Source: an uncultured Gammaproteobacteria bacterium (GTDB lineage: Bacteria > Pseudomonadota > Gammaproteobacteria > Pseudomonadales > UBA5518). From it: 36,881 nt of DNA. The stretch covers positions 1 through 36,881 of the forward strand of contig CAIYPF010000006.1 in the NCBI GenBank assembly GCA_903928015.1, given 5' to 3'. The notes below the pieces were generated by a model that saw only the letters and a program-made list of their open reading frames with translations, searched no databases and was not told the origin of the DNA. Positions 1 to 36,881 of this stretch are shown one piece after another. Position 1 is the first letter of the stretch. The number at the start of each line of letters is the position of its first letter. Made by a program: the position numbers and the translations under genes.

Positions 1-37
1 GCTAGTCTCGCCCGGCCCACACCCCCGGAGCGCGCGC

Positions 38-907
38 ATGGAATTCTGGCAGGCCATTCCCTGGATCGAACCCGATCAGATCCTCCCCGTGGCGCGCATG
101 GCCGAGGAACTCGGCTTCGATGGCGTGCTCACCGCCGACCATGCGCTCTGCCCGCGCGACATCAAGAGCGCGTATCCGTACTCGGCGGACGGCAAGGCCC
201 CGCTCGATCCGGTCACACCCTACCCGGACATCTGGGCCATCACTGCCGCGATGGCCGCTGTCACCACGCGGATCAAGTTCAGTTGCTCGATCTACGTTCT
301 GCCGCTGCGCCACCCCGTGGACGTTGCCAAGTCCGCAGGTACGGTCTCGATCCTGAGCGGCGGGCGCTTCCTGCTCGGTGCAGGCAGCGGCTGGATGAAG
401 GACGAATTCGACATCTACGGCGTCGACTTCAAGACCCGTGGCCGCCGCATGGACGAGTGCATAGAAGTGCTGCGCAAGCTCTGGGCGGGCGGTGATGTGG
501 AGCATCACGGCGAGTTCTTCGATTTCCCCCCGATGCAGGTGAGCCCGGCACCGTCTGCGCCGGTGCCCATCCTCCTTGGCGGTGCAGCGCCGCGTGCGTT
601 ACGCCGCGCGGCCGAGGTGGCAGATGGCTGGATCGGTGCGGGCAACACGCCGGAAGAAGTCCCGGTTTTGTTGGCAGAGATGCAGCGCATGCGCGCTGCG
701 GTAGGGCGTGGCAACGACCCGTTCTACACCATCGTGGGCCTGAGCACGCCCGCCGACATCGACACGCTGAAGCGCCTCGGCGATTGCGGCATGAGCGCCG
801 CGGTGAGCTACCCCTTCCGTTATTCCGTGGGCGAGCACTCCAGCCTCGAGGCCAAACGCCGCGTGATGGAGGATTATGCCGAGAACGTGATCCGCCATTT
901 CCGCTGA
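38..907 (+). CDS. LLM-class (luciferase-like) flavin/F420-dependent oxidoreductase
   Basis: The 289-residue product looks like a complete luciferase-like monooxygenase TIM barrel. Visible family features are the N-terminal 'ARMAEELGFDGVLTADH' strand-helix, the 'LSGGRFLLGAGSGW' segment in the middle, 'RGRRMDECIEVLRKLW', and 'PVPILLGGAAPRALRRAAEVADGW' in the C-terminal half. The length and spacing fit the small class often labelled 'probable F420-dependent' (TIGR03619-like). Such proteins oxidise or reduce small organic substrates with F420 or FMN; the substrate cannot be read from sequence. The ATG at 38 follows a CGGAG Shine-Dalgarno-like stretch. The gene ends 7 bp before an aminotransferase in the same direction, so the two are probably cotranscribed. 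Nothing in the window makes F420, so FMN is a real alternative cofactor. Confidence 0.85.
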   Translation: MEFWQAIPWIEPDQILPVARMAEELGFDGVLTADHALCPRDIKSAYPYSADGKAPLDPVTPYPDIWAITAAMAAVTTRIKFSCSIYVLPLRHPVDVAKSAGTVSILSGGRFLLGAGSGWMKDEFDIYGVDFKTRGRRMDECIEVLRKLWAGGDVEHHGEFFDFPPMQVSPAPSAPVPILLGGAAPRALRRAAEVADGWIGAGNTPEEVPVLLAEMQRMRAAVGRGNDPFYTIVGLSTPADIDTLKRLGDCGMSAAVSYPFRYSVGEHSSLEAKRRVMEDYAENVIRHFR

Positions 908-914
908 GGCCTGC

Positions 915-2066
915 ATGCCGCCCACCGTGCGCTCGAAACTGCCTGATGTAGGCACCACCATCTTCACCGTGATGTCGGCGCGCGCGGCGGAGGTCGGCGC
1001 CATCAACCTCTCGCAGGGCTTTCCGGATTTTGCGGTGCCCGAGGCCCTGCGCGAGGCGCTGGCGCGGCATGTCCATGCGGGCCAGAACCAGTACGCGCCG
1101 ATGGCGGGCGTGTTGGCCCTGCGCGAGCAGGTCGCGGCCTCGGTGCTGCGTCACCACGGGTGGCGCGTGGATCCGGTGGACGAGGTCACGGTGGTGCCCG
1201 GCGCCACCGAGGCGATCTTCTGCGCGATCATGGCGAGCGTGATGCCTGGCGACGAGGTGATCCTCTTCGATCCGGCTTATGACAGCTACGAGCCTTCCGT
1301 GCGCATGGCCGGAGGCCGCGCGGTACGCATACCGCTACAGCCGCCGGCCTTCCGCATCGACTGGCAGCGCGTGAAAGAGGCACTCGGCCCGCGCACGCGC
1401 CTCATCGTGATCAACACGCCGCACAACCCCACTGGCAGCATGCTGGACGCCGCGGACCTCGACGCACTCGAGGAGCTGCTCTCCCACAGCGATGCGCTGC
1501 TGCTCTCGGACGAGGTCTACGAGCATCTGGTCTACGACGGCCGCCGCCATCTGAGCGTGCTTTCCCGCCCCGCACTCGCGGAGCGCGCTTTCGCGGTCTT
1601 CTCCTTCGGCAAGACATTTCACGCCACGGGTTGGAAGACAGGCTACTGCGTGGCGCCGCCTGCGTTGACCACCGAATTCCGCCGCGTGCACCAGTTCGTG
1701 ACCTTCGTGGCGGTGACGCCGATACAGCACGCGCTCGCGGATTTCATGCGGGATCACCCCGAGCACATCGCAGGGCTGGGCGCCTTCTATCAGGCCAAAC
1801 GGGATTTCTTCTGCGACGCGCTGGAGGGGTCGGGCTGGCAGGGCGAGCGCGCGTCGGGCTCGTTTTTCCAGTTGCTGGATTACTCGCGGATTGCCGACGT
1901 ACCGGATACGGAGATGGCCGAGCGTCTCGTGCGCGATCACGGCGTGGCGGCCATCCCCATCTCGGTGTTCTACGAGAATCCGCCGCATATGCGGCTGCTG
2001 CGGTTCTGCTTCGCGAAGCAGGAACAGACGCTCAGCCGCGGAGCCGAGCGCCTGCTGGCGCTGTGA
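915..2066 (+). CDS. PLP-dependent aminotransferase, methionine aminotransferase (YbdL-like)
   Basis: The 383-residue product is a fold-type I class I/II aminotransferase. It has the N-terminal 'INLSQGFPDF' segment, 'PHNPTG' with the cofactor-contacting Asn at about 171, 'LLSDEVYEHLVYDG' with Asp199 and Tyr202, and the Schiff-base lysine Lys233 in 'SFGKTFHATGWK'. The SFGKTxHxTGWK string and overall length match the YbdL/KAT-III branch, which transaminates methionine and aromatic or glutamine-type substrates using 2-oxo acids; the exact donor is inferred. The ATG at 915 has GAGG just upstream, overlapping the end of the oxidoreductase gene. It converges on the diiron-protein gene, whose stop lies 15 bp beyond. 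Confidence 0.9.
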   Translation: MPPTVRSKLPDVGTTIFTVMSARAAEVGAINLSQGFPDFAVPEALREALARHVHAGQNQYAPMAGVLALREQVAASVLRHHGWRVDPVDEVTVVPGATEAIFCAIMASVMPGDEVILFDPAYDSYEPSVRMAGGRAVRIPLQPPAFRIDWQRVKEALGPRTRLIVINTPHNPTGSMLDAADLDALEELLSHSDALLLSDEVYEHLVYDGRRHLSVLSRPALAERAFAVFSFGKTFHATGWKTGYCVAPPALTTEFRRVHQFVTFVAVTPIQHALADFMRDHPEHIAGLGAFYQAKRDFFCDALEGSGWQGERASGSFFQLLDYSRIADVPDTEMAERLVRDHGVAAIPISVFYENPPHMRLLRFCFAKQEQTLSRGAERLLAL

Positions 2067-2081
2067 GGACTCAGCCCCGGC

Positions 2082-3200
2082 TCAGAAAGCCGAGGGCATC
2101 ACCGTTGGCTGCTTGGGGGCGCTGAAGAGCGGGCGCGACATCTCGGCCCAGTCGACATCGCCGTCGTCCTTGTGGTTCTCGTATTCGAGCATGCCGAGCT
2201 TCTCGAAGAGCGGGCGCACGCTGTCGGTGAGCAGGCCGATACGGCGCAGGTTCGGCATCACGCGCATGAACATCAGGTTGCGGAACATCTGGCGGAACTC
2301 GCCGTCGAGGTAGATGCGGCGTGCTTCCTCGACGTCCCAGCCCCAGTGGTGGAACACGTCCTTCGGCACCATCCTCTCGCGGGCCACGATGCAGGCCTCG
2401 TAGGCGAAGCGGGCGCGCTCTTCGCGCTCCTCCTCGGTGAGATTCTTCAGGTGATGCTCGAGGTAATTGATGCCGAAGGTCACGTGGCGCGACTCGTCAC
2501 GCAGCACCAGCTCGATGATGTCGGCGAGCAGCATGCCGGGCGGGGTCGTGGCTTTCATGGTCACGAAAGCCGAGAGGGCGAGACCCTCGATGATCAGCTG
2601 CATGCCGATGAATTTCAGGTCCCAGCGCGGGTCCGTGAGGATCTTGTCGAGCAGGCTTTTCAGCGCCGGGTCGACCGGGTACATGAAGCCCACTTTCTCT
2701 TGCAGGTACTTGTTGAAGACCTCGACGTGGCGGGCCTCGTCGAAGGTCTGCGAGGCGGCGTAGAGCTTGGCGTTCAGCGTCGGCGCGCAGCTCGTGAGCT
2801 GCGAGGCCACGAGGAGTGCGCCCTGTTCGCCGTGAAGGAACTGCGCCAGCGTCCAGGAGTTCATGTGGGCGCCGAACTCTTCCTTCTGCGCCTCGGTCAT
2901 GGCGTCGTAAGGCGCATAGCCCTTGAAGGGCATCACCACGTCGCGTTGCTCGGGCGTCAGTTTGGTTGCGGGCTTGCTCCAGTCGATATCGGTCTGCGCG
3001 TCCCAGTTGAGCTGTTTGCCCAGCTCGTAGAGCTTCTTGATGCGGTCGTCCTGGACCTTGTAGTCCCAGTTGTAGGCGCCGGTGAGCGGGGTCTGGAAGA
3101 TCTCGGCCACCTGGTTCGCGCTTGCGGCGTCGAGCTGCGGGGCCTCGGGGTCGAAGAAACGGATTTCGCTCGGGGTGTCGATGACGAACTGTACGCCCAT
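2082..3200 (-). CDS. Ferritin-like diiron protein (putative oxidase/oxygenase, R2/AurF-like fold)
   Basis: The 372-residue protein carries a full set of carboxylate-bridged diiron ligands: Glu125 (HGEQGA), Glu155/His158 (FDEARH), Glu205 (IIEGLAL) and Glu236/His239 (RDESRH). This is the E-ExxH-E-ExxH pattern of ferritin-like oxidases, ribonucleotide reductase R2 relatives and N-oxygenases. I cannot assign a substrate. There is no signal peptide, so it is cytoplasmic. The ATG at 3200 is preceded by AAGGAG at good spacing, and a well-spaced sigma70 promoter lies 57-84 bp upstream. It is divergent from an AraC-type regulator, a layout that usually means the regulator controls this gene. It could act on fatty or aromatic compounds given the neighbouring enoyl-CoA hydratase and acyltransferase genes, but this is only context. 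Confidence 0.85.
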   Translation of the reverse strand: MGVQFVIDTPSEIRFFDPEAPQLDAASANQVAEIFQTPLTGAYNWDYKVQDDRIKKLYELGKQLNWDAQTDIDWSKPATKLTPEQRDVVMPFKGYAPYDAMTEAQKEEFGAHMNSWTLAQFLHGEQGALLVASQLTSCAPTLNAKLYAASQTFDEARHVEVFNKYLQEKVGFMYPVDPALKSLLDKILTDPRWDLKFIGMQLIIEGLALSAFVTMKATTPPGMLLADIIELVLRDESRHVTFGINYLEHHLKNLTEEEREERARFAYEACIVARERMVPKDVFHHWGWDVEEARRIYLDGEFRQMFRNLMFMRVMPNLRRIGLLTDSVRPLFEKLGMLEYENHKDDGDVDWAEMSRPLFSAPKQPTVMPSAF

Positions 3201-3256
3201 GGGATGTGCTCCTTGCCTCGCGTGAGCGCGTGGATGACGCGCGTCTTGGTGAGCGG

Positions 3257-3284
3257 ATCATAGTTGCCGCAGATGACGGCTCAA
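3257..3284 (-). promoter_or_regulatory. Sigma70-type promoter for the diiron-protein gene
   Basis: On the minus strand, TTGAGC (3284-3279) and TATGAT (3262-3257) are separated by 16 bp. Transcription would start near 3250, giving a leader of about 50 nt that ends in AAGGAG before the ATG. The element overlaps the earliest possible starts of the divergent araC-type gene, so the two promoters interlock. Confidence 0.55.
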
Positions 3285-4397
3285 GGTTATCGTCAGCCAA
3301 TAAATGGTCATTTGGGGCCAAGAGTTTTGGCGTACCGCAAGCGAACCGCGCCACGTGATCTGCCCGGCACCATGGCCGCCATCCTGCTCGAGGTGGCGGC
3401 AGAGTTTGGCGTGGGCCGCGAACGCGTGCTCGATGGCACCGATATCGACCCGGCCTCGCTGGCCGCTCCCGATACCCGCATCGCGGCCGCGGACCACGAG
3501 CGCATGCTCGCCAACTGCCTGCGCGAGACCGGCGAGCCCGGGCTTGCGCTGCACTTCGGCAGCCGCATACCGGTGGTGGCGCTCGGCGTGCTCGGCTATG
3601 CGCTCATGTGCTGCCGCAACCTGCGCGAACTGATCGACATCCTTGCCCGCTACCACCGGCTGATCGGCGGCGATCTCGCGATCGCCATCGACGAGGACGC
3701 GGCAGAGGTCGCACTGCGTCTGGATGACGGCGTTTTCGAGCAGCGTGTGCAGCCCACGGATTGCGAGATCTTCTTTGCCGCAGCCGCCACTACGCTGCGG
3801 CAGCTCGGGCTGGCGGGCAGCGCCTCGCTGCGCGTGGAACTGGCCTATCCGGAGCCCCGGCATGCGGCGCAGTACCGCGAGAGAATCTGCGAGGACCTGC
3901 GCTTTGACGCCGGGCTGAACCGCCTCGTGATCGGCCGTAGCGCGCTTGATCTGCCGCTGCAGTTTGCCAACCCCACGCTGCTCAAGCTCTACCGCCAGCA
4001 GTGCGAGGACATGCTCCACGCCACCCGACGCAGCGCGGGGTACAGCGCCGATGTGCGCCGCTGGCTGCTCGGCACGCCGGGGCGTTTTCCTCCCTTCGAG
4101 GAGGCCGCGGCGGTGCTGCACATGAGCCCTCGCACGCTGCGCCGCCGCTTGGGTGAGGAGGGCACGACCTACCAGCAGATCGTGCACGAACTGCGTCGGC
4201 AACTGGCCGAGACGTGGTTGCGCGACGGGATGCTCTCGGTGGCAGAGATCGCGGGCATGCTCGGTTACGCGGACATCTCGAATTTCCGTCGCGCCTTCAT
4301 CGGCTGGACCGGAAGTTCGCCTGCACGCTACCGGCGCGGCCGCGACGCCGGCGCTCGCCAAGCGCCCCCGGCCGACGGCGCCCTCAGCTCCCGTTGA
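3273..4397 (+). CDS. AraC-family transcriptional regulator (Arabinose_bd-type N-terminal domain)
   Basis: The C-terminal 90 or so residues form an AraC double helix-turn-helix ('FEEAAAVLHMSPRTLRRRLG' and 'SVAEIAGMLGYADISNFRRA', ending 'GSSPARYRR'). The roughly 200 residues before it match the ligand-sensing domain of the OruR/ArgR-like AraC subgroup (PF12625-type), with 'VVALGVLGYALMCCRNLRE' typical. This group often regulates an adjacent catabolic gene, so the divergent diiron-protein gene is the likely target. The start is uncertain. ATG 3273 is used here. TTG 3264 is possible, and ATG 3372 would clear the divergent promoter but clips the first residues of the sensor domain; none has a good ribosome-binding site. 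Its 3' end overlaps the convergent enoyl-CoA hydratase-family gene by 14 bp. Confidence 0.85.
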   Translation: MTAQGYRQPINGHLGPRVLAYRKRTAPRDLPGTMAAILLEVAAEFGVGRERVLDGTDIDPASLAAPDTRIAAADHERMLANCLRETGEPGLALHFGSRIPVVALGVLGYALMCCRNLRELIDILARYHRLIGGDLAIAIDEDAAEVALRLDDGVFEQRVQPTDCEIFFAAAATTLRQLGLAGSASLRVELAYPEPRHAAQYRERICEDLRFDAGLNRLVIGRSALDLPLQFANPTLLKLYRQQCEDMLHATRRSAGYSADVRRWLLGTPGRFPPFEEAAAVLHMSPRTLRRRLGEEGTTYQQIVHELRRQLAETWLRDGMLSVAEIAGMLGYADISNFRRAFIGWTGSSPARYRRGRDAGARQAPPADGALSSR

Positions 4398-5145
4398 AGA
4401 GCGGTTTGCGTTTCTCGCGCTGCGCAGCAAGGCCTTCCTGCAGGTCTGCCGAAGCGGCACAGGTGGCGATGGCGGACTGCGCCTCCTGCACGTCCAGCTC
4501 TCCGCGAGCGATGCGGCCGAGGAGCCGCTTCATGGTCCTCACCGCGAGCGGCGCGAGTTCGGCGAGCGATGCGGCGAGCGCGGCGGCCTCGACCTCCAGT
4601 CGGTCACGGGGCAGCACCCGGTGCAGGAAGCCCGCCTCGCGCAGGCCCTGCGCGTCGAATTCCTCGGCACCGACCAGCATGCGTGTGGCTACGTCGAGCC
4701 CCAGTTTCGCGATGTAGCGCTGCAGGCCGGGAAGCGGATAGCAAAGGCCGATGCGTGCGGCCGGCACGCGCATGCGCATGCCCTCCACGCCCAGCCGGTA
4801 GTCGCAGCAGAGCGCGAGTTCCGCGCCGCCGCCCCAGGCATCGCCGTTCAGGGCACATACGGTGGGAATCTCCAGCGATGCCAGCGCATCGGTGAGGGTG
4901 CTGAAGAGTTCTCCGCTCATGGCGCCGCTGGCGAACTCCTTGAGCGAGGCGCCGCTGCAGAAGCTGCGCTCCCCGCTGCCGGTCAGCACCAGAGCACGCA
5001 CGGCCTGATCCTCTGCGATCCCTGCCAGCGTCGCCCGCAGCGCGCCGATGTCCTCGCTGCCCAGCGAATTGTGTTGCTCCGGGCGCTGCAACGCGATGCG
5101 CGCCACTGCGCCTGCCTTCACCAGGCTGAACCCTGCCCCTGCCAT
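4384..5145 (-). CDS. Enoyl-CoA hydratase/isomerase (crotonase) family protein
   Basis: The 253-residue product has the crotonase fold signatures: 'RPEQHNSLG' near the N-terminus, the first oxyanion-hole region 'SFCSGASLKEF', and 'NGDAWGGGAELALCCDYRLG' with Glu109 at the position of the first catalytic glutamate of enoyl-CoA hydratase. The second catalytic glutamate (the E of the usual 'PE.x.xLG') is replaced: the matching segment is 'VPAARIGL' with Ala129. Hydratases need both acids, so this is more likely an isomerase, a methylglutaconyl-type enzyme, a decarboxylase or a thioesterase-like member than a classical hydratase. It acts on a CoA thioester in the cytoplasm. It converges on the AraC gene (14 bp overlap) and diverges from the acyltransferase gene. 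Confidence 0.88.
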   Translation of the reverse strand: MAGAGFSLVKAGAVARIALQRPEQHNSLGSEDIGALRATLAGIAEDQAVRALVLTGSGERSFCSGASLKEFASGAMSGELFSTLTDALASLEIPTVCALNGDAWGGGAELALCCDYRLGVEGMRMRVPAARIGLCYPLPGLQRYIAKLGLDVATRMLVGAEEFDAQGLREAGFLHRVLPRDRLEVEAAALAASLAELAPLAVRTMKRLLGRIARGELDVQEAQSAIATCAASADLQEGLAAQREKRKPLFNGS

Positions 5146-5182
5146 GTCTGCTTCTCACTCCGGAAAGGCGCGAATGCTAGCG

Positions 5183-5188
5183 TATACT
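5183..5188 (+). promoter_or_regulatory. Probable -10 element for the PlsC-like gene
   Basis: TATACT lies about 62 bp before the ATG at 5250, in the short divergent gap. No convincing -35 hexamer is seen 16-18 bp upstream, so the assignment rests on the -10 match and position alone. Confidence 0.35.
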
Positions 5189-5249
5189 TCTCCGCCGACG
5201 GTCGCCGGCCCGATATGGCGGACGTCGAGGTCGAGGAAAACTGATAACG

Positions 5250-6389
5250 ATGAACGCCGACCGCTTCGCCCAGATCCGCCCCTACAACGATGACGAAGTC
5301 GCCGGCGTGGTCGCGCGGCTGCTGGGCAATGTCGAACTTCTCGATGCCGTGGCCCGGCTGCGTGTGCCGCGAGCCGCAGGCCTTCTGGGTGCGTGGATGA
5401 GGCCCGTGGTGCGCATGGCGCTCGGCCGGCAACTGCGTGGCATCAGGGATGTCCGCTCTTTCCAGCGCATTGTCGAGCGCTACATGCGCATGATGCTCGA
5501 GAGCCGCACCACGGGTTTCAGCGTGAGCGGGCTGGACGGTATCGACCCCGCGAAGGCCTGCCTGCTCATCGGCAATCACCGTGATATCGCGCTCGATCCC
5601 TCGTTCATTTCCTACGCGCTGTTTTCCTCGGGGCGTGACACGGTGCGGGTGGCCATCGGCGACAACCTGCTCACCAAGGACTACGTCTCGGACCTGATGC
5701 GGCTGAACAAGAGCTTCATCGTGCGCCGCTCGGCCAAGGGCCCGCGCCAGATGCTGGCGGCCTATCAGGAGCTCTCGGGCTATATCAGCCACTCCTTGCT
5801 CGAGGAGCGCCAGTCGATATGGATCGCCCAGCGCGAGGGCCGCGCAAAGGACGGCCGAGACCGGACCGAGCCCGCGATCATCAAGATGCTTGCCATCGCC
5901 AAGCCCGGGGAGCAGTCCTTCGGCGACTTCATCGCATCACTGCGCATCGTGCCGGTTTCCATCTCCTACGAGTGGGATCCCTGCGACGCGATAAAGGCTC
6001 ACGAGCTCTGCGAGCGCGCCACGCACGGCAGTTACGCCAAGGGTGAGCACGAGGATGTGAACAGCATCGCGCTCAGCATCACCGCGGCCAAGGGCCGTGT
6101 GCACGTGAGTTTTGGTGAGGCGCTGGGGGGAGGGTTCGACACGCCCGAGGCCGTTGCCAGGGAGATCGATCGCCAGGTGCTCGGGCTCTACCACGTGCAG
6201 TCCACGAACCTCTGCGCCTACCGCATGGCAGAGGGCTCCCTGCCACCGGACCTCGCCCACCTCTCGGGTCTGGCCGACAGCGTTGAAAGCGAGTTCCGTG
6301 CGCGCCTCGATGCGCTGCCCGAGGCTGAACGGCCTTTCATGATCGCCATGTACGCGAACCCGCTGCGCAACCGGACGGCCCTGGCCTGA
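5250..6389 (+). CDS. PlsC-like glycerolipid acyltransferase family protein
   Basis: The 379-residue product contains a central acyltransferase domain (about residues 95-260). Block I is 'LIGNHRDIALDPS' with His110 and Asp116; block III is 'WIAQREGRAKDG', matching the glycerophosphate-binding EGxR-type segment. Family members transfer an acyl chain from acyl-CoA or acyl-ACP to glycerol-3-phosphate or lysophosphatidate at the inner membrane. The His and Asp are separated by five residues rather than the classical four, which marks a divergent subfamily. I see no strong membrane-spanning segment. The start at ATG 5250 follows 'AAAACTGATAACG' without a clear Shine-Dalgarno. It may sit in the same physiological context as the crotonase neighbour, but they are divergently transcribed. 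Confidence 0.8.
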   Translation: MNADRFAQIRPYNDDEVAGVVARLLGNVELLDAVARLRVPRAAGLLGAWMRPVVRMALGRQLRGIRDVRSFQRIVERYMRMMLESRTTGFSVSGLDGIDPAKACLLIGNHRDIALDPSFISYALFSSGRDTVRVAIGDNLLTKDYVSDLMRLNKSFIVRRSAKGPRQMLAAYQELSGYISHSLLEERQSIWIAQREGRAKDGRDRTEPAIIKMLAIAKPGEQSFGDFIASLRIVPVSISYEWDPCDAIKAHELCERATHGSYAKGEHEDVNSIALSITAAKGRVHVSFGEALGGGFDTPEAVAREIDRQVLGLYHVQSTNLCAYRMAEGSLPPDLAHLSGLADSVESEFRARLDALPEAERPFMIAMYANPLRNRTALA

Positions 6390-6398
6390 TCACCGGTT

Positions 6399-6418
6399 GG
6401 TGCCGCCATGCCCGCGAC
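6399..6418 (+). repeat. Degenerate half of a REP-like palindrome
   Basis: The 3' half GCCATGCCCGCGAC is identical to the intact REP-like copies elsewhere in the window, while the 5' arm no longer pairs. It lies in the 35-bp gap between two convergent genes, a typical REP position. Chance similarity in GC-rich DNA cannot be excluded. Confidence 0.3.
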
Positions 6419-6424
6419 CGATGC

Positions 6425-7366
6425 TCAGGCAGCGCGCTGCCGCGCACGCCAGCCGAGAAGACCCGGGGCATTCAGGCCCATGTCCAAGCTCAGGAATCGC
6501 ACCAGCGCGCCGCGTTTCCAGCCGCAGCCGCGTTCGCGCAGCCGCGCGATGGTGTGCTCGGTCAGGCGCGCGACCAGGGCCTCCTCCGCGTCCGGACCAT
6601 CCGGCGTCGCCAGGCAAAGCTGCACGCTGAAGTCGATCTCGGCGCGCAGCTCATCGGCGAGCGCGGGCGTGTTTTCCACGCTGCCGAAGTGCGTCAGGTA
6701 GAAACGCGCGGGGTTTGCGGCCATCAGGGCATCGATGCTGCGGTGCAAGGCATCGGGTTCGAACTGCACCGGCGTGGTGGTGGGCAGAAGGAAGGGTCTG
6801 CCGTTCGTGCGGAGCTCCTGGTAAGCCACGCCGAAGGTGTCGCCGGTAAACCAGCCGGCGCTTGTTTCGTCCCACACGCAGAAGTGGTGCCTCGCGTGCC
6901 CGGGGGTATCCAGAATGCGCAACGTGCGCCCGCCGAGGCTCCAGCAGCTGCCGTCCCCGGCCGCAAGTACACGATCCGCTGTTGCCGCCACCACCGTGCC
7001 GTAGAGCCGGTCGAAGACCTCCTGTCCGTAGACCGCCACCGAGCCTGCCACCAGTCGCGCCGGATCAACCATGTGCCGCAGCCCCTGCGGGTGCACCAGC
7101 ATCTTCGCGTTAGGGCAGTGCGCAAGCAGGGCGCCCGCGCCGCCCGCGTGGTCGAGGTGGACATGGGTGGGGATGATCCAGCGCACCGACTCCAGCGCTA
7201 CGCCAGCCATGGCCATGCCCTTCAGGATGCGCCCTGCGGAGCGCGGCGTGCCGGTCTCGATGATCGCCGCCTCACGGCCGTCCTGCACGAGGAAGCTCGC
7301 GGCAAGACCGGGCCGGAGATAGCCCGTGTCGATGCAGCTGATGCCGTGTCCGAGGTCTTCGATCAT
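6425..7366 (-). CDS. MBL-fold metallo-hydrolase
   Basis: The 313-residue protein is a metallo-beta-lactamase-fold hydrolase. The metal-binding HxHxDH motif is 'PTHVHLDHAGG' (residues 68-73), followed by 'DTPGHARHH' and 'WFTGDTFG', which supply the remaining ligands. The C-terminal 80 residues are helical and of unknown role. Members cleave thioesters, lactones, phosphodiesters or similar bonds; nothing here fixes the substrate. An in-frame extension to 7570 exists, but it would run into the divergent helicase gene and lacks family similarity; ATG 7366 ('MIEDLGHGI') puts the domain at the expected place. It is convergent with the acyltransferase gene and divergent from dinG. Confidence 0.85.
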   Translation of the reverse strand: MIEDLGHGISCIDTGYLRPGLAASFLVQDGREAAIIETGTPRSAGRILKGMAMAGVALESVRWIIPTHVHLDHAGGAGALLAHCPNAKMLVHPQGLRHMVDPARLVAGSVAVYGQEVFDRLYGTVVAATADRVLAAGDGSCWSLGGRTLRILDTPGHARHHFCVWDETSAGWFTGDTFGVAYQELRTNGRPFLLPTTTPVQFEPDALHRSIDALMAANPARFYLTHFGSVENTPALADELRAEIDFSVQLCLATPDGPDAEEALVARLTEHTIARLRERGCGWKRGALVRFLSLDMGLNAPGLLGWRARQRAA

Positions 7367-7418
7367 GGGCTGTGTCCCTATTCCGGGTTGGTCCGACCGC
7401 CACGGGTCGGGTGCCTGA

Positions 7419-7424
7419 TATAGT
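7419..7424 (+). promoter_or_regulatory. Probable -10 element for dinG
   Basis: TATAGT lies 34-39 bp before the TTG start of the helicase gene. The same DNA read on the minus strand gives TATATC, a possible -10 for the divergent MBL gene. No good -35 was found, and no LexA-type box is visible here, unlike the SOS control of dinG in E. coli. Confidence 0.35.
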
Positions 7425-7457
7425 CGCGGCCACTCCGCTCCGGGACAGGCCACGGAT

Positions 7458-9554
7458 TTGCTGAACGACGAGGTGAAACAGGCGATCCAGAGCGCGTACA
7501 GCAGCTGGCTCGCAGCGCGTTCGCTGAAGCCCCGGACCGGGCAGCGGGCGATGATCGCACACATCGCCAATGCCCTCTCCCGCAGCGGTCACGAGGACGC
7601 GCCGGGCAGTCCGATCTGCGTTGTGGAGGCGGGTACGGGGACGGGCAAAACCATAGCATACGTGGTGGCGGCGCTTCCCATCGCGCAGGCGCTGGGCCGC
7701 AAGCTCGTCATCTCCACGGCCACCGTCGCCCTGCAGGAACAGCTTGTTTACCGCGACCTTCCGGATTTGCAGCGAGCCGCTGCGATGGATTTCAGTTTCG
7801 CGCTCGCCAAGGGCCGCGCGCGCTACGTTTGCCCGGCGCGCCTCGATCTGCTGGTGCGCAGCAGCGCGCGCGACGAAGCCCAGATCGCGCTGGTCGAGGA
7901 GCCGCTCAACCTGAGCCCCGACGCCCTGCAGTTCTACCGCGCGCTCGCCTCGGGCTGGTCGGAGGGCAGTTGGGCGGGGGACCGTGACTCCTGGCCCGAA
8001 TCCATCCCTGACGGCCGCTGGGCGCTGGCCACCACCGATCACCACCAGTGCGCGGGGCGCCGCTGCAGTTACGTGAGCCAGTGCCCCTTCTTCACGGCAC
8101 GGGCGGGGCTGGAGAGCGCCGACTGCGTGGTCGCCAACCACGATCTGGTGCTGGCCGATATCGCGCTGGGCGGCGGTGCCGTTTTGCCTGAGCCGGAAGA
8201 GAGCATCTACATCTTCGACGAGGCCCATCACCTCCCGGACAAGGCCTGTTCCCACTGGTCGTTCAGTGCGCGCATCGGTCTTGCGCGTGAGCACCTGGCG
8301 GAGGGCTCGCGCCTCGCCACCACCTTGCTCGCCGAGCCGCGATCCAGCGATGCGCTTCGCCGCCACCTCGCCTCGGTGCCGGGCTTGTGCGTCGAGTCCG
8401 ATGCGCTGCTCTGTGGCGTGGCGGCAGAGCTCCACGCGCTGTTGCCGCAGGCCCCGCGCACGGGCGATGCCCCGCTGGAGTTCCGCCTTCCGCATGGGCG
8501 TGTGCCGCCTTCCATCGCGGGGCAGGCCGCCGCGCTTCACAACAGCCTCGCGAGTCTTGCGGCCGCGGTGCAGGATGCCGCCGAAGATCTCTCGCGCGGA
8601 TTGGAGCAGGGAGGCGCCACGGCGCAGCAGCGCTACGCGGCGCTGGGGCAGTTGGCGGCGCGCGCGGAGCGGCTCTCCGGGCTATGGCAAGCCTGGGCCG
8701 AGCCCGATCCGGAGGGCGAGGCGCCGCGTGCGCGCTGGATCCGTCTGAGCGAGCGTCGCAGCGTCGAGGACCTCGAAGTGTCGGTGGCGCCTGTGCTGGC
8801 CTCTTCGCTGCTGTTCGAGCGGGTCTGGAGCCGGGTGGCGGGCGCGGTGCTCACCTCGGCCACGCTGACCGCGCTCGGCAGTTTCGAACGCATCCTGCTG
8901 CGCGCAGGGCTGCCGGAGGATTGTCTCTTTGCCACCGTGCCCAGCCCCTTCGATTACCAGTCGCGAGCCTGCCTTTCGGTGCCGCGGCTCGGGGCGGATC
9001 CCGGCGATCCCGCAGCCCATACGCGCGAGGTCGCCCGCTGGCTCGAGGACGAACTCGACCAGTCAGAAGCGAGCCTCGTGCTGTTCGCCTCGCGCCGCCA
9101 GATGCGCGAGGTCTACGACCGGGTCGGCTTGTCGCTGCGCGATTGCGTGCTGCTGCAGGATCATTTTGGCAAGCAGGAATTGCTTCGGCTGCACCGGCAG
9201 CGCGTGGATGCGGGCGAGGGCTCGGTGATTTTCGGGCTGGCGAGTTTTGCCGAGGGCATCGATTTGCCCGGCAGCTACTGCATGCACGTGGTGATCGCGA
9301 AGCTGCCTTTCGCCGTGCCGGACGATCCCGTTGAAGCCGCGCTCGCGGAGTGGATCGAGTCGCGGGGGGGCAATCCCTTCATGGAGATATCGGTACCGGA
9401 TGCCGCGCTGCGGCTCGTGCAGGCGAGCGGGCGGCTGTTGCGCACCGAGGAAGACACCGGCCGCATCACGCTTCTGGACCGCCGCGTGATCACCAAGGCC
9501 TACGGTCGCAAGATCCTCGACTCGCTGCCGCCGTTCCGTCGGGAGATCGGCTGA
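7458..9554 (+). CDS. dinG: DinG-type ATP-dependent DNA helicase (XPD-like, Fe-S)
   Basis: The 698-residue product is close to the usual DinG length. Walker A is 'EAGTGTGKT' (about 57-65), the DEAH box is 'FDEAHHL' (254-257), and the C-terminal helicase motif is 'QASGRLLRTEEDTGRITLLDRR'. Four cysteines, Cys125, Cys198, Cys203 and Cys209, keep the C-x4-C-x5-C spacing of the iron-sulfur cluster of E. coli DinG. DinG is a 5'-3' superfamily 2 helicase that unwinds D-loops, R-loops and G-quadruplexes. The start is a TTG at 7458 preceded by GGGACAGG; the translated N-terminus aligns with DinG from there. No partner gene adjoins it. Confidence 0.92.
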   Translation: MLNDEVKQAIQSAYSSWLAARSLKPRTGQRAMIAHIANALSRSGHEDAPGSPICVVEAGTGTGKTIAYVVAALPIAQALGRKLVISTATVALQEQLVYRDLPDLQRAAAMDFSFALAKGRARYVCPARLDLLVRSSARDEAQIALVEEPLNLSPDALQFYRALASGWSEGSWAGDRDSWPESIPDGRWALATTDHHQCAGRRCSYVSQCPFFTARAGLESADCVVANHDLVLADIALGGGAVLPEPEESIYIFDEAHHLPDKACSHWSFSARIGLAREHLAEGSRLATTLLAEPRSSDALRRHLASVPGLCVESDALLCGVAAELHALLPQAPRTGDAPLEFRLPHGRVPPSIAGQAAALHNSLASLAAAVQDAAEDLSRGLEQGGATAQQRYAALGQLAARAERLSGLWQAWAEPDPEGEAPRARWIRLSERRSVEDLEVSVAPVLASSLLFERVWSRVAGAVLTSATLTALGSFERILLRAGLPEDCLFATVPSPFDYQSRACLSVPRLGADPGDPAAHTREVARWLEDELDQSEASLVLFASRRQMREVYDRVGLSLRDCVLLQDHFGKQELLRLHRQRVDAGEGSVIFGLASFAEGIDLPGSYCMHVVIAKLPFAVPDDPVEAALAEWIESRGGNPFMEISVPDAALRLVQASGRLLRTEEDTGRITLLDRRVITKAYGRKILDSLPPFRREIG

Positions 9555-9585
9555 GGGTCGCGATATCGGGATCCGGCGCGGCGCA

Positions 9586-9610
9586 GTCGCGGGCATGGCC
9601 CGCTCCTACA
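9586..9610 (-). repeat. REP-like palindrome, copy 1 of the dinG/TonB-receptor pair
   Basis: Read on the minus strand it begins TGTAGGAG and continues with the hairpin GCGGGC-CAT-GCCCGC then GAC. It is nearly the same sequence as the copy at 33371-33394. The GTAG foot followed by an imperfect hairpin is the hallmark of bacterial REP elements. Confidence 0.75.
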
Positions 9611-9622
9611 ACGATTCCCGCC

Positions 9623-9647
9623 TGCAGGAGAGCGCCATGCGTGCGAC
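9623..9647 (+). repeat. REP-like palindrome, copy 2 (inverted partner)
   Basis: It begins TGCAGGAG, then an arm that pairs around CAT and ends GCGAC, in inverted orientation to the copy 12 bp upstream. One stem pair is swapped (G-C to C-G), one is a G-T wobble and one is a mismatch, so the fold is mostly kept although the sequence has drifted. Confidence 0.65.
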
Positions 9648-9669
9648 ACCGGCCCCGTGCGGGGCCGGT
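9648..9669. terminator. Strong hairpin between convergent dinG and TonB-receptor genes
   Basis: A perfect 9-bp stem (ACCGGCCCC / GGGGCCGGT) with a GTGC loop directly follows the REP-like pair and lies 16 bp beyond the receptor stop codon. No T-run follows on either strand, so it is a terminator-like or 3'-end-stabilising hairpin rather than a classical intrinsic terminator. Confidence 0.5.
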
Positions 9670-9684
9670 ATGCGGGGGGAGGCC

Positions 9685-12408
<2,724 letters not shown>

Positions 12409-12486
12409 GGTGGAATCCTCGGCATATGAGCTTTATTGGTTTGGAAGCGCGCGCAGCAGTCGGCTCTTTGCCGCACGTCTCCCGGC

Positions 12487-12516
12487 AATATAGGAAGCCC
12501 GTGTTGCGCGAGTCAA
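12487..12516 (-). promoter_or_regulatory. Sigma70 promoter of the TonB-receptor gene
   Basis: On the minus strand TTGACT (12516-12511) and TATATT (12492-12487) are 18 bp apart, close to consensus. The transcript would start near 12480, leaving a leader of about 70 nt with GAGGATT before the ATG. No Fur-like palindrome is evident. Confidence 0.7.
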
Positions 12517-12584
12517 TCGCCTTGTTCGGGCGGGGGCCTCGTGGCTGTTATGCTGCCAGCCCCGCCCGCAACCGGAGCCCGCGC

Positions 12585-13235
12585 ATGCCGCTCAAGGTGT
12601 TTGTCACCCCTGTTACGCCCTTCGAGCAGAACTGCTCGGTGCTGGTCTGCGAGAGCACCGGCCTTGCGGCGGTGATCGATCCGGGCGGCGATCTGGACCG
12701 GATCCGCGCCGTCCTGAAAAAAGCGGACGCGACGCTGGAGAAGATCCTGCTCACCCATGCCCATATCGACCACGCAGGTGCCACGGCGGTGCTGGCGCGG
12801 GAGGAGGACGTACGGATCGAGGGGCCGCAGCAGGGCGATGCCTTCTGGATAGAGGGTCTGCCCGAGCAGAGCCGGATGTTCAGCTTCGCCGAGGCCGAGA
12901 CGTTCACTCCCGACCGCTGGCTCGAAAACGGCGACATTGTCACCGTGGGCGAGTGCAGCCTCGAGGTCTATCACTGCCCCGGACACACGCCCGGGCACGT
13001 TGTCTTCTTCTCGCGCGAGCAGCGCTTCGCGATTGTGGGGGATGTGCTGTTCGCCGGTTCCATCGGGCGTACCGACCTGCCGGGCGGTGACCACCAGCAA
13101 TTGCTCGATTCGATTCGCGGAAGGCTCTGGCCGCTGGGCGATGACGTGGTCTTCGTGCCCGGGCACGGCCCACGCTCGAGCTTCGGCCGCGAGCGTCAGA
13201 GCAATCCCTTCGTGGGGGATGCGCAGTTCGCCTGA
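12585..13235 (+). CDS. YcbL-like MBL-fold hydrolase (glyoxalase II family)
   Basis: The 216-residue product matches the size of E. coli YcbL, a small type II glyoxalase-like hydrolase. It opens with 'TPVTPFEQNCSVLVCE', has the metal motif 'LLTHAHIDHAGA' (His58, His60, Asp62, His63), 'HCPGHTPGHVVFF', 'IVGDVLFAGSIGRTDLPGGD' and the last histidine in 'VPGHGPRS'. Family members hydrolyse glutathione thioesters such as S-lactoylglutathione; activity on that substrate is inferred. ATG 12585 is chosen because the conserved N-terminus begins there and GGAG lies 9 bp upstream; an upstream in-frame extension crosses the receptor promoter and is not conserved. Confidence 0.88.
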   Translation: MPLKVFVTPVTPFEQNCSVLVCESTGLAAVIDPGGDLDRIRAVLKKADATLEKILLTHAHIDHAGATAVLAREEDVRIEGPQQGDAFWIEGLPEQSRMFSFAEAETFTPDRWLENGDIVTVGECSLEVYHCPGHTPGHVVFFSREQRFAIVGDVLFAGSIGRTDLPGGDHQQLLDSIRGRLWPLGDDVVFVPGHGPRSSFGRERQSNPFVGDAQFA

Positions 13236-13245
13236 GCGGCGATCA

Positions 13246-13268
13246 GAGTCCTGCGCGCGGCAGGACTC
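13246..13268. terminator. Hairpin between convergent genes
   Basis: A perfect 9-bp stem GAGTCCTGC / GCAGGACTC with a five-base loop starts 11 bp after the YcbL-like stop and ends 16 bp before the stop of the leftward secreted-protein gene. It lacks a T-run, so its role as a bidirectional terminator is inferred from position and symmetry. Confidence 0.5.
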
Positions 13269-13283
13269 CGGCCGCGCGGGGCA

Positions 13284-13748
13284 TCACTTGGGCGGCGGCG
13301 CCACCGGCTCGAGTTTGCCGTCGCCGGGCTTGCCGCCGATCTGTTCCGGCGCCACCCACGGTTCGAAGTAACCCAGGCCGCAACCCGCCCCCGCGCCGAT
13401 ATTGGTGATCACGGTGATCACATCGGTGTTGCAGAGTTGGTTCAGGCTGGTTTTGTAGGCGAAGCGTTTCTCGAAGGCGAGCCCGGGGCATTTGCGCGGC
13501 AGGCGGTTGGCGAGCGTCTTCTTGCCGCCCATCTCGAAGAGGATTGTCTGTGCATCCAGCACCCGTGTGCTGCGGATCTGGGACAGGTTCACGCAGCGCT
13601 GGGCGCCTTCGGGCAGCGTGCTTTCCTTTTTTTCCGTGTTTTCGGTTGCCTGCGCTGCAGTGGCTGGGGGCTCGGCTGCACGCGCGAGTGGCAGCGCCAT
13701 TCCGAAAGACACGACTGCAGCCAGACCAAGGGCGACGGGGCGTTTCAT
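13284..13748 (-). CDS. Small secreted four-cysteine protein (DUF6491-like)
   Basis: The 154-residue product has a Sec signal peptide ('VALGLAAVVSFGMALPLARA', residues 5-24), a charged linker, and a compact domain beginning 'RCVNLSQIRSTRVLDAQTILFEM' and running through 'RLPRKCPGL' and 'TSLNQLCNTDVITV'. The four mature cysteines (52, 87, 106, 123) could form two periplasmic disulfides. The domain resembles a family I know as DUF6491, whose function is unknown. The tail is Gly/Pro/Lys rich. ATG 13748 follows a good GGAGGT site; a longer in-frame extension overlaps the ligase gene and is not used. It lies 35 bp after the RimK-like ligase gene in the same direction and may be the last gene of that operon. 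Confidence 0.75.
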   Translation of the reverse strand: MKRPVALGLAAVVSFGMALPLARAAEPPATAAQATENTEKKESTLPEGAQRCVNLSQIRSTRVLDAQTILFEMGGKKTLANRLPRKCPGLAFEKRFAYKTSLNQLCNTDVITVITNIGAGAGCGLGYFEPWVAPEQIGGKPGDGKLEPVAPPPK

Positions 13749-13783
13749 CGGGAGTACCTCCAGGGAGGTGTGGGTGTACAGCT

Positions 13784-14752
13784 TCAGACAGCGGCGGGCG
13801 GGGAGGGTTCCGAGCGGAACTCGCGCATGCTGTAGGCCACACGTTCCTCGACGCTGCGCGAGACCTGCTTCGATTCCCGGGCAATTGCGCGGATCCGCGG
13901 TGACAGCCCCGTATTGTTGGCGATCTGGATCGAGAGCCCGGGGCGTGCGTTCAGCTCCATGATGAGCGGCCCGCGATGCTGGTCGATCACGATGTCCGCG
14001 CCCAGATAACCGAGCCCCGTGATCTCGTAGCAACTCGCGGCAAGGCACATCAGCTGGTGCCAGTGCGGGATGGCAAGCGTGTTCAGGGGCAGCCCGGTGT
14101 CGGGGTGCAGCTTGCAGGGCCGGTTGTACTGCACGGCGAAGAGCGCCTTGCCGGTGCCGAGGTCGAGGCCCACGCCCACCGCGCCCTGGTGCAGGTTTGC
14201 CTTGCCGTCCGAGACGTGCGTGGCGAGACGCATCATCGACATCACCGGGTAGCCGCAGAACACGATGATGCGGATGTCAGGGATGCCCTCGTAGCTCAGG
14301 CCCTCGAACTGCGGGTCCATCGCGACCAGCGCCTCGATCATGGCCACGTCCGGCTTGCCGCCCAGGCTGTAGAGGCCGCTCAGGATGTTCGAGATGTGGC
14401 GCGTGATGTCGAGGGGCGTGACCTCGTCTCCGCTCGCCTTTACCCAGTTCTCGCCCCGGCGGCCCACGATCACCTTGATGCCTTTGCCGCCGCTGCCGCG
14501 GCTGGGCTTGATGACAAAGCTGTCGAGTTGTTCGAGGGTCTTGCCGATGACCTCGACCTGGTGCTGCTCGCGAACCACGTTGTAGAGCTTGGCCACGGCA
14601 AGGCCGTGCTTCTCGGCCAGCATCTTGGTCTTCAGTTTGTCGTCGACCAGCGGATAGAGCCGGCGCTGGTTGTAGCGGGCAATGAAGGTGTTGCGCTCGT
14701 TCATGCCGAGCAGGCCGGTCTCCCGTAGCCGGAGCGGATTGGCCAGAAACAC
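13784..14752 (-). CDS. RimK-like ATP-grasp ligase (alpha-L-glutamate ligase homologue)
   Basis: The 322-residue protein is an ATP-grasp carboxylate-amine ligase of the RimK-related group (TIGR02291-like). Visible are 'YNQRRLYPLVDDKLKTK' near the N-terminus, the ATP-binding Lys82 and glycine loop 'KPSRGSGGKG' (82-91), 'IPDIRIIVFCGYPV', and the metal-binding end 'LIMELNARPGLS' with Glu266 and Asn268. RimK-type enzymes add amino acids such as glutamate to a carboxyl group of a protein or peptide; the acceptor here is unknown. The start is GTG 14752, one base after the TGA of the 7TM gene, which implies translational coupling; the N-terminus fits family members from that codon. No signal peptide, so it acts on the cytoplasmic face of the membrane. 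Confidence 0.9.
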   Translation of the reverse strand: MFLANPLRLRETGLLGMNERNTFIARYNQRRLYPLVDDKLKTKMLAEKHGLAVAKLYNVVREQHQVEVIGKTLEQLDSFVIKPSRGSGGKGIKVIVGRRGENWVKASGDEVTPLDITRHISNILSGLYSLGGKPDVAMIEALVAMDPQFEGLSYEGIPDIRIIVFCGYPVMSMMRLATHVSDGKANLHQGAVGVGLDLGTGKALFAVQYNRPCKLHPDTGLPLNTLAIPHWHQLMCLAASCYEITGLGYLGADIVIDQHRGPLIMELNARPGLSIQIANNTGLSPRIRAIARESKQVSRSVEERVAYSMREFRSEPSPPAAV

Positions 14753-14753
14753 C

Positions 14754-16286
14754 TCAGCGGTTCTCCAGCATCGGGCGGAAGCGGCGCAACTCCATCAGGC
14801 GGTAGCCGGTGTACTGGCCGATCAGCAGGATAACCGCCAGTTGCACCATCAGGAGTTCGGGGAAATTGAACGTGAGGTGCGCCACCAGCGAGTTGCTCAT
14901 CATGAGGAACGCCGCCGTTGCCACCAACAGGCTGCCACCACCCTGGATCGCCACCTCGCGCGGGCCTTCTTCTTCCCAGAGCACCGACATGCGCTCGATG
15001 GTCCAGGACAGGATGATCATGGGGAAGAAGGTCACGGTGAGAATCTGGTAGAGCCCCAGCTTGAAGCTGAGAATGCTGATGCCGGACATCAGCCCGATCA
15101 CCACCGTCACCACGGCGGATATACGTCCCAGCATCAATAAATTGAGCCTTGCCAGGTGGAAGCGGATGTACAGCCCCGCACCCACCACGATCAGGAACAG
15201 CAACAGGCCCCACAGCAGCGTGGTCTGGATGAAGGCCAGCGCGATCAGGATGGGCATGAAGGTGCCGGAGGTGCGCAGGCCGATCAGGATGCGGAAGATC
15301 GCCACCACCAGCGTGCCGATGGGCACCAGCAGTATGGTCTTGAAGGCGGCCTGTTCTTCGGCGGGCAGGGCGTAGATCGAGAAATCGACCAGCGCCGCGC
15401 GGTTGTCGGTGGCAGTGTCCAGCGCGATGTCACGCGTGGGCCGATAGGTCTTCACGATCGAGAAGGTGGCCTTGGAGTCGAAGCCGCCTTCGACGTCGAG
15501 CAGCGATACGTCGCCGCGGCGCCACACCATGAACTGCGCTGGCAGCCCCGGGCTCGCGCTGCGCGGGTCGAAGATCTTCCAGCGTCCGTCGTCCCAGACC
15601 TCGACCAGATCGATCAGGTTCTGGCGACGGCGCCCGTCCTCCAGCACCAGTCCGCGCACGATGCGGTTGGGGATGCCTGCGAGCGAGAGCAGTTGCAGGG
15701 CCGTGTTCGCCACGTGGACCTGGCTGTGGTTTTCGCCCAGCAGGAAGGCCGCGTTCTGCGACAGCGGGTTGCCGATCAGGGCGCTCAGCAGTTGGGTGAC
15801 GAAGGTCTCGGTGTTGGCCGAGACGGCGTGGATCTCGTCGAGCAATGCCGATGCCGATGCCGCCTGCGCGCTGTCGTATTCGGGGGGAACCGGCGGCGTC
15901 GGCTCACCTGCCTCTGCCTTCTGGTCCAGGGTCGCGGGATAGACCTGGATGCGGTAGTAGAGCGTCTGCTTGCCGTCTGCTTCACGGCGCGTCCACTGTG
16001 CGCGGCGGCTGCCATCGGGCTGTTTTATCTGCGAGAAACCGTAACCCGGAGTTGTGAAATTCTCGTTGAGTATCGCCACTCCGCCCTGCTCGTAGGGCAG
16101 CGAGAGCGACACCAGCACAGGCACGCCGCTCGCCTGGAATTCCACCTTTGATTCGATGGTCCAGACCTCTGTCTTGGCGTCGGGCAGCAGCGGAAAGCCG
16201 AGTGCGAAGTGCTTGTACAGCGCGATGCTGATCCCGATTACCGCCAGCAGGGCGGCAACCACGTACACCTTGATCTTTTCTTCCAT
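14754..16286 (-). CDS. Inactive transglutaminase fused to seven membrane helices
   Basis: The 510-residue product has one N-terminal membrane helix (about 8-27), a periplasmic segment containing a transglutaminase-like fold (about 165-260: 'ANTALQLLSLAGIPNRIVRGL', 'DLVEVWDDGRWKIFDPRS'), and a cluster of hydrophobic helices from about residue 310 to the C-terminus. In active transglutaminases the signature is a Cys then His before 'W.EV'; neither is present, although the Asp of 'FDPRS' remains, so it is probably a binding rather than catalytic domain. This matches the known 'inactive transglutaminase with 7TM' family (PF14400/PF14402-like), always found with RimK-like ligases. It probably binds a peptide outside the membrane and couples it to the ligase inside; that is inference. 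Confidence 0.88.
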   Translation of the reverse strand: MEEKIKVYVVAALLAVIGISIALYKHFALGFPLLPDAKTEVWTIESKVEFQASGVPVLVSLSLPYEQGGVAILNENFTTPGYGFSQIKQPDGSRRAQWTRREADGKQTLYYRIQVYPATLDQKAEAGEPTPPVPPEYDSAQAASASALLDEIHAVSANTETFVTQLLSALIGNPLSQNAAFLLGENHSQVHVANTALQLLSLAGIPNRIVRGLVLEDGRRRQNLIDLVEVWDDGRWKIFDPRSASPGLPAQFMVWRRGDVSLLDVEGGFDSKATFSIVKTYRPTRDIALDTATDNRAALVDFSIYALPAEEQAAFKTILLVPIGTLVVAIFRILIGLRTSGTFMPILIALAFIQTTLLWGLLLFLIVVGAGLYIRFHLARLNLLMLGRISAVVTVVIGLMSGISILSFKLGLYQILTVTFFPMIILSWTIERMSVLWEEEGPREVAIQGGGSLLVATAAFLMMSNSLVAHLTFNFPELLMVQLAVILLIGQYTGYRLMELRRFRPMLENR

Positions 16287-16317
16287 GGCGGGCTGGTCTG
16301 TTCGTGGGGTGTGGGGG

Positions 16318-17010
16318 TCAGGGGCGGGCGGGTGCCGGTACCGTAAAGCGGCGGCTCACGTCCACCACTGCCTGGTCGCGCAGGAAGTCGCGGCCGAGGA
16401 TCACGGGGTGACCCTTGCCGGCGCGGTCGGCGAGAGAGAATTCCGTGTACTGGTCGATCTCGCCCAGATGTATGTGCAGCGAGACCACGTAGCGCTTGGC
16501 GCTGCTGCCTTTGACCGCGGAGGAGCGAAGCACGGGGCGGGACACCTCGGTGGCCTTGCCCCCGGCCGGATCGACCAGGCTGAACTTCACCCAGGTTTTG
16601 CCGTCGCGCTCGAACTCGCGTGTGTTGCGGGCGTCGATGGTGGAGCCGGTGGCGCCGGTGTCGAGTCGCGCTTCCAGAACCAGGGACGGCGGATCCACCA
16701 GCACGCGCTCGACCTCGCCCAGTACCGGCATGGGTGTGACCGGACGGGCGCGCTCCACGGGGGCGGGCCTGGGCGGTGGGGGCGGGCATGCAGCGGTTGC
16801 CGGTGCCGGCGGCGCTGCCGGAGTTTCAACTGCAGGCGGTGCGGGCGGCGCCGGCACGGGTTCCGGGGCAGGCTCCGGTGCCGCAGCGGGCGCCGCTGGC
16901 GTCTGGGCGGGCGTTTGCTCGGGGGCTGCGCCACCGGGCGTGGATTGGCAGCCTGCGACGGCCAGCAGGACGCCGAGGAGGGCGGGCGCGAGAAAGGCTC
17001 TGGAGCTCAT
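16318..17010 (-). CDS. Aspartyl-protease-like lipoprotein (RimB/ATP-dependent zinc protease family)
   Basis: The 230-residue product begins with a lipoprotein signal ('LGVLLAVAGC', Cys21), then about 65 residues of Ala/Pro-rich linker, then a domain with 'LEARLDTGATGSTIDA' (Asp117-Thr-Gly-Ala). The DTGA motif is that of retropepsin-like aspartyl proteases; the family (PF05618) is annotated 'ATP-dependent zinc protease' but neither a zinc nor an ATP motif is visible. A second conserved block is 'HPVILGRDFLRDQAVVDVS'. It would sit in the envelope, anchored by lipid. ATG 17010 is chosen because it follows GAGG and begins the signal peptide; an ATG at 17049 would add residues upstream of it. It is the first gene of the operon with the 7TM protein and ATP-grasp ligase. 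Confidence 0.87.
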   Translation of the reverse strand: MSSRAFLAPALLGVLLAVAGCQSTPGGAAPEQTPAQTPAAPAAAPEPAPEPVPAPPAPPAVETPAAPPAPATAACPPPPPRPAPVERARPVTPMPVLGEVERVLVDPPSLVLEARLDTGATGSTIDARNTREFERDGKTWVKFSLVDPAGGKATEVSRPVLRSSAVKGSSAKRYVVSLHIHLGEIDQYTEFSLADRAGKGHPVILGRDFLRDQAVVDVSRRFTVPAPARP

Positions 17011-17049
17011 CGTTCCTCGATGTCGGGGACTGGCCAGGGAAGCCCGCAA

Positions 17050-17078
17050 ACTATAGAGCCGGGACCGGGGTGCGGCAA
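17050..17078 (-). promoter_or_regulatory. Sigma70 promoter of the protease/7TM/ligase operon
   Basis: On the minus strand TTGCCG (17078-17073) and TATAGT (17055-17050) are separated by exactly 17 bp. The transcript would begin near 17043 with a leader of about 33 nt before ATG 17010. Position and spacing are both ideal. Confidence 0.7.
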
Positions 17079-17100
17079 TGCGATCGCGGGGCGGAAGCGC

Positions 17101-17316
17101 TCAGTGCACGGTCCGTGCGGCGGCCTCGAGTTCGGCCAGTTCCAGTTCCTCGGGTTCCAGCGCTACGCTCGAGCCCTGGTAGACGTCGAAGTGCTCGTCG
17201 AGGTAATCGCGCAGTTCGCCGACCACAGCGGTCATCGCATCGATGGCCTGGCTGATGTGCTCCAGCGTGGAGAGAATCGATTCCGGGTCCATCGGGCGAT
17301 TTTTCCGGCCGCTCAT
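17101..17316 (-). CDS. Small acidic protein of unknown function
   Basis: I do not recognise this 71-residue product. It has a short basic start ('MSGRKNRPM'), an amphipathic helix '[32 protein letters not shown]' region that could form a coiled coil or helical pair, and an acidic tail rich in Glu/Leu/Ala ('[15 protein letters not shown]'). There are no cysteines or membrane segments. ATG 17316 is preceded by GGAGACGCCCC; a second ATG lies at 17292. The gene is divergent from glpK and ends just before the promoter of the protease/7TM/ligase operon, in the same direction, so readthrough into that operon is possible. Coding potential is supported by the start signal and the plausible helix, not by homology. 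Confidence 0.5.
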
Positions 17317-17465
17317 GGGGCGTCTCCATCGGCTATCGCCGGCATCCTGTCGGCGCTTCGGGTAGTGGATGGCGCACCAGATGTTGTGTGTTCCGTGTGC
17401 GGCTGCAACAAGATACTGTGGGCCGGCGGCGCCGCGCAAGACAAGCAGAAAGGAGCCTGAAACAG

Positions 17466-18947
17466 ATGTCCATCCTGATTGCCATCGACCAGGGAACCAC
17501 CAGTTCGCGGTGCCTTGCCTTCGACCTCGAAGGCCGGGTGCTGGCGCAGGCGCAGCGCGAGTTCGAGCAGCATTTTCCCGCCGATGGCTGGGTTGAGCAC
17601 GAGCCCGAGGACATCTGGCAGAGCACGCTCGCCACGCTGGGCGAGGTGGTCGCGCGGCTCGAGGAGCGCTCGCGGGAGATTGCCGCCATCGGCATCACCA
17701 ACCAGCGCGAAACCACGCTGGTCTGGGACCGCCGCACGGGCGAGCCCCTGCATCGCGCCATCGTCTGGCAGGACCGCCGCACCGCCGGGCTCTGCGCCAG
17801 ATTGCGCGAGGAGGGAGCGGAGCCTGCGCTTTGCCAGAGCACGGGTCTGCTGCTGGACCCGTATTTTTCGGCCACCAAGATCGGCTGGATCCTGGACAAC
17901 GTGGAGGGCGCGCGCGCCCGTGCCGAGCGCGGCGAACTCGCTTTCGGCACCGTCGACACCTTTCTTCTGTGGCGGCTCACCGGCGGTGCCGTGCACGCCA
18001 CGGATGCCACCAACGCCTCGCGCACGGCGCTTTTCGACCTGCGCAGCCAGGACTGGAACCCCGAGTTGTTGCGGCTCTTCGGCGTGCCGAGGCAGATGCT
18101 GCCCGATGTGCGCGATTCGGCCGCCGCTTTCGGCGTGGTGCGGGATGGACTACCGGCCGCGGGAGTGCCGATTCTCGGCATCGCCGGGGACCAGCAGTCC
18201 GCGTTGATCGGTCAGGGCTGCCTCGAGGCCGGGCAGGCGAAGAGCACCTACGGCACGGGCTGCTTCCTGGTGCTTAACACGGGCACGCAGCCGGTGTGGT
18301 CCCGCAACCGCCTGCTGACCACCGTGGCATACCGGGTGGACGGCGTGGCGCATTACGCGATGGAGGGGAGCATCTTCGTGGCGGGTGCGGCGGTGAAGTG
18401 GTTGCGCGACGGTTTGGGGATCATCGCCAACGCCGCCGAAACCGGCCCGATCGCCGCACGCGGTGCGGGCTCCGGCGGCGTCTATCTGGTGCCGGCCTTT
18501 ACGGGTCTCGGTGCGCCGCACTGGGACCCTGACGCACGTGGCGCGCTGATCGGCCTCACCCGCGACAGCGGTGTCGATGCCATCGTCACGGCAACGCTGC
18601 AGTCCGTGGCCTACCAGACCCGCGATCTGCTCGACGCCATGGCCCGCGACGGCACCCGGCTCGGGATGCTGCGCGTCGACGGCGGCATGGCCGTGAACGA
18701 CTGGCTGATGCAGTTCATGGCAGATGTGCTGGGCATTCCCGTGAGCCGCCCGCGACTTACCGAAACCACCGCACTGGGTGCGGCCGCACTCGCCGGTTAC
18801 CGGGCCGGGCTGCTGCCCTCGCTGGGTTATCTGCCCGCGCTTGGTGGCGAGGAACGCCGCTTCGAGCCCGCGATGGCCCCGGCGGAACGCGAACGCCTCT
18901 ACGCCGGCTGGCAGGCGGCTGTGGCGCGGGTGCGCACTACGGCTTGA
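17466..18947 (+). CDS. glpK: Glycerol kinase
   Basis: The 493-residue protein is a FGGY-family glycerol kinase. It starts '[20 protein letters not shown]' (phosphate-1 motif), keeps the family's '[14 protein letters not shown]' and 'AIVWQDRRT', '[12 protein letters not shown]', '[17 protein letters not shown]' and the C-terminal signature '[18 protein letters not shown]'. It phosphorylates glycerol to sn-glycerol-3-phosphate in the cytoplasm. ATG 17466 has AAAGGAG 11 bp upstream; an upstream in-frame extension lacks homology. glpF, glpD and glpR are not beside it, so it stands alone here. A GATACT hexamer about 50 bp upstream could be a -10, but the -35 is poor. It converges on argF. Confidence 0.95.
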
Positions 18948-18960
18948 GTCGTGCAGGCCT

Positions 18961-18978
18961 GACCCCGCTTGCGGGGTC
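18961..18978. terminator. Hairpin between convergent glpK and argF
   Basis: GACCCCGC-TT-GCGGGGTC forms an 8-bp stem that extends by three more pairs including a wobble (flanking CCT and GGG). It lies midway in the 41-bp gap between two converging stop codons, the expected place for a shared terminator; no T-run follows. Confidence 0.5.
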
Positions 18979-18988
18979 GGGGATGTCC

Positions 18989-19888
<900 letters not shown>

Positions 19889-19932
19889 GGTGGCCTCCGG
19901 CGATCGCTAGGGGTTGATGAGAGGGCTCGCGC

Positions 19933-21108
19933 TCAGGCAGCCCGCGCGCGCAGCAGTGTTGCAAGGATCCGTGTGATTTCCGTGACCTCGGCCTCCGTGA
20001 CGATCAGCGGCGGCAGCAGGCGGATCACGTTTTCGCCCGTCAGGTTTATGAGCAGGCCCGCAGCGAGTGCTGCCTCGACCAGTCCGGCGCCGGAGGTCTC
20101 GAGTTCGATGCCCACCATGAGGCCCTTGCCACGCACCTCGCGCACGCCGGGGACCTCGGCCAGCGCCTCGCGCAGTTGCTGCACCAGCGCGTTGCCCATG
20201 CGCTCGGCGTGCTCGCAGAGATGCTCCTCCTCGATCACCCGGAGCACGGCGTTTGCCGCAGCGCAGGCGAGCGGATTGCCGCCGAAGGTGGAGCCGTGGT
20301 TGCCGGCACCGAAAACCGCGGCGGCCTTGCCGCGCGCCAGGCAGGCACCGATGGGCACGCCGTTGCCGAGGCCTTTGGCGGTGGTGAGCACATCCGGTGC
20401 TGCGTGACCGTGCTGCCAGGCGAACATCCGTCCGGTGCGGCCGTTACCGGTCTGGACTTCGTCCAGCATCAGCAGCCAGCCATTGGCGTCGCAGATCTCG
20501 CGCAGGCCCTCGATGTATCCGGGCGGCGGTATGCGGATGCCGGCCTCGCCCTGCACCGGCTCGACAAGCACGGCCACGACGCGCGGGTTCTCTCGCGCGA
20601 TGGCGTTGATCGCGTCCAGATCGCCGTAGCTTGCGCGAACGAAGCCGCTCACCAGCGGCTCGAATCCTTCCTGCACCTTGCGGCTGCCCGTGGCGGAGAG
20701 CGTGGCCATGGTCCGGCCGTGGAAGGCGCCGTCCATGACGATGATCTCCGGCGATTCCACGCCCCTGCGGTTGCCGTAGAGCCGCGCGATCTTGATGGCG
20801 CCTTCGTTTGCTTCGGCCCCTGAATTGCCGAAGAACACCGTGTCCATGCCCGCGAGGCGGGTGATGCGGTCGGCCAGTTCCTGCTGCAGCGGTATGCCGT
20901 AGAGGTTGGAGGTGTGGAGGAGCCTCCCGGCCTGCGACGTGATGGCCTCGGTGACCGCGGGATGCGCGTGCCCGAGTCCGCAGACGGCGATTCCCGAGAG
21001 CGCGTCCAGGTAGCGGCGACCGGCCGTGTCGTACAGCCAGCAGCCCTCGCCGTGCGTGAAACTCACGTCGAGACGCTTGTAGGTGGGCATGATCGAGGGC
21101 GTGCTCAT
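19933..21108 (-). CDS. argD: Acetylornithine aminotransferase
   Basis: The 391-residue product is a class III PLP aminotransferase. It has 'GNSGAEANEGAIKIAR' (94-109), 'AFHGRT' (128-133), 'LMLDEVQTGNGRTG' with Asp216, and the PLP lysine Lys245 in 'TTAKGLGNGVPIGA'. 'NHGSTFGGNPLACAAA' completes the family pattern. It converts N-acetylglutamate semialdehyde to N-acetylornithine and may also serve lysine synthesis as succinyl-diaminopimelate aminotransferase. ATG 21108 follows GGGAAGAG; an in-frame extension to 21222 runs through the leader hairpin and promoter and has no homology. It is transcribed with argF. Confidence 0.95.
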   Translation of the reverse strand: MSTPSIMPTYKRLDVSFTHGEGCWLYDTAGRRYLDALSGIAVCGLGHAHPAVTEAITSQAGRLLHTSNLYGIPLQQELADRITRLAGMDTVFFGNSGAEANEGAIKIARLYGNRRGVESPEIIVMDGAFHGRTMATLSATGSRKVQEGFEPLVSGFVRASYGDLDAINAIARENPRVVAVLVEPVQGEAGIRIPPPGYIEGLREICDANGWLLMLDEVQTGNGRTGRMFAWQHGHAAPDVLTTAKGLGNGVPIGACLARGKAAAVFGAGNHGSTFGGNPLACAAANAVLRVIEEEHLCEHAERMGNALVQQLREALAEVPGVREVRGKGLMVGIELETSGAGLVEAALAAGLLINLTGENVIRLLPPLIVTEAEVTEITRILATLLRARAA

Positions 21109-21159
21109 GGGCTCTTCCCTGGACGGGTCCCGGCGCCGCGCAGGCGCCCAGAACGAAAA

Positions 21160-21179
21160 GAGGCAGCAGGTGCTGCCTC
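21160..21179 (-). terminator. Terminator-like hairpin in the argD 5' leader
   Basis: On the minus strand GAGGCAGCA-CC-TGCTGCCTC is a perfect 9-bp stem with a 2-nt loop, followed directly by TTTTCGTT. It sits between the predicted argD promoter and the argD start, 51 bp upstream of the ATG. By shape it is an intrinsic terminator, so it may attenuate argDF expression or stabilise the 5' end. Confidence 0.55.
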
Positions 21180-21193
21180 CGGAAAAGCGGCGG

Positions 21194-21222
21194 ATCGTAG
21201 CCCCGCACCCCGGGCCGCACAA
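21194..21222 (-). promoter_or_regulatory. Sigma70-type promoter for argD-argF
   Basis: On the minus strand TTGTGC (21222-21217) and TACGAT (21199-21194) are 17 bp apart. The start site would fall near 21187, only about 8 nt ahead of the leader hairpin. No arginine-repressor box (TGAAT-type palindrome) was seen. Confidence 0.5.
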
Positions 21223-21356
21223 CGCCGCATCCTGTGACAGAGTGGCACTCCGGCTGCGGGGATCCCGTTCCCAAACCCGATCACTTTACTGGGTCATCGC
21301 GGATCGCTTGTGTATCATGCGGCCCGATCCCCAACTCCCCGCCGGAGGCGTTTCCC

Positions 21357-21689
21357 ATGTCGCAGGAAGACATCATCGAGTCCATCAAGCAGCAGATCGC
21401 GGAGAACCCGATCCTGATCTACATGAAAGGCTCGCCGAACCAGCCGCAGTGCGGCTTCTCCGCCCGTGCAACGCAGGCCCTGATGGCCTGCGGCGAGCGT
21501 TTTGCCTATGTGGATATCCTCCAGAACCCCGACGTCCGTGCCACGCTGCCGGCCTATGCCAACTGGCCGACGTTCCCGCAACTGTGGATCAAGGGCGAGC
21601 TGATCGGCGGGTCGGACATCATCAGCGACATGTTCGAGAAGGGTGAACTCCAGACCCTCGTCAAGGAAGCAGTCGGCAACGCCGGCTGA
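21357..21689 (+). CDS. grxD: Monothiol glutaredoxin (Grx4/GrxD)
   Basis: The 110-residue product is a CGFS-type monothiol glutaredoxin: 'YMKGSPNQPQCGFSARATQAL' region with active-site Cys32, 'NWPTFPQLWIKGELIGGSDI' for glutathione binding. Such proteins carry a glutathione-coordinated [2Fe-2S] cluster, often with a BolA partner, and deliver clusters or sense iron. ATG 21357 has CCGGAGGCG at ideal spacing. Its promoter is unclear: TATCAT at 21313-21318 is a candidate -10 without a good -35. It lies divergent from argD and converges on rnt with only 3 bp between stop codons. Confidence 0.95.
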   Translation: MSQEDIIESIKQQIAENPILIYMKGSPNQPQCGFSARATQALMACGERFAYVDILQNPDVRATLPAYANWPTFPQLWIKGELIGGSDIISDMFEKGELQTLVKEAVGNAG

Positions 21690-21692
21690 GAC

Positions 21693-22364
21693 TCAGGCGG
21701 GAGGCCAGCCTCCCGCATCCTTCCACCGGTTCACGATCGAGCAGAAGAGCTCGGCGGTTTTCTCGCAGTCGTAGCCGGCGCGATGCGCCTTCCGGGCGCT
21801 GAACTCTATTTCTGCCATCTCGCAGGCCCGCGCCAGCACCGTCTGGCCGAAGGCCATTCCCGCGAGCGTGACGGTGTCGAAGGTGCTGAAGGGGTGGAAG
21901 GGGTTGCGCTTGATGTCGCAGCGCTCGGCCGCCGCAAACACGAATCCGTGATCGAAGAAAGCGTTGTGCCCCACGAGGATGGCCCGTTTGCAGCCGGCTT
22001 CGCGCACGGCGCGCCGCACCTCGCCGAAGAGTTCACGCAGGGCGTCGCCCTCGTCCAGCGCACCGCGGTCTGGCGACCAGGGGTCGATGCCGGTGAAGTC
22101 GAGCGAAGCCTGCTCGATGTTCGCGCCCTCGAAGGGATGCACGTCCCAGCCCACGGTGTGATCGCAGCGCAGGTCTCCGCGCTCGTCCATCGCGAGTATC
22201 GAGATCGCGACCTCCAGCAGCGCATCAGTGCGGGAATTGAAGCCGCCTGTTTCCACATCCACCACCACGGGCAGATAGCCCCTGAAGCGCGACGATAGCG
22301 GCGTGCCTCCCGGGCCCGTGTTCTCGAGGTCGGTGTGCCAGTCCCTGTCGTTCACGTTGCTCAT
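21693..22364 (-). CDS. rnt: Ribonuclease T
   Basis: The 223-residue product is a DEDDh 3'-5' exonuclease that trims tRNA and other stable RNA 3' ends. Exo I is '[10 protein letters not shown]' (Asp36, Glu38), Exo II '[10 protein letters not shown]' (Asp138), Exo III '[13 protein letters not shown]' (His194, Asp199). ATG 22364 overlaps the TGA of pyrC in ATGA, so the two are translationally coupled; an in-frame start 27 bp upstream exists but is not needed. The last codons of the gene fold as a hairpin that may also serve grxD. Confidence 0.95.
21697..21716. terminator. Hairpin in the last codons of rnt, just after grxD
   Basis: GCGGGAGGC-CA-GCCTCCCGC is a perfect 9-bp stem beginning 7 bp after the grxD stop and lying wholly within the 3' coding end of rnt. 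No T-run follows on the plus strand. It may end or protect the grxD transcript while also coding the C-terminus of RNase T. Confidence 0.4.
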
Positions 22365-23416
22365 GCCTGCTGCCCGCCCACTACCCGCCACGCCACCTGT
22401 TCGCCCGCTCGCATCGGCACCACGCTCTCGCTGCCCATTACGGCGTCGGCGGGGCCTTCCCAGGCCTCGCGGCGCAGGCGTATGCGGTCCTGGTTGCGTG
22501 GCAATCCATAGAAATCGGGACCGTGGAAACTGGCAAAACCTTCAAGCCGCTCCAGCGCGCCGCAGGCATCGAAGACCTCTGCGTAGGACTCGATGGCGGA
22601 GTCTGAATTGAAGATGCCCGCGCAGCCTGCGGCGCATTCCTTGGCGTGCTTCGAATGGGGCGCGGAGTCCGTGCCCAGGAAGAATTTCGGCGAACCGCCC
22701 GTGGCCGCTGCAAGCAGTGCTTCCTGGTGGGTGTTGCGCTTGAGCACCGGCAGACAGAAGAAATGCGGCCGCACGGCTCCCGCCAGCATGTGGTTGCGGT
22801 TGTAGAGCAGGTGGTGCGGCGTGATGGTGGCGGCAATCGTTGCCGGTCCTTCGGCCACAAAGGCTGCGGCATCCGCGGTGGTGATGTGCTCGAAAACCAC
22901 CTTCAGCGCCGGGAAGTCCCGCAGCAGCGGGCCCATCGTGCGATCGATGAAGACTTTTTCGCGGTCGAACACGTCGATATGCGAATCCGTGACCTCGCCG
23001 TGTATCAGCAAGGGCATGCCGATGCGCTGCATCTCTTCGAGTACGGGGTACACGCGCGTGATGTCTGTCACGCCCGCGTCGCTGTTGGTGGTGGCGCCGG
23101 CCGGGTAGAGCTTCACGCCATACACCACGCCGCCTGCCTTGGCGCGGGTGATCTCGGCGGGCTCGGTGATATCTCGCAGGTAGAGCGTCATCAGCGGCTG
23201 GAAACCGGCGCAGGCCAGTGCCGGGTTCACGGCGGCCATGATGCGGGAGTGGTAGGCGAGGGCATCTGCCGCGGTGGAGACGGGCGGCTTCAGGTTGGGC
23301 ATCACGATGACGCGCCGGAACACACGCGCCGCAGCGTTCACCGTGAGTTGCAGGGAGGGGCCGTCTCGCAGGTGCAAATGCCAGTCGTCTGGCCGGGTGA
23401 TCTCGATGTCCTGCAT
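22361..23416 (-). CDS. pyrC: Dihydroorotase (class II)
   Basis: The 351-residue product matches E. coli-type PyrC. The binuclear zinc site is complete: 'DWHLHLRDG' (His13, His15), carboxylated Lys102 in '[14 protein letters not shown]', His139 in 'LIHGEV', His177 in 'FEHITT', and Asp250 in 'GTDSAPH'. It cyclises carbamoyl-aspartate to dihydroorotate in pyrimidine synthesis. ATG 23416 begins the conserved N-terminus; a longer upstream frame is rejected because it overlaps the motY start region and lacks homology. It overlaps rnt by ATGA. Confidence 0.96.
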
Positions 23417-23536
23417 CCCTGTCTGCCTTCTGCTCGCGAGCCGGGATGCTAGCGGAAAAGCCTGCCCGCCGGTACCGTTCCGGCAGTGACCGATAAAGTT
23501 CCGCTGCCAAGGGTCGATAACCCGCTTGATGGGGAT

Positions 23537-23552
23537 GGGGCCCGAGGGCCCC
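23537..23552. other. Short perfect palindrome upstream of motY
   Basis: GGGGCCC-GA-GGGCCCC lies directly before the proposed motY ribosome-binding site (GGGAGG at 23556). It could hold the start region in a hairpin or act as a binding site in the pyrC/motY divergent gap. No function can be assigned. Confidence 0.35.
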
Positions 23553-23565
23553 GGTGGGAGGGCCG

Positions 23566-24456
23566 TTGATCCAGAAAGAGGCGTCTGCCTGTTCGCAAAC
23601 CCGACCGGTGCGGTTCTTTGCCGCGCTGGGCGCGCTTGTGTTCGTCGCCTCCGCGCAGGCGATCGATTTCGGCGCAAGGCCCGATGCGGCCGAATGGAAG
23701 CTGCGACGTTCCACGCTCGAATGCCGCCTTTCCCAGCCCATTCCTTTCTTCGGCGAGGCGGTGTTCCGCAAGAACGCGGGTGAATCCCCCGAGTTCGTGC
23801 TGCAGAGCAACCAGCGCCTGCTCTCCGGAGACGCCAGCCTGAGCCTGCAGGCCCCGCCCTGGCGCGAGACCATCGAGCCCATCCTGCTGGCGAGCGTGCC
23901 GGTGCAATCGGGAGCCGACCCCGTGCGTCTCTCCGAGACCATGGCAGACCGCATTCTCGAGGGTCTGCTGGAGGGGCTGGTGCCGGTCTTCGATCGCTTG
24001 CCTTCCATGTCCCGAAGCGGCCACACCCGCGTGAGCCTCGTGCCCGTGAATTTTCGCGCAGCCTATGGCGATTACCGCGAATGCCTCGGCGGGCTGCTGC
24101 CGAGCTCCTTTGCGCAGGCCGCGCGCACCCGCATCAATTACCCCGGTGGTGGCTACGAGATCGACGATGCCGCGCGCGCGCGCCTCGACGTGCTGCTTCA
24201 GCACCTGTCTCTCGTGAAGGACGTGAAGGCGATCTACATCGACGGCTACAGCGACGACACCGGCCGGCGTCCGCAGAACCTCGAGCTCTCCAAGCAGCGG
24301 GCGCAGGCGGTGGTGGACTATCTGGTCGGCAAGGGCGTCGACGCCAAGCTGGTCACCATGCGCTATTACGGATCGCGGTATCCGGTGGCACGCGGTCGAA
24401 GCGCCGCCGCGCGCGCCGAGAACCGCCGTGTCACCGTGCGGGTGGAGCGCGGCTGA
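23566..24456 (+). CDS. motY: MotY-like flagellar stator/T-ring protein (OmpA domain)
   Basis: The product (296 residues from TTG 23566) has a signal peptide ('[17 protein letters not shown]'), an N-terminal domain typical of MotY ('[31 protein letters not shown]'), and a C-terminal OmpA-like peptidoglycan-binding domain ('[27 protein letters not shown]', '[10 protein letters not shown]', ending '[12 protein letters not shown]'). MotY forms the T ring that holds stators around polar flagellar motors. The position next to pyrC and argG matches the Pseudomonas motY locus. The start is uncertain: TTG 23566 has GGGAGG five bases ahead; GTG 23554 and GTG 23608 are alternatives, and all keep the signal peptide. 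Confidence 0.88.
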
Positions 24457-24524
24457 GTCCGCGTTTGACAGCATCCCCTCCCGGCGCTGAGCATCCGCTC
24501 CAGTATTTTCCCGAGGCAAAGACC

Positions 24525-25307
24525 ATGCTGCTGGCCGGCAAGACCGTGATCGTGACTGGCGTTGGCCCCGGCATGGGCCGGCAACTCGCGCTGATCGCAG
24601 CGAGCGAGGGCGCACAGGTGGCGGTGGCCGCCCGCTCCGCGGGGTTCATCGACGAGGTCGCACGCGAGATCGGGGCCGCCGGTGGCCGCGCCATCGCTGT
24701 CAGTACCGACGTCTCTGACAGCGCTGCCTGCGCCAGGCTCGCCGCCGCGACGCTGGAGGCCTTCGGTCGCATCGACGGGCTGGTCTGCAGCGCATACAAG
24801 GTGGCGGATTCGCGGCCTTTCGAGAGCACCGATCTCGATGCCTGGATGGCCAACATGAACGTCACCTGCTTCGGATCGCTGCGCATGATCCAGACGGTGG
24901 TGCCGGCTATGAAGGCGCAGGGCGGCGGCGCGGTCGTGAACATCGGAGCGCTCGCGTCGGCGCAGCCCTCGCCCGGGCAGTCCGACTACGCCGTTTCCAA
25001 GGCCGCGCTCGAGGGCGCCACCCGGCAGCTCGCCGCTGAACTCGGCCCCTACGGCATTCGCGTCAACGTGGCGCGCATGGGTTGGCTCTGGGGCAAGCCG
25101 GTGCGGGACTATCTCGCGTGGGATGCCGCGCAGCGCGGCGTGGAGCTGCAATCGCTGGTCGATGACATCGCCTCGCGCGTGGCGCTCGGTGTCATCCCGC
25201 CCGAGGAAGACTGCGCGCGCAGCGCCTTGTTCCTCATTTCCGACTACGCCCGCATGGTCACCGGCGCGGTGCTCGACGTGAACGGCGGGGAATACCTCGT
25301 TCCCTGA
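24525..25307 (+). CDS. Short-chain dehydrogenase/reductase (SDR)
   Basis: The 260-residue product is a classical-type SDR. The cofactor loop is 'TGVGPGMG' (11-18), the acidic 'STDVSD' follows strand 4, and the active-site 'SDYAVSK' gives Tyr155 and Lys159. The usual catalytic serine, 13 residues before the tyrosine, is Ala142 here ('VVNIGALAS'), and the normal NNAG motif is replaced by 'VCSAYK'. It may use another serine, or have altered activity. The C-terminal 'GAVLDVNGGEYL' fits SDRs that reduce or oxidise an alcohol/ketone with NAD(P)H. Substrate unknown. It follows motY by 68 bp and converges on the M23 peptidase gene with a 5-bp gap. Confidence 0.88.
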   Translation: MLLAGKTVIVTGVGPGMGRQLALIAASEGAQVAVAARSAGFIDEVAREIGAAGGRAIAVSTDVSDSAACARLAAATLEAFGRIDGLVCSAYKVADSRPFESTDLDAWMANMNVTCFGSLRMIQTVVPAMKAQGGGAVVNIGALASAQPSPGQSDYAVSKAALEGATRQLAAELGPYGIRVNVARMGWLWGKPVRDYLAWDAAQRGVELQSLVDDIASRVALGVIPPEEDCARSALFLISDYARMVTGAVLDVNGGEYLVP

Positions 25308-25312
25308 GTTCC

Positions 25313-26215
25313 TCAGCGGCCGCCGGTGGCGATTGCCGGCAGCCCGGGGATTGGCTCCGCGAAGCGGAAGGGGATCGACACCAGTCCCATCCCGGTGTTG
25401 CGCTGCACCACGAAGTGCAGGTGCGGGCCGGTGCTGTTGCCCGTGTTCCCCGACAGGCCGAGCTGCGTGCCTTGCCGCACGCGTTCTCCTTCCCTCACAC
25501 GCACCGATCCCTGCGAGAGGTGCAGGTACACGGCCATGGTGCCGTCAGCGTGGAGGACGCGCACGAAATTCCCCGAGGGATCGCGCCCGCGCCCGCTCTG
25601 CCGGTTCTCGGTCTTCACCACCACGCCCCCGCGCGAGGCTATGACCGGCGTTCCCACCGGCATGGAGATATCGATCGCATAGCGGCTTTTGGGCGTGAAG
25701 TGGCTGTAACCGCCGTTGGCACCCTGGCTGACGCTGAAGGGCCCGCCTCGCCAGGGCAGCGGATAGGCATCACCCGCGGGCTTCGCGCCCGGATCCCCGA
25801 GTGCCAGACCGAGCCGTGTCTCGTAGCGCATGGCATGCGCCGGGTCGGCGGGCTGCAGCGAGAACATGCTGGTGCGGCTGCGCGGTGGCAGCAGCTGGCG
25901 CACCACACCTGCCGGCGCATGCGCCACGTTGCCCAGGTGATCCAGCCGCAGCTCCACTTCCACGGGTGCGTAGAGATCATTCACGATCCAGATGGCATCG
26001 CCCCGGCCGAGTCTCCGGCGTTCGACCCGCACGGCCTTCTCGAGATGCTCCTCCATGCGGTCGGGGAAGACGATCTTGCGCGCGCCTTTCACGGGCTTGT
26101 CTGTGAGGTGTATGACGCCGTTGGCGTCGCGGTACTTGTAGACCGTGGTGGCGTCTGCGGTCGATGCGCAAAGCAGCAGGCAGAGGAGCGCGAGATGGAG
26201 AAGGGGGGCTGGCAT
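25313..26215 (-). CDS. Secreted M23-family peptidase with N-terminal DUF4124-like domain
   Basis: The 300-residue product has a signal peptide (about 1-22), a short DUF4124-like segment ('TVYKYRDANGVIHLTDKPV'), and a C-terminal LytM/M23 domain. The zinc ligands are His172 and Asp182 ('SHFTPKSRYAIDIS') and His267 of 'GPHLHF'; His232 ('YLHLS') and His265 complete the active site. M23 enzymes cut peptide bridges in peptidoglycan, so it probably remodels cell wall in the periplasm. All key residues are present, so it should be active rather than a degenerate EnvC-type activator. ATG 26215 starts the signal peptide. It diverges from argG. Confidence 0.9.
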   Translation of the reverse strand: MPAPLLHLALLCLLLCASTADATTVYKYRDANGVIHLTDKPVKGARKIVFPDRMEEHLEKAVRVERRRLGRGDAIWIVNDLYAPVEVELRLDHLGNVAHAPAGVVRQLLPPRSRTSMFSLQPADPAHAMRYETRLGLALGDPGAKPAGDAYPLPWRGGPFSVSQGANGGYSHFTPKSRYAIDISMPVGTPVIASRGGVVVKTENRQSGRGRDPSGNFVRVLHADGTMAVYLHLSQGSVRVREGERVRQGTQLGLSGNTGNSTGPHLHFVVQRNTGMGLVSIPFRFAEPIPGLPAIATGGR

Positions 26216-26294
26216 GGGGCGGCAGGCTAGCAGGGGCTCCGTGAATCTGCCACAGCCGGGGTGACGGACACTGTGGCGCGCTCCGTGCCGCCGC

Positions 26295-26300
26295 TAGAAT
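26295..26300 (+). promoter_or_regulatory. Possible -10 element for argG
   Basis: TAGAAT lies 42-47 bp before the argG ATG in the gap divergent from the M23 gene. The -35 region (TGTGGC at 17 bp) is a poor match, so only position and the -10 support it. Confidence 0.3.
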
Positions 26301-26341
26301 GCGTGGCCTTTCCCGCCGCCCGCGCTGTCCGGAGATCCCGC

Positions 26342-27558
<1,217 letters not shown>

Positions 27559-27559
<1 letters not shown>

Positions 27560-29145
27560 TGGACGCCGAACTGCTGCAAAAGGAAGTCACGAAGCGCCGC
27601 AGCTTCGCGATCATCTCGCACCCGGACGCGGGCAAGACCACCATCACCGAAAAGCTGCTGCTCTTCGGCAACGCGATCCAGCTCGCGGGCACCATCAAGG
27701 CCCGCAAGAGCGGCCGCCACGCCACCTCCGACTGGATGACCATGGAGCAGGAGCGGGGTATCTCCGTCACCACCTCGGTGATGCAGTTCCCGTATCGCGA
27801 GCGCATGGTGAACCTGCTCGACACGCCCGGCCACGAGGACTTCTCCGAAGACACCTACCGCACGCTCACGGCGGTCGACTCGGTGCTGATGGTCATCGAC
27901 GGCGCGAAGGGCGTGGAGGAGCGCACCATCAAGCTGATGGAGGTCTGCCGCCTGCGCGACACACCCATCCTCGGCTTCATCAACAAGATGGACCGCGAGA
28001 CGCGCGACCCGGTGGAGCTGCTCGACGAGATCGAGTCGGTGCTGAAGATCAAGGCAGCGCCCATCAACTGGCCGATCGGCGCGGGCAAGCGCTTCAAGGG
28101 CCTCTACGACCTCTACACCGACACCATCCATGTCTACCAGCAGGGTCAGGGTCACCGCATCCCGGACGATGTGCGCATCCAGGGCATAGACAGCGCCGAG
28201 GCACGCGCCTTTCTGGGCGACGAGTTCGAGGAGCTGCAGCTCTCGATCGAGCTGGTGCGTGGTGCCAGCCACACCTTCGATCACGCCGAGTACATGGCCG
28301 GGCGCATGACGCCGGTGTTCTTCGGTACGGCGCTCGGCAACTACGGTGTGCGCGAGATGCTCGACGCCTTCGTCGAGTGGGCCCCGGGCCCCAAGTCCCA
28401 CGCCGCAGAGACGCGCGTGGTCGATGCGCGTGAGCCGCGCTTCAGCGGTTTTGTCTTCAAGATCCAGGCGAACATGGACCCGCGCCACCGTGACCGCATC
28501 GCGTTCCTGCGTGTGTGCTCCGGCGCCTACGAAAAAGGCATGAAGATGCGCCACGTGCGCCTCGGCAAGGAAGTGAAGGTCGCGGATGCCGTGACATTTC
28601 TGGCCGGTGAGCGCAGCCAGCTCGAAGACGCCGTGTCCGGCGACATCATCGGCCTGCACAACCACGGCACCATCCAGATCGGCGATACCTTCAGCGAGGG
28701 CGAGGCGCTCAAGTTCACGGGTATCCCGCATTTCGCGCCCGAACTCTTCCAGCGCATCCGTCTGAAAGACCCGCTCAAGATGAAGCACCTGCAGAAGGGC
28801 CTGCAGCAGCTCTCGGAGGAAGGTTCCACGCAGGTCTTCATGCCGCTGCGCAACAACGACCTCATCGTAGGCGCTGTGGGCACGCTGCAGTTCGAGGTGG
28901 TGGCCTTCAGGTTGCGCGATGAGTACAAGGTCGATTGCGTCTACGAGGGCGTGAACGTCTACACGGCGCGCTGGGTCGAGTGCGACGACGAGAAAAAACT
29001 CGCCGAATTCCGCGACAAGGCCTACGACAACCTCGCCATCGACGGCGGCGGGCATCTGGCCTACCTCGCGCCCACTCGCGTGAACCTGAACCTCACCATC
29101 GAGCGTTGGCCGGAGATCCGCTTCCGCGCGACCCGGGAGCATTGA
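27559..29145 (+). CDS. prfC: Peptide chain release factor 3
   Basis: The 528-residue product is RF3. The GTPase motifs are '[10 protein letters not shown]' (G1), '[10 protein letters not shown]' (G2), '[14 protein letters not shown]' (G3) and 'FINKMDRE' (G4). The C-terminal two-thirds include the RF3-typical '[20 protein letters not shown]' and '[15 protein letters not shown]'. It uses GTP to recycle RF1/RF2 after peptide release and takes part in post-peptidyl-transfer quality control. The start ATG sits inside argG's stop (TGATG), and the ribosome reaches it by reinitiation, since no separate Shine-Dalgarno is obvious. A degenerate REP-like palindrome lies after its stop. Confidence 0.97.
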
Positions 29146-29160
29146 TCCACCCTGCCTGGC

Positions 29161-29180
29161 GAGCGTGCCACGCCCGCGAC
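29161..29180 (+). repeat. Degenerate REP-like palindrome after prfC
   Basis: Read on the plus strand it matches the core of the intact copies at 18 of 20 positions; the two differences break one pair and the CAT loop. It lies 15 bp after the prfC stop and ahead of the ABC-export operon. Confidence 0.5.
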
Positions 29181-29226
29181 GTCAGCCCTCAACCGCAGCC
29201 GGTGGCCGGAGGTCGCGCCGCCCGCG

Positions 29227-29232
29227 TATAGT
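29227..29232 (+). promoter_or_regulatory. Probable -10 element of the ABC-export operon
   Basis: TATAGT lies only 9-14 bp upstream of the adaptor ATG, so a transcript starting about 7 bp after it would be almost leaderless. The -35 region is weak (TGGCCG at 18 bp). No Shine-Dalgarno precedes the ATG, which fits leaderless translation. Confidence 0.4.
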
Positions 29233-29240
29233 CCGCAGCC

Positions 29241-30254
29241 ATGAGCGAACAGAAAAAACTCCTCGATACCCTGCGCATAGATCGCAGCGCTGCGCCCGAA
29301 AACGCCTCCTCCCTGCCGAAGGCGGCTGCGGTGCTGTTGCTGGTGGCGCTGGTCGGTGCCGCTGCGTATTGGGCCGGTTCCGCTGGCAAGGATGCGCCTG
29401 CAGCAGTTGCGCCAACGCCTGCCCCGGCGGCGGCCTCAGCCGCTCCAGCAGCCAGCCCCGCAGTCGCTCCCGAAGATGCCTCCGTGCTGAGCGCCTCGGG
29501 CTATATCACGGCCCGGCGCATGGCCACTGTCGCCTCCCGGATTACCGGGCAGCTCACCGATGTGGTGATCGAGGAGGGCATGCGTGTCGCGGCCGGCGAC
29601 GTGCTGGCACGCCTTGATGACAAGATCGCGCAGAACGAAGTCGATGGCGCACAGGCCCGGAGTCGTGCGGCGCTTGCCCGCGCGGAAAGCGTGAAGACGG
29701 ATCTTGCCGAGGCAAGGCGCGTACTGGCGCGTGTCGAGAACCTGAAGAAAACCGATTTCTCCAGCGAGGCCTCTCTTACCGAGGCCCGCGCCCTGGTCGA
29801 ACGTCTGACGGCCGGTCTTGCCAGTGCCCGTGCCGAGGCCGAGGTGGCGGACTACGCCGTGCAGGGCGCGCGTGAGCAACTTGCGCTGCACACCATACGG
29901 GCTCCCTTTGCGGGTGTGGTCACCGAGAAGACCGCACAGCCGGGGGAGGTCGTCTCGCCGATGTCGGCCGGTGGCGGCTTTACCCGCACGGGCGTCTGCA
30001 CCATCGTCGACATGAGCTCGCTCGAGATCGAAGTGGATGTGAACGAGTCCTTCATCGGGCGCGTGAGTGCCGGCCAGCGCGTCACTGCCACGCTGGACGC
30101 CTATCCCGAGTGGGACATTCCCGCCCGCGTCATTGCCATCATTCCCAGCGCAAACCGCGAGAAAGCAACGGTTCGGGTGCGCATCGGACTCGACACCGAC
30201 GACGCCCGCATCCTGCCCGACATGGGCGTGAAAGTGGCTTTCAAGAAGGCCTGA
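29241..30254 (+). CDS. Periplasmic adaptor subunit of an ABC exporter (HlyD/MacA-like)
   Basis: The 337-residue product has an N-terminal membrane anchor (about 27-46), an Ala/Pro-rich spacer, a lipoyl/barrel-sandwich domain ('VASRITGQLTDVVIEEGMRVAAGDVLARLDD'), a helical hairpin (about 128-205), and a beta-barrel/membrane-proximal part ending 'VRVRIGLDTDDARILPDMGVKVAF'. Adaptors of this kind bridge an inner-membrane ABC transporter to a TolC-type outer-membrane channel. It starts the four-gene cluster; the ATPase follows 16 bp later. No outer-membrane factor is in the window, so a TolC encoded elsewhere is presumed. Confidence 0.9.
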   Translation: MSEQKKLLDTLRIDRSAAPENASSLPKAAAVLLLVALVGAAAYWAGSAGKDAPAAVAPTPAPAAASAAPAASPAVAPEDASVLSASGYITARRMATVASRITGQLTDVVIEEGMRVAAGDVLARLDDKIAQNEVDGAQARSRAALARAESVKTDLAEARRVLARVENLKKTDFSSEASLTEARALVERLTAGLASARAEAEVADYAVQGAREQLALHTIRAPFAGVVTEKTAQPGEVVSPMSAGGGFTRTGVCTIVDMSSLEIEVDVNESFIGRVSAGQRVTATLDAYPEWDIPARVIAIIPSANREKATVRVRIGLDTDDARILPDMGVKVAFKKA

Positions 30255-30270
30255 ACCCCGGAGCCGCCGC

Positions 30271-30960
30271 ATGACCAAGCTGTTCGAACTGCATGACGTG
30301 GCCAAGCGTTTCCAGCGCGGCAAGGAGAGCATCACCATTTTCGACGGCCTGAGCCTCGGCATCGAGGAAGGCGACTTCGTGGCGATCATGGGGCCTTCAG
30401 GTTCGGGCAAGACCACGCTGCTGAACCTGCTGGGCGGCGTGGATCAGCCGAGCGCCGGCGAGATCCGCTTTGCGGGCTCGCGCATCGATTCGCTCTCCGA
30501 GACCGGGCTCGCCGCCTGGCGCGCCGCCAACGTGGGTTTCATCTTCCAGTTCTACAACCTCATGCCGATGCTGAGCGCCGAGCGCAACGTGGAACTGCCC
30601 CTGCTGCTCACCTCCCTTTCGCGCGCAAGGCGTCGCCAGAGTGTGGAGGCCGCGCTCAAACTGGTGGGGCTTGAAGACCGCGCGCGGCATCTGCCGAAGG
30701 AGCTCTCGGGCGGACAGCAGCAGCGCGTCGCCATCGCAAGGGCCGTGGTCTCGGACCCCAAGCTCCTGCTGTGTGACGAGCCTACCGGGGATCTGGATCG
30801 CGCCACCGCGGACGAGATCCTGAAGATGCTCTCCCTTCTGAACAACGAATTCGGCAAGACCATCGTGATGGTCACGCACGATCCCGAGGCGGCGAAGTAC
30901 GCGAAACGCGTGCTGCACCTCGACAAGGGTCGCTTCGCAGGCGAGGAGCTCGCGGCCTGA
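30271..30960 (+). CDS. ABC transporter ATP-binding protein (MacB/LolD-like)
   Basis: The 229-residue product is a complete ATPase of the MacB/LolD/DevA type: Walker A 'GPSGSGKTT' (41-49), Q-loop 'GFIFQFYNLMPMLSAERNV', signature 'LSGGQQQRVAIARAV', Walker B 'LLLCDEPTGDLD' and the H-loop 'MVTHDPEAAKYA'. It powers the two FtsX-type permeases that follow, forming a mechanotransmission-type rather than a channel-type exporter; substrates of relatives include lipoproteins, peptides and glycolipids. It is 16 bp after the adaptor and 22 bp before the first permease. Confidence 0.94.
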   Translation: MTKLFELHDVAKRFQRGKESITIFDGLSLGIEEGDFVAIMGPSGSGKTTLLNLLGGVDQPSAGEIRFAGSRIDSLSETGLAAWRAANVGFIFQFYNLMPMLSAERNVELPLLLTSLSRARRRQSVEAALKLVGLEDRARHLPKELSGGQQQRVAIARAVVSDPKLLLCDEPTGDLDRATADEILKMLSLLNNEFGKTIVMVTHDPEAAKYAKRVLHLDKGRFAGEELAA

Positions 30961-30982
30961 ACGGCGGCGGGTCGATGCTGCA

Positions 30983-32143
30983 ATGAGCGAACTCCACCTG
31001 ATCTGGCGCAACCTGGTGCGGCGCAAACTGCGCTTCGCGCTCACCCTGTTTGCCATCTTCATCGCGTTCCTGATCTTCGGTGTGCTCGGCGGTGTGCGTA
31101 CCGCTTTGCAGTCGGGCGTGGACCTGATGGCCGACAACCGTCTGGTCACCGTGAACAAGATCAATTTCACGCAGCCCCTGCCCATCTCCTACCTGAACAA
31201 GGTGCGCGCGATCGATGGCGTGCAGGTGGCCTCGCACTCCGGGTGGTTCGGCGCTTATGTGCGTGACTCGCGCAATGTGATCGTTGCCTTCGCCATCGAG
31301 CCCGAGAGCTACCTGCAGGTCTACGGTGACGAGATCAGGCTCGATCCGGCGCAGCGCGAGGCGTTCCTGCGCAACCGTCAGGGCATGATCGCGGGCGAGG
31401 CGCTGGCCAAGGCGCAGGGCTGGAAACTCGGCGACCGCATTCCCGTGCAGTCGAATATCTTCAGCCGCAGCGATGGCAGCACGACCTGGGAGATGGTGGT
31501 CGAGGGGATTTTCCGGGGCAAGGAAGAGAGCAGCGACACGCGGCGCATGTACTTCCACTACGACTACCTGAACGAGTCACGCGCCATCGGCAAGGATTTC
31601 ACGGGGATCATCGTGTTCAACACCGTGAATCCGGCCCGCAACGAAACCATCGCCCGCCAGATCGATGCGCTCTTCGCCAACAGCTTTTACGAGACGCAGA
31701 CCGACACCGCCAAGGCGTTCAACAAGGCCTTCATCGCGCAGCTCGGGAATATCGCGATGATCATCACCTCGGTGGTGTCTGCCGCCTTCTTCACCATCCT
31801 GCTGATCGTGGGCAACACCATGATGCTCGCGATCCGCGAGCGCACCACCGAGATCGCCGTCATGAAGACGCTGGGTTTCCGCTCGGAGCGGATCTTCCGG
31901 ATGGTGCTCGCGGAGTCGATGTTCCTCTCGCTGCTCGGTGGTTTGCTGGGCATTGCCGCCGCGCTGATGGCGGTAGCCGGTTTGCACAAGGCGCTTGCCG
32001 GGGTGCTGCCGGATCTGAGTCTGGGGCCTGCTGTGATCGCGCAGGCGCTGGCCATCATGCTGGCGCTGGGACTTGTGACGGGCCTGCTTCCCGCCTTCGC
32101 TGCGATGCGCCTGAATATCGTGACCGCGCTGGGGAGAAACTGA
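30983..32143 (+). CDS. ABC transporter permease (FtsX/MacB type), first subunit
   Basis: The 386-residue product has one N-terminal membrane helix ('FALTLFAIFIAFLIFGVLGGV'), a periplasmic domain of about 220 residues, and three C-terminal helices ('IAMIITSVVSAAFFTILLIVG', 'MFLSLLGGLLGIAAALMAVAGL', 'LAIMLALGLVTGLLPAFAAM'). The coupling segment 'IRERTTEIAVMKTLGFRSERIF' contacts the ATPase. This is the MacB/FtsX fold. It pairs with the next gene, one base downstream, as a heterodimeric permease. Confidence 0.93.
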   Translation: MSELHLIWRNLVRRKLRFALTLFAIFIAFLIFGVLGGVRTALQSGVDLMADNRLVTVNKINFTQPLPISYLNKVRAIDGVQVASHSGWFGAYVRDSRNVIVAFAIEPESYLQVYGDEIRLDPAQREAFLRNRQGMIAGEALAKAQGWKLGDRIPVQSNIFSRSDGSTTWEMVVEGIFRGKEESSDTRRMYFHYDYLNESRAIGKDFTGIIVFNTVNPARNETIARQIDALFANSFYETQTDTAKAFNKAFIAQLGNIAMIITSVVSAAFFTILLIVGNTMMLAIRERTTEIAVMKTLGFRSERIFRMVLAESMFLSLLGGLLGIAAALMAVAGLHKALAGVLPDLSLGPAVIAQALAIMLALGLVTGLLPAFAAMRLNIVTALGRN

Positions 32144-32144
32144 G

Positions 32145-33329
32145 ATGAGCCGCCTGTCCGCCCAGATTGTCGCGGTGGTCGCCATGAACCTGCGCAGCCT
32201 TCCCTCGCGTGCGTCCATCTCGGCAGTCACGCTGGTGGCGGTTGCGGTGGTGGTCACGGTGCTGCTCAGTTTTCTCGCCATGGCCAACGGCTTCAGGGCC
32301 ACCGTCGCCGGCAGCGGCTCGCCTGACGTGGCCATCGTGATGCGTGAAGGCAGCGAGGCAGAGCTGAACAGCACCCTCACGCGTGACCAGGTCAATCTCT
32401 TGCTCGATGCGCCCGGTGTTGCCAAGGGGCCCGATGGTCCGATCGGCTCGGCCGAGCTTTACGTCATTGTCGATGGCATCAAGCGCGAGGGCGGGACGCG
32501 CGCCAACCTGCCGCTGCGCGGTATCGGGCCCTCGGGTGTGGCCTTGCGTGACGGCGTGGAGATCGTGGAAGGCAGGATGTTCGCGCCCGGCACCAACGAG
32601 ATCGTGGTGGGTCAGGGCGCGATGCGCGAGTTCGCCGGTTTCGAACTGGGCAAGGAGATTCGTTTCAGCCGCTCTACCTGGAAGGTGGTGGGCGTGTTCG
32701 CGATGCATGGATCGGTCTTCGAGAGTGAACTCTGGGCCGACGCAGGCTCGGTGCAATCCCTGTTCAACCGTGGCAGCCGCTTCCAGACGATGCGACTCAA
32801 ACTGGAAAAGCCCGACTCCTTCGAGGTGCTGCGGGACTTCGTGAAGACCGACCCGCGCTTGAAGCTCGATGCGAAAACCGAGCAGGCCTACTACGCCGGG
32901 CAGTCGCAGCGCACCTCCGATCTCATCATGTATCTGGGCTGGCCCCTCGGTATTGCGATGGCCTTCGGTGCACTGGCCGGGGCGCTGAACACGATGTACA
33001 CCTCGGTGGCCATGCGAGCGCGCGAGATCGCCACCTTGCGAGCGCTGGGCTTCAGCGGCATTGCGACCTTTGCGGGCACACTTGCGGAGTCGCTTGTGCT
33101 TTCGATTGTGGGCGGCGTGCTGGGTGCGCTGGCGACATGGATTTTTTTCGACGGGCTTTCCGCGAGCACGCTCGGAGGGAGCTTCACGCAGGTGGTGTTC
33201 AGCTTCCAGCTCACGCCTGCACTGGTGTGGCAGGGCGCGGTGCTGGCGCTGGTGATCGGCTTTGCCGGAGGCGTATTCCCTGCCTGGCGTGCGGCGCGCA
33301 CGCCGGTGTCGACCGCGTTCAGACTGTAG
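32145..33329 (+). CDS. ABC transporter permease (FtsX/MacB type), second subunit
   Basis: The 394-residue product has the same design: N-terminal helix ('ISAVTLVAVAVVVTVLLSFLAM'), a periplasmic domain, then three helices, with the coupling segment 'MRAREIATLRALGFSGIATF'. The start overlaps the gap after the first permease by one base, so the two are tightly coupled. The stop codon TAG lies inside the foot of a REP-like palindrome (CTG-TAG-GAG), so the gene's 3' end is set by the repeat. This is the last gene of the export operon. Confidence 0.93.
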   Translation: MSRLSAQIVAVVAMNLRSLPSRASISAVTLVAVAVVVTVLLSFLAMANGFRATVAGSGSPDVAIVMREGSEAELNSTLTRDQVNLLLDAPGVAKGPDGPIGSAELYVIVDGIKREGGTRANLPLRGIGPSGVALRDGVEIVEGRMFAPGTNEIVVGQGAMREFAGFELGKEIRFSRSTWKVVGVFAMHGSVFESELWADAGSVQSLFNRGSRFQTMRLKLEKPDSFEVLRDFVKTDPRLKLDAKTEQAYYAGQSQRTSDLIMYLGWPLGIAMAFGALAGALNTMYTSVAMRAREIATLRALGFSGIATFAGTLAESLVLSIVGGVLGALATWIFFDGLSASTLGGSFTQVVFSFQLTPALVWQGAVLALVIGFAGGVFPAWRAARTPVSTAFRL

Positions 33330-33348
33330 GAGCGCGCCATGCGCGCGA
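33325..33348 (+). repeat. REP-like palindrome overlapping the permease stop
   Basis: It begins TGTAGGAG and forms GCGCGC-CAT-GCGCGC, then GA. Its first bases contain the TAG stop of the upstream permease gene. Compared with other copies the hairpin shows paired changes (C for G and G for C) that preserve base pairing. Confidence 0.75.
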
Positions 33349-33370
33349 GACCAGCCCCGGGCGTGGCACA

Positions 33371-33394
33371 GTCGCGGGCATGGCCCGCTCCTGC
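33371..33394 (-). repeat. REP-like palindrome, inverted partner
   Basis: GTCGCGGGCATGGCCCGCTC, then CTGC, in inverted orientation to the copy 22 bp upstream. It is nearly identical to the copy at 9586-9610. Together the pair forms a BIME-like unit between the convergent export operon and the glutathione peroxidase gene. Confidence 0.75.
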
Positions 33395-33411
33395 GCGGGG
33401 ACGGCGTGGAC

Positions 33412-33894
33412 TTATGCCAGCAGCGGCAAAATCCTTTTCTCGATGTCTTTCGGTGTTGATGTGGGCGCGAAGCGCTCCAGCACGTTTCCGTCGCGGCCCA
33501 CGAGGAACTTGGTGAAGTTCCACTTGATGCCTTCCGAACCCAGCAATCCGGGCGCCTGCTCTTTCAGGAACTGGTAGAGCGGGTGGGCGTTGGCGCCGTT
33601 CACCTCGATCTTCGAGAACATCGGGAACTTCACGTCGTACTTCGTCTGGCAGAAGCCGAGGATCTCGGCGTCGCTGCCCGGGTCTTGCCCGCCGAACTGG
33701 TTGCAGGGAAATCCGAGTACCGCGAGGCCCTTGGCCGCGTGGGCTTCGTGCAGCGCCTCGAGCCCTTCGAACTGCGGAGTGAAGCCGCATTTGCTGGCGG
33801 TGTTCACGATCAGCAGCACCTTGCCCTTGTAGGCCGAGAGTGGCTGTTCCTCGCCGGTGGTGGTCTTGGCGCTGAAGTCGTAGATGGTGCTCAT
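33412..33894 (-). CDS. Glutathione peroxidase (Cys type, thioredoxin-type GPx)
   Basis: The 160-residue product has the catalytic tetrad: Cys36 in '[11 protein letters not shown]', Gln70 in 'FPCNQFGGQ', Trp125 and Asn126 in 'KWNFTKF'. Cys82 in '[13 protein letters not shown]' is the resolving cysteine of thioredoxin-dependent forms. It reduces hydrogen peroxide and organic peroxides in the cytoplasm. ATG 33894 is preceded by GGAGACGCCC. It is divergent from the LexA-box operon and convergent with the ABC operon. Confidence 0.94.
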
Positions 33895-34002
33895 GGGCGT
33901 CTCCGGGAAGGTGTGTGACCGGCGCATGGTACATGCCCGCAGCGATGGCCGGATCACCCGCGCAGCGCCATTGCCCGAGCCGCAACGGGCGTGCGATCAT
34001 CG

Positions 34003-34018
34003 CTGTACAAATACACAG
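34003..34018. promoter_or_regulatory. Predicted LexA (SOS) box upstream of the exonuclease/GIY-YIG gene
   Basis: CTGTACAAATACACAG has the CTG-N10-CAG shape of the gammaproteobacterial LexA site and matches the E. coli consensus at 13 of 16 positions. It ends 18 bp before the ATG at 34037 and lies in the gap between divergent genes, so it can repress the operon to the right. This fits E. coli cho, a GIY-YIG nuclease gene under LexA control. Confidence 0.7.
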
Positions 34019-34036
34019 CCCTCGTCGAGCCCCCCG

Positions 34037-35461
34037 ATGCTGCGTGGCGACTACGCCTTTGTCGACCTCGAGACCACCGGTTGCAACCCGGTGCACGACC
34101 GCATTACCGAGGTCGCGATCGTCAGCGTGCGCGACGGGCAGATCACCGAGCGCTGGGAGCATCTGGTAGACCCCGGCATGCCCATCCCCGCGTCCATCCA
34201 GGCACTCACCGGCATCACCAACGATATGGTGCAAGGGCAACCGCGCATCGAGCGGTTGGCGGAGGAGATCCGCGAGCGGCTCGAGGGCGTCACCTTCGTG
34301 GCCCACAACGCGCGCTTTGACCACGGCTTCCTGCGCAATGCGCTGAAGCGCGCCGGGCTTGCCTTTCGCGGCCCGGTGCTCTGCACCGTCAAGCTCTCGC
34401 GGCGGCTGCACCCGCAGGAGCCGCGGCACAATCTGGATGCACTGATCGCGCGGCATTCGCTCGGCTGCGGTGCGCGCCACCGCGCCATGGGTGATGCCGC
34501 CGCCACCTGCGAGTTCGTGCTCAAGATGGCAGACGCGCTGGGCGGGGACACGATCGCCGGGCACGTTGCCGCTCTCACACGGCTTTCATCGCTGCCCACG
34601 CGCATTTCAGCCGAGGTGCTCGACGCCATTCCCGATACGCCTGGCGTCTACCTGTTCTTCGACGAACGCGACGCCCCGCTCTACGTCGGCAAAAGCATCA
34701 ATCTGCGCACCCGGGTGCTCTCGCATTTCTCCTCCGATCACAGCAGTCCCCGCGAGATGCAGATCGCACAGCAGACCGCGCGCATCGAATGGCACGAGAC
34801 GGCGGGCGAACTCGGCGCGCTGCTCCGCGAATCGCAGCTCGTCAAAGACCTCGTACCCGTCTACAACCGCCGCCTGCGGCGGCACGCCGCGCTCTGCAGC
34901 ATCCGCTGGAACGCAGAGCCGGGCAGCGTTCCCGAGATCGTCTCCGGGCCCGAGGTGGTCGATAGCGGGCTGCAGCATCTGCATGGGCTTTTCCGAACCA
35001 AATCCGCGGCGCGCAAGGCCCTGCTCGAGATGGCAGACGAGCACAAACTCTGCCCGCGGCTCCTGGGCCTCGAGAAGGGCAGCGGTGCGTGTTTCCGCTC
35101 GCAGGTGGGCAAGTGCTCGGGCGCCTGTGCCGGGCGCGAGACACCCATCAAGCACGCCACGCGTCTCGCCGAGGCCCTCGCGCGCCTCAAGCTGGTGAGC
35201 TGGCCCTGGGAGGGCCCCGTCGCCATCCGCGAGGCCTCGCCCGGGTACGGAGAGGATGTACACGTGGTGGATCGCTGGTGCTATCTGGGCACTTTCCGCA
35301 GCCAGGACGAACTCCTGCAGCGCGATCTCTTCGAGCGCCGCGCTGCCTTCGACATGGATACCTACAAACTGCTGGTTGCGCACCTGATGCGCAACCGCCG
35401 CGCCCGCGTGATGCCGCTTGCAGAGGCGGGCAGCCAGTTGCGTGCAGGAGCGCATCACTGA
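34037..35461 (+). CDS. DEDDh exonuclease fused to Cho/UvrC-like GIY-YIG nuclease
   Basis: The 474-residue protein joins two nucleases. The N-terminal 165 residues are a DnaQ-type 3'-5' exonuclease: 'YAFVDLETTG' (Asp10, Glu12), 'AHNARFDHGF' (Asp95), 'HRAMGDAAAT' (His148, Asp153). From about 195 comes a GIY-YIG domain: 'TPGVYLFFDERDAPLYVGKS', 'NLRTRV' and Glu265 in 'LLRESQLVKD'. Further on, Cys339, Cys352, Cys360 and Cys364 keep the C-x12-C-x7-C-x3-C spacing close to the Fe-S site of UvrC. The GIY-YIG part should nick damaged DNA as Cho does, and the exonuclease may degrade from the nick. ATG 34037 is fixed by the LexA box just ahead; a longer frame would run through it. The TGA overlaps the next ATG. 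Confidence 0.92.
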   Translation: MLRGDYAFVDLETTGCNPVHDRITEVAIVSVRDGQITERWEHLVDPGMPIPASIQALTGITNDMVQGQPRIERLAEEIRERLEGVTFVAHNARFDHGFLRNALKRAGLAFRGPVLCTVKLSRRLHPQEPRHNLDALIARHSLGCGARHRAMGDAAATCEFVLKMADALGGDTIAGHVAALTRLSSLPTRISAEVLDAIPDTPGVYLFFDERDAPLYVGKSINLRTRVLSHFSSDHSSPREMQIAQQTARIEWHETAGELGALLRESQLVKDLVPVYNRRLRRHAALCSIRWNAEPGSVPEIVSGPEVVDSGLQHLHGLFRTKSAARKALLEMADEHKLCPRLLGLEKGSGACFRSQVGKCSGACAGRETPIKHATRLAEALARLKLVSWPWEGPVAIREASPGYGEDVHVVDRWCYLGTFRSQDELLQRDLFERRAAFDMDTYKLLVAHLMRNRRARVMPLAEAGSQLRAGAHH

Positions 35462-35466
35462 TGCGC
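35450..35466. other. Hairpin over the stop/start junction
   Basis: GCGCATCA-C-TGATGCGC is a perfect 8-bp inverted repeat whose 3' arm contains the overlapping TGATG stop/start of the exonuclease and lipoprotein genes. It could hide the downstream start until ribosomes translating the first gene open it. AGGAG lies just upstream. Confidence 0.45.
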
Positions 35467-35742
35467 GCCATGGCGATTGGCATGGTGGCGATCCTGCTCG
35501 CGGGCTGCAGTCGCGTGGAACAACCCGTAACAAACGCCGCGCGCTTCGTGGCGCGCATGAGTTGCTCCTGCGTGTTCGTGACGGGGCGCGATCTGCCGGC
35601 TTGCCTCGCGGATCTGCCGCCAGAGGCCGCGTGGCTTCGCGTGCAGGTCGACGAAGCCGCCCGCCGCGTGCGCGCAAATGCCCTCTGGCTGCAGGGCGAG
35701 GCCCGCTTCGAGGAGGGACGCGGATGCCAGTTGCAAGACTGA
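35461..35742 (+). CDS. Small lipoprotein with four-cysteine domain, unknown function
   Basis: The 93-residue product has a lipobox ('AILLAGC', Cys16) after a short hydrophobic stretch, then a small domain with Cys35 and Cys37 ('MSCSCVFVTGRD'), Cys48 and Cys89. The mature protein should be lipid-anchored in the envelope, with disulfides possible. I do not recognise the family with certainty; the 'C-S-C-V-F-V-T-G-R' string looks conserved-type and adjoins serine hydrolases. The ATG is the TGATG overlap with the exonuclease gene, and the gene overlaps the next one by 19 bp. It is too tightly placed to be anything but part of the same operon. Confidence 0.7.
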   Translation: MRAMAIGMVAILLAGCSRVEQPVTNAARFVARMSCSCVFVTGRDLPACLADLPPEAAWLRVQVDEAARRVRANALWLQGEARFEEGRGCQLQD

Positions 35743-36800
35743 TCCTCGCGCTTATAGCGGCGTTGTCGTTCGCTGCGCACGCGGGTGAATTCCCCGGCGC
35801 GGAATGGGACATTGCGCCACGCGACGCCGCGCTCGAAGCGCATATCGACACCGCCTTCGCGCCCGATGCAGGCCCGGTGCTCTCGGGCGTGCGCGCCGTG
35901 CTGCTGGTGCAGGACGGGCGCATCCGCGCCGAGCGTTACCGCGAGGGTTTCGGGCCGGAGAGCAAGTTCATCTCCTGGTCGATGGGCAAGAGCATGGTCC
36001 AGGCGCTGGCCGGCGTGATGGTGCGCGAAGGGCGCATCACGCCCTCCAGTCCGCTGCCGGTGCCGGAATGGCAGCAAGACCCTTCGGACCCGCGCCGCGC
36101 CATCACGCTGGACGATGCCCTTCGCATGTCCACCGGCCTCGCCTTCAACGAGGACTATTCCGACCTGCAGAACTCCGACGCCATCCGCATGCTCTTCGGC
36201 GACGGCGCGCGGGACATGGGCGCCTACGCTGCCACGCGCCCGCTGATCCATCCGCCGGGCACGTTCTGGGATTACTCCTCGGGCACCACCAATATCGTCT
36301 CGCGTGTGATCCGCGATCTGTCCGGCGGCACCGAGAAGAGTTACCGCGGTTTCGTGCAGCGCGAACTGCTCGCGCCCATCGGCATCCGCAACGCGGTGCT
36401 GGAATTCGACGCAGCCGGGACGCTGATCGGCTCCTCGCTCATCTTCATGAAGGCGCGGGATTACGCGCGATTCGGGCTGCTCTATCTGCACGACGGCGTA
36501 TGGAACGAGCAGCGCATCCTGCCCGAGGGTTGGGTGGAGCGCGCGCGGCGGCCTACTGCGGGCTCAAAGGGGCGCTACGGGGCGCAGTGGTGGCTGTCGT
36601 TCTCTGATCCCGAGGGCGTGCCCACCGCGAAGCGCCAGTTTCCGTCCGATACCTTCATGGCCCGTGGGCATCAGGAGCAGGCGATTATCGTCATCCCCTC
36701 AAAACACGCGGTGCTGGTGTGTCTGTCGCTGATCGAGAGCGGGGATGTGTCGGCGTTGCAGGATTGGTTGGTGGGGGTGGTGTCACCGGAGGAAAACTGA
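35724..36800 (+). CDS. Secreted serine hydrolase (class C beta-lactamase/PBP-like fold)
   Basis: The 358-residue product has a signal peptide (about 1-20, 'LILALIAALSFAAHA') and a beta-lactamase-fold domain. The nucleophile motif SxxK is Ser86-Met-Gly-Lys89 ('ISWSMGKSM'), the second motif is Tyr184-Ser-Ser in 'FWDYSSGTTN', and 'FMARGHQEQAIIV' is the likely third motif region. Relatives are esterases, D-aminopeptidases or carboxypeptidases rather than true beta-lactamases; the substrate is unknown. ATG 35724 has GGAGGG upstream, although it overlaps the lipoprotein gene by 19 bp. It is presumably cotranscribed with the LexA-controlled nuclease. Confidence 0.9.
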   Translation: MPVARLILALIAALSFAAHAGEFPGAEWDIAPRDAALEAHIDTAFAPDAGPVLSGVRAVLLVQDGRIRAERYREGFGPESKFISWSMGKSMVQALAGVMVREGRITPSSPLPVPEWQQDPSDPRRAITLDDALRMSTGLAFNEDYSDLQNSDAIRMLFGDGARDMGAYAATRPLIHPPGTFWDYSSGTTNIVSRVIRDLSGGTEKSYRGFVQRELLAPIGIRNAVLEFDAAGTLIGSSLIFMKARDYARFGLLYLHDGVWNEQRILPEGWVERARRPTAGSKGRYGAQWWLSFSDPEGVPTAKRQFPSDTFMARGHQEQAIIVIPSKHAVLVCLSLIESGDVSALQDWLVGVVSPEEN

Positions 36801-36881
36801 GCCACCAGCGCCCACCTTCCTCGCCTTCCCCCCGCCGAATTGATTTACGCTTTGCCTCCCGATCCACTCTGCTGGAGCAGA
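36801..36881. other. Terminal intergenic tail, nothing recognised
   Basis: I see no gene start, hairpin or repeat after the serine hydrolase stop. The stretch ends in 'CTGCTGGAGCAGA', which may precede a gene outside the window. Confidence 0.3.

What the first reader, a model, noticed from the sequence alone, without database searches (positions are those of the whole stretch)
13284..17010. ATP-grasp ligase / 7TM transglutaminase / DTGA protease operon with its own promoter
Lipoprotein protease, inactive transglutaminase with seven helices and RimK-like ligase are a recurring trio proposed in comparative work on ATP-grasp and amidoligase operons to tag or process envelope peptides, but its substrate is not established to my knowledge. 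Here a small secreted four-cysteine protein follows it and may be a partner or target.
Basis: partly seen in the sequence, partly recalled or inferred. Interest (0 to 1): 0.7.

Follow-up and report, generated by a model that had tools for sequence, protein, structure and literature searches.

The report
Make-and-cut operon for envelope polyglutamate
This stretch is a known three-gene bacterial cell-envelope operon (rloABC) with one extra gene that, in the genomes examined, sits beside it only in this genus; the operon likely builds an acidic peptide inside the cell, would pass it across the inner membrane, and is predicted to trim it on the other side, and comparison with relatives points to a possible secretion-machine origin that can be tested.

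Summary
In detail: 13284-17010 (minus strand) encodes a DTGA lipoprotein protease, a seven-helix protein with a transglutaminase domain lacking catalytic Cys and His, an ATP-grasp ligase, and a small secreted four-Cys protein. The trio is the rlo operon, characterised in Pseudomonas aeruginosa in 2025: RloA cuts polyglutamate in vitro, and loss of RloB or RloC rescues loss of RloA. The fourth-gene idea fails outside the genus: adjacent in 5 of 5 same-genus genomes with RloB, in 0 of 10 other genomes of the order that carry both. Three points go beyond the 2025 paper. RloA here is a predicted lipoprotein with a Pro/Ala-rich linker and no disulfide cysteines, the commoner form in this order. Relatives fuse transglutaminase, seven-helix and ATP-grasp parts. 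In 16 loci of that kind (fused or split) Cys and His are kept, no RloA-like gene lies nearby, and a TPR protein and a barrel-like protein usually follow, as in polymer export; 89 of 93 dead-transglutaminase loci have an RloA-like gene nearby. That contrast is one evolutionary split, so suggestive only. The product of RloC is inferred.

The parts
16318..17010 (-). rloA: retropepsin-like aspartic peptidase, predicted lipoprotein (230 aa)
   Evidence: PF05618 96.6 bits; sequence matches to solved chains 9g58, 9g59 and 2pma (that 9g58 and 9g59 are the RloA structures of PMC12239564 is my inference)
16948..17010 (-). signal peptide with lipobox LLAVAGC; Cys21 is followed by Gln (no Asp at +2)
   Evidence: sequence; pattern plus hydrophobicity rule; no dedicated signal-peptide predictor was run
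16726..16947 (-). Pro/Ala-rich linker of about 74 residues between lipid anchor and protease domain
16339..16725 (-). protease domain; Asp117, Arg115, Arg173, Arg196 sit at the published D48, K46, R114, R137 positions (placed by motif spacing and alignment); no Cys
16651..16662 (-). DTGA active-site motif
   Evidence: sequence
14754..16286 (-). rloB: one helix, transglutaminase-like domain without catalytic Cys/His (predicted periplasmic), then seven-helix domain (510 aa)
   Evidence: PF14400, PF14402; triad columns Q/I/D
15732..16217 (-). Transglut_i_TM match within rloB
14769..15506 (-). 7TM_transglut match within rloB
13784..14752 (-). rloC: ATP-grasp ligase (322 aa); K82, D253, D257, E266, N268, R270 kept in 76 of 76 orthologues
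   Evidence: PF14397, TIGR02291; conservation
13284..13748 (-). small secreted four-Cys protein, DUF6491-like (154 aa), linked to rlo in this genus only among the genomes examined
17050..17078 (-). sigma-70-like promoter match, unproven
17101..17316 (-). conserved 71-aa ORF upstream and co-directional, function unknown
   Evidence: 84.5% identical in two other genus members

Best explanation
The locus is an rloABC operon with one genus-specific extra gene, in which RloC is predicted to join glutamates (or similar acidic residues) into a peptide in the cytoplasm, RloB would carry or present that peptide at the periplasmic face through its seven-helix part and its dead, probably peptide-binding transglutaminase domain, and RloA, likely tethered to the outer membrane, would cut the peptide down. 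Shown in P. aeruginosa by others: RloA cuts runs of 8 or more glutamates in vitro, and deleting rloB or rloC suppresses loss of the RloA proteases. Shown here: the gene order, the loss of Cys/His in RloB, conserved basic residues in RloA, a lipobox pattern and long linker, fusion of the RloB-like and RloC-like parts in relatives, and relatives with a live Cys/His transglutaminase, no RloA-like gene nearby, and TPR and barrel-like proteins next to them. Inferred: that RloC and RloB form one synthesis and transfer unit, that the product is acidic, that excess product in the periplasm is what harms cells lacking RloA in low-salt medium, and that the aspartic peptidase does a job done by the Cys/His domain in the relatives. 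The small four-Cys protein is most likely a lineage-specific passenger or accessory, not a core part.
Against: No product of RloC or RloB has been measured in what I read. RloC carries NLHQG in 76 of 76 orthologues, whereas three RimK proteins (confirmed by NF007764) carry NLHRG, so the ligated residue may not be glutamate. No solved relative of RloC was found by sequence. The live/dead contrast is one change on the tree with one independent pair, so it is untestable here. Four of 93 dead-transglutaminase loci have no RloA-like gene nearby (L196, L199, L200, L214); their genomes have PF05618 genes elsewhere, in G047 only one, of 155 aa. In L219 the nearby gene looks like cytoplasmic RimB. 7 of the 16 live-transglutaminase genomes do have PF05618 genes elsewhere. 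The barrel assignment passes a Pfam cut-off in only 2 of 13. The hydrophobicity scan finds 7, not 8, helices in RloB, and the seven-helix part has no match among the listed structures. NCBI's strict RloB and RloA3 name models are not reached (363 of 900; 90 of 210 bits).
Confidence: 0.48

Rival explanations
1. RloC/RloB add glutamates to an envelope protein or to a periplasm-facing peptide, and RloA removes them, as RimK and RimB do on ribosomal protein S6 in the cytoplasm (reversible tagging, no free polymer).
For: RloA also cuts a run of glutamates placed on a protein; the RloC-type domain resembles RimK in fold; three type III loci hold RimK together with an RloA- or RimB-like gene.
Against: No acceptor gene recurs beside rloABC: the largest neighbour clusters outside the trio have 12, 11 and 10 members over 81 regions. 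The related live-transglutaminase loci carry TPR and barrel-like genes, which fits export of a product better than tagging.
Confidence: 0.27
2. RloBC modify peptidoglycan stem peptides or regulate cell-wall enzymes, and RloA counteracts this.
For: Cell-shape, ampicillin and low-salt phenotypes in P. aeruginosa and the authors' own suggestion; D-Ala-D-Ala ligases are among the fold matches of the ATP-grasp part and one relative joins the seven-helix domain to a Ddl-like domain (L149).
Against: RloA needs runs of at least 8 glutamates in vitro, which peptidoglycan stems lack (established knowledge).
Confidence: 0.15
3. The small four-Cys DUF6491-like protein is the dedicated partner or target of the trio.
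For: Adjacent, co-directional and 35 bp behind rloC here; adjacent in 5 of 5 genus members with RloB.
Against: 0 of 10 other genomes of the order with both have them together; 98 of 113 genomes with RloB have no match to the small protein; 76 of 80 contig loci carry the small gene without rlo nearby.
Confidence: 0.06

Closest known systems
rloABC operon of Pseudomonas aeruginosa (PMC12239564)
   Same: Gene order, domain content, DTGA motif, basic residues at the published substrate positions, dead transglutaminase fused to seven helices, ATP-grasp ligase
   Different: RloA here is a predicted lipoprotein with a linker of about 74 residues and no Cys in the protease domain; one PF05618 gene was found in this genome, where P. 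aeruginosa has three RloA proteases and RimB; a genus-specific fourth gene follows
RimK/RimB system (cytoplasmic S6 polyglutamylation)
   Same: ATP-grasp ligase paired with a retropepsin-like protease
   Different: RloA is predicted to be exported; RloB has no Rim counterpart; RloC has NLHQG where three RimK proteins seen here have NLHRG
Synthase-dependent polymer export (alginate, PNAG, cellulose; recalled, not tested)
   Same: The live-transglutaminase relatives have a membrane unit, a TPR protein and a barrel-like exported protein
   Different: A peptide-ligase domain takes the place of a glycosyltransferase; no TPR gene sits beside the window's trio, and the only barrel nearby is a TonB receptor beyond a hydrolase gene
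DUF6491 (PF20101)
   Same: Homologues of the small protein carry this Pfam label (for example P0028, P0030)
   Different: The window's own copy scores below the family cut-off (17.8 of 27.5 bits)

Membership tests
rloABC operon (as in P. aeruginosa) | Gene order A-B-C on one strand | tested here: met
rloABC operon (as in P. aeruginosa) | RloA: exported DTG(A) aspartic protease with conserved basic substrate residues | tested here: met
   export judged from sequence only
rloABC operon (as in P. aeruginosa) | RloB: transglutaminase domain without catalytic residues, fused to seven helices | tested here: met
   the scan picks 7 of the 8 expected helices
rloABC operon (as in P. aeruginosa) | RloC: ATP-grasp ligase (PF14397/TIGR02291) | tested here: met
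rloABC operon (as in P. aeruginosa) | Cleavage of polyglutamate and low-salt phenotype | not testable with these tools
   needs protein or mutants
RloA with disulfide (a described property of periplasmic RloA, not a defining feature of the operon) | Cys pair in protease domain | tested here: not met
   no Cys in the domain; fewer than two Cys in 62 of 73 RloA of this order
NCBIfam NF052267 (RloB) and NF052264 (RloA3) | Score above the curated cut-off | tested here: not met
   363 of 900 and 90 of 210 bits; I therefore call these rlo-type homologues, not NCBI-named RloB or RloA3
RimK/RimB system | Cytoplasmic protease beside a RimK-family ligase | tested here: not met
   RloA has a signal peptide and lipobox by sequence; RloC passes TIGR02291, not the RimK family model TIGR00768 (38.9 of 143.4 bits)
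DUF6491 (PF20101) | Score above the gathering cut-off | tested here: inconclusive
   17.8 of 27.5 bits, but homologues at 55-66% identity carry the label

The most novel reading that the evidence does not exclude
The rlo operon is the peptidase-equipped branch of a wider family of trans-envelope machines that make and move a non-ribosomal peptide polymer: the ancestral form is a transglutaminase/seven-helix/ATP-grasp synthase with a TPR protein and an outer-membrane barrel that secretes the polymer, and rlo dropped the exit parts, lost the catalytic Cys/His and took on an aspartic peptidase to clear the polymer in the periplasm.
Probability: 0.3. Interest if true: 0.85.

Novelty: new variant of a known kind. 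Interest (0 to 1): 0.55.

Why it matters
Rlo proteins govern low-salt survival, biofilm formation, cell shape and antibiotic tolerance in P. aeruginosa (PMC12239564), but what RloB and RloC make is unknown. The fused and TPR/barrel-linked relatives give that question a direct handle: purify one chain that holds all three domains, or look for a secreted peptide polymer in a strain that carries the barrel-linked version. If the bold reading is right, Gram-negative bacteria would have a peptide counterpart of exopolysaccharide export, and rlo would be its periplasmic offshoot.

Tried and rejected

Correction made on re-checking: my first RloA model had been built from an alignment that included three non-RloA genes (L196, L199, L200), so it found L199 and L200 by construction; the model was rebuilt without them and the count fell from 75 to 73 of 76. 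The tree was labelled before that correction; its live/dead labels are unaffected.

Not in print, as far as searched: fusions, TPR/barrel neighbourhood, lipoprotein form of RloA. Searches: and a term search within PMC12239564. Iyer et al. 2009 (PMC3268129) is not held and was not read, so an earlier description there cannot be excluded.

Rows dropped before counts: of 80 regions fetched plus the window (81), L129 (contig ends inside rloB), L146-L148 (fusions) and L149 (Ddl fusion) were set aside, leaving 76. The 80 regions are a chosen part of the matches, not all of them; likewise 15 regions and 17. L267 and L268 (no transglutaminase domain; an RloA-like gene near L267 only) were counted in neither class. 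In L211 the rloB-like gene reads in two frames.

Full report
WHAT IS THERE. On the minus strand of 13284-17010 lie four co-directional genes. Pfam and NCBIfam identify the first three in reading order as a PF05618 retropepsin-like protease (96.6 bits), a protein joining an inactive transglutaminase domain to seven helices (PF14400, 165.6; PF14402, 337.8), and an ATP-grasp ligase (PF14397, 301.3; TIGR02291, 429.1 against a cut-off of 314.2). The fourth gene encodes 154 residues with a signal peptide (by eye) and four Cys; PF20101 (DUF6491) reaches 17.8 bits against a cut-off of 27.5. Neighbours are a metallo-hydrolase and a TonB receptor on one side, and a 71-aa ORF and glycerol kinase on the other.

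IT IS AN rlo OPERON. The trio matches rloA-rloB-rloC, described in P. aeruginosa in 2025 (PMC12239564; I read the abstract, sections 5, 7, 8, 11 and 12 and passages). There, RloA cuts runs of 8 or more glutamates in vitro; a triple protease mutant fails to grow without salt, is more antibiotic-sensitive and misshapen; and removal of rloB or rloC rescues the growth defect fully and the others partly. The authors name no in-vivo substrate. In Shewanella, disruption of an inactive-transglutaminase gene raises vesicle production (PMC12096838, passages). Transposon hits in PA1766 (ATP-grasp), PA1767 (membrane protein) and PA1768 (export signal) appear in a suppressor-screen table (PMC7314104, one passage); that these are rloC, rloB and rloA is my inference from the annotations. 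NCBI's strict name models for RloB and RloA3 are not reached by the window's proteins, so I use rlo-type in the broad sense.

THE WINDOW'S VARIANT. Against solved chains and the orthologues of the order, Asp117 is the catalytic residue, and Arg115, Arg173 and Arg196 sit at the published K46, R114 and R137 positions (placed by motif spacing). In 73 RloA of the order: Asp 73, Arg173 71, Arg196 70, Arg or Lys at 115 in 67. The window's protein has a lipobox, Gln after the Cys, a Pro/Ala-rich linker of about 74 residues, and no Cys in the protease domain. By a simple pattern and hydrophobicity rule, 54 of the 73 are predicted lipoproteins, 53 of them with fewer than two Cys in the domain; 10 have no lipobox and two Cys; 9 have neither, and some of these 9 show a lipobox-like Cys that the rule missed. 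The paper says the Cys pair is conserved in periplasmic orthologues; in this order it is the minority form (11 of 73). One PF05618 gene was found in the window's genome (97.2% complete), so no redundancy of the P. aeruginosa kind was seen.

THE FOURTH GENE. A family alignment of the small protein (34 rows) was searched in the same 194 genomes of the order as RloB. RloB was found in 113, the small protein in 24. They are adjacent in G000, G008, G051, G113 and G140, that is 5 of 5 genus members with RloB; the sixth genus member, G164 (88% complete), shows no RloB and only a weak match to the small protein. In the 10 other genomes with both (G003, G031, G040, G047, G077, G107, G114, G123, G159, G191) they lie on different contigs or more than 200 kb apart; 98 of 113 genomes with RloB have no small-protein match. 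In named genome contigs the tool confirmed 162 stretches and kept 80 loci; 4 of 80 have rlo genes within the fetched flanks (L006, L007, L008, L012) and 76 of 80 do not, mostly titled as Sphingomonadales relatives. The contigs of those 4 have the lengths of G113, G140, G008 and G051, so they are not further evidence. The predicted fold gave no convincing match. I conclude that it is a lineage-specific neighbour.

RELATIVES THAT EXPLAIN MORE. In three genomes of the order sample and one of the class sample, PF14402 lies in one chain of 812-838 residues: a transglutaminase core (PF01841), the seven-helix domain and the RloC-type ATP-grasp domain. A database search with one of them returned 346 proteins, and all 120 that are listed carry these three domains. 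Cys and His are invariant in 68 of 68 aligned; the third triad residue is Asp in 33 and Gly in 35. Twelve further loci carry the same parts as separate genes (L207-L213, L262-L266; Pfam on L213). Altogether 16 live-transglutaminase loci: Cys and His intact in 16 of 16, RloA-like sequence in 0 of 16 fetched regions of 3.6-12 kb. TPR domains are confirmed next door in 14 of 16 by Pfam; L147 was not scanned and L263 not tested. A barrel-like exported protein was read in 13 of 16 (not found in L147, L206, L263); each of the 13 is related by BLAST to at least 5 of the others. A Pfam outer-membrane barrel model passes its cut-off in L146 (PF14905, PF13505) and L209 (PF11854); in the other 11 no barrel model passes. 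Of the 16 genomes, 9 have no PF05618 gene at all and 7 have one or two elsewhere, in three of them beside a second, dead-transglutaminase locus.

DEAD TRANSGLUTAMINASE AND ASPARTIC PEPTIDASE. In the 76 rlo loci of the order the Cys column holds no Cys and the His column no His; the window has Gln and Ile. An RloA-like gene lies directly upstream of rloB in 73 of 76. Ten further rlo loci in other classes have lost Cys and have RloA directly upstream in 10 of 10. Seven more distant loci without an RloC-type neighbour (L214-L220) have lost Cys in 7 of 7 (His kept in L217); an RloA-like gene lies in the fetched region in 6 of 7, never in the rlo arrangement: four within 150 bp, one at 4.8 kb, one at 2.1 kb; the last (L219) looks like cytoplasmic RimB and L216 shows no signal peptide. 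So an RloA-like gene is near in 89 of 93 dead-transglutaminase loci. The four exceptions are L196 (G043), L199 (G047), L200 (G003) and L214 (G247); all four genomes have PF05618 genes elsewhere. On a tree of the seven-helix domain each type forms one side of a branch (type I support only 42) and live/dead changes once, so this is one evolutionary event and cannot be tested statistically; several long branches make the tree uncertain.

HOW IT LIKELY WORKS. The published genetics (a harmful state without RloA that needs RloB and RloC) says that RloB and RloC make or place something that RloA removes. Fusion of the parts in relatives says they work as a unit (inference). One helix plus seven would put the transglutaminase domain in the periplasm and the ATP-grasp domain in the cytoplasm; my hydrophobicity scan of the window's RloB picks out 7 segments, one short of 8. 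The ATP-grasp part of the fusion model is closest to ArgX, LysX, RimK and cyanophycin synthetase among the listed rows, enzymes that add amino acids to carboxyl groups (established knowledge). Against polyglutamate as the certain product: RloC has NLHQG in 76 of 76 where three RimK proteins have NLHRG, and no product has been measured. An acidic polymer trapped in the periplasm would draw in water in low-salt medium, which would fit the low-salt lethality without RloA; this last step is my own inference.

STATUS. Shown by others: RloA activity and genetics. Shown here: anatomy, conservation, fusions, neighbourhoods. Inferred: product, transfer, tether, origin from an export machine. The trio itself is known; the lipoprotein form, the fourth gene and the live-transglutaminase relatives are additions for which I found no print account in the searches listed under Tried and rejected; Iyer et al. 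2009 could not be read.

Noticed in passing
L146, L147, L148, L206: Single chains of live transglutaminase, seven helices and RloC-type ATP-grasp; a TPR protein follows in L146, L148 and L206 and a barrel-like protein in L146 and L148
   Followed up: yes
L149:4122-5951: Seven-helix domain joined to a Ddl-like ATP-grasp domain, next to an HlyD-like membrane fusion protein
   Followed up: partly
L267, L268: Seven-helix proteins of about 380 residues without a transglutaminase domain, with an RloC-type ligase match in the same region
   Followed up: no
L218, L219, L220: RimK (above the NF007764 cut-off) and an RloA- or RimB-like protease in the same region as a dead-transglutaminase seven-helix gene, an arrangement between the Rim and Rlo systems
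   Followed up: partly
L199, L200: rloBC without rloA upstream; a different gene of about 170 residues takes its place in both, in two genomes of one genus
   Followed up: partly
L131, L133, L159, L161, L164, L172: RloA reading frames of 336-397 residues, longer than usual; possible extra C-terminal part
   Followed up: no
L008: Record titled Klebsiella pneumoniae MAG; its contig has the length and genes of G008 of the window's genus, so the title looks wrong
   Followed up: no
window 13756-13769: Perfect inverted repeat ACCTCC-2 nt-GGAGGT that contains the likely ribosome-binding site of the small four-Cys gene
   Followed up: no
window 17101-17316: Conserved 71-aa ORF upstream of rloA, same strand, 84.5% identical in two genus members; may share the transcript
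   Followed up: partly
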